Below are positions 1 to 64,000 of a DNA stretch of 64,000 nucleotides, piece by piece. Under the pieces are notes generated by a model. The model ran no database searches, was not told the origin of the DNA, and worked only from the letters and a program-made list of their open reading frames with translations. The position numbers and the translations under genes are program-made. The stretch lies in assembly GCF_000312445.1 (NCBI RefSeq), contig NZ_HE997185.1, positions 62,001 through 126,000 on the forward strand, given 5' to 3'. Numbering within the stretch: position 1 is the first letter of the stretch; each line of letters starts with the position of its first letter. Origin of the DNA: Phocaeicola abscessus CCUG 55929. GTDB taxonomy: Bacteria > Bacteroidota > Bacteroidia > Bacteroidales > Bacteroidaceae.

Positions 1-1251
1 ATAAGACTGGTCTTTCAACTCCACCTTTGCCATGCACATCCCTCCCTTTGCGTCGGATACTGGCTTGGCTTCCATGCCCGATACGATGAAAGTTCCCTTG
101 TTGTGCCCGCAGAAGATGTGCTTTCCCCACTCCTTGACGAACCATGCCTGCTCCTCCATACCCGGAACCGGTTCGGCCTTTCCGTCCTTTAATCGGTAGA
201 GCCCCTGATTGGAAGCGACGTATGCCTCATCTCCCCTCACCAACACATCGTATACCATGCCTATCTTTCGGAACGGAGGCTCGTAATAGTATATCAGGGA
301 ATTGTTCTGTATATAGGCGATACCTTCGTCCAGAGCCGCCCACAGATTATTGTTGTCGTCGCAATACAGCTTCAGGACGGTGTTATTCCGCAGCCTGTTG
401 TCCGTACTGATCTTCCACAGCAGTCGTCCTTTCTTATCCAACGCATAGATACCGTCGGATATGGTGCCAATAACGTAGCAACTGTCTTTAGTCATCACGG
501 CACGATTAATGGTATGCTTCCTGAAGAGGTCGTCGCACTCAGTCTTCCACCTTTCCACCGCCCCGTCGCGATAGAGGAAGCCTCCCTGATTGCGGGTAAG
601 CATCAAAACGGTATCTCCATAAGGAAGTCCGGCTAACACATCGCTGTCACCGAAAGCTTTCCTGGGAATCAGTTCTTTCATTTCTCTGTCGGAAAACACG
701 CAAAGTCCACCGTCTATTCTTTGGGAATAACAAATACCTCCAACTTGAAACAGGTTAAGCGGAAGGTCCTTCAGCCGAACGCCTCTCACCGAATTTCCAC
801 TATAAAAGAAAAGAGAACCGAACGAATGAAACACGATTTCTCCCTGAACGCAAAGAATATCCCATATTTCGTCGTTATGAAAACTGAAATTCTTCACTTC
901 ATTTTTCAGCGAGTGATAGGCAAGCGTGTTGTAAGGGGTACGTTCGAAGTAGCCGAATTCTTCGTAGGAGCCTACATAAATTTTCCCGTCTTCGCCTATA
1001 TAGATGGCGCGCACAATTCCCTTCGTGGGCAGTTCGTACAGCCTCCAGACGTTTCCGTCAAACTCCAGCAGTCCATTATTATTACCAAAATACATCACTC
1101 CTCTTTCATCCTGTGCTATGGACCAATTCTGAATACCGGCATTATAATCCGACACCGAATAATTCCTCACTATAGGAGAAAAAGGTATAGGTGAACCTTG
1201 TAGTAAACTACTGAAAACCCAAAGAACGAAAAACGTTATTGCAATCCTCAT
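1..1251 (-). CDS. Two-component-regulator-type propeller protein, C-terminal part outside the window
   Basis: An open frame runs without a stop from an ATG at 1251 to the left edge, giving 417 N-terminal residues. A signal peptide (MRIAITFFVLWVFSSLL) is followed by repeated propeller-blade motifs such as WSIAQDERGVMYFGNNNGL near residues 43-61, then ALDEGIAYIQNN and VASNQGLYRL. This is the Reg_prop arrangement of periplasmic sensor domains. In related Bacteroidales proteins with a similar N-terminus the missing part usually holds a triple-tyrosine domain, a membrane helix and a cytoplasmic DNA-binding domain of LuxR type, but that part is not visible here. The start is supported by a -7 box at 1278-1285. 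The ligand and the regulated genes cannot be read from the sequence. Confidence 0.75.
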   Translation of the reverse strand, partial: MRIAITFFVLWVFSSLLQGSPIPFSPIVRNYSVSDYNAGIQNWSIAQDERGVMYFGNNNGLLEFDGNVWRLYELPTKGIVRAIYIGEDGKIYVGSYEEFGYFERTPYNTLAYHSLKNEVKNFSFHNDEIWDILCVQGEIVFHSFGSLFFYSGNSVRGVRLKDLPLNLFQVGGICYSQRIDGGLCVFSDREMKELIPRKAFGDSDVLAGLPYGDTVLMLTRNQGGFLYRDGAVERWKTECDDLFRKHTINRAVMTKDSCYVIGTISDGIYALDKKGRLLWKISTDNRLRNNTVLKLYCDDNNNLWAALDEGIAYIQNNSLIYYYEPPFRKIGMVYDVLVRGDEAYVASNQGLYRLKDGKAEPVPGMEEQAWFVKEWGKHIFCGHNKGTFIVSGMEAKPVSDAKGGMCMAKVELKDQSY

Positions 1252-1277
1252 GAGTACTATTTATAGGTATCTACCAA

Positions 1278-1285
1278 CAAAGATA
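1278..1285 (-). promoter_or_regulatory. Bacteroidetes -7 box for the propeller regulator, with palindrome upstream
   Basis: TATCTTTG on the minus strand fits TAnnTTTG and lies 26 bases before the ATG at 1251. A perfect inverted repeat (TTTTTACG, 4-base gap, CGTAAAAA; 1289-1308) occupies the -7/-33 spacer region, where an operator would sit. Confidence 0.5.
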
Positions 1286-1336
1286 CATTTTTTACGTTTT
1301 CGTAAAAACAAAATCGCAGATTATCCTCTTTTATAG

Positions 1337-1459
1337 AGAGATAACCCGCGACAGAAAATTTCTTTTATCAAGTTAGGCGGGAAGGTACTTTATAAGGCTT
1401 CGGACTTGGAAAGGATACAGGAGGAGAACTACAAGGATAATAGTACCGTAATACCTTAA
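1337..1459 (+). pseudogene. Remnant of a helix-turn-helix (excisionase-like) protein, C-terminal part only
   Basis: After a stop at 1334-1336 the plus strand encodes about 40 residues ending in TAA at 1457-1459. They include ISFIKLGGKVLYKASDLERI and EENYKD. The pattern of basic turn, KLGGKVLYK wing and DLERI helix is the C-terminal half of the small MerR/excisionase-like HTH_17 proteins common on Bacteroidales mobile elements. The N-terminal half of the domain is missing and there is no start codon, so it is called a remnant. It lies between the propeller regulator and lipB with no other mobile-element gene beside it. The family call is by eye from a short stretch. Confidence 0.5.
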
Positions 1460-1470
1460 TAAAAATGTGT

Positions 1471-2190
1471 TTATAGCATACGAAAAGGAGAAGTCGAAAC
1501 GGATTGGGAGCTTTTCGGGGAGAGGTTGGGGGCGATAATCTTCAATAAACCCAACAAAGCCGACTGCAGCCGCAGTCGGACCTCCTCGACAGGTATTTCG
1601 TATCCGAGCTCTTCGGCGAGGGAGGTAACGCCTTTATTGACGAACCCGCACGGATGGATATGTCTGAAATAACGCAGGTCGGTATTTACGTTGAGTGCTA
1701 ATCCGTGCATGGTCACGAAGTGACTGCTCCGAACTCCGATGGCGCAGATTTTCCGTTCGCGGGGAGCGCCCACGTCCAACCATACGCCGGTGGCTCCACT
1801 TACTCTTTGTGTCTTGATGCCGTACGAGGCACAAACGCGAATCACGGCTTCCTCCAGGCGGCAGATGTAGGCTTTTAGCCCCAAACTGAACTCCTCGAGA
1901 TCGAGGATGGGGTAACACACCAACTGTCCCGGCCCGTGATACGTAATGTCGCCGCCGCGGTCGGTACGGAAAAGTTGCGCTCCCACTGCCTCCAATTGCG
2001 CTTCGTTCAGCAGTAGATTGGTCGCTTTCCCGCTTTTGCCCAGTGTATAGACGTGCGGATGCTCTACGAATACGATCCGGTTCGTGTAAGGCCGCCCGTT
2101 TAGTTTCGCCTCCACGAGGTCTTCGAACAGTTTCTCCTGTCGCTCCCAAGCTTCGGCATAGGGTACCGTTCCCCAATTTTCTACATGCAT
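1471..2190 (-). CDS. lipB: Octanoyl-[acyl-carrier-protein]:protein N-octanoyltransferase LipB
   Basis: LipB moves octanoyl from acyl carrier protein to the lipoyl domains of 2-oxoacid dehydrogenases and of GcvH, the first step of lipoate synthesis, in the cytoplasm. The 239-residue product shows the family pattern: RGGDITYHGPGQLVCYPILDL around residues 80-100, KICAIGVR with the catalytic lysine, and the conserved cysteine in HIHPCGFVNKGVTSL. The start MHVENWGTVPYAEAW at 2190 fits the usual LipB N-terminus. A longer reading to 2397 adds a hydrophobic stretch unlike LipB. gcvP, whose glycine cleavage system needs lipoylated GcvH, lies 3 kb away. The C-terminal tail after KIIAPNL looks unconserved. 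Confidence 0.93.
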   Translation of the reverse strand: MHVENWGTVPYAEAWERQEKLFEDLVEAKLNGRPYTNRIVFVEHPHVYTLGKSGKATNLLLNEAQLEAVGAQLFRTDRGGDITYHGPGQLVCYPILDLEEFSLGLKAYICRLEEAVIRVCASYGIKTQRVSGATGVWLDVGAPRERKICAIGVRSSHFVTMHGLALNVNTDLRYFRHIHPCGFVNKGVTSLAEELGYEIPVEEVRLRLQSALLGLLKIIAPNLSPKSSQSVSTSPFRML

Positions 2191-2322
2191 CGTCGTTCGT
2201 TGAAATGATGTACAAAGAAAGTACAAATCTGTCATGTATCCAATAAAAGATAAAAAGAAAAATGGTTTTACCAGACAACGATAAAAAAGAATGAAAGCCG
2301 CATACGTTATGAAAAAAAGAAC

Positions 2323-2330
2323 TACCTTTG
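2323..2330 (+). promoter_or_regulatory. -7 box of the 2389 gene
   Basis: TACCTTTG matches TAnnTTTG, 59 bases before the ATG. No clear TTTG at -33 is seen. Confidence 0.45.
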
Positions 2331-2388
2331 ACAGGCGAACGCGCAGGAAAAGCGGCGTCGCAAGATGTAACGCAAAGAGCCTATCGTC

Positions 2389-2994
2389 ATGAAACATATT
2401 TTTTATTTATGCTTGTTGCTCTCGATTTCGCCGAGCCTGTTCGCCCAGCAATCGATGGAAAACGACTCTTCGTCCGTCGGACGAACTCCCCGTATCATAA
2501 TTCCCGCGGACATCGACTCGCGGAATCTGATCGAGGAACTGAACGGGGTGAAGGAATTAGATGACGGATTCCTCTTGGATTTGAACCTGAAAAGTGCCTT
2601 GCCTCCTCGCCTATCCTCCTCGTCATTCCTTCAGAGGCTGATACTCGTCGGCTTCCCGACCGTCGACAAGCCGACGGTCTATTTCAAGAAGGCCACGATC
2701 TACGACGTGGTATACGGAGCCGTCCGTCCGTCATACGGCCTTTTCAGTTCGAGTCGCTTCGGGGGGCATGTCTTCCCCGTCGTTCTGCAAAGCGCCGCAT
2801 TCCACTTGAGCAACGGCTGGAAAGCAAGCGTTTTCGGAACATATAACGCCGAGGGACACAAGTTTTTTATTCCCGGTGCGCTGCCGTGGGAAAGGAACGA
2901 TTTCAGAGGAGCCTTCGAAATGAAATCTCCCAATGGGAAATTCGGGATTCGGGTCGAAGTGAGCAAGGAGCGCGAAAACGCCTTCGGGTTCTGA
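2389..2994 (+). CDS. Secreted protein of unknown function
   Basis: The product is 201 residues with a clear signal peptide (MKHIFYLCLLLSISPSLFAQQ) and predicted export to the periplasm or outer membrane. I recognise no family. The mature part has a charged N-terminal third, then alternating hydrophobic strands with many aromatic and glycine residues (GAVRPSYGLFSSSRFGGHVFP, NGWKASVFGTYNAEGHKFF), and ends in a Phe (ENAFGF). Strand-rich segments and a terminal Phe would suit a small outer-membrane beta structure, but this is inference. It has its own -7 box, reads away from lipB, and is followed by another exported protein with its own promoter. Confidence 0.6.
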   Translation: MKHIFYLCLLLSISPSLFAQQSMENDSSSVGRTPRIIIPADIDSRNLIEELNGVKELDDGFLLDLNLKSALPPRLSSSSFLQRLILVGFPTVDKPTVYFKKATIYDVVYGAVRPSYGLFSSSRFGGHVFPVVLQSAAFHLSNGWKASVFGTYNAEGHKFFIPGALPWERNDFRGAFEMKSPNGKFGIRVEVSKERENAFGF

Positions 2995-3047
2995 TCAGAC
3001 AAAAGATATTTTTCGGCTTTTTTATCGCTCGTTTCACGGAGTTGTCC

Positions 3048-3055
3048 TATCTTTG
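3048..3055 (+). promoter_or_regulatory. -7 box of the DUF3298 lipoprotein gene
   Basis: TATCTTTG, 47 bases before the ATG at 3102. A good -33 element is not visible. Confidence 0.45.
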
Positions 3056-3101
3056 CCGATAGACGAAATCAATATTTTATTCATTAAAAACCAAAAAGGA
3101 A

Positions 3102-3956
3102 ATGAAAACCATAAAAGCATATCTATCTGTAGCATTTTCCATCGGGGTGTGCGGTGTTTTATTCGCAGGATGCAATCATCGAAATCAGAATGTAAACTAT
3201 TCTTTCAAGACTGTCGAGAAAAAGGAAATTTATCGGTTGAATGAGGAACAAAATGCTCCCGCCTGCGATTTCGCACTGAAGTTTACTTGCCTCGACGAAA
3301 GGGAGGGCGATTCGATCGCCCGGAAAATCAACCGAAACATCCGTAAAAAAGTATGGGGCGAAGACGCCGGTGCCATGGACAATGAAGAAGCCGTCGAAAC
3401 CTTTTACCGGAAATACATAGCGACTTACAAAGACGAAATAGAAAGCCTTTATAAAGAAGATCAGCACTCTGGAGAGAAACCGGACGAAATGCCGACGTGG
3501 TATAATTACGAATATCGACAGGAAACGGCTGTCGACGGAGGAAAACCAGGCATCCTGAACTACCGATCGACCGTCACGGAATACCGCGGCGGCGCTCATC
3601 CCGCCACGACAACCACATGGTTCAATATCGACGAAAGAACGGGCGACGTGTTGACTTTCGACGACGTATTCATTGCCGGAGCAAGGGAACAGCTGATACC
3701 CCTGATCAAGGAAGAGCTGATCCGTGTAAAAGCCAAACAGCACACCGATCTGAACATTCAAACATGGGACGACCTGAAGAAGAACGGCATCCTGATCGAC
3801 GATACCGGTGAGGGACTCTTCGTTCCCGATAACTTCCTCCTCGAAAAAGAGATGGTCAGCTTCTTGTATAATCAGTACGACATCGCTCCCTACGCCGAAG
3901 GCGCTACGAAAGTCGGCATCTCCTATTCGATGGCGGAGAAGTATATGCTTCATTAA
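3102..3956 (+). CDS. Lipoprotein with DUF4163/DUF3298 (RsiV-like) domains
   Basis: The 284-residue product starts with a lipoprotein signal ending in a lipobox (GVLFAGC, Cys at about residue 24). The body matches the pattern of PdaC/RsiV-type proteins: an N-terminal DUF4163-like half, then NYRSTVTEYRGGAHPATTTTWFNIDERTGDVLTFDDVF, the hallmark of DUF3298. RsiV is a lysozyme-binding anti-sigma factor in Bacillus. Here there is no membrane-spanning anti-sigma part and no sigma gene beside it, so only a surface or periplasmic lipoprotein with this fold is supported. It ends 8 bases before rsmG and may be co-transcribed with it. Confidence 0.7.
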   Translation: MKTIKAYLSVAFSIGVCGVLFAGCNHRNQNVNYSFKTVEKKEIYRLNEEQNAPACDFALKFTCLDEREGDSIARKINRNIRKKVWGEDAGAMDNEEAVETFYRKYIATYKDEIESLYKEDQHSGEKPDEMPTWYNYEYRQETAVDGGKPGILNYRSTVTEYRGGAHPATTTTWFNIDERTGDVLTFDDVFIAGAREQLIPLIKEELIRVKAKQHTDLNIQTWDDLKKNGILIDDTGEGLFVPDNFLLEKEMVSFLYNQYDIAPYAEGATKVGISYSMAEKYMLH

Positions 3957-3964
3957 CCCCGGTC

Positions 3965-4591
3965 ATGGAACTTATTCTGAAATACTTTCCCGACTTGACA
4001 AGCGATCAACAACGACAGTTTGCAGCGCTCGACGCCTTGTACTCGGATTGGAATAGCAAAATCAACGTGATCTCCCGAAAAGACATTGCTCACCTTTACG
4101 AACACCATGTGTTGCATTCGTTGGCTATCCCCAAGTTCATCCGTTTCCGTGCAGGCACCAGCGTTTTGGATTTCGGTACGGGCGGCGGTTTTCCCGGTAT
4201 TCCCCTCGCGATTTATTATCCGGACGTGCGCTTTCACCTCATCGACAGTACCGGGAAAAAGGTCGGAGTGGCTGGCGAAGTGGCTCGAGCCATCGGGTTG
4301 AAGAATGTAACCGTCAGCCATCGTCGGGCAGAAGACGAGATAGGCAAATACGATTTCGTGGTCAGCCGAGCGGTGATGCCGATTGCCGATATGCTGAAGA
4401 TCATTCGGAAGAATATCGTCAAAACGAATAAAAATGCTTTTCCGAACGGGTTGATTTGCCTGAAGGGCGGAGATTTGAACGAAGAAATCAGAACGATCAA
4501 GCATCTTAGCTCGGTCTACGAGCTCAAAAAGATATTCGAAGAGACTTATTTTGAAACGAAGAAATTGGTTCACGTAATCATAAAAGTATAA
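3965..4591 (+). CDS. rsmG: 16S rRNA (guanine-527-N7)-methyltransferase RsmG
   Basis: RsmG (GidB) uses SAM to methylate N7 of G527 in 16S rRNA; its loss gives low-level streptomycin resistance in several bacteria. The 208-residue product has the class I methyltransferase core: SVLDFGTGGGFPGIPLAIYY near residues 67-86, then FHLIDSTGKKVGVA and YDFVVSRAV, all characteristic of the family. Length is normal. The ATG follows the preceding stop by 8 bases, and the next gene begins directly at the stop codon, so the three genes probably form one transcript. Confidence 0.93.
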   Translation: MELILKYFPDLTSDQQRQFAALDALYSDWNSKINVISRKDIAHLYEHHVLHSLAIPKFIRFRAGTSVLDFGTGGGFPGIPLAIYYPDVRFHLIDSTGKKVGVAGEVARAIGLKNVTVSHRRAEDEIGKYDFVVSRAVMPIADMLKIIRKNIVKTNKNAFPNGLICLKGGDLNEEIRTIKHLSSVYELKKIFEETYFETKKLVHVIIKV

Positions 4592-5236
4592 ATGACTATG
4601 ACGATAAAGAAGTTTGAATTCAACATGTTCCCCGTCAACTGTTACGTCCTGTCCGACGAGACGAAGGAGGCGATCATCATCGATGCGGGGTGCTTTTACG
4701 AAGAAGAACGCCGGACCTTGCGACATTATATTGATGCGCATGAATTGAAAGTCAAGCATTTGTTGAATACCCACCTGCATTTGGATCATATTTTCGGAAA
4801 TCCGTTTCTTTACCGCACATACGGATTGAAAGCCAAAGCCAATCAGGAAGACGAATTCTGGCTCGTTCACGCTGACGAACAAGCGCGGGCGTTCGGCCTC
4901 GAACTCCCCGAAACGATGGTGCCCTTAGGAGGCTATGTGAACGACGGCGATCGCATTCTTTTCGGTAATACGGCGTTGGAAGCGATTCATATCCCGGGGC
5001 ATTCACCCGGCGGAATAGCTTATTACTGTCAGGAGAACCAATGTGTATTCAGCGGCGATTCTCTCTTTCAGGGAAGTATCGGACGCGCCGATCTGGCGGG
5101 CGGTAACTTCGACCAATTACGCGAACATATTTGCAGTCGGTTGCTCGTGCTCCCTCCCGAGACGGTAGTCTATCCCGGACACGGCGATGCGACGACCATC
5201 GGCGAGGAAAAAGTGAATAATCCCTTTTTACGATAG
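4592..5236 (+). CDS. MBL-fold metallo-hydrolase (glyoxalase II-like)
   Basis: A metallo-beta-lactamase-fold hydrolase of 214 residues. The metal-binding signature NTHLHLDHIFG is at residues 54-64, followed by HIPGHSPGG, FSGDSLFQGSIGR and YPGHGDATT, giving the HxHxDH, His, Asp and His ligands of the glyoxalase II/YcbL subgroup. The substrate is unknown; small thioester hydrolases of this kind often act on hydroxyacyl-glutathione-like or other acyl thioesters. The ATG directly follows the rsmG stop (TAA then ATG), suggesting coupled translation. A second ATG two codons in (MTIKKFEF) is possible. Confidence 0.85.
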   Translation: MTMTIKKFEFNMFPVNCYVLSDETKEAIIIDAGCFYEEERRTLRHYIDAHELKVKHLLNTHLHLDHIFGNPFLYRTYGLKAKANQEDEFWLVHADEQARAFGLELPETMVPLGGYVNDGDRILFGNTALEAIHIPGHSPGGIAYYCQENQCVFSGDSLFQGSIGRADLAGGNFDQLREHICSRLLVLPPETVVYPGHGDATTIGEEKVNNPFLR

Positions 5237-5261
5237 CATTCATTGATAAACAAGACATAGT

Positions 5262-8111
5262 ATGAAAACAGATTTATTAGCCGATAGGCATATCGGCATA
5301 CGCAAAGCCGATCTTCCGCCGATGTTGAAGAAAATCGGCGTAAAGAGCGTGGACGAGCTCATCGACAAGACGATTCCCTCCGATATTCGACTGAAAATTC
5401 CTTTAGCATTGGCAAATCCGATGACCGAACGGGAATTTTTAGAGCATATCGCGCAATTGGCAGCCGAAAATAAACGGTATACTTCTTACATCGGTATGGG
5501 ATGGTACGATACGATCACGCCAGCCGTCATTCTGCGCAATGTGTTCGAAAATCCCGTTTGGTACACTTCGTATACGCCGTACCAAACGGAAATATCGCAG
5601 GGACGTCTCGAGGCGCTGATCAATTTCCAGACAGTCGTTTCCGACTTGACGGCGATGCCTCTGGCAAATTGTTCCCTGCTGGATGAAGCTACCGCCGCCG
5701 CAGAAGCATCGACCATGATGCACAATCTCCGCAGCCGTGCGCAACAAAAGGCGGAAGCGAATACACTGTTCGTCGACGAACAGATATTTCCGCAGCATAT
5801 CGCCGTATTAAAAACACGGGCTGTTCCTCAGGGAATCGATATCGTGACGGGAGATTATAAAACCTTCGAGTTCACTCCCGACGTATTCGGATGCATCGTT
5901 CAGTACCCGAACAGCAACGGAAACGTAGAAGATTACAAAGCTTTTGTGGAGAAAGCCCACGCAATCGAATGCAAGGTTGCCGTCGACGCCGACATCTTGA
6001 GTCTGGCCCTGCTTACGCCTCCCGGCGAGTGGGGTGCCGACATCACTTTCGGCAGTACGCAACGTCTGGGGATACCTCTGTTTTACGGAGGCCCGTCGGC
6101 CGCTTACTTTGCTACTCGCGACGAATTCAAACGGTTCATGCCCGGTAGAATTATCGGCTTATCGAAAGACAGATACGGGAAACTCTGCTATCGAATGGCG
6201 CTTCAGACACGCGAACAACACATCAAGCGCGAAAGAGCTACCTCGAATATCTGTACGTCTCAGGCTCTCCTGGCCACGATGGCTGGTTTCTATGCGATAT
6301 ATCACGGTAGGGAAGGGATGGAAGCGATTGCAGCACGCATCCATGCGATTGCGGTTTTCCTCGACGGGGCCTTGTCTCGTTTAGGATACGAACAGCATAA
6401 CGAAGTATTCTTCGATACGCTGCGCTTCAGTTTACCCGAACATGTCACGACGCAGAAATTACATACCATCGCGCTGAGCAAGGAGGTTAACCTCCGCTAT
6501 TTCGAGAACGGCGACGTCGGGTTGAGCATCGACGAAACGACCACGTTGAAGGACGTTAACGTCTTGATCGCCATTTTTTCTATCGCCGCCGAAGAAGGCA
6601 TTCAGGAGGTCAAAGATATTCCGTCGGCCGCATTTACGGGCGAGCTTCGGCGTACTTCTTCCTATCTGACTCACGAAGTGTTTCAGAAGTATCACACCGA
6701 AACCGAGATGATGCGCTATATCAAACGCCTCGAACGGAAAGATATCTCACTGACTCACTCCATGATCGCTTTGGGATCGTGTACCATGAAGTGTAACCCT
6801 GCCGCCGAAATGATAGCATTGACCGATTTGGGCTGGACAGGCATTCATCCTTTGGTGCCGGAAGATCAGGCGAAGGGTTACCAGTTGTTAATCCGTAATC
6901 TGACGGAACAATTGAAAACGATTACGGGGTTCGCCGGTGTCACGTTACAGCCGAATTCCGGTGCGGCTGGCGAATATACCGGTCTGCGCGTCATTCGTTC
7001 GTACCTCGAAAGTATCGGGCAAGGGCATCGTCACGTCGTACTGATCCCTTCGTCCGCTCATGGAACGAATCCCGCATCCGCCATTCAGTGTGGATTTACG
7101 ACTGTTACGTGCGCTTGCGACGAAAAGGGCAATGTCGATGTCGACGATTTGAGAGAAAAGGCCGAAGCGCACAAGGACCATCTGGCGGCCCTGATGATTA
7201 CGTATCCCTCTACGCATGGCATATTCGAACCCGAAATCGTCAAGATTTGCGATCTGATCCACAGTTATGGCGCACAGGTTTACATGGACGGCGCAAACAT
7301 GAATGGACAAGTCGGACTGACAAGCCCGGGGATGATCGGTGCCGATGTCTGTCATCTGAACTTGCACAAGACTTTTTCCAGTCCTCATGGCGGCGGAGGT
7401 CCCGGCGTCGGTCCCGTATGCGTATCCGAGCATCTCGTGCCGTTCCTGCCCGGACATCCCTTGTTCGGAGACAGCACGAACGAAGTTGCCGCCGCACCGT
7501 ACGGCAGCGCCGGCATCCTTCCCGTCGCCTACGGGTACATTTGTATGATGGGGACCGAGGGCTTGACCGAAGCCACGAAGACGGCCATTTTGAGTGCGAA
7601 TTACTTGGCCGCCTGTTTGAAAGATACATACGGAATCGTATATACGGGAACGACAGGCTTCGTCGGCCATGAGATGATTCTGGATTGCCGTTACCTGCAC
7701 GAACAGGTCGGAGTGAGCGAAACGGATATCGCCAAACGCCTGATGGATTACGGTTACCACGCTCCTACTCTTTCATTCCCCGTACACGGCACCTTGATGA
7801 TCGAACCGACGGAAAGCGAAAGCTTAGCTGAATTGGATAATTTTGTCGAGGTGATGGAAAGCATCTGGCGGGAAATTCAGGAAGTAAAGAGCGGAGCAGC
7901 GGGTCGGGCGGATAACGTACTCGTCAACGCGCCGCATCCCGAATATGAAATCGTTGCCGATGAATGGAAACACGGCTACGCTCGGGAAAAAGCAGCCTAT
8001 CCTCTTCGAACGGTGCGTGAAAATAAGTTCTGGATCCATGTGGCGAGGGTTGACGACGCGCTCGGCGACCGTAATTTGCTTCCGACCCGTTACGGCAAAT
8101 TCGAATCGTGA
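5262..8111 (+). CDS. gcvP: Glycine dehydrogenase (decarboxylating), P-protein, fused two-domain form
   Basis: The P-protein of the glycine cleavage system decarboxylates glycine on PLP and passes the aminomethyl group to lipoyl-GcvH. At 949 residues this is the long form with both halves in one chain. The N-terminal half begins DRHIGIRKADLPPMLKKIG and contains YTPYQTEISQGRLEALINFQT. The C-terminal half holds SLTHSMIALGSCTMKCNPAAEM and the PLP-lysine motif HLNLHKTFSSPHGGGGPGVGP, with Lys near residue 703. Both are intact. The other gcv genes are not in the window, as is usual where gcvP stands alone. It lies 25 bases after the MBL gene. Confidence 0.96.
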   Translation: MKTDLLADRHIGIRKADLPPMLKKIGVKSVDELIDKTIPSDIRLKIPLALANPMTEREFLEHIAQLAAENKRYTSYIGMGWYDTITPAVILRNVFENPVWYTSYTPYQTEISQGRLEALINFQTVVSDLTAMPLANCSLLDEATAAAEASTMMHNLRSRAQQKAEANTLFVDEQIFPQHIAVLKTRAVPQGIDIVTGDYKTFEFTPDVFGCIVQYPNSNGNVEDYKAFVEKAHAIECKVAVDADILSLALLTPPGEWGADITFGSTQRLGIPLFYGGPSAAYFATRDEFKRFMPGRIIGLSKDRYGKLCYRMALQTREQHIKRERATSNICTSQALLATMAGFYAIYHGREGMEAIAARIHAIAVFLDGALSRLGYEQHNEVFFDTLRFSLPEHVTTQKLHTIALSKEVNLRYFENGDVGLSIDETTTLKDVNVLIAIFSIAAEEGIQEVKDIPSAAFTGELRRTSSYLTHEVFQKYHTETEMMRYIKRLERKDISLTHSMIALGSCTMKCNPAAEMIALTDLGWTGIHPLVPEDQAKGYQLLIRNLTEQLKTITGFAGVTLQPNSGAAGEYTGLRVIRSYLESIGQGHRHVVLIPSSAHGTNPASAIQCGFTTVTCACDEKGNVDVDDLREKAEAHKDHLAALMITYPSTHGIFEPEIVKICDLIHSYGAQVYMDGANMNGQVGLTSPGMIGADVCHLNLHKTFSSPHGGGGPGVGPVCVSEHLVPFLPGHPLFGDSTNEVAAAPYGSAGILPVAYGYICMMGTEGLTEATKTAILSANYLAACLKDTYGIVYTGTTGFVGHEMILDCRYLHEQVGVSETDIAKRLMDYGYHAPTLSFPVHGTLMIEPTESESLAELDNFVEVMESIWREIQEVKSGAAGRADNVLVNAPHPEYEIVADEWKHGYAREKAAYPLRTVRENKFWIHVARVDDALGDRNLLPTRYGKFES

Positions 8112-8130
8112 AGTCTTTACGCAAAGAAAA

Positions 8131-8160
8131 AGAGGTTGGTTCACAAAAGAACCAGCCTCT
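8131..8160. terminator. Intrinsic terminator between gcvP and the thioredoxin-fold gene
   Basis: A 12-bp stem (AGAGGTTGGTTC with GAACCAGCCTCT, one G-U pair) closes a 6-base loop. The T-run lies on the minus-strand exit side, so it best serves the gene at 8190-8690, and it may also stop gcvP transcripts. Confidence 0.75.
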
Positions 8161-8189
8161 CTATTACATGAATTCCCATTCGACAAGTT

Positions 8190-8690
8190 TCAGTTCAAAT
8201 AGGCCTGCAATTGAGCGGGAGTGACATCTTTCGCCATAATTTCTCCGCGCTCGTTCAGCAAGTAATTTCTAAACCCTCTTTCAAGTTGATAAGCCTTGTA
8301 AAGCTCAGAGGTTCGGTCAAATCTGTCAACGTAACAGTTCTCCTCCGAAGATATCCGATCTGTCTTTATTATTTCTTCGAAAACGGACTGGTAATCATCG
8401 AATGAAACTGATACTATTTTTATTCTATTTGCTCGATTTCTGACGGCATGACACACCGTTGCGTTGCGCAATCTCGAAGTTGCATCGTAACCGGCCCAGA
8501 AACTGAGCAGCACCATCTTCCCCTGCAACTCTTTCAAGTTCACCTCCTGTCCGTTCTCCTGAAGCGTAAAGGAAGGAGCGATGTCTCCTATGCTTATCCC
8601 TTCGATATGCGAATCTTTTCCTCTGTACGAAACGGAAAAGACCGAAGTCGCGAGTAACAGAATAAAAATCGATCTTACATTTTTAATCAT
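8190..8690 (-). CDS. Exported thioredoxin-fold (TlpA/AhpC-like) protein lacking CXXC
   Basis: The 166-residue product has an N-terminal signal or anchor (VRSIFILLLATSVFSVSY) and then the TlpA/AhpC-TSA start IGDIAPSFTLQENGQEVNLKELQGKMVLLSFWAGYDATSRLRN. In redox-active relatives the segment after FWA reads xWCxxC; here it is GYDAT, so both active cysteines are absent. A single Cys follows (NATVCHAV). The C-terminal part (YQLERGFRNYLLNERGEIMAKDVTPAQL) keeps the fold. It is probably a periplasmic protein that is not a thiol-disulfide reductase, perhaps a binding or scaffold variant. A TAACTTTG box lies about 110 bases upstream. Confidence 0.75.
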   Translation of the reverse strand: MIKNVRSIFILLLATSVFSVSYRGKDSHIEGISIGDIAPSFTLQENGQEVNLKELQGKMVLLSFWAGYDATSRLRNATVCHAVRNRANRIKIVSVSFDDYQSVFEEIIKTDRISSEENCYVDRFDRTSELYKAYQLERGFRNYLLNERGEIMAKDVTPAQLQAYLN

Positions 8691-8800
8691 ATACTACACT
8701 TTTAGCTCGCTTATCATCGACTCTTTTCAATGTCCTTGTGTTGATAACCTCTTTCATATCCGTTTGAAAATCAATTCGATTTCGGCGATTTAAATTGCGA

Positions 8801-8808
8801 CAAAGTTA
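8801..8808 (-). promoter_or_regulatory. -7 box for the thioredoxin-fold gene
   Basis: TAACTTTG on the minus strand; this implies a leader of about 100 bases before the ATG at 8690. Confidence 0.4.
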
Positions 8809-8954
8809 AAGACTTTTTATTTTTCGGCCAAAGGATCGACTGATAAATTATGTTATATAGCATAAAATTCCCCATTCCATCGTAAAAAAGGCAGACAAGA
8901 TAAGGGGGATTTCGGATAATATTGTGTAATTTCGCCGAGTAATAAAGCCATTTT

Positions 8955-10187
8955 ATGGAAACGAAGCGAGAACTCATTCTTATTAGCATCAGCGGTGTCG
9001 ATCGTCCGGGCCTGACGGCCTCGATTACTCAAATTCTATCCGAATACGATGTAACGATCCTCGATATCGGGCAGGCCGATATCCATAGCCAGCTGTCTTT
9101 GGGTATCCTTTTCATGAGTCGTGAAGAGGATTCCGGAAACATTATGAAAGAGCTGTTATTCAAGGCTACGGCATTAGGAATTGCGATCCGTTTCTCGCCC
9201 GTGGCTGAAAGCGAATACATGCATTGGGTGAACATGCAAGGGAAGAACCGTTACATCTTGACGCTGCTGGGACGCAAACTCTCCGCTCATCACATTGCAG
9301 CCGTAACGAAGATCCTCGCCGACCAGGGATTGAATATTGATTCTATCAAACGACTGACCGGCCGCATGCCGCTCGACGAGCAGAAGGCGAGCGTCCGCGC
9401 CTGCATTGAATTCTCCGTTCGAGGGAATCCGCAGCACATGGAAGAAATGCAAAGCCGACTCATGCACCTGAGTTCGGAGATGGGAGTCGACTTTTCTTTT
9501 CAGTTGGACAACATGTATCGCCGAATGCGTCGGTTGATTTGCTTCGACATGGATTCTACCCTCATTCAAACGGAATGTATCGATGAGTTGGCAGAACGTG
9601 CCGGCGTGGGCGAACAGGTCCGGGCGATCACCGAAAGGGCCATGCGCGGAGAGATCGATTTCAAAGAAAGTTTTGCCCGAAGAGTCGCTTTATTGAAAGG
9701 ACTCGAGGAGAGTGCTATGCGCGATATTGCAGAACATTTGCCCATCACCGAAGGTGTCGACCGGCTCATGTTCGTGCTGAAGCACTACGGGTATAAAATT
9801 GCGATCCTTTCAGGAGGATTCACTTATTTCGGCCATTATTTGAAACAGAAATACGGCATCGATTACATGTACGCGAACGAACTGGAGATCGCTGACGGAA
9901 AATTGACCGGCCGTTATGTGGGCGAGATCGTGGACGGAAAACGCAAGGCGGAACTCTTGCGCCTGATTGCGCAAGTCGAACACGTAGACATTGCGCAAAC
10001 CATCGCCGTGGGAGACGGAGCGAACGACTTGCCGATGCTTTCGACGGCTGGTCTGGGCATCGCCTTCCATGCCAAACCGAAAGTGGTGGCCAATACCAGG
10101 CAATCCATCAACACGATCGGCTTGGACGGCGTGCTCTACTTCTTAGGCTTTAAAGATTCCTATCTCGAAGAGAAGGGTAAATTATAA
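8955..10187 (+). CDS. serB: Phosphoserine phosphatase SerB with two N-terminal ACT domains
   Basis: SerB removes phosphate from phosphoserine, the last step of serine synthesis. The 410-residue protein has an ACT-type region first (LILISISGVDRPGLTASITQILSEY; second ACT-like part about residues 93-180), which in relatives senses serine. The HAD phosphatase follows: motif I CFDMDSTLIQTECIDELA (nucleophile Asp near residue 199), motif II ILSGGFTYFG, motif IV VGDGANDLPML. All catalytic residues are present. The DEAD-box gene follows 35 bases later on the same strand. A near-consensus box (TAATTTCG) lies just upstream. Confidence 0.95.
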   Translation: METKRELILISISGVDRPGLTASITQILSEYDVTILDIGQADIHSQLSLGILFMSREEDSGNIMKELLFKATALGIAIRFSPVAESEYMHWVNMQGKNRYILTLLGRKLSAHHIAAVTKILADQGLNIDSIKRLTGRMPLDEQKASVRACIEFSVRGNPQHMEEMQSRLMHLSSEMGVDFSFQLDNMYRRMRRLICFDMDSTLIQTECIDELAERAGVGEQVRAITERAMRGEIDFKESFARRVALLKGLEESAMRDIAEHLPITEGVDRLMFVLKHYGYKIAILSGGFTYFGHYLKQKYGIDYMYANELEIADGKLTGRYVGEIVDGKRKAELLRLIAQVEHVDIAQTIAVGDGANDLPMLSTAGLGIAFHAKPKVVANTRQSINTIGLDGVLYFLGFKDSYLEEKGKL

Positions 10188-10222
10188 CTATTGCATCATA
10201 TCAAAACTATTAAGCGCACTTC

Positions 10223-11437
10223 ATGAAATTTTCAGAATTCAATTTCGATCCTACCGTCCTTCAGGCGTTAGACGCTATGAATTTTAGTGAATGTACCCCT
10301 ATTCAGGAGAAGACCATCCCGGTGTTGTTAAACGGTCGCGACGTTATCGGCGTAGCGCAAACCGGAACGGGGAAAACAGCTGCGTATTTGCTGCCCGTCA
10401 TCAATCAGCTCTGCGGGGGGACGTATCCGAAGGATGCGGTCAACTGCATCATCATGTCGCCCACAAGAGAACTGGCGCAGCAAATCGATCAGCAGATGGA
10501 AGGTTTTTCGTACTTTATGCCCGTCTCGAGCGTGGCCGTGTACGGGGGGAACGACGGGACGCGTTTCGAACAGGAGAAACGCGGATTGACGCTGGGGGCC
10601 GATGTGGTTATCGCCACGCCGGGACGACTGATCAGCCATATCGGCTTGGGGTATGTCGATTTCTCCCAAGTCTCTTTCTTCATTCTCGACGAAGCCGACC
10701 GTATGCTCGACATGGGATTTTACGACGATATCATGCAGATCGTAAAGCTCCTCCCCAAGAAGAGGCAAACCCTCCTGTTCTCCGCCACCATGCCCGATAA
10801 GATTCAGCAATTGGCCGAAAATATACTGGATCATCCAGTCGAAATCAAATTGGCCGTGTCAAAACCGGCCGAAAAAATCATTCAGACAGCCTATATCTGT
10901 TACCAGACTCAGAAGTTCCGGATTATCCGCACCCTGTTCTCTGACGCGACGCAAAGCCGCATCATTATTTTCGCTTCTTCGAAGTTAAAAGTCAAAGAGA
11001 TTGCCAAAACCCTGAAAAACATGCGTCTGAATGTGGGCGAGATGCATTCCGACTTGGAACAGTGGCAACGCAACGAAATGATGACGGAGTTCAAAGCCGG
11101 CCACATCAACATCTTGGTGGCTACCGACATCGTAGCGCGAGGAATCGACATCGACGATGTCCGGCTGATCATCAATTACGACGTGCCTCACGATTGCGAG
11201 GATTACGTGCATCGAATAGGGCGTACGGCGCGCGCTAACAACGACGGATGCGCCATCACGTTGGTCAGCGAAGAAGAACAGTTCAAGTTCAAGCAGATAG
11301 AAAACTTCTTGGGAAAAGAGATATATAAACTCCCTGTTCCGGAAGAGTTGGGCGAAGCGCCTGCCTATGAACCGGAAAAGAACTCCGGCAAACGGAGAAG
11401 CTCCCATAAGAAACGACCGGCCAAACGGAATCGTTGA
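10223..11437 (+). CDS. DEAD-box ATP-dependent RNA helicase
   Basis: A 404-residue DEAD-box helicase that unwinds RNA duplexes with ATP. In order it shows the Q motif (ECTPIQEKTIPVLL), Walker A AQTGTGKTAAYLLP, SPTRELAQQ, TPGRL, DEADRMLDMGF, SATMP, VATDIVARGIDI and HRIGRTAR, followed by a short basic tail rich in Lys/Arg (SGKRRSSHKKRPAKRNR) that probably binds RNA. The short tail resembles the RhlE-type group more than DeaD/CsdA. It follows serB by 35 bases. Its stop is only 12 bases before the 41-bp repeat array, so the array is likely transcribed as its 3' untranslated region unless termination occurs inside it. Confidence 0.93.
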   Translation: MKFSEFNFDPTVLQALDAMNFSECTPIQEKTIPVLLNGRDVIGVAQTGTGKTAAYLLPVINQLCGGTYPKDAVNCIIMSPTRELAQQIDQQMEGFSYFMPVSSVAVYGGNDGTRFEQEKRGLTLGADVVIATPGRLISHIGLGYVDFSQVSFFILDEADRMLDMGFYDDIMQIVKLLPKKRQTLLFSATMPDKIQQLAENILDHPVEIKLAVSKPAEKIIQTAYICYQTQKFRIIRTLFSDATQSRIIIFASSKLKVKEIAKTLKNMRLNVGEMHSDLEQWQRNEMMTEFKAGHINILVATDIVARGIDIDDVRLIINYDVPHDCEDYVHRIGRTARANNDGCAITLVSEEEQFKFKQIENFLGKEIYKLPVPEELGEAPAYEPEKNSGKRRSSHKKRPAKRNR

Positions 11438-11449
11438 GGCGATAAAAGT

Positions 11450-11818
11450 TAAAATCCGTTTTAGGTGCTGCTGATCCGCTCGGCGGGAGCTAAAATCCAT
11501 TTTAGGTGCTGCTGATCCGCTCAGCGGGAGTTAAAATCCATTTTAGGCGTTGCTGATCCGCTCGGCGGGAGTTAAAATCCATTTTAGGCGTTGCTGATCC
11601 GCTCAGCGGGAGCTAAAATCCATTTTAGGCGTTGCTGATCCGCTCAGCGGGAGCTAAAATCCATTTTAGGCGTTGCTGATCCGCTCGGCGGGAGCTAAAA
11701 TCCATTTTAGGCGTTGCTGATCCGCTCAGCGGGAGCTAAAATCTATTTTAAGCGTTGCTGATCCGCTCGGCGGGAGCTAAAATCCATTTTAAGCGTTGCT
11801 GATCCGCTCGGCGGGAGT
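11450..11818 (+). repeat. Tandem array: nine copies of a 41-bp repeat
   Basis: Nine head-to-tail units with an exact 41-bp period start at 11450, 11491, 11532, 11573, 11614, 11655, 11696, 11737 and 11778. Each opens with TAAAATCCATTTTA, a perfect 6-bp inverted repeat about CC (unit 1 has G for A, unit 8 has T for C), then G/A-GCG-TTGCT, then GATCCGCTC-A/G-GCGGGAG. The last part is also self-complementary (CCGCT-C-AGCGG). Units differ at only a few sites, which suggests recent amplification or homogenisation. The array fills the whole gap between two convergent genes. There are no spacers, so it is not CRISPR. Function is unknown. Confidence 0.95.
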
Positions 11819-11820
11819 TA

Positions 11821-12615
11821 TTACCGGACCAACACATAATCGATATGCCCCTCTTTATCAATCATCAGATTGACGAGGTAGCACGACGCTTCGTCCGGAA
11901 TGCAAAAGCTGGCTTGAAAACGGTAGCCTTTCGCGTCCACCCCTCCGAAGTCCATATCCGAGAGCACGGCATATTGGTAAAAATCGGGCGGAATCAAGTC
12001 TTCAAACATCTGCTTGCGGATGTCCTGAGCGAAAAGACTGGTCTTCCCCTCATACACGCAAATGTGTATGATATTGTCGTAGTAAACGTTGTCGACGGCT
12101 ATCCCCTCGTCCGAGAGACCCGGCTTGGTGATTCTCATGCGTGAGGGATTGATATAGACATACCCGTGATAGCGATGATTGTTATAATACACTACAGAAT
12201 CTTTCTTCACGACTTCTTCGTAAACCGGTACATCGGTTTTATGAATAAATGCGTTCACGTCTGCATGTTCATCCGCTTTATGCAAACGGATATGTTCGTC
12301 GAAAATGGAATGGAACCAAAAGAGGTGCTGCGTCAGTTTCTCGATCCTGTAACCGTTGGTCACCGCCCCGTAGGTGATCAGGCTGTCGGCATATATTTTA
12401 AAACGCACGGGAGCGATCGCTTCATCCGTATAGAAAATCGTATCGCCCACTATGTTCATGAGCGGCTCATCAGTGCCGTCTTCCTGCCAGATGCCTTGCA
12501 GCATGGCTTTCGCCTCCTCGTTTTCCTCCATCGAAGCACCGTCCTTCGACGCTTGCCTGCACGAGGCGAAAGCGATAAAAAAAGTTATAACGACGATATA
12601 GCTTATGACTCTCAT
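11821..12615 (-). CDS. Lipoprotein, probably DUF4738 family
   Basis: The 264-residue product has a lipoprotein signal (YIVVITFFIAFASC, Cys at about residue 19). The mature protein begins with a charged linker, then LQGIWQEDGTDEPLMNIVGDTIFYTDEAIAPVRFKIYADSLITYG, a layout I associate with DUF4738, a Bacteroidales lipoprotein family of unknown function. The middle (DSVVYYNNHRYHGYVYINPSRMRI) and end (YLVNLMIDKEGHIDYVLVR) look like beta structure. It is probably anchored in the inner or outer membrane facing the periplasm. Its stop codon abuts the repeat array. The family name is from memory of the pattern. Confidence 0.6.
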   Translation of the reverse strand: MRVISYIVVITFFIAFASCRQASKDGASMEENEEAKAMLQGIWQEDGTDEPLMNIVGDTIFYTDEAIAPVRFKIYADSLITYGAVTNGYRIEKLTQHLFWFHSIFDEHIRLHKADEHADVNAFIHKTDVPVYEEVVKKDSVVYYNNHRYHGYVYINPSRMRITKPGLSDEGIAVDNVYYDNIIHICVYEGKTSLFAQDIRKQMFEDLIPPDFYQYAVLSDMDFGGVDAKGYRFQASFCIPDEASCYLVNLMIDKEGHIDYVLVR

Positions 12616-12661
12616 TTCAACAATCTTCTTGCAAATTTTCGCTCGCTTTCTTTGCGTTCGA

Positions 12662-12669
12662 CAAAATTA
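12662..12669 (-). promoter_or_regulatory. -7 box for the 11821-12615 lipoprotein gene
   Basis: TAATTTTG on the minus strand, 46 bases before the ATG at 12615. Confidence 0.4.
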
Positions 12670-12732
12670 CAATAAATTTGAGAGGGAATCTTATTTTGAC
12701 GAAAAAACTTCGATAAAACAGAATAATATGCT

Positions 12733-12740
12733 TACTTTTG
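12733..12740 (+). promoter_or_regulatory. -7 box almost touching the HU/SPOR start codon
   Basis: TACTTTTG ends only 4 bases before the ATG at 12745. If used, transcription would begin at or next to the start codon and the message would be leaderless. Confidence 0.4.
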
Positions 12741-12744
12741 CATC

Positions 12745-13827
12745 ATGGATGAATTGGCAAGACATATAGAAATGCTGCTGTTGGAGAACGATTGCGTCAT
12801 CGTCCCCGAATTAGGCGGATTCATCGCTCACTACGAATCGGCGCATTACGATGCTGCGGAGCATATCTATTATCCTCCCAAACGCACCATCGGCTTCAAT
12901 TCGAAACTGATCATCAACGATGGGCTGCTGGTTCAATGCTATATGCAGACTTATCACACCGACTTTCCCGACGCTACGCGAAAGATAAAACAGGAGGCGG
13001 AAGCGATGAAAGATCGGTTGCATCGGGAGGGAAGCGTAGCGATTCCCCGCGTGGGTAAGTTGTGCTGCAATATTCACGACGTGTACGAGTTTCATCCGAG
13101 CGAAGAAGAGCTTGCAACTCCTTCGCTATATCAACTCGATTCGCTTTATATCCGCGAGCTGGACGAAGCTCCCCCGATATCGGCGAAAACGATTCCTTTC
13201 GTCCGGAAGCAGATCGAAACGCGCCAAGAGCGGAAAGCTGTTCCCGTCCGGTGGATCGGCAAAGCGGTTGCGGTAGCTGCGGCGATCGTTCTTTTCTTCT
13301 TCCTCTCCACCCCTGTCGAGAATACCTATACAGACGACGGGAACTACGCTTCGTTGGAGACGGCCGAATTGGTCAGCGCAATCAAAACCCAGTCGTTAGC
13401 CATGAATGTGATCGCTCCCAAAGGAGCCGAAAAACAACCATCCGTACCGCGCAAGCCGGCAAGCGCCGCAACCGAGAAAGCCCCTGAACAGGGACGGATC
13501 GATGTCAACGGACCGAACGAGCTGTCGGAACCGGCGGTAACCAACTCTGTCCAGGAACCCGTACCGGAAGGGCCGACAGCTGCGACGATGGAAAATACCC
13601 CCCGATACCATATCGTCATTGCGAGCTTGGAAACGATGGCCGGGGCGCAGGCCTACATCGAGGCTCATCAGCAAAAAGAAGAATACAGCCTCAGCATCCG
13701 CGAAGGAAACGGACATTTCCGTATCGTCTTATGCAGTTTCGACGAAGAACCGGCGGCCTATAAAAAGTTGAACGAATTTAAACGGCAAGATGTACACCCG
13801 AATGCATGGGTGCTTGCTTCCAAATGA
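12745..13827 (+). CDS. HU-CCDC81 domain and SPOR domain membrane protein
   Basis: A 360-residue protein with three recognisable parts. Residues 1-125 match the bacterial HU-like CCDC81 pair (HIEMLLLENDCVIVPELGGFIAHYESA, then GSVAIPRVGKLCCNIHDVYEFHP). One membrane helix follows near residues 173-187 (AVAVAAAIVLFFFLS). After a Pro/Ala-rich linker comes a C-terminal SPOR domain (YHIVIASLETMAGAQAYIEAHQ to HPNAWVLASK), a fold that binds denuded peptidoglycan. So the HU part is cytoplasmic and the SPOR part periplasmic, as expected for an envelope or division-associated protein. It is followed 9 bases later by the FHA gene and then by cob genes. Confidence 0.85.
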   Translation: MDELARHIEMLLLENDCVIVPELGGFIAHYESAHYDAAEHIYYPPKRTIGFNSKLIINDGLLVQCYMQTYHTDFPDATRKIKQEAEAMKDRLHREGSVAIPRVGKLCCNIHDVYEFHPSEEELATPSLYQLDSLYIRELDEAPPISAKTIPFVRKQIETRQERKAVPVRWIGKAVAVAAAIVLFFFLSTPVENTYTDDGNYASLETAELVSAIKTQSLAMNVIAPKGAEKQPSVPRKPASAATEKAPEQGRIDVNGPNELSEPAVTNSVQEPVPEGPTAATMENTPRYHIVIASLETMAGAQAYIEAHQQKEEYSLSIREGNGHFRIVLCSFDEEPAAYKKLNEFKRQDVHPNAWVLASK

Positions 13828-13836
13828 TCGATCGAT

Positions 13837-14352
13837 ATGAAAAGAGTCCGATGTCCCAAATGTGATCATTATATCATGTTTGACGAAACGAAATACGGCG
13901 AGGGTCAGGCATTGGTCTTTGTCTGCGAAAAATGTCGTAAAGAATTTCGGATTCGTATGGGCAAATCGAATGCCAAGCCACTTCGAAAAGAGGATTTCGG
14001 AAATATCGTCGTCGTGGAAAACGCGTTTGCACCGAAACAGATCCTCCCCCTAAAAGAGGGCGACAACCTGATAGGCCGGCGATACAGAGGAATGAAGGTG
14101 GATGTCCCCGTCGAATCTACCGATCCCAGCATGGATTGGCGCCACTGTTATATCCATGTAAGAAAGAATGCGGATGGCGAAATAAGCTATACGCTGCGGG
14201 ATAACGATAGCGCTACAGGAACATTCTTGATGAACGAACTCATCGAAGGCAGAGACAGGCGCCGAATCGAAGACGGGGCGATTCTCACCTTGGGAGCCAC
14301 GACCCTCATCTTCCACGCTGCACCCGACAACATAAAAAGTCGTAAGGCATGA
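13837..14352 (+). CDS. Zinc-ribbon and FHA domain protein
   Basis: The 171-residue product begins with a zinc ribbon of the MJ0042 kind (VRCPKCDHYIMFDE, then VCEKCRKEFRIR; four cysteines in two CxxC pairs). An FHA domain covers about residues 60-165 (DNLIGRRYRGMKVDVPVESTDPSMDWRHCYIHV, then LRDNDSATGTFLMNELIEGRDRRRIEDGAILTLGATTLIF). FHA domains bind phosphothreonine peptides. The usual Arg-Ser-His core appears here in altered form (DPSMDWRHC), so binding should not be assumed. No kinase gene is beside it. Its stop overlaps the cobU start by four bases, so it is translated from the same message as the cob genes. Confidence 0.8.
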   Translation: MKRVRCPKCDHYIMFDETKYGEGQALVFVCEKCRKEFRIRMGKSNAKPLRKEDFGNIVVVENAFAPKQILPLKEGDNLIGRRYRGMKVDVPVESTDPSMDWRHCYIHVRKNADGEISYTLRDNDSATGTFLMNELIEGRDRRRIEDGAILTLGATTLIFHAAPDNIKSRKA

Positions 14353-14879
14353 AACAGATTATTCTCATCACCGGCGGTGAACGTTCGGGCAAAAGTCAGT
14401 TCGCAGAAAAGATGGCACTCGCCCTGTCAAAGCATCCCGTCTATTTGGCCACGTCGAGGATATGGGACGACGAATTTCGCGAACGCGTTTCCAAGCATCG
14501 GACTCGGAGAGGTTCCGAATGGACGAACATAGAAAAGGATAAAGAGCTGTATGCCGTCGACGTAACCGGACGAGTGGCGGTGATCGATTGCGTCACCCTG
14601 TGGTGCACCAATTATTTCTTCGACATGAAAGCCGATACGACGAAAGCTTTGCAGTGGGTGAAAGAAGACTTTGACCGATTCACGGAAAGAGATGCAACTT
14701 ATATCTTCGTGACCAACGAAATCGGTTCGGGAGGCGTTTCGAAGAATCGACTGCAAAGACAGTTTACCGATCTGCAAGGTTGGATGAACCAACATATCGC
14801 TTCGAAAGCCGATACCGTGTTCTTAATGGTTTCGGGTATCCCCGTTTTGATAAAAGGTTCCTCCCCCATCGCCCTATGA
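14349..14879 (+). CDS. cobU: Bifunctional adenosylcobinamide kinase / adenosylcobinamide-phosphate guanylyltransferase
   Basis: CobU phosphorylates adenosylcobinamide and then adds GMP, forming AdoCbi-GDP for lower-ligand attachment. The 176-residue protein has the P-loop [16 protein letters not shown] at residues 5-20, [31 protein letters not shown] with the histidine used for guanylyl transfer, VIDCVTLW and TNEIGSGG, all diagnostic. It overlaps the FHA gene by ATGA and precedes cobT by 13 bases. No cobalamin riboswitch was recognised upstream, so regulation by B12 cannot be claimed here. Confidence 0.95.
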
Positions 14880-14892
14880 CGTTTCGTATGCA

Positions 14893-15930
14893 ATGAAAAC
14901 TTTTCGAATCGATAGACCGGATCAAACCATCAAGTTCGCTCTGACGGATAAGATCGACAATCTGACTAAACCCAAAGGGGCGTTGGGCATGCTGGAAGAG
15001 CTTGCCTTGCAGATCGGGCTGATTCAACAAACCCTCTCCCCTTCCCTGTCCCATCCTCACCATATCTTATGGGCAGGCGATCACGGCATCGCAACGGAAG
15101 GGGTCAGCAAGTCGCCCAAAGAAGTCACGTGGCAGCAATTGAGCAATTTCGTTCATGGCGGCGGCGGGATCAATTTTCTTTGCCGACAACATCGTTTCAA
15201 GTTGGTAATCGTCGATGCAGGCGTCGATCACGAACTCCCTTACGAGTGTGGCATAGTGAATTGTAGCGTCGGGCGGGGGACTAAGAACTTCCTTTACGGA
15301 CCAGCCATGACGGATGCGGAGCGCGACCTGTGCGTGGAAAGAGGTGCCGCGATCGTCGACGAATCGTTCGAAGCAGGCTGCAATGTGATCAGCTTCGGCG
15401 AGATGGGCGTCGGTAACACGTCGCCTTCTTCGATTTGGATGCATTTAATGACCGGTATCCCTCTGAAAGAATGTGTAGGCGCAGGCAGCGGACTGACCGC
15501 CGAAGCCGTCCGCCGCAAATATGAGATTCTAAAGAAAGCAGTCGAGAACTATCGAGGAGACCGTTCCGCAGAGAGCTATTTGAGTTGGTTCGGCGGATTC
15601 GAGATGAATATGGCGGTGGGCGGCATGCTGCGCGCCGCCGAGCACGGAATGATTATACTCGTCGACGGTTTTATCATGACGAACTGCCTGCTGGCCGCCA
15701 GTAAACTCTATCCGAACATCTCGGATTACGCTATCTTTACTCACCAGAGCGATGAGTCCGGCCATCGCCTCGTATTGAACGCCCTGCATGCACACCCTAT
15801 TTTGCGCATCGGACTGCGCCTGGGCGAAGGTACCGGTGCGGTATGCGCTTATCCGATCGTAGAGTCGGCGGTCAGAATGATTAACGAGATGGATACTTTT
15901 ACTCACGCCTCTATTACGAAATACTTTTAA
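14893..15930 (+). CDS. cobT: Nicotinate-nucleotide:dimethylbenzimidazole phosphoribosyltransferase
   Basis: CobT makes alpha-ribazole phosphate from nicotinate mononucleotide and a lower-ligand base. The 345-residue product has the family pattern [50 protein letters not shown] and the catalytic-glutamate motif [15 protein letters not shown] near residue 315. Length is standard. It sits 13 bases after cobU and 1 base before cobS. Which base it activates (dimethylbenzimidazole or adenine) cannot be read from the sequence; no bza genes are present in the window. Confidence 0.95.
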
Positions 15931-15931
15931 T

Positions 15932-16678
15932 ATGAAGCAGATCCTCGCAGCATTCATCTTCTTTACCCGACTTCCCCTTGGGAAAATCGTACAAGTTCCG
16001 GCGGAATACTTCCGACAAGTGGTTAGTTATTGGCCGCTGACAGGGTATCTCACCGGCGGCCTGATGGCTTTGACGATCGTGTTCCTGCCCTACCTGTTTC
16101 CCATACCTGTAGCCGTGATTCTTGCTATGCTGACGAGGCTATCAGTCACCGGAGCCTTGCATGAAGACGGACTAGCCGACTTTTGCGACGGTTTCGGCGG
16201 AGGCACTGATCGGGAACGAGTTCTGAGCATTATGAAAGATTCGCACATCGGCACTTACGGCGTATTAGGACTGATCCTGTATTTCTCTCTATCGATCACG
16301 ACGTTGGCTTCCATCCCCTATCCACTGATTGGCTCCGTACTACTCTGCGGAGATGTTTGGAGCAAGTTTTGCGCTTCGCACATTGTGAATTTCCTGCCGT
16401 ATGCCCGAAAAGCGGAAGAATCCAAGACGAAACTCGTCTACGACAGGATGTGTCCGCGAGTCCTTCTTATCAATGCGGCACTCGCCCTGTTTCCCGTTGT
16501 CTTTCTAATGCGGCCCGTTTATTGGCCGGCTCTCTTTATTCCCGTTATAGTTTGCGCATCGCTCATCTGGTATATGAAAAAACGCATTCAAGGTTATACG
16601 GGCGATTGTTGCGGAGCGCTGTTCCTGTGTAGTGAACTCTCTTTCTACCTCGCTGTCCTTGCTATCCATTATTTATGA
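15932..16678 (+). CDS. cobS: Adenosylcobinamide-GDP ribazoletransferase (cobalamin synthase)
   Basis: CobS, an integral membrane enzyme, joins AdoCbi-GDP with alpha-ribazole (phosphate) to complete the corrinoid. The 248-residue protein begins ILAAFIFFTRLPLGKI, carries the conserved acidic motif HEDGLADFCDGFGGGTDRERVLSIMKDSHIGTYG near residues 70-103, and has six or so hydrophobic segments. It ends GYTGDCCGALFLCSELSFYLAVLA, a conserved C-terminal block. Its stop overlaps the cobC start by 4 bases. Confidence 0.95.
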   Translation: MKQILAAFIFFTRLPLGKIVQVPAEYFRQVVSYWPLTGYLTGGLMALTIVFLPYLFPIPVAVILAMLTRLSVTGALHEDGLADFCDGFGGGTDRERVLSIMKDSHIGTYGVLGLILYFSLSITTLASIPYPLIGSVLLCGDVWSKFCASHIVNFLPYARKAEESKTKLVYDRMCPRVLLINAALALFPVVFLMRPVYWPALFIPVIVCASLIWYMKKRIQGYTGDCCGALFLCSELSFYLAVLAIHYL

Positions 16679-17205
16679 TGAACGTTTATCTCATTCGCCA
16701 CACTTCCGTCGCTGTTCCTCAGGGGACGTGTTACGGGCAGTCGGATGTGCCAGTTAAAGATTCTTTTGAAGAAGAAGCCACTGCAGTTTTACGGCAAATA
16801 AAGGACATCCGTTTCGATAAGGTATATTGCAGTCCCTTGTCGCGTTGTGTAAAACTCGCCGCTTATTGCGGTTATCCCAATGCGGAAAGAGAAGAGAGAA
16901 TCAAAGAGATCGACTTCGGAGACTGGGAAATGAAAAAGTATGACGAGATCGAAGATCCGAGACTTCAGGAATGGTATGCCGATTATATCCGTGTTCGTGC
17001 GACCAATGGGGAATCGTTTATCGACCAATATCTTCGCGTGAGCCACTTTTTGAACGAATTGAGGCGGAAGGATTACCGGAACGTTGCGCTCTTCACGCAT
17101 GGCGGCGTGCTGATCGACGGTCAGGTGTACGCCCGCCTTTTTACGTTTGAGGAAGCGTACCGCTATTTACCGGCTTACGGAAAAGTGGTGAAGATTACGA
17201 TCTGA
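16675..17205 (+). CDS. cobC: Alpha-ribazole phosphatase, histidine phosphatase family
   Basis: CobC removes the 5' phosphate from alpha-ribazole phosphate or from the finished cobalamin phosphate. The 176-residue product has the phosphohistidine motif YLIRHTSVAVPQGTCYGQSDVPV at its start and the second histidine in ALFTHGGVLIDG near residue 142. The CYGQSDVPL-like stretch is typical of CobC within the phosphoglycerate-mutase superfamily. It is the last gene of the cobU-T-S-C cluster and ends 3 bases before the convergent permease gene. Confidence 0.92.
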   Translation: MMNVYLIRHTSVAVPQGTCYGQSDVPVKDSFEEEATAVLRQIKDIRFDKVYCSPLSRCVKLAAYCGYPNAEREERIKEIDFGDWEMKKYDEIEDPRLQEWYADYIRVRATNGESFIDQYLRVSHFLNELRRKDYRNVALFTHGGVLIDGQVYARLFTFEEAYRYLPAYGKVVKITI

Positions 17206-17208
17206 GCC

Positions 17209-18456
17209 TTATTCATAACGTATGGAACGTGCCGGATGAATATGCGCGATAAGATAAGACGGTCCGATAAGCATCAGCACCGAAATCGAGAACGTGCAAA
17301 TATTCAGGATGAGATATATCCAGAGATTCAACTCTATAGGTACATAAGCTACATAATACGTGGCCGGATCTAATCGGACCAGATGAAATTGAGACTGGAG
17401 GAAGCAAATAAACAACCCGGCGATGTTTCCGTAAAGCATTCCTCTCCCGATGAGAAATGCGGAGAAGTTTAAGAATATGGTTCTGATCGACCAGTCGTTG
17501 GCTCCGAGCGCCTTTAAAATTCCGATCATCGGCGTCCTTTCCAAGATAATGATCAGAAGCCCTGATATCATGGTAAAGCCGGCTACTCCGATCATCAGGA
17601 TGAGGATGATCCATACGTTCATGTCCAGCAAGCCTAACCAGGCAAATATGTCCGAATTCGCCTCTTCTACGGTCTGCGTATAATAAACGCCGCCGAACTT
17701 GTCGGTTTGAATATCCACTTTTTCGTGAATGGCATCCTTGATTGCGCTCAACCTGTCGTAATCGTCCACTTCAATTTCCACGCCGGACACTTGCTCCGTT
17801 TTCCATCGATTCAGTTTGTTCACCGTATACAAGTCGGTCACCAGGAAAAGATGATCGTAATTCGTGAAGTTCGTTTGATAAATGCCCGCAATCTCCAGTT
17901 TCCTCGCCCGGATATGTTCGTTTTCTATGTAATACGTGAGGATAGCATTCCCCACTTTCAGCCGTAAGCGATTGGCATTTGTTTTTGAGATAAGCACTTT
18001 CCGCGAAGAAGCCGTATCGCTGAACAGCGGTATCTCTCCCTCCAACAGATGCTTTTCCAGAAACTTCACGTCATAGTCCGCTGCAATCCCTTTCAAGACC
18101 ATTCCGGCGAAGTCGGAGTCGGTCATGATCATCCCCGGTTTGACGGAGTAGCGTTGCACATGTTTCACTCCCTTTATCGAATGCAACAGATGGATAAGAC
18201 TGTCGTTTATCACGATAGGCACCGCTTCGGAAGCGCCTTGTGCCTCAAAGTTCGATATATAAATATCCGACCCGATGCCTACTACTTTGTCGCGAACCTC
18301 ATGCTTAAACCCGATAACGACAGCTATGGAAACGATCATCACGGCAAGTCCGATAGCTATTCCCGCCATGGCAATACGTACGGCCGGTCGAGACACTTCC
18401 TTTCCGCCTTCGCTGCTATGATAAATCCTGCTTGCTATGAATAATTTCCAATTCAT
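17209..18456 (-). CDS. FtsX-like ABC transporter permease (LolC/LolE-type)
   Basis: A 415-residue inner-membrane protein. It has one N-terminal helix (VRIAMAGIAIGLAVMIVSIAVVIGF), a large periplasmic domain of about 230 residues, and three C-terminal helices including NVWIILILMIGVAGFTMISGLLIIILERTPMIGILKALGA, the FtsX/MacB permease block. The pattern fits the LolC/E lipoprotein-releasing group. No ATPase gene is beside it; a LolD-type partner would be elsewhere. The start at 18456 (MNWKLFIASRIYH) is chosen because a -7 box ends at 18478, so the upstream ATG at 18480 would fall inside the promoter. Confidence 0.82.
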   Translation of the reverse strand: MNWKLFIASRIYHSSEGGKEVSRPAVRIAMAGIAIGLAVMIVSIAVVIGFKHEVRDKVVGIGSDIYISNFEAQGASEAVPIVINDSLIHLLHSIKGVKHVQRYSVKPGMIMTDSDFAGMVLKGIAADYDVKFLEKHLLEGEIPLFSDTASSRKVLISKTNANRLRLKVGNAILTYYIENEHIRARKLEIAGIYQTNFTNYDHLFLVTDLYTVNKLNRWKTEQVSGVEIEVDDYDRLSAIKDAIHEKVDIQTDKFGGVYYTQTVEEANSDIFAWLGLLDMNVWIILILMIGVAGFTMISGLLIIILERTPMIGILKALGANDWSIRTIFLNFSAFLIGRGMLYGNIAGLFICFLQSQFHLVRLDPATYYVAYVPIELNLWIYLILNICTFSISVLMLIGPSYLIAHIHPARSIRYE

Positions 18457-18477
18457 CGTCATAGAGATTCGTGATTG

Positions 18478-18485
18478 CAAATATA
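18478..18485 (-). promoter_or_regulatory. -7 box of the LolC/E-type permease gene
   Basis: TATATTTG on the minus strand, 21 bases before the ATG at 18456. It excludes the longer reading from 18480. Confidence 0.6.
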
Positions 18486-18580
18486 CGATAATAACTGTAA
18501 AGGGTGGATAAAAAGATCTTCTTCGTTTTGTTTTATCGTTAATTTAAGAAAGAAAAAGTTGATCGGATAAATAAATGCAT

Positions 18581-18588
18581 TACCTTTG
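18581..18588 (+). promoter_or_regulatory. -7 box of the 18613 gene
   Basis: TACCTTTG, with GTTG 19 bases upstream as a likely -33 element. The ATG is 24 bases downstream. Confidence 0.6.
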
Positions 18589-18612
18589 TTTTGAAATAAA
18601 TTATGCAGATTT

Positions 18613-19848
18613 ATGAATCTATACCTCATTATATTTCAACATATCCCTTTTAAAAGAGAAAAAGTATACGAGGAACATCAGGAACTATTCGAAGAGATTG
18701 AAAAGTATTTTAAACTCTACCTCGTTCCACTCAATAAAATCGACAAAATCCCCGCAGAAGAATACAAGATGGCCTTCATTGCAACTTCGAGAGTGGAGAA
18801 TATCATCACCCAATACTTCGACGATCTGCCTTATCCCATCCATCTCTTATGCGACGGGCAGCAAGGCTCTTTAACCGCTGCGTTGGAAGTTTCTACCTGG
18901 ATCCGCAATAAGGGAATGAAAGTACACCTCATTCACGGCACGACGCAAACGATGGTCAAACAGCTTCTCGACCATCATTGGGTTTTTGCAGCCCGCCGGG
19001 AGATCAAGACAAAACGAATCGGGGTGATCGGCTTTCCTTCTCCGTGGATTATCGCAAGCAATGTGGATTACCTGATGACCAAACGTCGCTTGGGCATCGA
19101 ACTCGTCAATATCGATCCCAAACAAGTCTTGAATCTGTACGATAAAGTAACCGACGATGAAATCGGTCCGATGGCCACTCAATTTGTCAATGATGCGGCG
19201 GAGTATCACGAAGGGGATCCGGATGCACTTTTGAAAGGCATGCGCTTATACAAAGCCTTGAAACTGCTTGCGGAGCACAATCAGCTGCATGCCCTGACCT
19301 TCGCCTCTTCGCCGATGCTCGACAAAATCAATATTACGGGTAATGTGGCCGCCTCACTTTTAAATAACGAAGGAATCATTACGGCTTGCGAAGGTGACTT
19401 GCAATCGGTAGTGACCATGATGGTGGCTAAAATTCTGACCGGTCAGTCGAGTTTTATGGGAAACGTCTCGTTTCTGAATGAAGAAGAGAACACATTCGTT
19501 ATTTCTCATTCGAGCATACCAACTTCCATGACCGAACGTTACCACATTCGCAATGAGGCGAGTACCGAGAAAGGGATTGCCATACAAGGCGTCCTCAATA
19601 AGCAGGAAGTGACGGTGCTGAAATGCGGAGGTGAGTGTTTAGACGAGTATTTCGTCTCGCGCGGGAAAATCATCGACAATACCGAATTGCCATTCATCGG
19701 ACGCACGCAGCTTTGCGTCCAGATGCAAAAGTCGATCGGCTATTTCTATTCGTGCAATTTGGGCAATCATCACATCCTCCTGACGGGTGATCACGTGCAG
19801 GTAATCAAGGAGTTCATGCAGCTGTACGAAAGCAAATCCGTATACTGA
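18613..19848 (+). CDS. L-fucose/L-arabinose isomerase-fold protein
   Basis: The 411-residue protein matches the overall pattern of the FucI/AraA superfamily. An N-terminal Rossmann-like half has IHLLCDGQQGSLTAALEVSTWIRNKG. The C-terminal half contains ITACEGDLQSVVTMMVAKILTGQSSFMGNVSFLNEEENTFVISHSS, where the Glu and Asp of CEGD and the following EEEN-H correspond to the metal-binding region of fucose isomerases. Whether it isomerises a free sugar is not shown, and no sugar catabolic genes lie beside it. A DUF4494 gene and a PLP protein follow. Confidence 0.65.
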   Translation: MNLYLIIFQHIPFKREKVYEEHQELFEEIEKYFKLYLVPLNKIDKIPAEEYKMAFIATSRVENIITQYFDDLPYPIHLLCDGQQGSLTAALEVSTWIRNKGMKVHLIHGTTQTMVKQLLDHHWVFAARREIKTKRIGVIGFPSPWIIASNVDYLMTKRRLGIELVNIDPKQVLNLYDKVTDDEIGPMATQFVNDAAEYHEGDPDALLKGMRLYKALKLLAEHNQLHALTFASSPMLDKINITGNVAASLLNNEGIITACEGDLQSVVTMMVAKILTGQSSFMGNVSFLNEEENTFVISHSSIPTSMTERYHIRNEASTEKGIAIQGVLNKQEVTVLKCGGECLDEYFVSRGKIIDNTELPFIGRTQLCVQMQKSIGYFYSCNLGNHHILLTGDHVQVIKEFMQLYESKSVY

Positions 19849-19922
19849 AACTGTCTTTCGGCACATGACGAAATTACTCGAGATGTTTCCATAAAAAACT
19901 GTTCCGACTTGGGAATTTTGGT

Positions 19923-19930
19923 TATCTTTG
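19923..19930 (+). promoter_or_regulatory. -7 box of the DUF4494 gene
   Basis: TATCTTTG. The ATG at 19928 overlaps this box, which fixes the true start at 19958. Confidence 0.6.
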
Positions 19931-19957
19931 CCTCGCTTTAATGAAATAGAAAAGAAA

Positions 19958-20431
19958 ATGGAATCGAATTGGTTTGAATGCAAAGTACGCTATGAAAAAA
20001 TCATGGAGAACGGCATGAATAAAAAAGTTACCGAACCGTATCTTGTCGATGCGCTGAGTTTCACGGAGGCGGAAGCACGTATCATCGAAGAAATCTCTCC
20101 GTACATCAGCGGCGAGTTCACGGTTTCGGACATAAAAAGAGCGAATTATACGGAGTTGTTCTCCTCAGAAGAAGAAACCGCCGATCGCTGGTTTAAAGTA
20201 AAGCTACTATTCGTTGCCTTAGACGAGAAGAGCGGTGCGGAAAAGAAAACGACGAGCTACGTATTGGTGCAAGCGGGCGACCTACGCGATGCGGTAAAAA
20301 AACTGGACGAAGGAATGAAAAGTACGATGGCCGATTACGTAATCGCTTCGGTCGCCGAGACACCCCTCATGGATGTCTATCCTTTTAAAGTTGAAAAGCC
20401 GGAATTCACAGACGTGGATACGGCGAATTGA
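19958..20431 (+). CDS. DUF4494 domain protein
   Basis: A 157-residue cytoplasmic protein beginning MESNWFECKVRYEKIMENGMNKKVTEPYLVDALSFTEAEARIIEE, the conserved start of DUF4494, a Bacteroidetes family of unknown function. It is acidic and mixed alpha/beta, with no signal peptide or membrane helix. An upstream in-frame ATG at 19928 is rejected because it overlaps the -7 box. It precedes the YggS-type gene by 30 bases. Confidence 0.8.
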   Translation: MESNWFECKVRYEKIMENGMNKKVTEPYLVDALSFTEAEARIIEEISPYISGEFTVSDIKRANYTELFSSEEETADRWFKVKLLFVALDEKSGAEKKTTSYVLVQAGDLRDAVKKLDEGMKSTMADYVIASVAETPLMDVYPFKVEKPEFTDVDTAN

Positions 20432-20461
20432 ATCTCCATGATGACAACAGCGTGAAACAAA

Positions 20462-21136
20462 ATGATGAACATTGAGTCGACCATCGGAGAAATCCGAAAC
20501 GAATTGCCGGAACGCGTCCGCTTGGTGGCGGTTTCGAAGTTCCATCCGAACGAAATGATTATGGAGGCGTATCGCGCCGGTCAACGAATCTTCGGGGAAA
20601 ACCACGTGCAAGAGGTGACTCGGAAATATGAAACGCTTCCCAAAGACATCGAATGGCATTTCATCGGCCATTTACAGACAAACAAAGTTAAATACATCGT
20701 TCCCTTCGTATCCCTGATTCATGGAGTGGATACGTTCAAGTTGTTGAAAGAGATCGATAAACAGGCGGCGAAGTGCGATCGCATCGTCGCATGCCTTTTA
20801 CAGATCCGTATTGCGAAGGAAGAAACGAAATTCGGCTTTAGCTTCGACGAGTGCAGGGAGCTGTTGGAGCACGGCGAATGGAATTTGATGAAACACGTCG
20901 ATTTGCGCGGTATGATGGGGATGGCCACTTATACGGACGACAAGGTGGAAATTCGAAATGAATTTCACTCGCTGAAAACCTTCTTTGACGAAATCAAAGG
21001 AACGTACTTCAGGGATGACGACCGGTTTAAAGAAATCTCGATGGGAATGACTCATGATTATCCCCTCGCTATACAGGAGGGAAGCACTCTTGTCCGCATC
21101 GGTACGAAGATCTTTGGAGAACGGATTTACCATTGA
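20462..21136 (+). CDS. YggS-family pyridoxal phosphate homeostasis protein
   Basis: A single-domain alanine-racemase-fold PLP protein (YggS/PROSC/PLPBP), thought to balance PLP and amino-acid pools rather than catalyse a known reaction. The 224-residue sequence has the PLP-lysine motif LVAVSKFHPNE near residues 21-31, RIFGENHVQE, WHFIGHLQTNK, GMMGMATY and the C-terminal phosphate-binding block SMGMTHDYPLAIQEGSTLVRIGTKIFGER. All are intact. It probably shares a transcript with DUF4494. The start is ATG at 20462, with a second ATG immediately after it. Confidence 0.92.
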   Translation: MMNIESTIGEIRNELPERVRLVAVSKFHPNEMIMEAYRAGQRIFGENHVQEVTRKYETLPKDIEWHFIGHLQTNKVKYIVPFVSLIHGVDTFKLLKEIDKQAAKCDRIVACLLQIRIAKEETKFGFSFDECRELLEHGEWNLMKHVDLRGMMGMATYTDDKVEIRNEFHSLKTFFDEIKGTYFRDDDRFKEISMGMTHDYPLAIQEGSTLVRIGTKIFGERIYH

Positions 21137-21275
21137 CGTTTCCGTAAGGAAAGCAAAAGAATTCCCGTCGAAGTGTTCGCTGATGCCGGAGCGAATTGGA
21201 ATGATTGCAGACTCTTATTAATTTCCTGATTTCTGTTCCTTTTTTCAGTATTGCAGCAAATAGGCATGCATTTTA

Positions 21276-21306
21276 TTTGGCAGGTGTGTACAAAAACGTA
21301 TATTTG
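21276..21306 (+). promoter_or_regulatory. Full consensus promoter of the acyl-CoA ligase gene
   Basis: TTTG (21276-21279), a 19-base spacer, then TATATTTG (21299-21306). This is one of the best matches to the Bacteroidetes consensus in the window. The leader is about 38 bases. Confidence 0.8.
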
Positions 21307-21349
21307 CACAGTCAAAAAAGATTTGTGCAAATATTAAGATCTCAAATAA

Positions 21350-23011
21350 ATGAAAGAAAGTTATATTGCTCGAATCGAGGAGAGCATCAAGGATAATTGG
21401 GATTTGGATGCGCTCACCGATTATAAAGGGGCAACATTACAATACAAGGATGTAGCCAGAAAGATTGAGAAGCTCCATATCGTTTTTCAGGAAATGGGTA
21501 TACAGCCGGGAGACAAGATTGCCGTTTGCGGTAAAAACAGTTCGCATTGGGGAGTAACGTTTCTGGCGACAATCACGTACGGAGCCGTAATCGTACCTAT
21601 CCTTCACGAATTTAAAGCCGATAATATCCATACTATCGTCAATCATTCGGAAGCGAAGTTGCTCTTCGTCGGCGATCAGGTATGGGAGAACCTCAATGAA
21701 AACGTCATGCCTCGTTTGGAGGGAATCATTCTGATGAACGATTTCACCATCATCATCTCTCGCTCGACGAAATTAGACTATGCACGCGATCATCTGAACG
21801 AACTCTTCGGCAAGAAATTCCCGCGAAATTTCCGAAAACAGCACATCAGTTATTACAAGGATCAACCGGAGGAATTGGCAGTAATCAATTACACCTCGGG
21901 CACCACCAGCAATTCGAAAGGGGTGATGATTCCTTACCGCGCCCTCTGGTCCAATCTGATGTTTGCGCGCGGCGTGCTGAACATGAAGCCGGGGGATAAA
22001 CTGGTTTCCATCCTTCCGATGGCTCACATGTACGGGCTGGCTTTCGAATTTCTTTATGAGGTTTGCGGAGGGTGTCACATCTATTTTCTGACCCGCATTC
22101 CGAGTCCGAAAATCATTTTCGATGCATTCAACGAAGTCAAACCCAATTTGGTGGTGGCAGTACCTTTGATCATCGAGAAGATCATCAAGAAAAACGTACT
22201 GCCTAAATTGGAGACACCGGCGGCGAAGTTCCTGATGAAGATCCCGATCGTCAACGACAAAATTAAATCGAAAGTGCGTGAAGGAGTGATCAATGCTTTC
22301 GGAGGACGGTTTCATGAAATCATCATCGGCGGAGCGCCTTTTAACAAAGAGATCGAGGTGTTCTTGAAGAGTATAGACTTCCCCTATACGGTAGGCTACG
22401 GAATGACGGAATGTGCACCAATTATCTCTTACGAAGATTGGACGAAATTTAAGTTAGGTTCTTGCGGGAAAGCTGCTCCGCGGATGGAAATCAAGATCGA
22501 CAGCAGCGATCCGCACCAGATAGTGGGAGAGATTCTTTGTCGAGGCATGAATGTCATGCTTGGATACTACAAAAGTCCGGAAGCGACCCAAGCCATTCTC
22601 GATAAAGACGGCTGGCTGCATACGGGCGATTTGGGTATCGTGGACGAAGAAGGCAATCTGACCATCAGAGGAAGGAGCAAAAATCTTATTTTAGGCCCGT
22701 CCGGGCAAAATATCTACCCTGAAGAGATAGAAGAACGATTGAATAATCTGCCTTATGTAGCGGAGAGTTTGGTCATCCAACAGGCGGACGGAAAATTGGC
22801 TGCCTTGATATACCCGGATTTCGATACCGTCGGCTCTCAGAATTTTTCCGAACAAGAATTGATTCAGGTAATGGAAGAAAATCGCATTCAACTCAACCAG
22901 ATGATTCCTTCTTATTCCGCCATTTCGACGATAAAGATCTATCCTGAAGAATTTGAGAAGACTCCGAAGAAAAGCATCAAGCGCTTTCTGTATCAAGACG
23001 TTATTTCATGA
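21350..23011 (+). CDS. AMP-forming long-chain fatty acid-CoA ligase
   Basis: A 553-residue adenylate-forming enzyme that activates a fatty acid with ATP and CoA. It has the P-loop-like A3 motif INYTSGTTSNSKGVMIPY near residues 180-197, VGYGMTECAPIISYEDW (A5), WLHTGDLGIVDEEGNLTIRGRSKNLILGPSGQNIYPEEIEE (A7-A8), and the C-terminal lysine in KTPKKSIKRFLY (A10). It begins with an intact AMP-binding domain and has no carrier domain, so a free acyl-CoA ligase is likely; the chain length is not decided. Its stop overlaps the next start (ATGA), so the surface-repeat gene is probably co-translated with it. Confidence 0.88.
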   Translation: MKESYIARIEESIKDNWDLDALTDYKGATLQYKDVARKIEKLHIVFQEMGIQPGDKIAVCGKNSSHWGVTFLATITYGAVIVPILHEFKADNIHTIVNHSEAKLLFVGDQVWENLNENVMPRLEGIILMNDFTIIISRSTKLDYARDHLNELFGKKFPRNFRKQHISYYKDQPEELAVINYTSGTTSNSKGVMIPYRALWSNLMFARGVLNMKPGDKLVSILPMAHMYGLAFEFLYEVCGGCHIYFLTRIPSPKIIFDAFNEVKPNLVVAVPLIIEKIIKKNVLPKLETPAAKFLMKIPIVNDKIKSKVREGVINAFGGRFHEIIIGGAPFNKEIEVFLKSIDFPYTVGYGMTECAPIISYEDWTKFKLGSCGKAAPRMEIKIDSSDPHQIVGEILCRGMNVMLGYYKSPEATQAILDKDGWLHTGDLGIVDEEGNLTIRGRSKNLILGPSGQNIYPEEIEERLNNLPYVAESLVIQQADGKLAALIYPDFDTVGSQNFSEQELIQVMEENRIQLNQMIPSYSAISTIKIYPEEFEKTPKKSIKRFLYQDVIS

Positions 23012-24402
23012 AAGCGTACAAACACATCGTACTGCTTGTCACGTTGGCCTGTTGCACTCTCTACGACGCTCCCGCCTTTGCACAGGATAAGGTCAGAAAC
23101 CAGAAGAACAGCCCTAATCTCTCACTCAACATCACGGACTCGAACGGGCCGGCGAGGACGTCGTACTTCAATATGGGCTTTATGACCAATCTGCCTCAAT
23201 TGAAAGGAGTGGGCGTCAATGTTCTGTCGAGCATCATCCACCGCAAGATGGTGGGGTTACAAGTTACGGGGGCGGCGAATATGATCGGAATCGACGCGAC
23301 CGGACTTCAAATCGCCGGAATAGCCAATGTGGCGGGAAGAGACCTAAACGGGCTTCAAATAAGCGGACTGATGAACGTAGCGGGCAATGACTTGAACGGC
23401 ATCCAAGCCTCTGCAATAGGGAATATCGGTGGACGAAGTGCAAAAGGCGTCTCTATCGGGGGCTTGATAAATATAGCCGGTCGGCGTACCGAAGCTCTTC
23501 AGATAGCCGGATTGGCCAATATCGCAGGTGACGAGATGAACGGAGCCATGATAAGCGGACTGATCAATGTTTCGGGCAACGGAATGAAAGGCGTTCTACT
23601 TACCGCTTTGATGAACATTAACGGCGGAACAGCCTGCGGATTGCAAATAGCTGGCATAGGCAATGTTACGGAGCATCCGAAAGGCATGCAACTTGCGGGA
23701 ATAAGTAATATCGCTACCGATAGGGTTACAGGATTTCAATTGTCAGGAGCCCTTAATATCGCTATCGAAACGGAAAAGGCCTTTCAATTGTCGGGTATTG
23801 CAAATGTAACCAATCGGCATCTGCATGGCGTACAGTTGTCGCTGGGAAACTATGCCGGCGGTCTTTACGGCACGCAAATCGGCTTATTGAATCTTTGCGG
23901 AGGTAACGTTCGCGGCGTGCAGATAGGTTTGATCAATCACAGTAAAGATACGACAACGATCAAGATCGGCTTGGTCAATGTAAATCCGAGGACACGCATT
24001 CAGATGCTCGCTTACGGCGGAACGCGCAGCAAAACGAATTTGGCAGTCCGTTTCCTCAATCATTACACTTATACCATGTTGGGTATAGGGACACATTACG
24101 TAGGATGGAATGAAAAGTTTTCCGGATGTCTCTTCTATCGAGCGGGCCTTTATTTTCCTATAAGAAAGAAAATCGCTCTGAGCAGCGATTTGGGATACTA
24201 TCATATTGAAACTTTCGGTAATAAAAAGACAGAAATGCCGAAACGGATGTATGCCGTACAACCTCGCTTGAATGTCGAATGTCTGATCGGCCGCAAACTT
24301 TCTCTATTCGTCTCGGGAGGCTATAGTTGGACGCGTCACTACGATCGGAACAAAACATATGAACACAAACCGCTTGTAGAATGGGGCGTCGTTCTTTTCT
24401 AA
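23008..24402 (+). CDS. Surface protein of 16-residue repeats (LA_2272-like)
   Basis: The 464-residue product has a signal peptide (LLVTLACCTLYDAPAFAQ). From about residue 80 to 330 it has some 15 tandem repeats of mostly 16 residues, for example GLQIAGIANVAGRDLN, GLQISGLMNVAGNDLN, ALQIAGLANIAGDEMN and GVQIGLINHSKDTTT. The regular hydrophobic-glycine-asparagine spacing suggests a beta-solenoid. The C-terminal 130 residues look like outer-membrane beta strands (FSGCLFYRAGLYFPIRKKIALSSDLGYYHIE to VEWGVVLF, ending in Phe). I associate this with the LA_2272 surface-repeat family, whose function is unknown. It is translationally coupled to the acyl-CoA ligase. Confidence 0.75.
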   Translation: MKAYKHIVLLVTLACCTLYDAPAFAQDKVRNQKNSPNLSLNITDSNGPARTSYFNMGFMTNLPQLKGVGVNVLSSIIHRKMVGLQVTGAANMIGIDATGLQIAGIANVAGRDLNGLQISGLMNVAGNDLNGIQASAIGNIGGRSAKGVSIGGLINIAGRRTEALQIAGLANIAGDEMNGAMISGLINVSGNGMKGVLLTALMNINGGTACGLQIAGIGNVTEHPKGMQLAGISNIATDRVTGFQLSGALNIAIETEKAFQLSGIANVTNRHLHGVQLSLGNYAGGLYGTQIGLLNLCGGNVRGVQIGLINHSKDTTTIKIGLVNVNPRTRIQMLAYGGTRSKTNLAVRFLNHYTYTMLGIGTHYVGWNEKFSGCLFYRAGLYFPIRKKIALSSDLGYYHIETFGNKKTEMPKRMYAVQPRLNVECLIGRKLSLFVSGGYSWTRHYDRNKTYEHKPLVEWGVVLF

Positions 24403-24420
24403 TCTGTTAGAAGAATCTTC

Positions 24421-24451
24421 CGGAAACGAACCACCTGTTTTGTCGCTTCCG
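24421..24451. terminator. Possible hairpin between convergent genes
   Basis: CGGAAACGA pairs with TCGCTTCCG (one A-C mismatch) around a 13-base loop in the 127-base gap. There is no T-run, so the call is weak. Confidence 0.3.
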
Positions 24452-24529
24452 TTAAGATCAAGGTTAAATCATTCGGTTTCGCTTCGGCAGCAGCTGGGAA
24501 AAGTTCTCAGTAATCGACGAGCTTTCTAT

Positions 24530-25732
24530 TCATTTTCGGTCGAACCAAATCTTCTTTACTTTATGTCTGATAGCCATCCCATTGAACAACGAAACGAAAG
24601 CGAATAGGCTGATGCCGACCGTCAGCATCGCTTTTACGCCTTCGGTGCCCAATCGAGGAAACGTTTCGTTTAACATTCCAACATAATAGGTACGAACGAT
24701 AAGCACCGAAATCACGGCGACGATCAAGACGAATGCATTCAATAGCACGGTTAATAATTGATAAGGATAGGAGACTCGTACGGGGTGGTAACCGAGCAAC
24801 AGCAGATTCTCTAACTTGGCCGTGTTCTTCTGCAACAAAAGAAATATGCTCAACATAAGCACGTAGAAGGAAAGCAAACTGATTATCGAGCCTATTGTCA
24901 ACACAATGCCGACAACGATCTTTAAAAACCAGGTTGTCTTACCCATATCCAGCTTATCGGATGCTGTTTCATAGCCTTTCTTTTGGATGAATCGGGCAAT
25001 TTGTTCATCGGCAGAGTTGTTCACTTCGAGAATCAGTCTCGACGGATACTGCTTTTTATCCGAAGCATAGCGAGCATTCGCCCATTGCATGAAAGTTTCG
25101 GGGACGAGAATCGTATTCAAACGAGTAGAGAAGCCGACGATCTTCCCTCTATAATCGTCCGACTTGCCGTTTCCACTGATACGAATAATCAGGTTGGCCA
25201 GCTTCAATAGTTCTTCAGTCAGCTGCGGAAGGTTTCTGCTCTTGGCGAAGCCAAAGTTATACAGGTGGAGGTAATCGCGGGGAAGAATAATCGCAATTTC
25301 CGAAGACGACGGACGGAAGGTCCATTCATCTTTTTCTACATCGATAAATGTGTCGGGTACGGATTCAAAGAATAAGGCTGTCGACATTTGTATCCCTATT
25401 CGCTTATCACCTATCCCAGCGGAAACATTGAACTGGGACGAAGTGAATTCTCCTATTTGCCGGACGAACGCCTGCGCTTTCAATTCCTCCATGTCTTCCT
25501 TCGAGAAGCCGGATTTATTCCCTAACAACGAGCCGATGGTATTTACAGGCTTACTGATTATCAGATAATCTTTCTTCATGAAACCGTCGGCTTGCGTAAA
25601 TACGGGCGAGACATCCGTATAAAATTGTATGCTTAACAGCACGATGAACATGCCGCAGAAATTTGCCAAGGAAAAACCAATCAATTGCGGTACGCTGATG
25701 TGCGTGTACAGTAACTTCCAAACCAAGCTCAT
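24530..25732 (-). CDS. ABC transporter permease, FtsX/MacB-like
   Basis: A 400-residue inner-membrane protein. It has an N-terminal helix (LIGFSLANFCGMFIVLLSIQFYT), a soluble periplasmic domain of about 230 residues, and three C-terminal helices (IVVGIVLTIGSIISLLSFYVLMLSIFLLLQ, LLTVLLNAFVLIVAVISVLIV, MLTVGISLFAFVSLF). This is the topology of MacB/FtsX permeases, which drive periplasmic processes rather than classical transport. It overlaps the preceding ATPase gene by 4 bases, so the two are surely partners. The substrate is unknown. The DUF4836 lipoprotein directly upstream is a candidate partner. Confidence 0.78.
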   Translation of the reverse strand: MSLVWKLLYTHISVPQLIGFSLANFCGMFIVLLSIQFYTDVSPVFTQADGFMKKDYLIISKPVNTIGSLLGNKSGFSKEDMEELKAQAFVRQIGEFTSSQFNVSAGIGDKRIGIQMSTALFFESVPDTFIDVEKDEWTFRPSSSEIAIILPRDYLHLYNFGFAKSRNLPQLTEELLKLANLIIRISGNGKSDDYRGKIVGFSTRLNTILVPETFMQWANARYASDKKQYPSRLILEVNNSADEQIARFIQKKGYETASDKLDMGKTTWFLKIVVGIVLTIGSIISLLSFYVLMLSIFLLLQKNTAKLENLLLLGYHPVRVSYPYQLLTVLLNAFVLIVAVISVLIVRTYYVGMLNETFPRLGTEGVKAMLTVGISLFAFVSLFNGMAIRHKVKKIWFDRK

Positions 25733-26373
25733 AACCGTAACGTTTTACTATAATCCAACGACAAATGCTTGCCTATCGACGTAAGGATGAGGCCTGCACC
25801 ATGTTTTCGCACTTCGTCTCGAAGAATCTGCGACATTATCCGCACGTTCTCTTCGTCCAAATGGCTGATCGGTTCGTCTAAAAAAATAAAGTCGAACGGT
25901 TGACATAGGGCGCGGATAAAAGCCACACGTTGTTGTTGTCCCCAAGAGAGCGTTTCTACCTTCGCGTTACGCTTATCGGCAATGCCCAAACGGTCGAACC
26001 ACTCTTCAAGTTCATGTTCGTATCGGTAATGTGTCAACGCATTCTTCAACTTTATATTCTCCCATGTGGTAAGTTCCGGAAATAAACGTAGTTCTTGAAA
26101 GAGGATGCTCAAAGAAGATTTGCGCACTTTTACCCAATCGTCGATCTTGAGCATGCGAATGTCTTGATGATCGAAAGCAATTGTACCTTGATAATCGTTT
26201 CGATAACCGTAGATATAGCTGCACAACGAGGATTTGCCTGCGCCGGAGACGGCTTCAAGCATATAAAATTCCCCTTTTTTGAATTCGACGATCTGATTCC
26301 ATACTTCCGATCGAAGCTCGGAACGATCCTGAAACACATGAGGAATGATTTGCTTCAGACGAATGACATCCAT
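25729..26373 (-). CDS. ABC transporter ATP-binding protein
   Basis: A 214-residue ATPase. Walker A is AVSGAGKSSLCSYIYG near residues 39-54, the Q-loop LSILFQELRLF, the signature SWGQQQRVAFIRAL (SWGQQ in place of LSGGQ), Walker B DFIFLDEPISHLDE, and the switch position is LILTSIGKH. The altered signature and a switch region without the usual T-H order are worth noting, but Walker motifs are intact. It is encoded one base after the DUF4836 gene and overlaps the permease start by ATGA. Confidence 0.85.
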   Translation of the reverse strand: MDVIRLKQIIPHVFQDRSELRSEVWNQIVEFKKGEFYMLEAVSGAGKSSLCSYIYGYRNDYQGTIAFDHQDIRMLKIDDWVKVRKSSLSILFQELRLFPELTTWENIKLKNALTHYRYEHELEEWFDRLGIADKRNAKVETLSWGQQQRVAFIRALCQPFDFIFLDEPISHLDEENVRIMSQILRDEVRKHGAGLILTSIGKHLSLDYSKTLRL

Positions 26374-26374
26374 A

Positions 26375-27883
26375 TCAATTTAAGCTTGAAAAAAATCGAG
26401 TAAATTGTTCCAACAGGTTCGTTTGTTTATCTTTTAAAACAAAGTTTATTTCGACAGATCTCCATTCCGAGCTATATGCTTCCATATAATCGAACGGTTG
26501 AAGGATTATATTCAACGGATTGTTTTTGCTCAAACCGGAGTATATAAAATCTTTTAACAATTGCTTGCAATTCAACACGAGGAATCCGTTATTATCCTCC
26601 ACTTTCGAGCCCCATTCGGTATCGTTTAAAGAGTTTGTCAAGTGTTGTCCGAAGTGATCGGCGATAAATTGACTGCTGGTCACAAAGAAAACGTGATTCG
26701 ACATGCCGAACCAAACCTTCATCTCTGGGTATGCCTTAAAAAGGTAAACCTCTTCATTTACTTTGTGTAAGGATACCATCCCGCCGGCAGAGGTCACAAA
26801 CGGTTTCAATTCGGCTATCGTCTCAGATAGGAAGTTATCGTTCTCAACGTCCGCATAGATGGTAAAAATAGGAATAGCAAACGAGTTAATGCCTACGGCA
26901 ACCTCTCCTTGGACGGAGGAAATGACCCGTTCCAAATCCACGGGAATATCCGAGAATTGAATTGTTTTCTTGACCATCGGATTCTCTTTCAGCATTTCTA
27001 AAAGCTCTTTTCCTTTCATATTGGAACAAAGCCACCACAACGTGTTCGACGGAAACAAATCCATGAATTTTCCCTTGATCTTGGAGGTAACGGCATACTG
27101 TTTTTCAAAGCGCTCTATCAACTTCGTATTTTCGGTTAAATTCTCTATCTTTACGGTTACTTTTCCTTTTTCAAACATAATGGAGGCCAGAAATTTAATA
27201 TCTTGCAGTCGAAAATCGGCCGGAAGTCCGATTTTCGCTTGAGCTAAATAGTTTTCTGGAATACAATTTAGGTCTATATAGGCAGTCATATCATCGTTCG
27301 CTTCGATAACGCGTCGAATCGTTTTCGACGTCTCCTCCTTCGCATTGTCATTCATCAATCTTAGGGCCTGATTCATTAAATTCTCATCACTGGGGTATTG
27401 GGATGAAAGGAGCAGCAACGCGCTTTCGTTAAAGGTTATGACGGAATTGTCATTCATGCTGTAATACAATCCTTTTTCGTTATTTAATTTCTTGCTGCCC
27501 GCTTCCAAAAATCTTTTCAGCTTTCCTTTATCAGCCACACGTACAACCGCCCCAAAATACTTCGACTGATAACCGGAGAAGACATATACCTTATCCGTCA
27601 GCTTTAATCCTGTCTGTTGAGGGTCTTTCAGATATCCTTTCATCTTTGCGTCATTATTCTCCCCTAATCCGTTGAGGAATAAATTTCCCCACGTAGCTGT
27701 CAGTTTTTTTCCGGATTCGCCTTGCAATCCGCTTTTCTGATACATGCTCTTGAGGTTGAATCCCAATACAAGAGAAGCATCTTGGGGAATGACACTGGTG
27801 TATTCAGCCTTATTTGCACAGTCCGTCAGCAAGGCAATCAATACGACCCCGATAGAGGGTTTCATTAGACGATGTTTCATCAT
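26375..27883 (-). CDS. DUF4836 family lipoprotein-like protein
   Basis: A 502-residue exported protein. The N-terminus SIGVVLIALLTDCANKAEYTSVIPQDASLVLGFNLKSMYQKSGL has a lipobox-like end (LLTDC) and the 'VIPQDASLVLGFNLKSM' pattern of DUF4836, a Bacteroidetes family of unknown function. The body resembles duplicated domains with conserved FNESALLLLSSQ and VKIENLTENTKLIERFEKQY. It lies one base after rsmE and one base before the ABC ATPase gene, so it probably works with the FtsX-like transporter at the cell surface. LLTDC is an unusual lipobox (Asp before Cys), so lipidation is uncertain. Confidence 0.72.
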   Translation of the reverse strand: MMKHRLMKPSIGVVLIALLTDCANKAEYTSVIPQDASLVLGFNLKSMYQKSGLQGESGKKLTATWGNLFLNGLGENNDAKMKGYLKDPQQTGLKLTDKVYVFSGYQSKYFGAVVRVADKGKLKRFLEAGSKKLNNEKGLYYSMNDNSVITFNESALLLLSSQYPSDENLMNQALRLMNDNAKEETSKTIRRVIEANDDMTAYIDLNCIPENYLAQAKIGLPADFRLQDIKFLASIMFEKGKVTVKIENLTENTKLIERFEKQYAVTSKIKGKFMDLFPSNTLWWLCSNMKGKELLEMLKENPMVKKTIQFSDIPVDLERVISSVQGEVAVGINSFAIPIFTIYADVENDNFLSETIAELKPFVTSAGGMVSLHKVNEEVYLFKAYPEMKVWFGMSNHVFFVTSSQFIADHFGQHLTNSLNDTEWGSKVEDNNGFLVLNCKQLLKDFIYSGLSKNNPLNIILQPFDYMEAYSSEWRSVEINFVLKDKQTNLLEQFTRFFSSLN

Positions 27884-27884
27884 T

Positions 27885-28583
27885 TCACTGATTTGTTAAA
27901 TTGAGTATGTGGCAAGCTACAAGAGCTGCTGTTTCTGTTCGTAGTCTGGACTGTCCCAAGCTGATGGGAATAAAACCGACCTCCTGGGCGTGTCCGACTT
28001 CCTCTTCGCTAAAATCACCCTCCGGTCCGATCAGAACGAGTGCGTCTTCACCTTTTTTTACGACGTCTTTCAGCAGAGGCTTTCGGCCGGGATGGCAATG
28101 TGCAATGAATTTCTGTCCGGCATAAGGCTTGTCAATGAACTCAGCGAAATTGATCATCCCGTTCAGTACGGGGACAGTCGCCTTGAGCGATTGCTTTGTG
28201 GCAGCCGTCAATATCTTTACCATGCGGTCGGTCTTCATCGTTTTTCGTTCAGAATGACGACAATTCAGAAATGTCAATTCGTCCAAACCAATTTCCGCAG
28301 CCTTTTCGGCATACCATTCCGTACGATCCATGTTTTTAGTAGGCGCCATGGCAATATGCAAATGGCCTGTCCAATTTTTTTGTTCTGGAATCTTTTCGAT
28401 CACTCTGACTCGACAATGTTTATCTATGATCGTACTGATAATCGCTTTATAGAAAAAACCCTTTCCGTCGGTCAGGGTAAGCTCGTCGCCTGTCGACAGC
28501 CGAAGAACCCGAAGACAATGTTTCGCTTCTTCTTCCGGAAGTTCCGGAGAGGTATTGATGTCAGGCGTATAAAATAAATGCAT
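27885..28583 (-). CDS. rsmE: 16S rRNA (uracil-1498-N3)-methyltransferase RsmE
   Basis: RsmE methylates N3 of U1498 of 16S rRNA with SAM. The 232-residue protein has an N-terminal PUA-like domain (EEEAKHCLRVLRLSTGDELTLTDGKGFFYKAII), then the SPOUT knot: TKNMDRTEWYAEKAAEIG, FLNCRHSERK and the SAM-binding C-terminus LIGPEGDFSEEEVGHAQEVGFIPISLGQSRLRTETAALVACHIL. Nothing is missing. It sits in the operon between the bifunctional nuclease and DUF4836. Confidence 0.95.
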   Translation of the reverse strand: MHLFYTPDINTSPELPEEEAKHCLRVLRLSTGDELTLTDGKGFFYKAIISTIIDKHCRVRVIEKIPEQKNWTGHLHIAMAPTKNMDRTEWYAEKAAEIGLDELTFLNCRHSERKTMKTDRMVKILTAATKQSLKATVPVLNGMINFAEFIDKPYAGQKFIAHCHPGRKPLLKDVVKKGEDALVLIGPEGDFSEEEVGHAQEVGFIPISLGQSRLRTETAALVACHILNLTNQ

Positions 28584-28622
28584 AATCCGATATGATAATG
28601 AAACTGATAGACCTCGCGGTTA

Positions 28623-29189
28623 CTACTTTTTTTTCTCTTCTTCTTTTTCCCTGCGTCGAATCTCATCACGCAAAGTGGAAGCGAGTTCGTAATTCTCTGA
28701 AAGGATAGCCGATTCCAGCGCTTTCTTTAAAGCAGGAAGACTCACGGTGTTGATAGTCAAAGCCTGTTTTCCCTCGGCATCTTCCAGCAAATGATCCTGT
28801 TCCAAAATTGTCCTCAAAGTGTAAATAGAAACATGACAACGCAAGGCCAAAGCGATAGCATCCGACGTTCGCGAATCGAGTTGAAAATTCTCGCCGAAAT
28901 ATTCAAAGAATAAATAGGAGTAAAAAACACCTTCCTTTACCTTATATATCAACACTTTCTGCAAATGAATATTCATTCGGCTGATTAAAGAAACAATCAA
29001 ATCGTGCGTGAGCGGACGCGGAACCTGATAATTCATGAGAGCAGCTTTGATGGATTGAGCTTCCTGAGAGCCGATAATAATCGGTAGTTTCCGTTCGCCA
29101 CCAACTTCCTGAAGCAATAAAGCATATGCCTCGGCGGGATGAAGGATGGCAGACATATCTTTGATTTTCAATTCTATTTCCTTTTCCAT
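28623..29189 (-). CDS. Bifunctional nuclease (BFN/DUF151) with C-terminal UVR motif
   Basis: The 188-residue protein has the BFN domain at about residues 8-130 (YALLLQEVGGERKLPIIIGSQEAQSIKAALMNYQVPRPLTHDLI, then FQLDSRTSDAIALALRCHVSIYT). It ends with a UvrB/UvrC-type motif (LKKALESAILSENYELASTLRDEIRRRE), then a Lys/Glu-rich tail. BFN proteins have reported DNase and RNase activity in plants; the bacterial role is unclear. The UVR motif suggests contact with Uvr-type or Clp-type partners, an inference only. The gene follows the nucleoside permease gene by 8 bases. Confidence 0.85.
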   Translation of the reverse strand: MEKEIELKIKDMSAILHPAEAYALLLQEVGGERKLPIIIGSQEAQSIKAALMNYQVPRPLTHDLIVSLISRMNIHLQKVLIYKVKEGVFYSYLFFEYFGENFQLDSRTSDAIALALRCHVSIYTLRTILEQDHLLEDAEGKQALTINTVSLPALKKALESAILSENYELASTLRDEIRRREKEEEKKK

Positions 29190-29197
29190 AGGTATCG

Positions 29198-30469
29198 TTA
29201 CTTTTCGTGTTTATATCTGAATACGACTGCAAATAAAATAGCTACCACCAACGCATAGGCAGCAAAAACAAACCACGTATAACTCCAACCTTCTACTTGG
29301 GGAATCATACTGTTGGAATGGACAAAGTGATTCACTACCGCTTGAGCGCTCAACGTTCCTATCGTTGCACCGATCCCGTTCGTCATCAATACGAAAAGTC
29401 CTTGTGCACTCGAACGGATAGACGGATCAGTTTCTTTATTCACAAATAAAGAACCTGAGATATTAAAGAAATCAAAAGCCACGCCATATACAATCATAGA
29501 GAGTACGAACATCCATACTTTCGGTCCGGGATTACCTAAACCGAATAATCCGAAACGTAACACCCAGGCAAGCATGGCGATGAGCATGACGCGTTTGATA
29601 CCGAAGCGCTTCAGCGCAAACGGTATGAGCAAAATACACAAGGTTTCGGAAATCTGAGAGAGCGAGATCAGTATATTGGCGTGATTGACTCCAAAGGTAT
29701 TTGTATACTCCGGAATATCTTTGAAGCTTGTAATGAAAGGATTGGCATAACCGTTCGTTATCTGAAGCGAAACCCCGAGCAACATGGAAAAAATGAAGAA
29801 CAAAGCCATTTTCTTTTCCTTGAAAAGCGTGAATGCACGCAGTCCGAACGCATTGACGAGCGATGTAATCTTATTATCCTTGCTGGTCGGGCACGGCGGA
29901 ATTAATGTGAAGATATACAGAGCAAGCAACAATTCGAGAATTCCGCTGAAGATAAATTGATTATGATTGCTTTGAAAGCCGAATACATCGGTAATCCACA
30001 TGGTGCAAATGAAACCGATCGTTCCGAAAATACGAATAGAAGGGAAATACCGAATAGGATCAAGCCTCACCATGTCGAGACAGGTGTATGCAACAGAATT
30101 GGCCAAGGCCAACGTAGGCATATAGAAAGCCACGCTGAGTGAATATAAAGTGAATAGTATATACAGGTTGACATCCTTACCACTTATCATCCCATAATAA
30201 CCGGCGGCGAGAAAGAATATGCCGCACAAGCAATGAGACAGACCGTAAACCTTATTCGCCTGTATCCAACGATCGGCAATGATCCCCATTAGAGCGGGCA
30301 TAAAAAGGGAAACGATTCCTTGCATGGCGTAAAAGATACCAATATTTGTTCCCAAACCAATCGACCACAAATAAGTGCCCATCGAAGTCAAGTAAGCTCC
30401 CCAAGCTCCAAACTGAAGGAAGTTCATCACCGTAAGCCTGAACTTCATTCCCGTAATCTCACTATTCAT
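29198..30469 (-). CDS. Nucleoside:H+ symporter, NupG/XapB-type MFS
   Basis: A membrane protein of about 423 residues with 12 hydrophobic segments. The start MNSEITGMKFRLTVMNFLQFGAWGAYLTSMGTYL, with the conserved 'LQFGAWGAYLTSMGTYL', and the later GIIADRWIQANKVYGLSHCLCG identify the nucleoside:H+ symporter family (NupG, XapB). It takes up ribo- or deoxyribonucleosides. The start at 30469 is chosen because a -7 box lies at 30491-30498, so the upstream codon at 30493 would be inside the promoter. It is the first gene of an operon running to 24530. Confidence 0.88.
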   Translation of the reverse strand: MNSEITGMKFRLTVMNFLQFGAWGAYLTSMGTYLWSIGLGTNIGIFYAMQGIVSLFMPALMGIIADRWIQANKVYGLSHCLCGIFFLAAGYYGMISGKDVNLYILFTLYSLSVAFYMPTLALANSVAYTCLDMVRLDPIRYFPSIRIFGTIGFICTMWITDVFGFQSNHNQFIFSGILELLLALYIFTLIPPCPTSKDNKITSLVNAFGLRAFTLFKEKKMALFFIFSMLLGVSLQITNGYANPFITSFKDIPEYTNTFGVNHANILISLSQISETLCILLIPFALKRFGIKRVMLIAMLAWVLRFGLFGLGNPGPKVWMFVLSMIVYGVAFDFFNISGSLFVNKETDPSIRSSAQGLFVLMTNGIGATIGTLSAQAVVNHFVHSNSMIPQVEGWSYTWFVFAAYALVVAILFAVVFRYKHEK

Positions 30470-30490
30470 ATCATCTCTTTTCTGTTGGTA

Positions 30491-30498
30491 CAAATATA
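30491..30498 (-). promoter_or_regulatory. -7 box of the nupG-type operon
   Basis: TATATTTG on the minus strand, 21 bases before the ATG at 30469. It probably drives the six genes down to 24530, which have gaps of 39 bases or less. Confidence 0.6.
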
Positions 30499-30529
30499 GA
30501 CAAAAATATTAGTATCCGCTAAAAAGCAC

Positions 30530-31684
30530 TCAAATACGGCAATGTGTATAAGTGATCCATTCATAATAAACGATTCCTATGGCACCAACCAGCAGACAGA
30601 TGGTATAAACGGAATCAGAAGGAGGACTTGTCCACATATTCTCAAAGAGAAAGCCTGCCAGTATGCTCCATTCGACAGTCAGAAAATAGGTGTTATTAGC
30701 CGTACCGCGTTCACAGTGCTGTGCCATACTGATAAACAACAGGAAGAAACGAGATAGGGAGATTCCCATGCCGATCCCTGTAAGCAACGCGCCAATACCG
30801 TAGGAAAGGATGTCGACAGAAAGCCTGAGTACGATTAAACCTGCCAACAATGCGGTGAAACCTACCTCTGTACCGCTGCGAACGGATGCATCAGACAATT
30901 TGAAACGAACGGCCAATAGTGCGATAATAAATCCTACGGCCATCAGTAAATAGAACACATCATTGACCACATGACCGATGACGGCTCCTATAATGAAGGC
31001 GAAGAAAAACAAATTACCCGCCAAACGCCACGTGCGAGGTAGCAAAAACCTGTCGAACGAAAAGAGCGGCGTCTCGAGCGGAGCATGGAAACGAACCTTC
31101 AAGGGAATCGTAGCAAACAGGGCTAAAACGCCTGTTCCTGTCAAGAATGAGAGAAGGGTGGCATAAGGCAACTTGTGATAAAGCAATGAACCGAGCATGA
31201 GGCCGCACACCATGCCGAACCGACAAACCCAGACGTAAGAGACATTGGCATCGGTCCGTCGGTGCGAAGGCGTAACATCGATGACAAGCGTGCTTCCCGT
31301 AGACATCAGCACTAAACTGAATAATGCGCCTTGTATTATGCGAAGCCCTACAAATAGGCCTATATGTGTTACATATAAAGATAAATAAATGGATAGGAGA
31401 AATAGCAAAAGAGAAAGCTGGCATACGGTTTTCCGTTTAAAAATATCTATCAGATAGCTGTTAAATACTCCCGGAAGGAATAGTCCGATGGCAAAAGAAG
31501 TCGTATATAAAGCCGACAGTCCGTACGACAGGCCATTTGCCGCCGACATCCGGAGCGTGTAAATCACTAAAAGGCCATAAGCCATCGTATAGAGAAGGAA
31601 GCCGTTAAAGGCAAGCAACACGAAATTCTTCGACCAAAGCTTCGGTCTTTCGTATGGACAAAATAAGTTATCGGGCATCATCAT
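30530..31684 (-). CDS. MFS transporter
   Basis: About 384 residues with 12 hydrophobic segments. The N-terminal half includes LLAFNGFLLYTMAYGLLVIYTLRMSAANGLSYGLSALYTTSFAIGLFLPGVFNSYLIDIFKRKTVCQL, the MFS A-motif region. The C-terminal half has SYGIGALLTGIGMGISLSRFFLLFISMAQHCERGTANNTYFLTVE. Export of small molecules is typical for this shape, but the substrate is unknown. Three consecutive ATGs (31684, 31681, 31678) overlap the end of the upstream lipoprotein gene, so translation is probably coupled to it. Confidence 0.75.
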   Translation of the reverse strand: MMMPDNLFCPYERPKLWSKNFVLLAFNGFLLYTMAYGLLVIYTLRMSAANGLSYGLSALYTTSFAIGLFLPGVFNSYLIDIFKRKTVCQLSLLLFLLSIYLSLYVTHIGLFVGLRIIQGALFSLVLMSTGSTLVIDVTPSHRRTDANVSYVWVCRFGMVCGLMLGSLLYHKLPYATLLSFLTGTGVLALFATIPLKVRFHAPLETPLFSFDRFLLPRTWRLAGNLFFFAFIIGAVIGHVVNDVFYLLMAVGFIIALLAVRFKLSDASVRSGTEVGFTALLAGLIVLRLSVDILSYGIGALLTGIGMGISLSRFFLLFISMAQHCERGTANNTYFLTVEWSILAGFLFENMWTSPPSDSVYTICLLVGAIGIVYYEWITYTHCRI

Positions 31685-32078
31685 TGAATGGGTTAAACTT
31701 AAACTCAGCCAATCGTTCGCGAGTCGATCCCGAATAATAAATGTAGCGAATCGTACAGCCCGCAAGAAGGTAATCTTTCATTTCCACCGCGTTTTGAATG
31801 GCCCTATTAAGTCCGTTCCAAATGTTTACATACTCGGCTGCAATGATTGAAGGATCATCCAATCCGCGGGTCACGCTGTAATAATAACTTACCGTATTGT
31901 TCTCCTTGTCGAAAGTCGTACTGTCGACCGTGATCGAATCGTTCAGCCGTTGAGGAAAAGTCTTGTTCTCCCGTTCGGCTCTCAGCGCAAATTTATCAGT
32001 CGAAAATCCGGAACCGCATCCTGCAATGACAAGCAGTACGAAAAGCATGAATAAACTTACTGGAATATGTCCTTTCAT
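31668..32078 (-). CDS. Small lipoprotein of unknown function
   Basis: The 136-residue product has a lipoprotein signal (LFMLFVLLVIAGC, Cys at about residue 21). The mature part includes FPQRLNDSITVDSTTFDKENNTVSYYYSVTRGLDDPSII and CTIRYIYYSGSTRERLAEFKFNPFND, a layout seen in small Bacteroidales periplasmic proteins with no assigned role. I do not recognise a named family. It overlaps the MFS transporter gene and has its own -7 box. Confidence 0.7.
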   Translation of the reverse strand: MKGHIPVSLFMLFVLLVIAGCGSGFSTDKFALRAERENKTFPQRLNDSITVDSTTFDKENNTVSYYYSVTRGLDDPSIIAAEYVNIWNGLNRAIQNAVEMKDYLLAGCTIRYIYYSGSTRERLAEFKFNPFNDDAR

Positions 32079-32113
32079 GTCTAATTCAGAATATTTAGTA
32101 TTTTTAAGTACCG

Positions 32114-32121
32114 CAAATTTA
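32114..32121 (-). promoter_or_regulatory. -7 box for the small lipoprotein/MFS pair
   Basis: TAAATTTG on the minus strand, 35 bases before the ATG at 32078. Confidence 0.55.
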
Positions 32122-32175
32122 GGAATAAGCAGAATAATATAGACCTTTGCAACGTTAAATCAAACTAAAAAGTCG

Positions 32176-32838
32176 ATGGACGAATGTAAAACGATTGCCG
32201 CCCTCTTTGATTTCGATGGAGTAATCATGGATACGGAGCCGCAATATACTTCCTTTTGGAAGGAAATGGGGACCAAATATCATCCTGAACTTCCTCATTT
32301 TGAATTGAAGATAAAAGGCTCTACCCTCAAACAGGTTTTCGACCACTATTTCAAAGATAAATTAGAGGAACAGGAAGAAATTACGGCTGCATTGAACAAG
32401 TTTGAAGCATCGATGGAGTATCATTATGTGTCTGGTGTCGAGCAATTTGTTCTCGATCTCCGTAATCATAAGGTAAAGACAGCTGTCGTTACCAGTTCGA
32501 ATACGGAAAAAATGAAAAGTGTCTATCACGCCCATCCCGAAATCAGGATGATGTTCGATTACATCCTCACTGCTGAACGATTTAAAAGATCCAAGCCGTT
32601 TCCCGATTGTTATCTTTTAGGCGCCGAGGTCTGTGGCGTTCAACCCAACCAAGCGATTGTTTTCGAAGATTCGTTCAACGGTCTTCAGGCAGGGCAAAAT
32701 GCGGGGATGAAAGTGGTGGGCCTTGCAACGACTCTTCCCGAGAATAAAATAGAGGAAATGGCCGATATCGTCATTCCTCATTTCTTGGGTATGAATTATG
32801 AATCTTTGATACGGCGATTGAGGTCATCGCGTGGTTGA
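32176..32838 (+). CDS. HAD-superfamily phosphatase, beta-phosphoglucomutase-like
   Basis: The 220-residue HAD hydrolase has motif I LFDFDGVIMDTEPQY (nucleophile Asp near residue 14), motif II VVTSSN, motif III lysine in RSKPFPDCYLLGAE and motif IV VFEDSFNGLQAGQNAGMKVVGLAT. A helical cap lies between motifs I and II, as in beta-phosphoglucomutase and phosphoglycolate phosphatase-like enzymes. The substrate cannot be fixed. Its last 15 bases overlap the convergent gene at 32824. A poor -7 match (TAGACCTTTG) lies upstream. Confidence 0.85.
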   Translation: MDECKTIAALFDFDGVIMDTEPQYTSFWKEMGTKYHPELPHFELKIKGSTLKQVFDHYFKDKLEEQEEITAALNKFEASMEYHYVSGVEQFVLDLRNHKVKTAVVTSSNTEKMKSVYHAHPEIRMMFDYILTAERFKRSKPFPDCYLLGAEVCGVQPNQAIVFEDSFNGLQAGQNAGMKVVGLATTLPENKIEEMADIVIPHFLGMNYESLIRRLRSSRG

Positions 32839-33273
32839 CGCCCCTTCCTCTGCGAGTTTCCGAAAGTGAAACGTATTGGGGTTAACTTGCCGGATATATA
32901 GGGCGGCAGTTTTTTGATAACGATGTTTCATTTTCGTAATCAATTTATCCATCCTTTTCTTTTTCTTGGAAAAATAGACGAAACAGGTACGGTTCGTCAA
33001 GCCTTCTTCTTGTTCCAAGTGTGTTTTTAATTGCTGGCTGTACAACTCTCTGTCCGGCAGCATTCTGCTCTTGCCGATATGTATGCCTTGCAGCTGTTCT
33101 ATGTCTGTAAAGTAAATCAAAGAATCCGTGAAAGATGCCGCTACGCCGACCATATAGATATGATCTTTCGTGTTTTTTTCAACCTTTACTCTCTCCTTTT
33201 TTTTTCCATAAGCGAACGACGAGCATAACACGACGAAGATACCTCCGAATAAAAAGAATTTTGTTGATTTCAT
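32824..33273 (-). CDS. Exported protein of unknown function
   Basis: The 149-residue product has a signal peptide (FFLFGGIFVVLCSSFAYG) and a very Lys-rich mature protein (KKKERVKVEKNTKDHIYMVGVAASFTDSLIYFTDIEQLQGI, later CFVYFSKKKKRMDKLITKMKHRYQKTAALYIRQVNPNTFHFRKL). I know no family name; similar small secreted proteins occur in other Bacteroidales. The start at 33273 is taken because a full promoter lies at 33295-33326, which excludes a start at 33318. It overlaps the HAD gene by 15 bases at its 3' end. Confidence 0.65.
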   Translation of the reverse strand: MKSTKFFLFGGIFVVLCSSFAYGKKKERVKVEKNTKDHIYMVGVAASFTDSLIYFTDIEQLQGIHIGKSRMLPDRELYSQQLKTHLEQEEGLTNRTCFVYFSKKKKRMDKLITKMKHRYQKTAALYIRQVNPNTFHFRKLAEEGASTTR

Positions 33274-33294
33274 ACCCCTTTGCTTTATGTTGAA

Positions 33295-33326
33295 CAAATA
33301 TAGTGCAAATCCTTGCATCTGTCAAA
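33295..33326 (-). promoter_or_regulatory. Full promoter of the 33273 gene
   Basis: On the minus strand TTTG (33323-33326), a 20-base spacer, then TATATTTG (33295-33302). It is 22 bases upstream of the ATG. Confidence 0.75.
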
Positions 33327-33349
33327 GCGACGAAAAAAAATTTCATAAA

Positions 33350-33393
33350 AAAAGCCTATGCTTGATGGCATAGAGTTCAAACGATAGGCTTTT
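33350..33393. terminator. Terminator downstream of the primary sigma factor gene
   Basis: AAAAGCCTAT (33350-33359) pairs with ATAGGCTTTT (33384-33393). An alternative inner hairpin (CTATGC with GCATAG) is nested in it. The minus-strand exit side has a T-run, so it fits the end of the sigma gene. Confidence 0.75.
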
Positions 33394-33420
33394 ATTCGTT
33401 TTCGAAAACCAGACTCCTGC

Positions 33421-34281
33421 TTATCCTAAATAAGCTTTGAGCAACTTGCTACGCGAATTGTTTCTCAATCTCCTAATGGCTTTTTCTTTAATTTGGCGAA
33501 CACGTTCACGAGTCAGTCCAAATTTATCGCCGATTTCTTCTAACGTCATTTCTTGCGTATTAATTCCGAAAAACATTTGGATGATCTCTTTTTCTCTTTC
33601 GGATAAAGTAGAAAGCGCTCTGTCGATCTCCTTCGAAAGTGATTCATTAACCAATTCTTTGTCCGCCATTGGCGAGTCTTCGTTGGGAAGGACATCAAGT
33701 AAGCTGTTATCCTCTCCTTCGACGAAAGGAGCATCGACAGAAACATGACGTCCGGAAACTTTCAACGTATCGGAAATCTTATCGACAGGGATATCCAATT
33801 CCTTGGCTAATTCTTCCGGAGAAGGTTTCCGTTCGTTCTCCTGCTCGAACTTGGAGAAAGCTTTACTGATTTTATTCAGCGAGCCTACCTGGTTCAGCGG
33901 TAATCGAACGATACGCGATTGTTCAGCCAATGCCTGCAGAATAGATTGACGGATCCACCAGACCGCATAACTGATAAATTTGAATCCGCGCGTTTCATCA
34001 AATTTCTCTGCAGCTTTAATGAGTCCCAGATTCCCTTCGTTAATCAAATCCGGTAAACTCAATCCCTGATTTTGGTATTGCTTGGCCACTGATACGACGA
34101 AACGAAGGTTTGCACGAGTCAATTTTTCCAATGCACGACGATCCCCTTTTCTAATACGTTGAGCGAGTTCTACTTCTTCCTCTACGGAAATCAAGTCTTC
34201 ACGCCCTATTTCCTGCAGATATTTATCCAAAGACGCACTCTCTCGGTTAGTGATACTTTTGGTAATCTTTAACTGTCTCAT
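33421..34281 (-). CDS. rpoD: Primary RNA polymerase sigma factor (RpoD/SigA)
   Basis: At 286 residues this is the short primary sigma factor of Bacteroidetes, without region 1.1. Region 1.2 and 2 include [84 protein letters not shown] (regions 2.1-2.4). Region 3 starts [13 protein letters not shown], and region 4 ends with [25 protein letters not shown]. It directs recognition of the TAnnTTTG boxes seen across this window. It has a TATATTTG box 22 bases upstream. The gene is alone on its transcript, with a terminator after it. Confidence 0.95.
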
Positions 34282-34303
34282 TCTTTAAAATAGAATTTGG
34301 GTT

Positions 34304-34311
34304 CAAATATA
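34304..34311 (-). promoter_or_regulatory. -7 box of rpoD
   Basis: TATATTTG on the minus strand, 22 bases before the ATG at 34281. Confidence 0.65.
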
Positions 34312-34447
34312 CGACTTTTTCATCGTATTTATATTATAAAAAAGAATAAAATTCTATCATGGGGCTAAATGCACAACGTACGCCAAACAGGAGGGCTATC
34401 TGCTCAAATGTCATTAGATTTTCCCGACGGAATACAGCGGGACGATG

Positions 34448-34690
34448 AGGTCTCCCAACCTGAACATCGACGTCGATCAACCTATCCGTTGACGTCCGGG
34501 ATACCTCCATTTAGGTCATTTATCCCGTTATTGACGTCGCAAACCTAAACGTTTACGTCAACCAACCTAAACATATCTATTCCGGACGTCAACGACGAGG
34601 TTCGGAACGTCATTTTTTAGGTTCCCTTACGTAAACGGATCTATCTCGAACGTCAACGGTGAGATCTTTAACCCCGTCGATTCTATCTGA
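34448..34690. repeat. Degenerate array with a period near 21 bp
   Basis: The 570-base gap between rpoD and the HtrA gene holds a run of units that start with GACGTC or a near match (AACGTC, TACGTC, TACGTA, TAGGTC) at 34469, 34491, 34512, 34533, 34554, 34585, 34606, 34628 and 34649. The steps are 22, 21, 21, 21, 31, 21, 22 and 21. Several units continue with a CCTAAAC-like block. Weaker units flank these on both sides. The spacing is two DNA turns. It shares no evident sequence with the 41-bp family. Function is unknown. Confidence 0.7.
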
Positions 34691-34791
34691 AGTATTCCGG
34701 ACACCGTGGGATCGAATTTTCGATTTGTCCTTTGCTTCTCACCCGATGATACTAAAAACTGCTTTTCACGCTCGTCCGTCATGCATAACGA

Positions 34792-34825
34792 AAAGAGATG
34801 CACAAAAGAATTCGTACATCTCTTT
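34792..34825 (-). terminator. Terminator of the HtrA gene
   Basis: AAAGAGATG (34792-34800) pairs with CATCTCTTT (34817-34825), extended inward by an AC/GT pair past one mismatch. The T-run follows on the minus strand, 27 bases after the stop codon. Confidence 0.75.
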
Positions 34826-34851
34826 CCCTTCGGAACGATCACTTTCTCACT

Positions 34852-36378
34852 CTATTCCTGATTCAAATCGATAGCATAGTTCATGCGCTTGCCCGACGGA
34901 TACATACCGCTGATAAACAACGTCTGCTCCGGAGTTTGTTGAGCGGCCTTCAATGCCGATTCCAAATCGCCTACACTCTTCATTGGCTGTAAATTGGCTT
35001 TTAAGATAATGAATCCCTTGCGCATACCTGCATCGGCCATCTTGCCGTCGCTGACACCCGTAACTTCCAGGCCGTAGGCCAGATTCAACTGTTTCTTCAA
35101 GTTATCCGGAATCTCCCGAAAAGCGGCGCCAAAGATTTCCATACCCGAATTTTTAACGACTTTCGTATTCCCCTGTTCGTTCTTCAGTGTCAACGAAACG
35201 GTCTGTTCCTTCTTATTACGCAGAATTTTCAGCGTAACATTGTCGCCCGGACGATGCATAGCTAAGATCTCTTGCATCGTAGCAAAATTATGGATCTTCT
35301 TGCCGTCCAGCTCAAGGATGATATCTTCCGCCTTCAATATGCCGGAAGCAGATCCTCCGTCAATGACTTCGCCCACATATACGCCGTATCCTTTCGAACC
35401 CAGTTCGTCGAACTTCTTCTTCTGTTCTTCCGTCATATGTTGTCCTTCATCGCTTACGGAAGAACCTCTGATGCCTAACATGGCACGTTGTACCGAACCG
35501 TACTGTTTCAAGTCCGTGACGACCTTTGTCATAATACTTGTCGGAATAGCGAAACCGTAGCCCGCGTACGCGCCTGTCGGCGAAGAAAGCACCGCATTGA
35601 TTCCAACCAATTCACCGCGAGCATTCACCAAGGCACCACCGCTGTTCCCTTGGTTGATGGCTGCGTCAGTTTGAATGAATGACTCTACGCCACTGACAGA
35701 TTGGTTGCTGTAGACCCCGAGCGTACGGGCTTTGGCGCTTACGATACCTGCGGTAACCGTCGAGGTCAAATTAAAAGGATTACCGACAGCCAATACCCAT
35801 TCGCCGACTTTCAACGCATCCGAATCGCCAATCTTTAAGGTAGGAAGATCGTCCGCTTCGATCTTGACCAATGCCAAATCCGTACTCGGGTCTGTACCGA
35901 TGACACGTCCTTTGAATTCCCTGTCGTCGTTCAGCCGCACGCTGATCACATCGGCGCCTTCCACCACATGGTTATTGGTTACGATGTACCCGTCTTTCGA
36001 AATGATTACGCCCGAACCGATACCAACTCTTTCAGGCGTGCGATATTCCCGTTCCTGTCCGCCGCCTTGTCCGAAGATATCACCGAAAAAGTCCTCGAAA
36101 GGATTTCGTATCCGTACGCGTTGAGTTTTCGACTCCTGTGTAGATTTGATATGCACTACTGCATTGATGGATAATTCCGCTGCTTCGGTCAAATCGACGG
36201 GTTGTGCACTTATGCCGTCGAACGAAGCGAGTTTTGCATTTTGCTGAAAAACTTCACTGAATTCCACTTTATCCTTATTGGTCTCGTTCATAAAGGCCGT
36301 TGCAGTAAAACCACCTATCGCCGCACTTAAAATAGCGATAGCGCCAATCCCTACAATCAACTTAGATACTTTTTTCAT
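34852..36378 (-). CDS. HtrA/DegP-family periplasmic serine protease
   Basis: A 508-residue Do-type protease/chaperone for misfolded envelope proteins. The N-terminal signal/anchor is IVGIGAIAILSAAIGGFTATAF. The trypsin-like domain shows the triad: His in YIVTNNHVVEGAD, Asp in TDPSTDLALVKIE, Ser in QTDAAINQGNSGGALVN. Two PDZ domains follow (first around GYGVYVGEVIDGGSASGILKAEDIILELDGK, second around YGLEVTGVSDGKMADAGMRKGFIILKAN). Everything needed for activity is present. It is monocistronic with a terminator. I did not find a clear TAnnTTTG box upstream, so it may depend on another sigma factor. Confidence 0.93.
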   Translation of the reverse strand: MKKVSKLIVGIGAIAILSAAIGGFTATAFMNETNKDKVEFSEVFQQNAKLASFDGISAQPVDLTEAAELSINAVVHIKSTQESKTQRVRIRNPFEDFFGDIFGQGGGQEREYRTPERVGIGSGVIISKDGYIVTNNHVVEGADVISVRLNDDREFKGRVIGTDPSTDLALVKIEADDLPTLKIGDSDALKVGEWVLAVGNPFNLTSTVTAGIVSAKARTLGVYSNQSVSGVESFIQTDAAINQGNSGGALVNARGELVGINAVLSSPTGAYAGYGFAIPTSIMTKVVTDLKQYGSVQRAMLGIRGSSVSDEGQHMTEEQKKKFDELGSKGYGVYVGEVIDGGSASGILKAEDIILELDGKKIHNFATMQEILAMHRPGDNVTLKILRNKKEQTVSLTLKNEQGNTKVVKNSGMEIFGAAFREIPDNLKKQLNLAYGLEVTGVSDGKMADAGMRKGFIILKANLQPMKSVGDLESALKAAQQTPEQTLFISGMYPSGKRMNYAIDLNQE

Positions 36379-36649
36379 AACTTATATTCCATTAATTTGT
36401 TAATTTCTATCCTGTTTTAACTTTCAAACGCTAATATAAGCGCAATTTTCGTACGTTGATGTGATATTGCCTTTAATTTTTTTCTCTTTTAACAAAGTTC
36501 TCTCTAACTTAACAACGCTTAACCGCACAAATGACATTTTTACAACCGTTAATGACAACAATGTCAACTTTCTCTTCAATGGTGTCACTCCGGTTTGTAT
36601 ATAATAAAAGAAATAAAGGGGAGTTTGAGAAAACTACTAAATTATTCCG

Positions 36650-36657
36650 TATATTTG
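36650..36657 (+). promoter_or_regulatory. rnpB promoter -7 box
   Basis: TATATTTG, with TTTG at 36624-36627 (22-base spacer, slightly long). It ends about 7 bases before the RNase P RNA 5' end. Confidence 0.65.
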
Positions 36658-36663
36658 CAATCA

Positions 36664-37046
36664 GAAACAGTTGGCCAGTCTACCGCTGATACATAAGTAG
36701 AAGAGGAAAGTCCGGGCAACACAGAGCATCCTACTTCCTAACAGAAAGCTATCAGTGATGGTAGAGTCGTGTAGAAGAAAACAACCGCTTCGTTTTATTC
36801 CCGGTTTGCCGTGAATACTGCAAAGTAAGGGTGAGAAGGTGAGGTAAGAGCTTACCAGCCGTGTGGCGACATATCGGGCTGTACATCTTAGGAGTTGTAA
36901 GGTCATGTATACCGGCGTCAATGAGGGCTGCTCGTCCCATGCCGGAGGGTAGACCGCTTGAGCCTGATGGTGACATCGGGTGTAGATAAATGGTAGATGC
37001 TTCTTTCGGGAAGACACAGAACCCGGCTTATCGGCCAACTGTTTTT
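36664..37046 (+). ncRNA. rnpB: RNase P RNA
   Basis: This is the catalytic RNA that matures tRNA 5' ends. The conserved block GAGGAAAGTCCGGGC is at 36703-36717, and the partner block near the 3' end reads ACAGAACCCGGCTTATCGG (about 37017-37035). The P1 helix closes the molecule: ACAGTTGGCC (36667-36676) pairs with GGCCAACTGT (37033-37042). A run of six T follows directly, so P1 plus T-run doubles as terminator. Length of about 380 bases fits the ancestral type A form. The exact 5' end is estimated from P1 and the promoter. Confidence 0.95.
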
Positions 37047-37089
37047 TCATTGTTTTCCATCCTTTTATAGAGAGCAGATGAAAAACTCT

Positions 37090-38427
37090 TCATTCCGTTT
37101 CTGTATCTTCGAGCAAGAGGTCGTCGTCCGTCGCCTTAGGTAGTCTTACCTTTCGCTTGGAATTCTCTTGCGCTCCGTATTTCAATAACTTGTTAGCCGA
37201 TGTAATAATGCTTGTACCCGTAGGAGAAGTCGACGTTTTCAGTTTTTCAAAAGCCTGATTCGTCTTTCTGAATTGATCTTCCACGTCTAAAAAACGTTCG
37301 TAAAAAAGCTGTACCCTGTTAATTAATTCATTGGCGGTTTTCATGATTTCTTCCTGATTCTCCGCCTGTCTGACTTGACGCCAGGTCATTTCCAATACGC
37401 GGAGCATCATATATAGGTTTTGGCTGCCAGAAATGACCACCCCGTTGTCGTACGCTTCTTTCCAAAGTCCGGGATCATTGGTCAAAGCTAGTTGCAAAGC
37501 GCCTTCACTGTAGATGTACATCAGCACGAAATCCAATTTACGATGTCCATTTGCCAAATAACTGTTATAATTCTTATGGGCCAACTCCTTAGCGTGGTTT
37601 CTGACAGATGCGATATGGTTCTTCAAGGCCATGCTCTTTTGTTCATCCGTTTCGGCACGATAATATTCCTCAAAAGCTTTCAATGACATTTTCGAATCGA
37701 TGATCACATCCCTATTTTCGGGAAAGTGCAGAATCACGTCCGGAATCATGCGACGTCCGTTTTCTTCTTCATAAATGGCATTGCCTTTATCGTCCTTTAT
37801 GGTCACTTGTTCTTCAAACTGTATTCCCTCTTCCAAATTCATGTTCTCCAACAAAGTTCTCAGCTTCAATTCTCCGAAGTTTCCCTGCGTTTTGTTTTCA
37901 TTGGTTAATGCTTGAGCCAGTTTATCGGCTCTATCGCCTATTTCTCGAGCTTGTTTCAAATTGGCTAAGATCGAAGCGTCCAATCGTTCCATCTTGGAGG
38001 TTTGTTCCCTGTCGCTTTTTTCCACCGCTTCTTTCATCTGTTTCAGATTCTCCTGTAAAGGGTTCAGTATCTCCGCCAATTGAGCCTTATTGGTGGATGA
38101 CAATTCCTCCGATCGTTTCTTCAAGATTTCTTCCGAAGCCGTATTGATCTGTTCGCGGATGAGGGTGGAATGTTGTTTCAGCTGTTTTTCATTGTTTTCC
38201 TCCAAGGTTTTAATTGTCGAGTCGTATTGCGCTTTTAATTCGGCTATTTTCTTTTCATTGTCGACTCGCAGTCCTTTGAGCTGTTCTTGTAGCACATCTG
38301 TTCTTTCCTGCAGTACATCCCGTTTGGAAATCAATAAGGTTTTCTCCGAAACATCTTTGCTGCGAGCTACTAAGAAGCCAATCAAGACTCCTGCAGCGAT
38401 CCCCAGAAAAACATAAATGACAGTCAT
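37090..38427 (-). CDS. rmuC: DNA recombination protein RmuC
   Basis: RmuC limits inversions at short repeats and is a predicted nuclease-like protein. The 445-residue product has an N-terminal membrane helix (IYVFLGIAAGVLIGFLVA), then a long coiled coil to about residue 180. The RmuC domain follows: NKTQGNFGELKLRTLLENMNLEEGIQFEEQVTI, then MIPDVILHFPENRDVIIDSKMSLKAFEEYYRAE with the restriction-endonuclease-like acidic and Lys residues, and FVLMYIYSEGALQLAL. It is convergent with rnpB, with a 43-base gap. Confidence 0.92.
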   Translation of the reverse strand: MTVIYVFLGIAAGVLIGFLVARSKDVSEKTLLISKRDVLQERTDVLQEQLKGLRVDNEKKIAELKAQYDSTIKTLEENNEKQLKQHSTLIREQINTASEEILKKRSEELSSTNKAQLAEILNPLQENLKQMKEAVEKSDREQTSKMERLDASILANLKQAREIGDRADKLAQALTNENKTQGNFGELKLRTLLENMNLEEGIQFEEQVTIKDDKGNAIYEEENGRRMIPDVILHFPENRDVIIDSKMSLKAFEEYYRAETDEQKSMALKNHIASVRNHAKELAHKNYNSYLANGHRKLDFVLMYIYSEGALQLALTNDPGLWKEAYDNGVVISGSQNLYMMLRVLEMTWRQVRQAENQEEIMKTANELINRVQLFYERFLDVEDQFRKTNQAFEKLKTSTSPTGTSIITSANKLLKYGAQENSKRKVRLPKATDDDLLLEDTETE

Positions 38428-38930
38428 ATTCTTTTCAGTATCTAATGATATTGCTTACTTTTGCGCCCTAAATTTACGAAACAAATTTCAATCCGGCTAA
38501 TTTGATCCCATCGAAATAATACATATAATAAAAAGAAACGAAGGCATGTATCATTCCGAAAACGGGAACTTATTTCCACGGATGCTCTCGAGGACGTTGA
38601 ATAAGCGATGCATTGTCCAAAAACTCGCATCGCTTGCAAAGGTCTCCAATCTGCTTTTTTATCACTGTCGATAAAATAAAGTAGAAAAAGATTGTATATG
38701 TATTATTTTTTTTCAATTTTTGCAATGAAATAAGCAATGCTTATGCATCTGCTTTTCCCTAAACCGATACTGAAAAAACATCGCATATATTTTTCAGGAC
38801 CTTAAATCGACGCTTCGTTCTGTACCGTATTTCGAATGAATACGCTGCCAGGTAGGGCATGTATGTCGAATCATGATAAACGAGAGTTCACTTGATAGAA
38901 TTGATTTGTTTAACTTTAAAGAGAAATTTT
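38428..38930. other. Intergenic region before the susC gene
   Basis: About 500 bases. A TACTTTTG box at 38453-38460 points rightward but no gene follows it. Near 38911 there is a weaker box (TAACTTTA) 12 bases before the susC start region. No sigma/anti-sigma pair, riboswitch or sRNA was recognised. Short open frames here have no coding look. Confidence 0.4.
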
Positions 38931-41900
38931 ATGATTAAGAAATCAAAAGTATTTTTTGCACTCCTATGCTTGAGTATAGGGATTACAATGGCTCAGGTTT
39001 CCAAAGTAACAGGCGTAATTATTTCTGCTGAAGACAACGAACCCATCATGGGAGCTTCCATATTGATAAAAGGCACTTCGTTGGGTACTATTACCGATAT
39101 CGACGGGCGTTATGTCATCCATAACATTCCGGCCGGCGCCAAGTTACTGCAAATATCTTATGTAGGTATGATTACGCAAGAGATACCTATTTCGGATAAG
39201 GAGCAGACGACGGTCTTGTCAATAGACTCGAAACTGATCGACGAAGTGATTGTCGTTGCCTACGGCACAGCAAAGAAAAGTTCGTTCACCGGTTCGGCTT
39301 CAGTCGTCGGCGAGAAAGCGCTTGAAAAACGCACCTTAACCAACGTAATGTCTGCCATAGAGGGTAACGCCCCGGGGGTGCAAGTCACTTCTGCTTCCGG
39401 TCAGCCCGGTTCAAGTCCGTCACTGCGTATTCGTGGTTTCGGCTCCATAAACGGCAGCTCGGCACCTCTTTACGTCGTAGACGGTGCAATTTATAACGGA
39501 GCGATGGGTGACCTCAACCCTAATGACATTGAATCGATGACTATCCTGAAAGATGCCGCTTCCACCGCCCTCTACGGGTCGTCGGCGGGCAATGGCGTAG
39601 TGCTGATTACCACCAAGAGCGCAAAAGGCGCTAATAAAACGACGGTGACCTTCGATACCAAGTTAGGCATTTCCGGACGTGCTATTAAAGAATACAAGAA
39701 AGCAAACCCCAAGGAAACCTATCTCATAGGTTGGGAAATGCTCAAGAACAGTTATATCAACGGTAGCGGCAAGGACGAAGCCACCGCTGCGCAGATGGCT
39801 ACAGACAACCTGATAGATAACTTCGGTGGCTACAACATTTATGCCGGCGTAAAAAATAACGACCTGGTACGCCCCGACGGTTCTTGGAATCCTGCCGCCA
39901 CTACCTATCTCTGGGCTGACGATATGGATTGGGAAGACGCCGTCTACCGTACGGGCGTGAGGCAAGAGTACAATGTGTCGCTCTCTAACAAGGGAGAAAA
40001 GAGCGACAGCTACGCTTCGCTGGGTTATCTGAAAGAACTGGGATCGCAAGTAAACACGAACTATGAGCGTTTTTCCGGACGGGCTAATTTAAACGTATAT
40101 CCGGTGAGCTGGTTCAAGGCAGGCATAAACATAGGCGCCACGAAAGTAAATTCGAACACCAACTCTTCGGACAGAGACAGCAACTCCAGCTACTCCAACC
40201 TTTCACGCTGGATACGCTTCATCCCCACTATCTTCCCTGTTCACAAACACTATCTGGAAGAAACCGAAGAGGTGCTGCCCGACGGTAAAGTCATCACCCA
40301 CCAGCCGGGCGAATATTGGTTGGATGCTTTGGGCAATAAACAATATGACTACGAAGGCGACGGCAAAGGCCATGCACGCACTTTCTCCACCGGCCGTGAC
40401 GCACTGGCCGAAGCTTACTGGAATCTACCCGAGTTCTCCCGCAACATGATGCAAGGCAAGGCGTATGCCGACTTCAACCTGTTTAAAGGATTCACCGCTT
40501 CGTTGAACGCTACGTTGAACAGCAACGACTATCGTTCCAGCAAGTGGGAGAATACCCACGTAGGCGACGGTGCCCCTTCGGGACGCTTGCAGAAGGCTTC
40601 TACGCGATCTACTATCGTTACGTTCAACCAGTTGCTGAAGTATGTCAACAATTTCGGCAATCACCAGTTCGACTTGCTGGCGGGCCACGAAAGCTATAAA
40701 TATACTTATAATTACTTCAGAGGTATGAAGAACACTGTGATTTTGGACGGTGGTGCCTACGAATTCGCCAACATGGTGAACATCAATTCGATGAATTCGT
40801 ATACTGACGAGTACCGCAAAGAAGGGTATTTGGCGCGTGTCAATTACAATTATGCCGATAGATACTACGCCTCGTTCTCCTATCGACACGACGGCACCTC
40901 GCGCTTCGCGAAAGAGAGTCGCTGGGGTGATTTCTGGTCGTTCGGAGCCAGCTGGCGCATCGATCAGGAAAACTTCATAAAAAACATAGCGTGGGTAAAC
41001 AGCCTCAAGATACGCGCTTCGTACGGAGAAACGGGGAACGACGATATCGGTGATCCGGATGAAACCGACTACTACTATCAGTACAAAACCCTTTACAACT
41101 CGGGAATCAATAATAAGGACGAAGCAGGCATCTACTTCGCTTCTTACGGCAATCCCAACCTAAAGTGGGAGACACAAATCTCGTCCGATATCGCTGTCGA
41201 CTTCAGTTTGTTCGACCGCTTGACGGGTACCATCGAATATTTCCGCAAAGATTCCAAGAGTTTGCTCTTCGAGGTTCCTACAGCCTATTCGATAGGCGTC
41301 TCTTCGATCAAGGCCAATATCGGAAAGGTGAGCAATTCCGGCTTGGAAATCGATTTGAATTACCAGCTCGTAAGGTCGGCCGACTTTAACCTGTCGATAG
41401 GCGGCAACGCCACCTTCCTGCACAACGAGATCAAGAGATTGCCCGACGACCTGCGCGAACAAGGCATTGTGAGCGGTACCAAGAAATACATGGAAGGACG
41501 CTCGGTCTATGAGTTCTGGCTCAGACAATACAAAGGCGTAAATCCCGACAACGGAGACCCCGTATATCTGTTCGACGAAACAAACGCGTGGAACGAAAAA
41601 ACTTGCTACGAGAAGAATGGCGTGAAATATACCTCGAACGTAAATCTGGCGAAGTACGACTACAGCGGCTCGGCCGTACCCAAGATGCAGGGCGGTTTCA
41701 ACCTGGCAGCTTCCTACAAACACTTCGACTTCGCCGCTATTTTCTCATATAAATTGGGGTCCGACATTTACAATACGGCCTATTCGGGGTTGATGAGCTC
41801 GGCGTTCGGCGATGCCTGGCATCCCGATATGCTGAAAGCATGGAGAAAGACCGGCGATGTGACCGACATTCCCCGCCTCGACTCTTCGAACACCACCAGT

Positions 41901-42167
41901 AATGACGCCTCCTCGTCGACCCGTTGGCTGATGAGCGGGGATTACTTGTCGCTGCGTTCCGTTTCGCTGGCTTATTCCATCCCGCGCACGACCTTGAATG
42001 TATTGAAAGTCGGGCTGCAATCGTGTAGGATATCGGTGAGCGGCGAGAATTTGTTCCAGCTGAATCACATGCAGGGATTAGACGCTCAGGCAACCTTCAA
42101 CGGTATGATATACAACAGTTATTATCCGTCGCGTACCTTTACGATGGGCATCAATATTACATTCTGA
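38931..42167 (+). CDS. SusC/RagA-family TonB-linked outer-membrane protein
   Basis: SusC proteins are TonB-driven barrels that import oligosaccharides or peptides delivered by their SusD lid. The 1078-residue product has a signal peptide (VFFALLCLSIGITMAQ), an N-terminal carboxypeptidase-regulatory-like domain (VTGVIISAEDNEPIMGASILIKGTSLGTITDIDGRYVI), the TonB box DEVIVVAYGTAKKSSFTGSAS, a plug (GNAPGVQVTSASGQPGSSPSLRIRGFGSING, then YVVDGAIYNG) and a barrel ending in TFTMGINITF. The ATG at 38931 is chosen over a TTG 39 bases earlier. susD follows 20 bases on. No DUF4880/FecR-type signalling extension is present, and the substrate is unknown. Confidence 0.95.
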   Translation: MIKKSKVFFALLCLSIGITMAQVSKVTGVIISAEDNEPIMGASILIKGTSLGTITDIDGRYVIHNIPAGAKLLQISYVGMITQEIPISDKEQTTVLSIDSKLIDEVIVVAYGTAKKSSFTGSASVVGEKALEKRTLTNVMSAIEGNAPGVQVTSASGQPGSSPSLRIRGFGSINGSSAPLYVVDGAIYNGAMGDLNPNDIESMTILKDAASTALYGSSAGNGVVLITTKSAKGANKTTVTFDTKLGISGRAIKEYKKANPKETYLIGWEMLKNSYINGSGKDEATAAQMATDNLIDNFGGYNIYAGVKNNDLVRPDGSWNPAATTYLWADDMDWEDAVYRTGVRQEYNVSLSNKGEKSDSYASLGYLKELGSQVNTNYERFSGRANLNVYPVSWFKAGINIGATKVNSNTNSSDRDSNSSYSNLSRWIRFIPTIFPVHKHYLEETEEVLPDGKVITHQPGEYWLDALGNKQYDYEGDGKGHARTFSTGRDALAEAYWNLPEFSRNMMQGKAYADFNLFKGFTASLNATLNSNDYRSSKWENTHVGDGAPSGRLQKASTRSTIVTFNQLLKYVNNFGNHQFDLLAGHESYKYTYNYFRGMKNTVILDGGAYEFANMVNINSMNSYTDEYRKEGYLARVNYNYADRYYASFSYRHDGTSRFAKESRWGDFWSFGASWRIDQENFIKNIAWVNSLKIRASYGETGNDDIGDPDETDYYYQYKTLYNSGINNKDEAGIYFASYGNPNLKWETQISSDIAVDFSLFDRLTGTIEYFRKDSKSLLFEVPTAYSIGVSSIKANIGKVSNSGLEIDLNYQLVRSADFNLSIGGNATFLHNEIKRLPDDLREQGIVSGTKKYMEGRSVYEFWLRQYKGVNPDNGDPVYLFDETNAWNEKTCYEKNGVKYTSNVNLAKYDYSGSAVPKMQGGFNLAASYKHFDFAAIFSYKLGSDIYNTAYSGLMSSAFGDAWHPDMLKAWRKTGDVTDIPRLDSSNTTSNDASSSTRWLMSGDYLSLRSVSLAYSIPRTTLNVLKVGLQSCRISVSGENLFQLNHMQGLDAQATFNGMIYNSYYPSRTFTMGINITF

Positions 42168-42187
42168 ACCATTAAAAAAACGATATT

Positions 42188-43705
42188 ATGAATAAGTTAA
42201 AACATATAATCTTTATATTCATGGCGGTAGTCGCACTCTCAATGACCGGCTGCAGCGACGATTTCTTAGAAACGGGACCAACCAATGCCATCAGCGAAGA
42301 TGTGGTTTCGGAATCTTTGGAAAATCTCTATTTGGCCGTTAACGGCATTCAACGCAAACTGATTTCGCAAGACGGCAGTTCACAAGGCATGGGCGGAGAA
42401 CCCGGTTTCGGCATGGCGCGCGACACGCAAAGCGACGATTTGGAATTCAATACCAAGACAAACGGCTGGCACCGCGATCTGCAACGGTGGACGGCGCAGG
42501 GTAACATCAAATCGTCGTACATACGCATCCCCTGGCAGGTATACTACATGCGCATTCTAAACGCTAATCAAATACTCAAATCGGTCGATAAGTTCCAGCA
42601 AACAGGCGGCGATTTATACAAACAGGTAAAGGCCGAAGCCCTCACTTTCCGCGCACACAGCCATTTCATGCTGGTACAGTGCTACGGAAAAAGGTATGTA
42701 GCCGGCCAAACCAACGATAACTTGGGCGTACCCTATCGCACGACGCCTGTCAACGAGCCGATGGCACGTAATACGGTGAAAGAGGTGTACGACCAGGTGA
42801 ACAAAGATTTGGACGAAGCCATCCAACTGATAGATGGCATTAGCCTGAAGGTGGACGAGCCCAACCACTTCAACTACGCCTCGATCTGCGGCCTCAAAGC
42901 CCGCGTAGCGCTGGCCATGCAGAACTACGCCGAAGCGGCTGATTACGCTGACAAGGCCATTGCTTTCTCCGAGAAAAAAGGCGTCAAGCTCTTCACACCG
43001 GAACAAATCGAATCGTGCCCTACCACTTCGCTCTTCGCAGATATTTCGACTGCGGGCGAAATGATATGGGGAGCCATGACCAAAGACGATCAAACCATCT
43101 ACTTCTACTCGTTCTACGCTTACATGAGCTGGAATTTCAACTCGTCGGCCATCAGACAGGCGGTGAAATGCATCAATTCCAACTTGTACGACACGATGAG
43201 CGAAACCGATACGCGCCGTTGCTGGTGGGACCCTACGGGCAATGCTCAAACACCTAAGTCGAGCTTTGTGAAACGCAAATATCAGAATCGCAAATTCACG
43301 GCGCGCCACACCAGTAATGCCGTAGGCGACTATGCGTTCATGCGCTTGGCCGAGCTCTATCTGATGAAAGCCGAAGCCCTTGCACGAGCAGAGAAGTATG
43401 CGGAAGCACAAGAAATTTTTACCCGTTTTCAAGTTACCCGCGACCCTGCATACGTTGCGAAAGGAAACACCGGCGATGCACTGATTGCCGAAATCATGAA
43501 CAGCCGCTGGGTGGAATTGTGGGGCGAAGGCTTCAATTGGTTAGATCACAAACGGTTGGGGTTGCCGGTAGACCGCAGCAATTCGAATTTCGACGAAACA
43601 GCTTGCCTCGTGCTCGAAGTGAATGCCGATGACAACCGCTGGCAATGGGCGATTCCCGAACAAGAAAGGAACTGCAACCCCTTGTTGGAACAAAATCCGC
43701 TGTAA
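42188..43705 (+). CDS. SusD/RagB-family outer-membrane lipoprotein
   Basis: SusD caps the SusC barrel and binds the nutrient at the surface. The 505-residue product has a lipoprotein signal (IIFIFMAVVALSMTGCSDDFLETGPT, Cys near residue 22). The N-terminal TPR-like half is FYMRILNANQIL-like (YYMRILNANQILKSV, AEALTFRAHSHFMLVQCYGKRY), and the end has the typical AFMRLAELYLMKAEALAR and MNSRWVELWGEGFNWLDHKRLG. It pairs with the upstream susC and is followed by a strong terminator, so the transcript holds just these two genes. Confidence 0.95.
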   Translation: MNKLKHIIFIFMAVVALSMTGCSDDFLETGPTNAISEDVVSESLENLYLAVNGIQRKLISQDGSSQGMGGEPGFGMARDTQSDDLEFNTKTNGWHRDLQRWTAQGNIKSSYIRIPWQVYYMRILNANQILKSVDKFQQTGGDLYKQVKAEALTFRAHSHFMLVQCYGKRYVAGQTNDNLGVPYRTTPVNEPMARNTVKEVYDQVNKDLDEAIQLIDGISLKVDEPNHFNYASICGLKARVALAMQNYAEAADYADKAIAFSEKKGVKLFTPEQIESCPTTSLFADISTAGEMIWGAMTKDDQTIYFYSFYAYMSWNFNSSAIRQAVKCINSNLYDTMSETDTRRCWWDPTGNAQTPKSSFVKRKYQNRKFTARHTSNAVGDYAFMRLAELYLMKAEALARAEKYAEAQEIFTRFQVTRDPAYVAKGNTGDALIAEIMNSRWVELWGEGFNWLDHKRLGLPVDRSNSNFDETACLVLEVNADDNRWQWAIPEQERNCNPLLEQNPL

Positions 43706-43760
43706 CAGGATAAAACATTTATTTCGCAGAGGGCAATCGTTCGGTGATCTGCAAATATGG

Positions 43761-43802
43761 AAAGCCGTTTCGGCCGATGAGTCGGTGCCGAAACGGCTTT
43801 TT
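43761..43802 (+). terminator. Strong terminator of the susC-susD operon
   Basis: A perfect 13-bp stem (AAAGCCGTTTCGG with CCGAAACGGCTTT), a 14-base loop and a T-run, 56 bases after the susD stop. Confidence 0.9.
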
Positions 43803-43822
43803 GCCGATCCGCTCGACGGGAA
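43800..43822 (+). repeat. Possible single remnant of the 41-bp repeat
   Basis: TTGCCGATCCGCTCGACGGG followed by AAC matches the second half of the 41-bp unit at 20 of 23 positions. It is in sense orientation downstream of susD. Confidence 0.45.
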
Positions 43823-44155
43823 CAAGATATCGTTCAATCTGTCGCTAAACCGTACTACAGAACTGAAGGTATATCAAAACATTCACATCCTCCCGGATAT
43901 TTCGCCATCGAACGCCGACGGTAGACCGATCCCGAGTTACCCGGGAGATCGAAATCCGTTCATCTTCTCCCCTCCCTCGCCGAGATGCCTATCTCATGAA
44001 CAAATAGAGACATGCGTATCTTCTAACCTGCCGCATACGTATGTTGTCTTCAGTACTTTCATGGTTCGCTCCCTTTTATTCTTGTATCGGTCTTATTGCG
44101 AAACCCATGCTCCGACCATCGCTATTCAGTGGGAGCACGAAGCCCGAGTTGAAAC
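43823..44155. other. Gap without a recognised gene
   Basis: About 330 bases between the susC/D operon and the fimbrillin remnant. Only a loose hairpin (TGCTCC at 44108 with GGAGCA at 44132) near the end of the remnant was noticed, which could be its old terminator. Confidence 0.4.
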
Positions 44156-45070
44156 TCAGGTGTTTCCGACTTCCTTGGGTTTATACTCCTTCTGCTTCAA
44201 GGTAAATGTCTTTGTTGCTGCCGGCGTGTACCCTGCCGTAGGTTTCTGTATGAAGCGTACCTGTACGCTGCGTTCGGCGTAAATCACCTCTCTCACGTCA
44301 CACCATCCCAGGTTGACGGGCATCAGCTTGTAGTTGTGGTGCTGAAAATTGGTAATGATCTTCAGTCCCATACCCAGTTTGTAGTCCGTCACCCAAATAT
44401 ACCAGCTCCACATCACGATGTTATGGCTATTGTACACCGCCACAACAGCATTGCCCTGGTGGATGGTGGTTCGATTGACGCTGAACTCCGAGTAGGCCTG
44501 GTCGGCCGACAGCGCCACATCCGTCATTAAGTCCTTCTCGCCCTGCCATATCAGCTTACATCCGTACGGACGACAGTCCGGGTCGTTGTAGATATACGGG
44601 TCTGTAATACTGTTACCCAAGTAGTTGATAAAGGGGGTTAGTACCGTGTTGCCGCTTCCTTCTTTGGTAAAGTCGGTGAGCCATGCGGGCGAGTTCGCGC
44701 TCCAATTCACTTCCCCGTCTTCGGAGAACTCTGCTTCCCAGGCGATGGGTACGTTCGTCGTGCTCCCACCGCCCGATACGGAGGCATAGCTTTTCACGGT
44801 GTAGGTCTTCCTGCCTCCCTTGTAGAGGTACTCCTCCGGGCCCGTCACCTCCAGCGTGGAGGCCATCACGATGCTGCTCGTGGAAATCCGGTAGGTCACA
44901 GTCTTCCCCATCGTCCATATGCTACCGGCGATAAAAGTCGTGAGCGTACGCGGCGTGTTGGTCAGCACGTCGGTGTACTTCACCTCGATCTGCGCCCCCG
45001 TGGGCAGTGTCTGTGGCAACATCATGAAGATCATCGCCGGCGAGGTAATGAGATAACTGCGTACTTGTGG
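44156..45070 (-). pseudogene. 5'-truncated fimbrillin-like gene
   Basis: About 300 C-terminal residues of a protein resembling Bacteroidales fimbrillin (Mfa/FimA superfamily) shaft or tip subunits: RSYLITSPAMIFMMLPQTLPTGAQIEVKYTD, then FIAGSIWTMGKTVTYRISTSSI, YKGGRKTYTVKSYASVSGGG and a normal-looking C-terminus (KTFTLKQKEYKPKEVGNT). The N-terminal lipoprotein signal and first domain are missing. The frame enters from about 45070, where unrelated sequence, the terminator of the regulator fragment, begins. It is therefore a gene remnant, not a working subunit. Family placement is by pattern only. Confidence 0.6.
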
Positions 45071-45115
45071 CGTCGATATGGATAGAAGTGGCCGGATACA
45101 AAGACAGAACAAAAC

Positions 45116-45147
45116 GAGCGGAGCATACCCAAAGGCATACTCCGCTC
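45116..45147 (-). terminator. Terminator of the hybrid regulator fragment
   Basis: GAGCGGAG (45116-45123) pairs with CTCCGCTC (45140-45147). On the minus strand a GTTTTGTT run follows, 56 bases after the regulator stop. Confidence 0.7.
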
Positions 45148-45202
45148 CTTCTTGTCGATATAATTTCCGTTATTGCAGTCTATGATGGAGGGATATGGTG
45201 GC

Positions 45203-45955
45203 TTACACGTTCGCGGCATTCCCCCGCCTGTACTCCGTGGGTGTGACTCCGTAGGCGTTCTTGAACGTTCGCACGAAATTGGAGTAGTCGTTGAATCCGC
45301 ATCTGTCGACAATCTCTCCGAAGCTCATTTGTGCGTCTCCGTCAAGCAGGCTCTTGGCTTTCTTGATTTTGACTCGCTGGATATATACGGTTGGGGTGTC
45401 GTTCGTGAGGGCATTTATCTTGCGATAGAACTGCCGGCTGCTCATGCACATAGCCGATGCAATCTGCGATACCTCCACTTCCTTTCCTCGGTTGAGCTGA
45501 AGGTATATGACATCCGACACCTTGGCAAGGAAACGCAGGTCGGCGGCACTCCTTTGCGGGATCACCTCCTTTTCGTCGTCCTGATGTGTTGTCATCATTT
45601 GTGCGAATTTCTCACGCAACAACCGTCTGCCGTCTAACAGTTTCTCCACTCTTGTGCGCAGCTCGTCGGCACTGAACGGCTTGGAGAGATAGGCATCGGC
45701 CCCTGCCTCCAATCCTTTGATTCGTTCTTCCTCGGTAATCTTCGCCGTAACGACGATGATGGGAATATGGTTGACGATTTCGTTTCCACGCACCTGCCGG
45801 CACACTTCCAGACCGTCCATGCCTGGCATCATCAGGTCGGTGATAATAAGGTCAGGCACAAGGTCGAGCGCCTTCTCCATTCCTTCCTTGCCGTTGGCGG
45901 CATAGGAAACGGCATAGCGGTCAGCAAAGAGCGAACCGAACCGCTCATCCCGCCG
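45203..45955 (-). pseudogene. 3' fragment of a hybrid two-component regulator: receiver plus AraC-type HTH
   Basis: The protein-like part begins near FGSLFADRYAVSYAANGKEGMEKALDLVPDLIITDLMMPGMDGLEVC, a response-regulator receiver with its phospho-Asp (IITDLMMPG). It runs through VVTAKITEEERIKGLEAGADAYLSKPF to an AraC DNA-binding domain (SSRQFYRKINALTNDTPTVYIQRVKIKKAKSLL, then FGEIVDRCGFNDYSNFVRTFKNAYGVTPTEYRRG). The sensor, histidine kinase and first strand of the receiver are absent. Upstream of about 45955 the same frame only reads antisense to an OmpA-family gene. Full-length relatives are about 900-1400 residues. It keeps its own terminator, but no promoter is evident. Confidence 0.8.
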
Positions 45956-45976
45956 CTCAGCGGCCGATGGGCACGA

Positions 45977-47269
45977 GTGGGTCTCAGCGTCCTGTTCTCC
46001 GCAACCGTAGCCGTCGGCACACAGGCGCAGACCGCTGACAGGGGCGGAACACAGCCGCCGCGAGACCAAAACAGCGAACTGCACACCCGCACCTGGAGCA
46101 TCTACGCCCAGGGCGGACTGTCGTGGGCCAACGATGTTTGGTATCAGAACCTCGATGCCAAACGCAGTTACCAACAGTCGCCCGCCATGGGTGGCGGCGT
46201 GGACTTCACCATCCGCCCCTGGGTGCGCGTGGGCGCCGAGTATCTTTGGTCGCGCTACCGCCGCGAGCAGCGCTTCTCCGTGCTCGACACCAAGACGACG
46301 CCCGTCAAGGCGTACGGCAACTACCTGATGAACTACCACAACGCCAAGCTCGGCTTAGGCTTCAACTTCATGGAGCTGTGGCCCCGCCGCGGTGCGCAGT
46401 GGCTGAACATCTGGGTGGGCACGGGCGTAGGCTACACCTTCGCCAAGGGCAACGAGTACGGCGTCTACATCAGCAATACGCAGACGCAGGGCGGGCAGAC
46501 CACACCTATCGGCGACGGTACGACCATCGGCAACGGCTCGGAGATAACCGTCACGGGCAATGTGCGCACGACGAACCGCCACGAGAAGTTCAACAAACTC
46601 TACATTCCTGCCTCGCTCCACATCGAGGCCGACGTGAGTCGCCGCTTCACCGTCGGGCTGAAAGGCGAAATGGATTGGCTGATGAACCGCAAGGACATCG
46701 CCCCGAAGAACCTCATCCTCGCCCTTGCCACCGTGCGCTACAACTTCGTGGCGAGCCGTGCCAAGGTGCAGCGGGCCTATTACGAAGGCGAGCTCTCCGC
46801 GCTCAACGACCGCGTGAACGCCCTGCAACGGGACGTGGCGACGGAAAAGGCACGCGCCGAACGCGAAGCGGCAGAACGCCAACGGGCAGAACAGCAGCAG
46901 GCAGAACTGCAACGCCGCCTGACCGACTGTGAAGAGAGACAAGCAGAGCCTCCCGCCACGGTGCAGCCCTCGCACTTCGTGCAGTTTGCCCACAACAGCT
47001 CTTATATGAGCCGCGAGGAAGCCGAACACCTCAAAGCCTTTGCCCGCAGCGTACGCGGCCATAGGCTCACCCTCGTGGCCGAGGCCAGCACGCCGGGCGC
47101 GGACGGCTACAACCAGCAGCTCTCCGGGCGTCGCCTGGCCCGTGTGGTTGAGGCACTCGTGAAGGAAGGCTTCGACAGGGCCGACCTGAACCCGCAGACA
47201 GCTATCGGCGAGCGCAACGGCAAGCCTGCCGCCGAAGGGCGCAGGGTAACCATAAAGGTGGAAAAGTAA
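45977..47269 (+). CDS. OmpA-family outer-membrane protein, probably 5'-truncated
   Basis: The encoded protein is an N-terminal barrel (SIYAQGGLSWANDVWYQNLDAKRSYQQSPAMGGGVDFTIRPWVRVGAEYLWSRYRREQRF and following strands), a Glu/Arg/Gln-rich coiled stretch (ALQRDVATEKARAEREAAERQRAEQQQAELQRRLTD), and a C-terminal OmpA peptidoglycan-binding domain (VQFAHNSSYMSREEAEHLKAFARSVRGHRLTLVAEAST, RRLARVVEALVKEG). The signal peptide survives only as VGLSVLFSATVAVGTQAQ. In-frame sequence before it is antisense to the regulator fragment, with no natural Met or basic N-region nearby. The GTG at 45977 is a nominal start. It is GC-rich compared with its flanks. It may be untranslated, or expressed from a chance start. 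Confidence 0.65.
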   Translation: MGLSVLFSATVAVGTQAQTADRGGTQPPRDQNSELHTRTWSIYAQGGLSWANDVWYQNLDAKRSYQQSPAMGGGVDFTIRPWVRVGAEYLWSRYRREQRFSVLDTKTTPVKAYGNYLMNYHNAKLGLGFNFMELWPRRGAQWLNIWVGTGVGYTFAKGNEYGVYISNTQTQGGQTTPIGDGTTIGNGSEITVTGNVRTTNRHEKFNKLYIPASLHIEADVSRRFTVGLKGEMDWLMNRKDIAPKNLILALATVRYNFVASRAKVQRAYYEGELSALNDRVNALQRDVATEKARAEREAAERQRAEQQQAELQRRLTDCEERQAEPPATVQPSHFVQFAHNSSYMSREEAEHLKAFARSVRGHRLTLVAEASTPGADGYNQQLSGRRLARVVEALVKEGFDRADLNPQTAIGERNGKPAAEGRRVTIKVEK

Positions 47270-47308
47270 GCAACAACAAAGTAAACAACCCATTAAAACA
47301 ATAGTAAA

Positions 47309-48580
47309 ATGAAACGAATTCAATCCATTCTGCTTGCCATCGCCATGCTGTTGGCAACACCCGCGTTCTTCACCTCATGTCAGGAGGACGCACCTGAGAT
47401 CAATTACACGATGAACGTGTCGGTCATCAACGACTTCACCAAGGTGGTAGAGGCCATTAACAACGGCTCGTTGAAAAACGAAGAAGCCATCGGGAAACTC
47501 ACCTCGGCCATCGACAAGATGCATGCCGACCAGCAGACCAAGCTGCAGGCCATCATCGACGTGCTCAACTCCGTGAACACTACGCTTGAGACCAAGCTCG
47601 CGGCCATCGAGGCGGCGATGAAGGCGCAGACCCTCTCGCTCGAGGCGAAGCTCGGTCTCATCGAAGCCGCCATCAAGGCGATGCCGGACTACAGCGACAA
47701 GTTCGACGCCGTGGTTGCCGCCCTTAATACGATGAAGGCGCAGATTGAGGCGCTCGGCACGGGACAGGCCGGCATCGTCGAAGCCATCAACAACACTACG
47801 GCCGCCATCAACAGCCTTGTAGCTGCCGTGAACAGCGGCAACGCCGATGCAGCCGCAGCCCTTGCGCAGATTATCCAGAAGCTCGAGGAACTGAAGGAGA
47901 AGATCGGCAACGGTGGAGGTGGAGGCGGAATAGATCCCAACGATCCTGCAAATTGGCCTGTTGCCACTCCAGAAGCTATAGATCTTGGTCTGCCCAGTGG
48001 CACCAAGTGGGCTAGCTTCAATCTTGGAGCAACTAAACCTTCAGAGATGGGCTACTACTACGCTTGGAGTGATACTAAGCCTAAACTGGAGTATACTTCC
48101 ACCAACACTAAGTATTCAGGAACCAAAATGTACGATTACACCAAATATACAATAGATGATGGTAAGAAAGAATACAGCTGGTATGATTCCGAGGGGAACT
48201 TCATCGGCGACGGTAAGATAACCCTTGACCCAGAAGACGATGCTGCCACTGTAAATCTTGGAGCTGAATGGAGCACGCCTGAGATTGCACAATTCGTGGA
48301 GTTGTATAAATATTGCAAAAAGGAGTGGAAGACCATAGACGAAGTTCAAGGCCGTGTCTACACTGGCCCTAATAAGAATTCAATATTCCTACCATTCAAC
48401 GGAATGGCAGACCGCAAACAAAAAGATGATGTAGGCAAACAAGGATACTATTGGATGAAATCTCACCGCGGAGAACGTTATACTTTTTTCTTTGAGTTCT
48501 TCTCGGTAACAACCCTTGGTGAAGGCGAGAGAGCTACTTTCAGACATTTTGGAATGGAAATCCGCCCAGTTCGTAAGTAA
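47309..48580 (+). CDS. Lipoprotein: helical repeat region plus FISUMP-like C-terminal domain
   Basis: The 423-residue product has a lipoprotein signal (LLAIAMLLATPAFFTSC, Cys near residue 24). Residues 35-205 form amphipathic alpha-helical repeats rich in Ala (LQAIIDVLNSVNTTLETKLAAIEAAMKAQTLSLEAKLGLIEAAIKA), likely a coiled-coil stalk. A Gly6 linker (GNGGGGGGIDPNDP) follows. The C-terminal domain starts EAIDLGLPSGTKWASFNLGATKPSEMGYYYAW and resembles the Fibrobacter paralogous (FISUMP) domain common in Bacteroidales surface proteins. The stalk half is GC-rich like the OmpA gene before it (39 bases upstream), but the C-terminal domain is clearly AT-richer. It is probably surface exposed and co-transcribed with the OmpA-family gene. 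Confidence 0.75.
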   Translation: MKRIQSILLAIAMLLATPAFFTSCQEDAPEINYTMNVSVINDFTKVVEAINNGSLKNEEAIGKLTSAIDKMHADQQTKLQAIIDVLNSVNTTLETKLAAIEAAMKAQTLSLEAKLGLIEAAIKAMPDYSDKFDAVVAALNTMKAQIEALGTGQAGIVEAINNTTAAINSLVAAVNSGNADAAAALAQIIQKLEELKEKIGNGGGGGGIDPNDPANWPVATPEAIDLGLPSGTKWASFNLGATKPSEMGYYYAWSDTKPKLEYTSTNTKYSGTKMYDYTKYTIDDGKKEYSWYDSEGNFIGDGKITLDPEDDAATVNLGAEWSTPEIAQFVELYKYCKKEWKTIDEVQGRVYTGPNKNSIFLPFNGMADRKQKDDVGKQGYYWMKSHRGERYTFFFEFFSVTTLGEGERATFRHFGMEIRPVRK

Positions 48581-48617
48581 GTCCTTTGCTTATATGCGAT
48601 GACAAGACAATAAAAAC

Positions 48618-48651
48618 CTCTCCTCCCGCCCACAGAGCGGCGGGAGGAGAG
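48618..48651. terminator. Strong hairpin after the FISUMP lipoprotein gene
   Basis: A perfect 13-bp stem (CTCTCCTCCCGCC with GGCGGGAGGAGAG) around an 8-base loop. An A-run on the left side means the T-run is on the minus strand, so it works best leftward, but it also closes the plus-strand gene. Confidence 0.7.
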
Positions 48652-48763
48652 ATAAAAGCATCAGCTATCGAGGGCTCGGAAACGCTATAAATAAAGCAAC
48701 AAAACAACGCCTTTTGTCGCAACGGAGTTACGGCTTCGGTACCCCACGAGTGACCTATCGAGA

Positions 48764-48781
48764 CACCCCACGGGTGGGGTG
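48764..48781. repeat. Perfect palindrome CACCCCAC-GG-GTGGGGTG
   Basis: Arms of 8 bp about GG in otherwise gene-free sequence. A partial copy (ACCCCACGAGTG) lies about 25 bases upstream. Possibly the end of a lost mobile element or an RNA hairpin; unassigned. Confidence 0.5.
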
Positions 48782-48860
48782 CAAAAGGCACGATTACATA
48801 ACGAAAGTCATAAACCAATTAACAGAAAACAGCAATGATAGAATTTTAACTCACGATATT

Positions 48861-49082
48861 ATGGAACGACTGACGCAATCACCCAAATTGGAGATGATCC
48901 TCTCCGCACAATCCCCCGACAAGGTATGCCGCGCCACCGAGGATTTCCGCACGGAAATCTTTGCCATGAGCGAAACGGAGACCTCTCTGTCAGCAACGTA
49001 TTGCATACTACGTTACACCGCATGCCATCTGCTTACCCTGAACGGAACTTGTCGGAAGGGCAGCATGGCAGAAAAAAACTGA
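48861..49082 (+). CDS. Small hypothetical protein, doubtful
   Basis: A 73-residue open frame starting MERLTQSPKLEMILSAQSPDKVCRATEDFRTEIFAMSETETS and ending KGSMAEKN. It has no recognisable family, signal or helix pattern. It lies in the patchwork zone after the FISUMP gene and ends 22 bases before the convergent peptide transporter gene. It may be a remnant; composition is fairly coding-like in the first 45 residues. Confidence 0.3.
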   Translation: MERLTQSPKLEMILSAQSPDKVCRATEDFRTEIFAMSETETSLSATYCILRYTACHLLTLNGTCRKGSMAEKN

Positions 49083-49104
49083 AAGAACTTTCGGACATAC
49101 TCGG

Positions 49105-50622
49105 TTACTTCGCTACTTTTTCTAAGCGCTTCATCATGCAGAACATAAAGAGCGCCGAAAGCAGACAGAGGATGATGAATACCAGCCAAACCGACCACAA
49201 CGGCAGGCCGCCCCAAAGGAATCCGCCCACGCTGACTAACATGTTACCGGCCGCAGTGGCCACAAACCATCCGCCCATCATCACGCCTTTGTACTTCGGC
49301 GGAGCGACCTTCGACACAAATGAGATGCCCATCGGGCTCAACAGCAATTCCCCGAAAGTAAGGATCAAATACGTCCCGATCAGCCAATTGGCGGAGATGA
49401 ACGTACCTTCGTCGCCGGCCAGTTTCTGCGCATCCGGCGTATTCAATCCCATCGATGCCACCATCATCAACAAATAAGCCGACCCTGCTACCAACATACC
49501 GTAAGCGATTTTACGGGGAGCCGACGGCTCTTTACCCTTCCTGGCAAGCGCTCCGAAAATAGCCATACTCACTGGGGTAAGGGCGACCACGTAGAACGGA
49601 TTGAAGTGCTGGAAGATGGGGGCACTTACGGCAACCTCGCCGCCGATATGGAGATACTTATAATAAAGCATGGCGAGCGCCGTAATAATAACCGCTACGG
49701 AAATGCTCTTGCCCTTAGCCGTTTTACTTTGAAAAAGCGAAAACAATGCATAGATGATGAAGATAATCATTACGAGATTAACGACATCGAACGCCATGCT
49801 TTGTACGCCGGCAGACGTCTTCTGCGTAAATTCATCGGCGAAATAAGTCAAGGTCAGCCCGTTCTGATGGAAAGACATCCAAAAGAAGATGACGACGGCA
49901 AATACCAGACAGAGTGCGATAATGCGTGCCTTGGTATCTGCGGGAGAAAGTTCTTCTTCGTGTTTGGAAGATGCTACCGACGATTGTACGCTCTCTTCCA
50001 CGTGGCGGAACGAATAGCGGAATGCATAATAGATAGCAATAGAAAGAACCAAAGAAAGACAGGCCACGGCAAACGAGAAGTGGTAAGCATCGTTGGAAGA
50101 AAAACCCAAGCTCGTTTCCGCCCATTCCTTGATCTTCACGGCGGCCGTCGGAGCGAAGAGGGCACCGATATTGATGGCCATGTAAAAGATAGAGAAAGCT
50201 GAGTCACGCTTGGGAGCCAGCGCCGGATCATCATACAAATTACCGACCATCACCTGCAAGTTTCCTTTAAACAAGCCCGTTCCGATACTGATCAACAAGA
50301 GAGCGGCCAGCATGCAACCCAGCGCGAACAGATTGCCGCCCAGCGGAATGGAGAGAAACAGATAACCGAAGAACATCACGACGATGCCGATGGTCACCAT
50401 CTTCCCGTAACCGTATTTGTCGGCCAGAATGCCACCGAAGAACGGAGAAAGATAAACTAATGCCAAAAAAGTACTGTAAATCAGGCCGGCTGTTCCGGCG
50501 GATAAGCCGAAATTAGCTCGTAGGAATAGAGCAAATACGGCGATCATCGTATAATAGCCGAAACGCTCTCCCGTGTTGGCCAATGCTAAAGCAAAAAGGC
50601 CTTTAGGCTGTCCTTCAAACAT
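49105..50622 (-). CDS. POT/PTR-family peptide:H+ symporter
   Basis: A 505-residue transporter of di- and tripeptides, of the proton-dependent POT family. The start MFEGQPKGLFALALANTGERFGYYTMIAVFALFLRANFGL carries the conserved ExxERFxYY motif (GERFGYY). GGILADKYGYGKMV and the FYMAINIGALFAP motif (PTR signature) follow, with about 14 hydrophobic segments. The start at 50622 is used because the -7 box at 50668-50675 rules out the reading from 50670. It is monocistronic. Confidence 0.9.
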   Translation of the reverse strand: MFEGQPKGLFALALANTGERFGYYTMIAVFALFLRANFGLSAGTAGLIYSTFLALVYLSPFFGGILADKYGYGKMVTIGIVVMFFGYLFLSIPLGGNLFALGCMLAALLLISIGTGLFKGNLQVMVGNLYDDPALAPKRDSAFSIFYMAINIGALFAPTAAVKIKEWAETSLGFSSNDAYHFSFAVACLSLVLSIAIYYAFRYSFRHVEESVQSSVASSKHEEELSPADTKARIIALCLVFAVVIFFWMSFHQNGLTLTYFADEFTQKTSAGVQSMAFDVVNLVMIIFIIYALFSLFQSKTAKGKSISVAVIITALAMLYYKYLHIGGEVAVSAPIFQHFNPFYVVALTPVSMAIFGALARKGKEPSAPRKIAYGMLVAGSAYLLMMVASMGLNTPDAQKLAGDEGTFISANWLIGTYLILTFGELLLSPMGISFVSKVAPPKYKGVMMGGWFVATAAGNMLVSVGGFLWGGLPLWSVWLVFIILCLLSALFMFCMMKRLEKVAK

Positions 50623-50667
50623 AATAGATCCTTTAAATTGTTTATAATATTTTTCGTATGCAATGCG

Positions 50668-50675
50668 CAAATGTA
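50668..50675 (-). promoter_or_regulatory. -7 box of the peptide transporter gene
   Basis: TACATTTG on the minus strand, 45 bases before the ATG at 50622. Confidence 0.55.
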
Positions 50676-50759
50676 TGAATTAAAATCAAGGCGGCAAAGA
50701 TTTGCCGCCGTTAATTCTCAAATCCCCTTGTAAAGAGAGCGGAAACGGCAACGAGTTCT

Positions 50760-51239
50760 TCAATACAGCATACAGACGTGAGCTTCCGCCATCCGGATCA
50801 GGTCGGCAGGAGCTATTTTCAGTTGTAGACCTCTCACTCCGGCACTGACACAGATGTAGGGATATCGGCTGCACGACGCATGGATATATGTAGGGAAATG
50901 TTTTTTCATTCCTATCGGGGAACAGCCTCCGCGAACATAACCCGTAAGGGGCAACAACGCTTTTACCGGAATCAAATCGCATTTCTTGTTTCCGGAAATC
51001 TTCGCCACCAACTTCAGGTCGACTTCGTGTTCTCCAGGAATCACGCAGATCAAATGCCCCGTTTTATCGCCTTTCAGCACTAAGGTTTTGAACACCTGTT
51101 CGACGGGCTCTCCCAATTGCGTTGCCAGATGGATGGCGCTTAAATCGGTTTCGTCTGCTTCGTAAGGAATCAGTTCGTAGGAGATCTTCGCCTGTTCGAG
51201 CAGACGGGCGACATTCGTTTTAGTTATTTTAGCCTTCAT
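50760..51239 (-). CDS. ybaK: Cys-tRNA(Pro)/Cys-tRNA deacylase, YbaK/EbsC family
   Basis: YbaK-type proteins hydrolyse mischarged Cys-tRNA(Pro). The 159-residue product starts MKAKITKTNVARLLEQAKISYELIPYEADETDLSAIHLATQLG, with the conserved lysine in VFKTLVLKGD and the block VDLKLVAKISGNKKCDLIPVKALLPLTGYVRGGCSPIGMKK, and ends at a typical position. The ATG at 51239 overlaps the uvrA stop by four bases (ATGA); a longer frame to 51365 reads into uvrA. It is presumably co-translated after uvrA. Confidence 0.93.
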   Translation of the reverse strand: MKAKITKTNVARLLEQAKISYELIPYEADETDLSAIHLATQLGEPVEQVFKTLVLKGDKTGHLICVIPGEHEVDLKLVAKISGNKKCDLIPVKALLPLTGYVRGGCSPIGMKKHFPTYIHASCSRYPYICVSAGVRGLQLKIAPADLIRMAEAHVCMLY

Positions 51240-54103
51240 ATTCCTGTTTTGTCCGAAGCATCGTTTCCGTGTTGGTACAGAGCTAATTCTTCCTCCAAAT
51301 ACTTCGACGTATATCCTTGCTTGTGCTGTGCCACTTCCTCCGGAGTTCCGACCGCGAGGACACATCCTCCGTTTCGTCCACCGTCCGGTCCCATATCAAT
51401 CAGATAATCGGCCTGTTTGATCACATCCAGATTATGTTCGATGACGATCACCGTATTCCCTTTATCGACCAGTCGATTCAGTACGTTCATCAATACGCGG
51501 ATATCTTCGAAATGTAAGCCGGTGGTCGGTTCGTCGAGGATATAGACGGTCTTGCCCGTATCCCGCTTCGACAATTCGGTGGCCAGCTTCACGCGCTGAC
51601 TCTCTCCGCCCGAGAGGGTAGTCGAAGGCTGTCCCAGTTTGATATACCCTAAGCCCACCTCCTGCAATACTTTTATTTTATTCAGAATGGCGGGAATATT
51701 CTCGAAGAATTCGACCGCCCGGTTGATGGTCATATCGAGTACGTCGGCGATGGACTTCCCTTTGAAACGCACTTCTAAGGTTTCTCTGTTGTAACGTTTG
51801 CCGTGACAGACCTCGCAGGGAATAAGCACGTCGGGTAAGAAATTCATTTCTATCGTTTTATAACCATTTCCTCCGCAAGCTTCGCATCGACCGCCGACGA
51901 CATTGAATGAGAAGCGACCGGGCTTATACCCGCGGATTTTCGCTTCGGGCAGGCTGACGAAAAGGTTCCGGATATCGGAAAAGACTCCCGTATACGTAGC
52001 CGGATTGGAACGGGGCGTCCGTCCCAAGGGCGACTGGTCGACATCAACGACCTTGTCGACGTATTCCATACCTTCGATACTCCGATAAGGAAGAGGATCC
52101 TTCAGGGAGTGATAAAAATGTTGCGAGAGTATGGGTTGCAGCGTTTCGTTGATCAAGGTAGACTTTCCGCTTCCGGAAACGCCTGTCACGCAAATGAGTT
52201 TTCCCAACGGGATTTCTACATCCACCTTTTTCAGATTATTTCCGCAGGCGCCACGCAGTTGGATCGACTTTCCGTTGCCCGGACGTCGTCTGTCGGGAAC
52301 GCCTATTTTCAAATCGCCGGTCAGGTAGCGGGAAGTCAGCGTTTGCTTTTGCAACATCTCTCGAGGCGTTCCAGCAAAGACGACCTCCCCTCCCCGCCTC
52401 CCCGCCTTGGGTCCCATGTCGACGACATAATCGGCGTTGAGCATCATTTCCTTGTCGTGTTCCACTACGATAATCGAGTTACCCATATCGCGAAGATTCT
52501 TCAGCGAACGGATCAATCGCAGGTTGTCTCGTTGGTGCAGGCCGATACTCGGTTCGTCTAAGATGTAGAGCACGTTGACCAATTGAGATCCGATTTGGGT
52601 GGCCAAACGGATGCGTTGACTTTCTCCGCCCGAGAGGGAGGCAGAACTGCGGCTCAGCGACAGGTAATCCAATCCGACGTCGAGCAGGAATTGCACTCGC
52701 GAACGGATTTCTTTCAGTATTTCCGCAGCGATGAGGCGTTGCTTCTCCTCCAAATGTTCGTCGACGGTGGAAAGCCAATGATAGAAATCTCGGAGATCCA
52801 TCTCCGAAAGTTCCCGGATATTCTTGTCGTAAATGCGATACGAAAGCGCTTCCCTGTTCAATCGCGCCCCATGACATTCGGGGCAGACGGCGGTTTTAGA
52901 AAATTGTTCCGCCCACTTTTGAGCCGTCGTCGAGACGTCTTTTTCTTGAAGCATTTGAATGTACTTCACAATGCCCTCGTATTCCACAAAATAATCGGAA
53001 GAAGTATGAATAAGACTGCTCTTGATCCTGATATGTTCGTTCGAACCGTAGAGGATTTCGTGAACGACCTCTTCGGGAATCTCTTTCACCGGATCTTTGA
53101 GAGAGAGTTCGTATCGCTCCAGCAAGGCTTCGATTTGCCAGAAGATCATGGTATTCTTATATTTCCCCAGCGGAGCGATCGCCCCGTCGTAAATCGATAA
53201 TTCCGCATGAGGGATTACCTTTTCGATGTCGATCAGATCGACGTATCCCAAGCCTTTGCAATGCGAGCAGGCTCCTTCGGGAGAATTGAAAGAGAAATTG
53301 TTCGGTGCAGGTTCTTGATAGGATATGCCCGATTGCGGGTCCATCAACCGCTTGCTGTAATGGCGAACTTGGCCGGTATCCACATTCAGAATCATCAGCA
53401 AGCCTTCGCCCTGCTTCATCGCAACGGCCACGCTGTCGGCTAACCGTTTATCGTCTCTCTCGCCTACCGTCAATTTATCGACGACTATCTCTATATCGTG
53501 ATTCTTGTAACGATCCAATTTCATCCCATGGAGCACTTCTCTTATTTCCCCGTCGATCCGGACGTAGAGGTAGCCCTTTTTGCGAATCTGTTCGAACAAT
53601 TCCCGATAATGCCCCTTCCTCGAACGCACTGCGGGGGACATTATATAGATCCGTTTACCGATATAATCGCGATGAATCAGGTCGAGGATCTGCTCTTCCG
53701 TATACTTCACCATGCGTTCGCCCGACAGATAGGAATACGCTATTCCGGCCCTGGCGTAAAGCAGACGGAGGTAATCGTAGATCTCGGTCGTCGTGCCTAC
53801 CGTCGAACGGGGATTTTTGTTCGTCGTCTTCTGCTCGATGGAGATCACCGGACTCAAACCGGTAATTTTATCCACGTCCGGACGTTCCAATCCCCCCAAA
53901 AAGTTTCGTGCGTACGCCGAGAAGGTCTCGAGATACCGGCGTTGACCTTCTGCGAAAATGGTATCGAAGGCAAGCGAAGACTTGCCGCTGCCGCTCAATC
54001 CGGTGATGACCGACAAGGCGTTTCGCGGTATCCGAACATCTATGTTTTTTAAATTATGTACGCGGGCTCCGTATACGTCAATATAGGCTGTTTCTTTATC
54101 CAT
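51236..54103 (-). CDS. uvrA: Excinuclease ABC subunit A
   Basis: UvrA, the damage-sensing ABC ATPase of nucleotide excision repair. The 955-residue protein has both ATPase halves: first Walker A ITGLSGSGKSSLAFDTIFAEGQRRYLETFSAYARNFLGG, first signature SLSGGESQRIRLATQIGS, second Walker A CVTGVSGSGKSTLINETLQ, second signature TLSGGESQRVKLATELSKRDTG and YILDEPTTGLHFEDI. Zinc-module cysteines are present (CSHCKGLGYV; CEACGGNGYKTIEMNFLPDVLIPCEVCHGKRYN). The start MDKETAYIDVYGARVHNLKNIDV at 54103 fits the family; the open frame upstream is repeat-bearing non-coding sequence. uvrB is 5.9 kb away, transcribed separately. Confidence 0.96.
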   Translation of the reverse strand: MDKETAYIDVYGARVHNLKNIDVRIPRNALSVITGLSGSGKSSLAFDTIFAEGQRRYLETFSAYARNFLGGLERPDVDKITGLSPVISIEQKTTNKNPRSTVGTTTEIYDYLRLLYARAGIAYSYLSGERMVKYTEEQILDLIHRDYIGKRIYIMSPAVRSRKGHYRELFEQIRKKGYLYVRIDGEIREVLHGMKLDRYKNHDIEIVVDKLTVGERDDKRLADSVAVAMKQGEGLLMILNVDTGQVRHYSKRLMDPQSGISYQEPAPNNFSFNSPEGACSHCKGLGYVDLIDIEKVIPHAELSIYDGAIAPLGKYKNTMIFWQIEALLERYELSLKDPVKEIPEEVVHEILYGSNEHIRIKSSLIHTSSDYFVEYEGIVKYIQMLQEKDVSTTAQKWAEQFSKTAVCPECHGARLNREALSYRIYDKNIRELSEMDLRDFYHWLSTVDEHLEEKQRLIAAEILKEIRSRVQFLLDVGLDYLSLSRSSASLSGGESQRIRLATQIGSQLVNVLYILDEPSIGLHQRDNLRLIRSLKNLRDMGNSIIVVEHDKEMMLNADYVVDMGPKAGRRGGEVVFAGTPREMLQKQTLTSRYLTGDLKIGVPDRRRPGNGKSIQLRGACGNNLKKVDVEIPLGKLICVTGVSGSGKSTLINETLQPILSQHFYHSLKDPLPYRSIEGMEYVDKVVDVDQSPLGRTPRSNPATYTGVFSDIRNLFVSLPEAKIRGYKPGRFSFNVVGGRCEACGGNGYKTIEMNFLPDVLIPCEVCHGKRYNRETLEVRFKGKSIADVLDMTINRAVEFFENIPAILNKIKVLQEVGLGYIKLGQPSTTLSGGESQRVKLATELSKRDTGKTVYILDEPTTGLHFEDIRVLMNVLNRLVDKGNTVIVIEHNLDVIKQADYLIDMGPDGGRNGGCVLAVGTPEEVAQHKQGYTSKYLEEELALYQHGNDASDKTGI

Positions 54104-54214
54104 ATCCCATTTTTGAACCGGTAAAGGTAATGCAATTCGTAAACAGAAACAAGATTTCTCTTGATATTCTTTAGAAAACAGAAGTGAAGAACGGCAACGG
54201 AAAACACGGTACAG

Positions 54215-54501
54215 CGGACGGGTATGAAAAAGGATTTTCAGTGCCGCCGTTCCGATCAGCAGCATCTGAAACGGAGTTTTACTCCCGCTGACAGGGGCAG
54301 CAGCGTTTAAAACGGATTTTCATGCACGACGATCCAATCAGCAAGACCTAAAATGGATTTTTACCCAAAACTACTCGATCAGCAACGCTTAAAACGGATT
54401 TTTATGCATGCCGATTCTGTCGGCGGTACCTAAAATGGAGTTTAGCCTCCGCTGATCGGATCGACAGCGTCGAAACCGGATTCTTACCGTCGGCTACCGC
54501 C
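54215..54501 (-). repeat. Diverged tandem array of the 41-bp repeat, seven units
   Basis: Unit boundaries fall exactly 41 bp apart at 54215, 54256, 54297, 54338, 54379, 54420 and 54461. Read on the minus strand the units carry AAAATCCGTTTTAAGCGTTG with CTGA, or variants such as TAAACTCCATTTTAGG, the same first half as the array at 11450. The second half (TCCGATCAGCGGAGG in one unit) has mostly decayed. The array lies in the gap between the esterase stop (54594) and uvrA. It is in the same orientation relative to the gene before it as the first array. Confidence 0.85.
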
Positions 54502-54593
54502 ACGGCAGGAAAAAACGAAAGAGAGATCCCCGTTCGCTTTTGACCGAACGGCTTCTCGTCTGCAACAACATGTTTTTCCCTGAGAATCAACGT

Positions 54594-55418
54594 TTATTTC
54601 AGCTTCTTATCCATCCATACGGCTACGATTCCGGCCGGAATGCCTTCGAGGTCGGTAAATGTGTGATCGGCACCGGGAATGAGCGACAACTCGCATCGTT
54701 TGTAGAAATAAGGCAGGTACTGGCTGCACGAATAGGGTACGGATCGGTCGCCCGTACCGTGTATGGCTATCACGTCTCCCTTATACTTCTTTGCTGCTTC
54801 GAAGAGTCGAAGCCCTTGTCCGGCCAGGATATAATTCCTGCCGAGGGTAACCTTTCCGTCGAACACGCTCACTTCTTCCGGTACATTCAAGGGATCGAAG
54901 CGGGTACCGAAGCAAATTCCCTGCAACAGATTGTCGTGAATCATCAGTGCCGGCGCAAGCAAGGCAACCGTTTTGATCTGCTTTTTCCCAAGCTCGGAAC
55001 TGAGCAGGATGGAGACGACGCCTCCCTGCGAATGACCGAAAATACCGATCTTTCCGATAAAGGGCAAGCTTTCGGCGAATCCGACTATCCGGCGGGCATC
55101 TTCCACTTCGTTATCGATGCTCATCCCTCTCATGGCGCCATCGCTCTCCTCGTGTCCGTTGAAATCGAACCTTATTGAGGCGATGCCGCGAGCGGCCAGG
55201 CTGTCGGTCAAGGCAATATGTATTTTCTCATTCTTGTTACCGGTAAACCCGTGAAAGATGATGACGACAGGGAGCTTTTTCCCATCCGAATTAGCGGGAA
55301 TCGTTATGAACCCGCGAAGTATTCCTACGGCTCCCTGAATCTCGACAGGTTTCGTTTGGGCGTTCGTCGTCTGTACGAAATACGCCATCAGGGCAAAAAA
55401 TAGAGTGCTTAATTTCAT
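54594..55418 (-). CDS. Secreted alpha/beta hydrolase (esterase)
   Basis: The 274-residue protein has a signal peptide (LSTLFFALMAYFVQTTNAQ). The alpha/beta-hydrolase core has oxyanion segment IIFHGFTGNKNE, nucleophile elbow GIFGHSQGGVVS (Ser near residue 126), acid in HGTGDRSVPYSC and histidine in GADHTFTDLEG. The layout resembles cinnamoyl/feruloyl esterases (Est1E, LJ0536) rather than lipases, but the substrate is open. It probably acts in the periplasm. The second 41-bp array begins about 90 bases after its stop. Confidence 0.85.
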   Translation of the reverse strand: MKLSTLFFALMAYFVQTTNAQTKPVEIQGAVGILRGFITIPANSDGKKLPVVIIFHGFTGNKNEKIHIALTDSLAARGIASIRFDFNGHEESDGAMRGMSIDNEVEDARRIVGFAESLPFIGKIGIFGHSQGGVVSILLSSELGKKQIKTVALLAPALMIHDNLLQGICFGTRFDPLNVPEEVSVFDGKVTLGRNYILAGQGLRLFEAAKKYKGDVIAIHGTGDRSVPYSCSQYLPYFYKRCELSLIPGADHTFTDLEGIPAGIVAVWMDKKLK

Positions 55419-55451
55419 TCCGATTATGTATTAATTACTTAGTTACGCATA

Positions 55452-55459
55452 CAAAAATA
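55452..55459 (-). promoter_or_regulatory. -7 box of the esterase gene
   Basis: TATTTTTG on the minus strand, with CTTG 20 bases farther upstream as a near -33. The ATG at 55418 is 33 bases downstream. Confidence 0.5.
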
Positions 55460-55622
55460 CATAAAAGCAAGTGGTTGTACAAGAAGATACCTCGAAGTCG
55501 GATATTTTTTAAATTTATCTGTATCGACGATCGAAACGAACGAAATTCTTCGAAGCTAAACTCTTCGGCAAGTTTCAGCGGAATTATATCGAATAAAGGG
55601 GGATCGGCGTCGATTTTTTTTA

Positions 55623-55630
55623 TAATTTTG
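55623..55630 (+). promoter_or_regulatory. -7 box of the LysM protein gene
   Basis: TAATTTTG, 18 bases before the first ATG at 55649. Confidence 0.45.
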
Positions 55631-55648
55631 TCCCAAGAATAAACAGTA

Positions 55649-57403
55649 ATGCGCATGAAATTCTTAAAAACGTTATATGCTGTCGCCGTGCTGGCCGTCG
55701 CACCACTGGTTTCGTCGGCCCAACCGCAGGAGTCGGATCATTTTTTCCTGCACACGATTGCCAAAGGGCAAAGCCTTTATTCCATCGCGAGCATGTATCG
55801 CCTCAGCGTAGAAGACATCGTAAAGCTCAATCCGGGCAGCGAACAAGGTATCAAAGCGGGAGAAACGTTAAAAATCCCCCAGCAGACGGCACAGACGAAA
55901 CAAATTTTCCACACGATACAGGCGGGCGAAACGCTATATAAGTTGACCGTCGAATACGACGTCTCGGCCGGCGCCATCTGTCTGGCCAATCCGGGATTGA
56001 GCGCAAGCAACTTCCGGGCCGGTCAGGTAATCGTCATCCCCGCGGCAAACGCCTCCCAAGAGGCGGAGGTGCAACGGAAAGCCGATACGCCACGCTCGCT
56101 CGAAAAACAGGAATCGAAATGGCAGGATATACACAAGGTGAAACGCGGTGAGACCCTGTTCAGCCTCTCCCGCCAATATCATATTACGGAAGAGGAGCTA
56201 TTGGCTGCCAATCCGGAACTGAAAAAAAAGAAACTAAAAAAAGGTTCCTTCCTGGCCATCCCCTATCCTAAAAAGGAGACGGAGGAAACGAAGCATACGC
56301 CCACGAACGACGAATTATTCAGCAAGAACAAAAAAGAATTCAAGATACTGTCGACAATCAAGACGGCCGTCATCCTCCCGTTTGCGGCCGATGGCAGGAT
56401 GGTGGAATATTACGAAGGCTTCCTGTTGGCCGTCGACAGTCTGAAAAAGAGAGGGACGTCGTTGGATATCTACACGTACGACAGCGGGACGACAAACGCC
56501 TCGCTGGATCGCATCCTCCGTAAGGACGAGATGAAAAAGATGGATATCATCATCGGTCCGGCGAATGCGGAACAGATCAAACCTCTGACCGACTTTGCCG
56601 AACGGCACAAGATCCGGATCGTAATCCCCTTTACCTCGAAGGATAATGAGGTATTCCACAATCCGTACGTCTTTCAGATCAATACGCCTCAATCGTACCT
56701 GTATTCGGAAGTGTACGAACATTTTATCCGCAAATTCGACCGTGCGAACGTCATATTCCTCAACGCCAACGATACCGACAAAGACAAATCGATCTTTATC
56801 AACGGACTGAAAAGCGAATTGAAAGAAAACCAAATAAAGTATACCGAGCTGAAGGGCGACCATATCGTAGCGGAATCGATGCTGGCCAGCATCGACTCGA
56901 CGAAGAGCAACGTCTTCATCCCGCTGTCCGGTTCGAATATCGCCTTGATCAAGTTATTACCTCCGCTGCTCCTGTTGACCAAAGAGCATCCGACCTACCG
57001 GATTCACCTGTTCGGGTATCCCGAATGGCAGACTTACACGAAAGACTATCTGAGCGATTTTTATGAGTTGGACACCTATTTCTATTCCTCCTTCTACACG
57101 AATAATCTGTTCCCCGAAGCGATCAATTTCTCCTCTTCTTTCCGAAGATGGTACGGCAAGGAAATGGCGAATACCTATCCCAAATACGGAATGTTGGGCT
57201 TCGATACCGCGTATTACCTGCTATACGGCCTGTCGCGTTACGGAAATAAGGTGGAAGATTATTTGGGCAAGTACAGCGTAACTCCTATCCAGACAGGATT
57301 CAAGTTCGAGCGCGTGAACACGTGGGGAGGATTCATCAATAAGAAAGTCTTCTTCGTCCATTTTTCCAAATCCGGCGAACTGACTAAAATAGATTTCGAA
57401 TAA
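55649..57403 (+). CDS. Periplasmic protein with three LysM repeats and a PBP1-type binding domain
   Basis: The 584-residue protein has a signal peptide (KTLYAVAVLAVAPLVSSAQ). Three LysM peptidoglycan-binding repeats follow at about residues 33-76 (HTIAKGQSLYSIASMYRLSVEDIVKLNP), 90-131 (HTIQAGETLYKLTVEYDVSAGAICLANP) and 164-206 (HKVKRGETLFSLSRQYHITEEELLAANP). From about 235 to the end is a type-1 periplasmic-binding fold resembling amino-acid ABC receptors (AVILPFAADGRMVEYYEGFLLAVDSLKKRG, IIIGPANAEQIKPL, GMLGFDTAYYLLYGLSRYG). It is likely anchored on the cell wall and may sense or bind a ligand. It abuts the PorT-type gene (stop and start share a base). Confidence 0.85.
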   Translation: MRMKFLKTLYAVAVLAVAPLVSSAQPQESDHFFLHTIAKGQSLYSIASMYRLSVEDIVKLNPGSEQGIKAGETLKIPQQTAQTKQIFHTIQAGETLYKLTVEYDVSAGAICLANPGLSASNFRAGQVIVIPAANASQEAEVQRKADTPRSLEKQESKWQDIHKVKRGETLFSLSRQYHITEEELLAANPELKKKKLKKGSFLAIPYPKKETEETKHTPTNDELFSKNKKEFKILSTIKTAVILPFAADGRMVEYYEGFLLAVDSLKKRGTSLDIYTYDSGTTNASLDRILRKDEMKKMDIIIGPANAEQIKPLTDFAERHKIRIVIPFTSKDNEVFHNPYVFQINTPQSYLYSEVYEHFIRKFDRANVIFLNANDTDKDKSIFINGLKSELKENQIKYTELKGDHIVAESMLASIDSTKSNVFIPLSGSNIALIKLLPPLLLLTKEHPTYRIHLFGYPEWQTYTKDYLSDFYELDTYFYSSFYTNNLFPEAINFSSSFRRWYGKEMANTYPKYGMLGFDTAYYLLYGLSRYGNKVEDYLGKYSVTPIQTGFKFERVNTWGGFINKKVFFVHFSKSGELTKIDFE

Positions 57404-58095
57404 TGAAAAAGGTCTGTACCCTATTATTGACGATCGCTTCGCTCGTTTCGCTCCCCGTTCGCGCCCAATTGGGAGAAGAGAAAAGCATCTTTTCTGTCGG
57501 TATCAATGGCGGAATGAACATGAGCTCCGTCAACTTCGATCCGAAAATAAAACAGAACAAGCAAAACGTTCGTTCGGGTGGCTTGACGATCCGTTACATC
57601 TCGGAGAAATACTTCAGCATGATTTGCGGAGTCCAATTGGAAATCAACTATTCACAGCGCGGTTGGAACGAAAAGATCGAGGATGGAACCGAAAACACGT
57701 ACAACCGAATCATGAATTACATCGAAATTCCCTTTCTGGCACATCTGGCTTTCGGCAGCCATGTCAGAGACAAAGGCTTACAATTCTTCCTGAACGCAGG
57801 GCCGCAGATGGGCTTCTTTTTAAACGAGAAAGAAAAGATGAGCGACGGATGGGATACTTCCGCCCGATCGCCCACGGCTCAATACGGGAAAAAGGCAGAA
57901 AATAAGTTCGATTATGGCATCGCAGGAGGCACGGGCTTCGAATTGAATACGAAGATAGGACACTTCATCGTCGAAGGTAGATATTACTACGGACTAAGCG
58001 ACTTTTTTAAGAACAGCAAGAAAGAGTATTTCGGCCGTTCGGCGCATTCGTATATGGGAATACGGGCCGCCTACCTATTCGATATCTTCAAGTGA
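57403..58095 (+). CDS. PorT-family outer-membrane beta-barrel protein
   Basis: The 230-residue product has a signal peptide (LLLTIASLVSLPVRAQ) and a pattern of alternating strands: FSVGINGGMNMSSVNFDP, ISEKYFSMICGVQLEINYSQRGWNEK, RIMNYIEIPFLAHLAFG, LQFFLNAGPQMGFFLNE, FDYGIAGGTGFELNTKIGHFIVEGRYYYGLSDFF and HSYMGIRAAYLFDIFK. This is the outer-membrane beta-barrel (PorT-like) family. PorT in Porphyromonas is required for type IX secretion; whether this copy is that gene or a paralogue cannot be settled without comparison. It is encoded at the very end of the LysM protein gene and probably shares its message. Confidence 0.8.
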   Translation: MKKVCTLLLTIASLVSLPVRAQLGEEKSIFSVGINGGMNMSSVNFDPKIKQNKQNVRSGGLTIRYISEKYFSMICGVQLEINYSQRGWNEKIEDGTENTYNRIMNYIEIPFLAHLAFGSHVRDKGLQFFLNAGPQMGFFLNEKEKMSDGWDTSARSPTAQYGKKAENKFDYGIAGGTGFELNTKIGHFIVEGRYYYGLSDFFKNSKKEYFGRSAHSYMGIRAAYLFDIFK

Positions 58096-58117
58096 ACGTT
58101 CCGTATCTGTCGGAAAA

Positions 58118-58567
58118 CTACCGCAAATGATCGTACGCCTTTACCAAGACTTCGTCTTTCCCGATAGCGCGAATGGCTAACCAATCCAGAACGATGGCGA
58201 TAAAAGGCAGGCATACGCTCCAAGAGGGATGATAGGTCGCCTCGCCTTTCAACATACATATGAAGACGATCCACGTAATGTAGTAGAAAACAAGCAGAAT
58301 AGCGTTGAAAATGCTCAAGCGTATCTGCAACATTCGCCTTTTGAACAGGAAAATAGCGATCAAAGCGATGAGGACGACCAGCAGGAGAATAGCGAACAGG
58401 GCCCACGGCGCATGACTGACCGCTCCGTCCGCAGAAACGATTGACAGATTAGTAAATTCGGTGAGGGAGTTATCCGCACCGATAAAGAATCCCACCGGGA
58501 GACACATACTGACGATAGCCAAAATGGAAACCGCCAACAAATAAATGGATTGTATTCGCTGTATCAT
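58118..58567 (-). CDS. DUF4293 family membrane protein
   Basis: A 149-residue inner-membrane protein with four hydrophobic helices. It starts MIQRIQSIYLLAVSILAIVSMCLPVGFF, the conserved beginning of DUF4293, a Bacteroidetes family of unknown function, and contains LLLVVLIALIAIFLFKRRMLQIRLSIFNAILLVFYYITWIVFI. It closes the bamD-rpoZ-DUF4293 operon, an order seen in several Bacteroidales genomes. Convergent with the PorT-family gene. Confidence 0.8.
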   Translation of the reverse strand: MIQRIQSIYLLAVSILAIVSMCLPVGFFIGADNSLTEFTNLSIVSADGAVSHAPWALFAILLLVVLIALIAIFLFKRRMLQIRLSIFNAILLVFYYITWIVFICMLKGEATYHPSWSVCLPFIAIVLDWLAIRAIGKDEVLVKAYDHLR

Positions 58568-58639
58568 ATTTATCGACTACATAGTTTAAGAAGGCAAAAG
58601 AACAGACCGCTTCGACGAAACACCTTTCGGAAGTCTTCC

Positions 58640-58975
58640 CTATTGAAATTTATCCTTCTCCTTCGCTGGATTCCGGTAGTAAATCTTACCTTCCATATAC
58701 TCTTGCGTAGCGATCAGGGCCGGTTTCGGCAACTTTTCGTAATAACGCGAAATCTCGATCTGTTCTCTATTTTCGAAAATCTCTTCCAAATTATCTGTAT
58801 AGGAAGCGAATTCCTGCAATTTTTTCGACAGTTCGTTTTTCATTTCAACAGCAATTTGATTCGACCTTTTACCGATAATTGCCGCTGTTTCGTAAATATT
58901 ACCGGTGTCGTGCCACATATCCGCCATGTTACGAACGACGGTATTGGTGGGGGCATTTGTCTTTTTATAATCCAT
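58640..58975 (-). CDS. rpoZ: DNA-directed RNA polymerase omega subunit
   Basis: The Bacteroidetes form of omega (RpoZ), 111 residues, helps fold beta-prime and stabilise the core enzyme. It begins MDYKKTNAPTNTVVRNMADMWHDTGNIYETAAIIGKRSNQIAVEMKNELSKKLQEFA, the Rpb6-like block with the conserved GKRSNQI, and continues IEISRYYEKLPKPALIATQEYMEGKIYYRNP, typical of this lineage. It lies 17 bases after bamD. Confidence 0.92.
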   Translation of the reverse strand: MDYKKTNAPTNTVVRNMADMWHDTGNIYETAAIIGKRSNQIAVEMKNELSKKLQEFASYTDNLEEIFENREQIEISRYYEKLPKPALIATQEYMEGKIYYRNPAKEKDKFQ

Positions 58976-58992
58976 AATACTTTGGTTTTGCT

Positions 58993-59838
58993 TTATTCTT
59001 CGTCATTTAAATTATCTACGTACTTGCTGGCATCGTGATAGATACCTTCGACTTCCTTTTTATATTTGCTTTCGGGAAATTCGTTTACAAAAGAATAATA
59101 TTCGTCTATCACATCGCGCATTCGTTCGGGTTTCTTCTCCAGGATGCTCGCATTGGCCATATCGTGTTTGGCACGGAGCACCAAGACGGATAAGTCTTCG
59201 CGCAATTTCGTATAGGGATAATCCCGCAAAGCATTCTGCGCGGTGACAATGGCGGCCAAGTAATTGTTGCCGGTCGTCGTATAAGTAGCGTTGCCGGTAT
59301 ACATACCCAAATCATAATATAATTTAGCTGCCATATAATCTTTAATAACCAATTTATCCTGAAGTTCGAAAATCAATTGCTGTACTTCGGCATGGTACGA
59401 ACTGGAAGGGAAATACTCGAGAAACAATTGTAATTCCTGAATGGCCTTATAAGTCCCCGACTGATCCAGACGAGGTTCGGGAGTATCCAAATACAACGCC
59501 TTGCCCGAATGATAACGAGCCTGTTCGGTGTACACGCCGTGCGGATAAGTGGTATAGTAGGTATTAAAATAATGAGAGGCCGTTTGGTAATCGGCTTGAT
59601 TATAATACGTCATGCCCAACATATACAACGATTCTTCCGCCCTGTCGCTGCCTTTCATAACGGTAACCAAACTCTCTAACAGGGTGGCAGCCTTCGAATA
59701 CTTGCCTTGCCCGAAGAAGCTCTTCGCAGCTTCATATTGATAGTCGGCATCCGTACTCTTCAATATTTTGTTATATTCTCCGCACGATGACAAGACGCTG
59801 CAAGCCATGATGAGAGCGAATAGGGTATACTTTCTCAT
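58993..59838 (-). CDS. bamD: Outer-membrane assembly lipoprotein BamD
   Basis: BamD is the essential TPR-type lipoprotein of the BAM complex that inserts outer-membrane barrels. The 281-residue product has lipobox SVLSSC (Cys near residue 17), then helical TPR repeats: YQYEAAKSFFGQGKYSKAATLLESLVTVM, EESLYMLGMTYYNQADYQTASHYFNTYYTTYPHGVYTEQARYHSGKALY, AIQELQLFLEYFPSSSYHAEVQQLI and a C-terminal YSFVNEFPESKYKKEVEGIY. The start at 59838 is chosen because the -7 box (59856-59863) lies between it and the upstream codon at 59886. rpoZ follows 17 bases on. Confidence 0.93.
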   Translation of the reverse strand: MRKYTLFALIMACSVLSSCGEYNKILKSTDADYQYEAAKSFFGQGKYSKAATLLESLVTVMKGSDRAEESLYMLGMTYYNQADYQTASHYFNTYYTTYPHGVYTEQARYHSGKALYLDTPEPRLDQSGTYKAIQELQLFLEYFPSSSYHAEVQQLIFELQDKLVIKDYMAAKLYYDLGMYTGNATYTTTGNNYLAAIVTAQNALRDYPYTKLREDLSVLVLRAKHDMANASILEKKPERMRDVIDEYYSFVNEFPESKYKKEVEGIYHDASKYVDNLNDEE

Positions 59839-59855
59839 GTGATACAAATAATGTG

Positions 59856-59887
59856 CAAATTTACCCCATTCGAACGAATAATACAAA
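59856..59887 (-). promoter_or_regulatory. Full consensus promoter of the bamD operon
   Basis: On the minus strand TTTG (59884-59887), a 20-base spacer and TAAATTTG (59856-59863). The leader is about 12 bases. Confidence 0.8.
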
Positions 59888-59991
59888 ATATGGACTGTTT
59901 TTTAATGCTAAAATATGAATTCGAATCTTTTTTTATCGCTAACGGATACTAATCATAGAAAATAGCTGTAACTTTATCCCTTGCTAAACGA

Positions 59992-62040
59992 ATGCTTATG
60001 AATTTCGAACTCATATCCGACTATAAACCTACCGGCGACCAACCCGAAGCGATCGAACAACTGACAGCAGGTATACGCCATGACAGCCCTGCGCAGACTT
60101 TATTGGGCGTAACGGGATCGGGGAAAACCTTCACCATCGCCAACGTCATTCGGAATGTAAACAAACCGACGTTAGTGTTAAGCCACAACAAAACGCTCGC
60201 AGCTCAATTGTACGGAGAATTCAAGTGTTTTTTCCCCAACAACGCCGTAGAATACTACGTATCCTATTACGATTATTACCAACCGGAGGCCTATCTGCCC
60301 AATTCGGATACTTACATTGAGAAAGACTTGGCCATCAACGACGAAATCGACAAGCTGAGATTGGCCGCCACTTCCGCCCTTCTCTCCGGTAGGCAGGATG
60401 TGATCGTCGTTTCTTCCGTTTCCTGTATCTACGGTATGGGAAACCCTGCCGACTTCTATAATAACGTCATCGAAATCAAAAAAGGGAGGAAATTGGATCG
60501 AAACGTATTCCTCCGTCGATTGGTAGATAGCTTGTATGTGCGGAATGATCTGGATTTGAATCGAGGTAATTTTCGGGTAAAAGGCGATACGGTCGACGTC
60601 TATTTAGCGTACAGCGACAATCTGCTCAGAGTGGTTTTCTGGGATGATGAAATAGAAGAGATCGAAGAGGTGGAGCCTGTTTCGGGAATGAGATTGACTT
60701 CTTTTGAGGAATATAAAATTTATCCTGCCAATCTGTTTATGACCACCAAAGAAAGTCAGTTGCAGGCTGTCTATCACATCGAAGACGATTTAAAAAAAGA
60801 AGTCGCTGAGTTGGAAGAAACGGGTAAAGCGTTGGAAGCAAAACGGTTGCGGGAAAGGGTAACATACGATATGGAAATGGTTCGGGAATTAGGCCATTGC
60901 TCGGGTATAGAAAATTATTCGAGATACTTCGACGGCCGTGCTGCCGGCACCCGACCTTATTGCCTGCTGGATTTCTTTCCGGAAGATTTTTTAATAGTGA
61001 TCGATGAAAGTCACGTCAGCATCCCTCAAATCCAAGCAATGTACGGCGGAGATCGGGCGAGGAAAGAAAATTTGGTGAAATATGGCTTCCGGATGAAATC
61101 TGCTTTCGACAATCGTCCGCTTAAATTCCCGGAGTTCCAGAAATTAGCCAAGCAGATTATATATGTCAGTGCAACCCCTGCTGATTATGAATTGCAACAG
61201 AGCGAGGGCGTCGTCGTCGAACAGGTGATTCGTCCTACCGGATTGCTTGATCCGGAAATAGAGGTTCGGCCGAGCATGAACCAAATCGACGACTTGATGG
61301 AGGAGATCCGACAACGGGTGGAAAGAGACGAACGCGTACTGGTCACTACATTGACCAAACGTATGGCGGAAGAATTGACGGAATTTTTACTCCATCACGA
61401 GGTTCGTTGCAACTATATCCACAGCGATGTGGATACGCTGGAAAGGGTAAAGATATTGAACGACTTGAAAGCCGGACTGTTCGACGTGTTGGTTGGAGTT
61501 AACCTGCTTCGCGAAGGGCTCGACTTGCCGGAAGTATCGTTGGTCGCTATTCTGGATGCCGACAAGGAAGGGTTTCTGAGATCGCATCGCTCGCTGACTC
61601 AAACTGCCGGCCGCGCAGCAAGGAATGTAAACGGAAAAGTGATTATGTATGCCGACAAAATCACAGATAGTATGCAACGGACCATTGACGAAACCAACCG
61701 TCGACGGGAAAAACAGTTGACTTATAACGAAGCGCACCACATTACCCCCACTCAAATAAAAAGTCGGCAGCACGCAACCCTCCTGTCGGCAACCGAAGCG
61801 CATGGCGAAAAGAAAAGAACAGCCGCAACTCCGAAAGCATACGTCGAAACGGATACGGTTACGACGGCAGCCGATCCCCTCGTGCAATATATGTCAAAAC
61901 AACAGATGGAAAAAGCCGTCGACAATACGAAGAAACGGATGCAACAAGCGGCTAAAAATCTTGATTTTATGCAAGCCGCTGCTTATCGCGACGAATTAAT
62001 AAAACTTCAAAACATCCTGAAAGAACGATGGAAAGAGTAA
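59992..62040 (+). CDS. uvrB: Excinuclease ABC subunit B
   Basis: UvrB loads at damage with UvrA and recruits UvrC. The 682-residue protein has helicase motif I TLLGVTGSGKTFTIANVI near residues 36-53, the beta-hairpin YYVSYYDYYQPEAYLPNSDTYIEKD, the DEAD-like IDESHVSIPQI, motif V GVNLLREGLDLPEVSLVAILDADKEGFLRS and the C-terminal UVR motif MEKAVDNTKKRMQQAAKNLDFMQAAAYRDELIKLQN. The ATG at 59992 or the one two codons later may be used; a TAACTTTA box lies about 16 bases upstream. Divergent from bamD. Confidence 0.96.
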   Translation: MLMNFELISDYKPTGDQPEAIEQLTAGIRHDSPAQTLLGVTGSGKTFTIANVIRNVNKPTLVLSHNKTLAAQLYGEFKCFFPNNAVEYYVSYYDYYQPEAYLPNSDTYIEKDLAINDEIDKLRLAATSALLSGRQDVIVVSSVSCIYGMGNPADFYNNVIEIKKGRKLDRNVFLRRLVDSLYVRNDLDLNRGNFRVKGDTVDVYLAYSDNLLRVVFWDDEIEEIEEVEPVSGMRLTSFEEYKIYPANLFMTTKESQLQAVYHIEDDLKKEVAELEETGKALEAKRLRERVTYDMEMVRELGHCSGIENYSRYFDGRAAGTRPYCLLDFFPEDFLIVIDESHVSIPQIQAMYGGDRARKENLVKYGFRMKSAFDNRPLKFPEFQKLAKQIIYVSATPADYELQQSEGVVVEQVIRPTGLLDPEIEVRPSMNQIDDLMEEIRQRVERDERVLVTTLTKRMAEELTEFLLHHEVRCNYIHSDVDTLERVKILNDLKAGLFDVLVGVNLLREGLDLPEVSLVAILDADKEGFLRSHRSLTQTAGRAARNVNGKVIMYADKITDSMQRTIDETNRRREKQLTYNEAHHITPTQIKSRQHATLLSATEAHGEKKRTAATPKAYVETDTVTTAADPLVQYMSKQQMEKAVDNTKKRMQQAAKNLDFMQAAAYRDELIKLQNILKERWKE

Positions 62041-62114
62041 AATATTTCGCACTATCATCGTATCTCAATGAACGTTTCGCTACGTCTATCCTATCAAATC
62101 GTTTCCGCGAATAC

Positions 62115-62717
62115 TTATTCATCCATGATATGTGCCGTTTCCACTTTCGCTAATCGGGAACGAAGCTTTTCGATCCGTGAGCGACGGATACGAAGTCTCA
62201 TCAGGCAATTCATTTCGAAACGCTGTGAAACGATTTGAGGTTCTTCTTCTTTCACAATTCGCATGATATCATTCAGGAAAGGATATTCAAATGCAACCAC
62301 CAAATCTTCATCAACCGTTTTCTCTACGATCTTCGCCTGAGCGATGCAAGCCGCTGCAGCAGCTTTATATGCCTGTATCAATCCTCCCGTTCCCAAGTTG
62401 ACACCGCCGTAATAACGAACGACAATCACCAAAATATCGGTCAGTTCATTCGAATTGATCTGTCCTAAAATCGGTTTCCCCGCCGTACCGGACGGTTCTC
62501 CGCTATCGCTCGCCCGAAAATCTTTCCGCTCAGGTCCGATCATGAAAGCATAACAGACGTGTCGTGCATCGTAATACTCCTTTTGGTAAGACTTCAATCT
62601 TTCTTTTATTTCTTCCTGCGAACGTACGGGTATGGCAAAAGCGAGGAATTTACTCCGTTTTTCCGAATAAAAACCTGCTGTGGGCGACTCTATCGTTCTG
62701 TAAGTATCGTCAATCAT
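62115..62717 (-). CDS. YigZ/IMPACT family protein
   Basis: The 200-residue product starts MIDDTYRTIESPTAGFYSEKRSKFLAFAIPVRSQEEIKERL and has the UPF0029/IMPACT core DARHVCYAFMIG, SDSGEPSGTAGKPILGQI and VIVVRYYGGVNLGTGGLIQAYKAAA, followed by a C-terminal DUF1949-like domain. Relatives act in translation stress or proline peptidase-type roles, but the bacterial function is unclear. The ATG is a single base after the stop of the exonuclease gene, so translation is coupled. Upstream methionines lie inside the exonuclease gene and are rejected. Confidence 0.9.
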   Translation of the reverse strand: MIDDTYRTIESPTAGFYSEKRSKFLAFAIPVRSQEEIKERLKSYQKEYYDARHVCYAFMIGPERKDFRASDSGEPSGTAGKPILGQINSNELTDILVIVVRYYGGVNLGTGGLIQAYKAAAAACIAQAKIVEKTVDEDLVVAFEYPFLNDIMRIVKEEEPQIVSQRFEMNCLMRLRIRRSRIEKLRSRLAKVETAHIMDE

Positions 62718-62718
62718 G

Positions 62719-63207
62719 CTACAATAAGTGTTTAGCAATCCACGAACAGGCAGTTGCATCGCTCAATGCGTGATGGTGACCGGAAAGATCATATCCGAAA
62801 TATGCGGCTACCGTTTGCAACTGATGATTTTCCAATTCTCTTATCTTTCGCGAAGCCTGATACGTACAATAAAAAGGATAGTTCGGATAGTCCATGCCGT
62901 ACGTTTTGAATACAGCCTTTAAGCACCGTTCGTCGAAAGCTTTATTGTGAGCCACCAAAGGAAGTCCTTCGATCTTCGGTTTAATCCGTTCCCACACCGT
63001 TGGAAAGAGGGGAGCATGTTGTGTGTCGGCCTGTGTCAGTCCGTGAACTTTCATATTCCAATACAGAAAATAATCCGGCTCGGGATGGATAAGGCTATAG
63101 AATTCATCGACTTTCTCTCCTCCCCGATAGACCACCACTCCGATGCTGCAAACGCTCGATGGATAATTGTTGGCGGTTTCGAAATCAATCGCTGCGAAAT
63201 CTTTCAT
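62719..63207 (-). CDS. DnaQ-like 3'-5' exonuclease
   Basis: The 162-residue exonuclease has motif I DFAAIDFETANNYPSSVCSIGVVV (Asp and Glu ligands), motif II region PLVAHNKAFDERCL and motif III HHALSDATACSWIAK, the DEDDh set. It probably trims DNA or RNA 3' ends; a polymerase III epsilon role is possible but it stands apart from dnaE. The start MKDFAAIDFETA at 63207 is chosen to match relatives. A TTG farther up at 63258 is too close to the promoter box at 63270-63277. An ATG at 63240 is a less likely alternative. Confidence 0.9.
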   Translation of the reverse strand: MKDFAAIDFETANNYPSSVCSIGVVVYRGGEKVDEFYSLIHPEPDYFLYWNMKVHGLTQADTQHAPLFPTVWERIKPKIEGLPLVAHNKAFDERCLKAVFKTYGMDYPNYPFYCTYQASRKIRELENHQLQTVAAYFGYDLSGHHHALSDATACSWIAKHLL

Positions 63208-63269
63208 ATAATCAGGCTTGTTTCCAAACGCTCCACGCATATCGACAGATTCATTCAATCATTGTTCGA

Positions 63270-63277
63270 CAAAGGTA
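63270..63277 (-). promoter_or_regulatory. -7 box of the exonuclease-yigZ pair
   Basis: TACCTTTG on the minus strand, with GTTG 20 bases farther upstream. Confidence 0.6.
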
Positions 63278-63321
63278 AAAGAGAATCGGCTTATCTCCAA
63301 CGAAACCTGGAAAAATCTGCC

Positions 63322-64000
63322 TTAATGCAAGGCCTGTCTGCGATGAAACAAAAGTTTTAAATGTGCCGAGATCGTCTTTTCACTGATAATAATCGACACG
63401 GCAGTAAGAATCAACACGATTCCGACGGAAATCCGGAACGTGAGGTGCTCATGAAAAACCAAGATGCCGAAGAAAATGGCTGTCAATGGCTCTAAAGCTC
63501 CTAAAATAGCCGTATTCGTCGACCCCACATGGTGTATGGCCTTCGTTAAGGCGACAAGCGAAACGATAGTCGGAAAAAGAGCTATTCCTGCGGCACACAA
63601 CCAATAAAACGGTGTCGGAGGCACTTGCAAGCCTGTCGTAAAAAGAGTTCGGAGAGCAAAGACAAACGAACCGACCGACAACACATAGAAGTTCAGTTTA
63701 TAGACAGGCATCGCCCTCAGTATCGAACGGTTTATACCGATCATATAGACGGCGTACGAGAGCGAAGATATCATCACCAACATCACGCCAAACATGCTGA
63801 TAGGTTGACCGTTGCTTGTCTTCCCCAACAGCATGATACCCAAGATAGCGACCGACAGCGACGACCAACCGACCGGCGATACTCTTTCCTTAAAGAAAAC
63901 CCTCATCAATACGGCGACCATAATGGGATAAACGAACAAAATCGTCGATGCTATCCCCGCGTCCATATAAGTATAGCTGGTAAAAAGCGCTAAAGAAGAG
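63322..64000 (-). CDS. DMT/EamA-type membrane transporter, N-terminal part outside the window
   Basis: The frame is open to the right edge (SSLALFTSYTYMDAGIASTILFVYPIMVAVLMRVFFKERVSPVGWSSLSVAILGIMLLGK), so only the C-terminal part (about 225 residues) of a roughly 300-residue exporter is seen. Seven or more hydrophobic helices are present, in the order of the end of the first EamA repeat and the whole second one (VSLVALTKAIHHVGSTNTAILGALEPLTAIFFGILVFHEHLT). Members export amino acids or other metabolites; the substrate is unknown. Confidence 0.85.
   Translation of the reverse strand, partial: SSLALFTSYTYMDAGIASTILFVYPIMVAVLMRVFFKERVSPVGWSSLSVAILGIMLLGKTSNGQPISMFGVMLVMISSLSYAVYMIGINRSILRAMPVYKLNFYVLSVGSFVFALRTLFTTGLQVPPTPFYWLCAAGIALFPTIVSLVALTKAIHHVGSTNTAILGALEPLTAIFFGILVFHEHLTFRISVGIVLILTAVSIIISEKTISAHLKLLFHRRQALH

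Follow-up and report, generated by a model that had tools for sequence, protein, structure and literature searches.

The window analysed here, a 64,000-nucleotide stretch of the Phocaeicola abscessus CCUG 55929 genome, contains a nine-copy tandem array that has a DEAD-box helicase gene on one side and, converging from the other, a DUF4738 gene whose start resembles a lipobox by eye (Table 1). A first, sequence-only reading had described nine units in perfect 41-bp register, and both TRF (score 638, 95% matches) and unit alignment confirm this, since every unit is exactly 41 bp long and free of indels; mean pairwise identity between units is 93.5%. The array was also said to fill the space between the helicase and a lipoprotein gene, and it does so almost completely, leaving 12 bp on the helicase side and 2 bp on the DUF4738 side of a 383-bp gap (11438-11820), with the two neighbours identified by their DEAD and Helicase_C domains and by DUF4738, respectively. 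The two palindromes ascribed to each unit are less uniform than proposed. The AT-rich inverted repeat, dyad X (TAAAATCCATTTTA), has perfect 6-bp arms around a CC centre in seven of the nine units, the exceptions being unit 1, which has CCG, and unit 8, which has CTA; CCGCT-C-AGCGG, dyad Y, is perfect in four of nine, and the remaining five read CTCGGCGG. One gene past the array, at 12745-13827, a gene encodes prokaryotic HU domains of the CCDC81-like kind and matches SPOR weakly.

Table 1. Features of the array locus and of a second array in the window
Feature	Coordinates	Strand	Basis
Whole feature, 9 x 41-bp array	11450..11818	+	TRF, unit alignment
Unit 1, X-box TAAAATCCGTTTTA	11450..11490	+	
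Unit 2	11491..11531	+	
Unit 3	11532..11572	+	
Unit 4	11573..11613	+	
Unit 5	11614..11654	+	
Unit 6	11655..11695	+	
Unit 7	11696..11736	+	
Unit 8, X-box TAAAATCTATTTTA	11737..11777	+	
Unit 9	11778..11818	+	
Dyad X example, AT-rich, unit columns 1-14, centre 7.5	11491..11504	no strand	
Dyad Y example, GCTGATCCGCTCAGC, unit columns 21-35, centre 28	11511..11525	no strand	
DEAD-box helicase gene, upstream of array	10223..11437	+	Pfam DEAD, Helicase_C
DUF4738 gene, convergent, lipobox-like start (by eye)	11821..12615	-	Pfam DUF4738
Second array of the 41-bp family, strongly diverged, beside uvrA gene	54226..54485 (about)	-	

The array is one member of a family dispersed over the genome. A 68-base query against the window's own assembly (G000; 2.54 Mb in 14 contigs, 85% complete) gave 92 matches at E <=10, the last three of them with E above 0.5, and a position-weight scan of the matched places located 115 units at 18 places, namely 16 arrays and two lone degenerate units. 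The search of the whole genome and of related genomes that the sequence-only reading had proposed thus found the unit at 17 further places in G000, and the exact two-box pattern in none of 59 other genomes. One of the 17 lies within the window itself, beside a gene identified as uvrA by its UvrA domains; this array has diverged to 66% matches and retains the 41-bp steps. Arrays comprise 3 to 13 units, all 97 of 97 within-array steps are exactly 41 bp, and all units of any one array head the same way, none being inverted. When only two AT-rich boxes were required and spacings from 37 to 45 bp were allowed, 93 places matched in G000, 92 of them at 41 bp and one at 40 bp, with no match for the same pattern read backward as a control. 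The lone 40-bp spacing sits in array L194 of a sister subfamily (C1:110415, C1:605839 and C4:216322), in which the AT-rich box and the 41-bp step are kept and the partner sequence is different. TRF reports 1% indels for L194, and 3% for array L054 against a 40-base consensus, where the unit scan gives 41-bp steps only.

Interior units are 0.909 identical within arrays versus 0.806 between them, which bears out homogenisation from the earlier proposal of recent expansion or active homogenisation; a purely local slippage repeat, also suggested, is not supported, since the unit is dispersed. None of the 32 ends of the 400-bp flanks of the G000 arrays resembles the flank of another locus, and units, not larger elements, thus seem to be copied. 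From this array-only copying and the internal homogenisation we infer gene conversion as the copying route between arrays. Taken as a whole, this is a real dispersed repeat class, unusually regular, and known from one genome. The same assembly holds further tandem families with periods of 22, 42 and 64 bp; those with periods of 42 and 64 include L185:17496-17957, L186:18404-18636, L190:11851-12075 and L191:8129-8354, the 42-bp units of L186 and L190 being similar by eye as reverse complements. A CRISPR-like array, with repeat CTTTTAATCGTACTTAGTAGAATTGAAAT and a period of 64-66 bp (L197:544-1218), was excluded from the gap-type counts given below.

Alignment of the 101 well-scoring units shows how the two dyads are arranged. 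Among 82 possible dyad centres, the best two are columns 7.5 and 28, with paired fractions of 0.63 and 0.55, respectively, against a mean over the centres of 0.26 (sd 0.11). A distance of 20.5 bp, half the unit length, separates these centres, and a dyad therefore comes round once in about two turns of the helix. The near-invariant columns are 1-6 (TAAAAT), 10-14 (TTTTA), 24-25 (GA) and 31-32 (TC). In dyad Y the stem pairs that vary show no covariation (0.561 paired versus 0.565 in shuffles), and a palindrome test on single TRF consensuses, which is a weak test, gave mostly p values between 0.03 and 0.9 for the 41-bp arrays. The helical phasing suggested at the outset stands as a pattern, given a dyad per 20.5 bp, the invariable 41-bp steps and a 21-22 bp rhythm that is common in the intergenic arrays of relatives, and the phased protein binding attached to it stays putative. 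Variation within the interior units of the 41-bp arrays is strongly biased towards transitions: of 122 distinct minor alleles, 101 are transitions and 21 transversions, or 84 versus 8 when the degenerate array L051 is left aside; the corresponding ratio in eleven 22-bp arrays of relatives is 45 to 36.

Beyond G000, the exact two-box pattern was found in no other member of a set of 60 genomes, being absent from all 59 relatives, 35 of which are other genomes of the same genus. When the spacing was loosened, a search over 393 genomes of the order brought up 11: G000 with 79 matches, G140 with five, and nine genomes with one each in AT-rich sequence. G140, which belongs to another family of the order, carries a 42-bp two-dyad array of other sequence at a single locus (L100:5947-6171), between Iso_dh and Citrate_synt genes. 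The two-unit pattern had no match in genome contig and viral contig collections, nor the window array in plasmid or phage records, though these collections may omit the window's own genome. The named records with the nearest helicases belong to Bacteroides, Phocaeicola, Mediterranea and unclassified Bacteroidaceae, and no published account of such arrays in Bacteroides was found in the open-licence literature. Hence the unit did not prove to be a known mobile-element end or a described repeat family, the outcome that would have told against the sequence-only reading, in the contig, viral, plasmid, phage, Rfam and literature searches.

Most places of the family lie between convergent genes, at their 3' ends. 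Eleven of the 18 places are in convergent gaps, four in divergent and three in co-directional ones, as against 52 convergent gaps among 337 in 464 kb of background (p=1.3e-5); gap types come from one simple gene caller, which differs from longest-ORF calls at L042, L050 and L052. Several arrays in G000 start or stop a few bases from stop codons, or overlap them. Outside G000, arrays with periods of 20-66 bp are convergent in 12 of 34 cases versus 131 of 608 gaps (p=0.046). Since convergent gaps are free of promoters, tolerance by itself would be enough to enrich arrays in them. The helicase end as such was considered as a site of family-wide array conservation and rejected, as 3 of 41 named relatives have an array there, compared with 18 of 309 other 3' ends, with no excess. 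At L046 a strong hairpin, noted by eye, lies to the left of the array, which is thus not the sole candidate terminator at that locus.

We then focus on G025, the nearest relative by helicase (82% identity) among 59 genus members searched, which carries a different 22-bp dyad family with consensus AACTCATGCGCATGAGTT and a 4-base spacer. A period of exactly 22 bp occurs in 21 of 53 intergenic tandem arrays from 20 same-genus stretches and 80 named loci, three of the 21 coming from G025, and 19 of 23 arrays inside genes in the same sample have periods that are multiples of three; the control from outside Bacteroidales is a 50-kb piece of E. coli sequence that holds a single array. At the 40 G025 loci scored, out of 166 first-look candidates, 22-bp steps account for 181 of 183, the remaining two being 44 bp. 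The gaps holding these arrays (n=38) are convergent in 9 cases, divergent in 13 and co-directional in 16, and are thus not clearly biased to convergent gaps. Array direction agrees with gene direction in 9 of the 16 co-directional gaps and is hence unrelated to it, on which ground we rejected G-T pairing of the unequal unit halves, which arises on one strand, as an RNA stem. Flank ends are common to different loci in 27 of 76 cases, with a median aligned length of 118; flanks being common among G025 but not G000 arrays, the two families have spread not quite alike. Many arrays of the G025 family (L242-L281) start with AAGTGATACG or a close variant of it and finish with its complement, and some have a flank of about 118 bp in common, in the manner of mobile-element ends. 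A further array in a G025 convergent gap (L286:2515-2880) shows by eye the palindrome GTTTCAC-N4-GTGAAAC at a spacing of about 22 bp.

These unrelated arrays lie partly at the same gene ends in the two species. In the one relative compared, a G025 array is present at 11 of 19 orthologous 3' ends beside G000 arrays versus 2 of 26 controls (p=0.0004), and at 13 of 25 when all gene ends are taken, versus the same 2 of 26 (p=0.0006). Because the ends of a gap do not vary independently, we also count whole loci, which gives 9 of 15 versus 2 of 15 (p=0.010). The window locus and L053 were known beforehand, the former having supplied the 22-bp query and the latter coming from an earlier comparison; with both therefore dropped, the 3' ends give 7 of 15 versus 2 of 26 (p=0.0065). 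Gap length confounds part of the co-location: once G025 gaps shorter than 200 bp are set aside, the count becomes 11 of 14 versus 2 of 8 (p=0.022), and the G025 gap minus its array has a median of 314 on the array side versus 91 on the control side, a difference that is not significant (p=0.12). In these counts an array required at least two units scoring at least 15 within 600 bp, and of 27 array-free convergent junctions eligible as controls the first 18 were used. G025 orthologs were identified for 25 of the 32 gene ends beside arrays and for 26 of the 36 control ends; we left out L042 and L047, which hold lone units, L046 has no ortholog, and five ends (four on the array side, one control) reached the edge of the examined stretch. 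Individual loci illustrate the pattern. The window locus, L043 and L053 have junctions that are intact in G025 with arrays there too, and beside the G025 uvrA ortholog a 22-bp array lies on the side where G000 has its diverged array. At L055 the flanking genes, one of them metH-like, are on different contigs in G025, with arrays at both 3' ends. Judged from these gene neighbourhoods, placement seems partly kept while the unit sequence is replaced, and it is unexpected that the unrelated family of one relative should occupy part of the same places.

What the arrays might do has to be weighed among several readings, one of which is that they act through RNA, as a bidirectional transcription terminator or a stabiliser of mRNA 3' ends formed by hairpins. 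The window array does abut the stop codons of both genes, and by eye a long hairpin lies 3' of the helicase in several relatives. However, no GC stem with a direct T run occurs in 11450-11818, the two sites found both lying within the helicase gene, and the fold z-scores of the window array are -1.4 on the + strand and 0.0 on the - strand. Rfam gave nothing at gathering score over 9500-13500, its two sub-threshold matches, with E up to 5, both lying outside the array. A hairpin-plus-T scan, counting a hit at either end, was too loose to set array gaps (10 of 11 positive) apart from array-free gaps (22 of 29) or shuffled gaps (13 of 29). Further points against an RNA role are the stem pairs of dyad Y, which do not covary, the separate hairpin seen by eye beside the array at L046 and the four of 18 family places in divergent gaps. 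RNA hairpins as the function were thus set aside on folds and missing covariation, and the repeated hairpins that had been suggested for the helicase 3' region are not upheld by these z-scores, the lack of a canonical terminator or the stem pairs; we regard a role in termination or stabilisation as improbable. Mobility offers another account, in which the units would belong to a REP/BIME element that a Y1 (RAYT) transposase moves, or to a MITE. The family is palindromic, dispersed, extragenic and near 3' ends, as REPs are in the cited description (PMC3733652). Y1 transposase (PF01797) had no match in the 85%-complete G000, whereas 5 of 14 control genomes were positive; a constant GTAG or CGTC tag is absent, the units are all direct with none inverted, and no flank is common among loci (0 of 32 ends), which together make this account very unlikely. 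The least likely reading has the arrays as recombination sites that mark rearrangement breakpoints: it would suit L055, where the neighbours have come to lie on different G025 contigs and arrays still stand at both 3' ends, but at the window locus, L043 and L053 the array junctions are intact.

Two readings remain in the foreground. The fixed step, the dyads two turns apart, the missing RNA signals and the lack of any tie to gene direction in G025 all point to the DNA level, and we tentatively favour, at somewhat less than even confidence, the array as a copy set of a lineage-specific dispersed non-coding family that may serve as a BIME-like boundary through putative protein binding. In such a mechanism a dimeric DNA-binding or nucleoid protein, or gyrase, would sit on successive dyads along one helix face, and the occupied array would form a boundary that keeps transcription or torsion of both flanking units apart, as suggested for REP/BIME. 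Unequal exchange or slippage would multiply units inside an array and gene conversion would carry them from one array to another, and this copying would replace the family in concert with its places partly kept. Selfish or neutral spread is nearly as likely: the arrays may be a satellite that spreads by recombination and slippage and persists where it is harmless, in promoter-free convergent gaps, the places common to two species being the same tolerant gaps in both. Array length ranging from 3 to 13 units, absence of the exact pattern from 59 other genomes (35 of the same genus) and a convergent bias explicable without function are consistent with it. Much the same observations weaken a boundary role, as the promoter-free convergent gaps need only tolerance for their enrichment, gap length confounds the co-location (11/14 vs 2/8 from 200 bp upwards), the G025 arrays are not clearly convergent (9/38) and have common flank ends (27/76), and the helicase 3' end is not array-rich (3/41 vs 18/309); the dyad arms moreover lack covariation, and the single-consensus palindrome test is weak. 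On the other hand, neutral spread does not readily account for 97 of 97 steps at 41 bp despite 122 distinct interior minor alleles, for an X-box spacing retained in a sister subfamily with another partner sequence, or for a 21-22 bp rhythm repeated in unrelated families.

An extension of the boundary role, which we consider rather unlikely on present comparisons, would be a system general to Bacteroidaceae, in which the places and the two-turn dyad rhythm are kept and the sequence at all sites is replaced from one species to the next, along with a DNA-binding protein whose specificity changes, amounting to satellite-like DNA with a job. If true, bacteria would have their own counterpart to concertedly evolving satellite DNA, in which places are fixed, phasing is helical and sequence changes fast, and both the co-evolution of repeated DNA with its binding proteins and the insulation of convergent genes in a dominant gut phylum would become testable. 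Even if the arrays are neutral, they represent a repeat class invisible to between-species searches by sequence similarity, which would miss it since the units of the two species compared are unrelated.

Among known systems, the closest are REP and BIME elements, a mark of which is binding by gyrase, IHF or DNA polymerase I. In the cited passages, REPs are short palindromic, dispersed, extragenic repeats near 3' ends with a GTAG or CGTC tag, CGTC REPs also being said to occur without a dedicated RAYT (PMC3733652); REP/BIME elements occur in high copy number, frequently close to 3' ends where genes converge, with proposed roles as protein or topoisomerase sites at the ends of transcription units (PMC3733652, PMC1525189), and BIMEs consist of units in alternating orientation (PMC2817692). 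Like those of E. coli and Pseudomonas, the 41-bp family is short, palindromic, dispersed, extragenic, multi-copy and found in convergent gaps; its two-dyad intergenic unit is at the upper edge of the 20-40 bp palindromic, extragenic REP/BIME size, and its placement (11/18 vs 52/337) agrees with theirs near 3' ends. Unlike REPs it shows neither GTAG nor CGTC as an invariant motif across the 101 G000 units tabulated by column, unlike BIMEs its units are direct, head-to-tail and at a fixed step, and unlike both it has two different dyads per unit and is found in one genome only. The defined ends that a MITE or other mobile element carries along are not seen (0/32 flank ends alike), and in the window array, unlike a CRISPR array, the whole unit repeats with no unique spacers. 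Porphyromonas gingivalis, of the same order, has direct repeats of 22 bp and 41 bp, similar in unit length and a candidate parallel, our literature search for them having returned no paper. As in bacterial tandem repeats or VNTRs, the units are head-to-tail and homogenised and their copy number varies between loci; unlike in VNTRs, one family occupies 18 places, its dyads are about two turns apart, and its places are partly common with those of an unrelated family. Eukaryotic satellite DNA under concerted evolution has a species-specific unit homogenised within and between arrays, and the 41-bp unit is likewise species-specific and homogenised, differing in that its arrays are short, of 3-13 units, and stand at bacterial gene ends.
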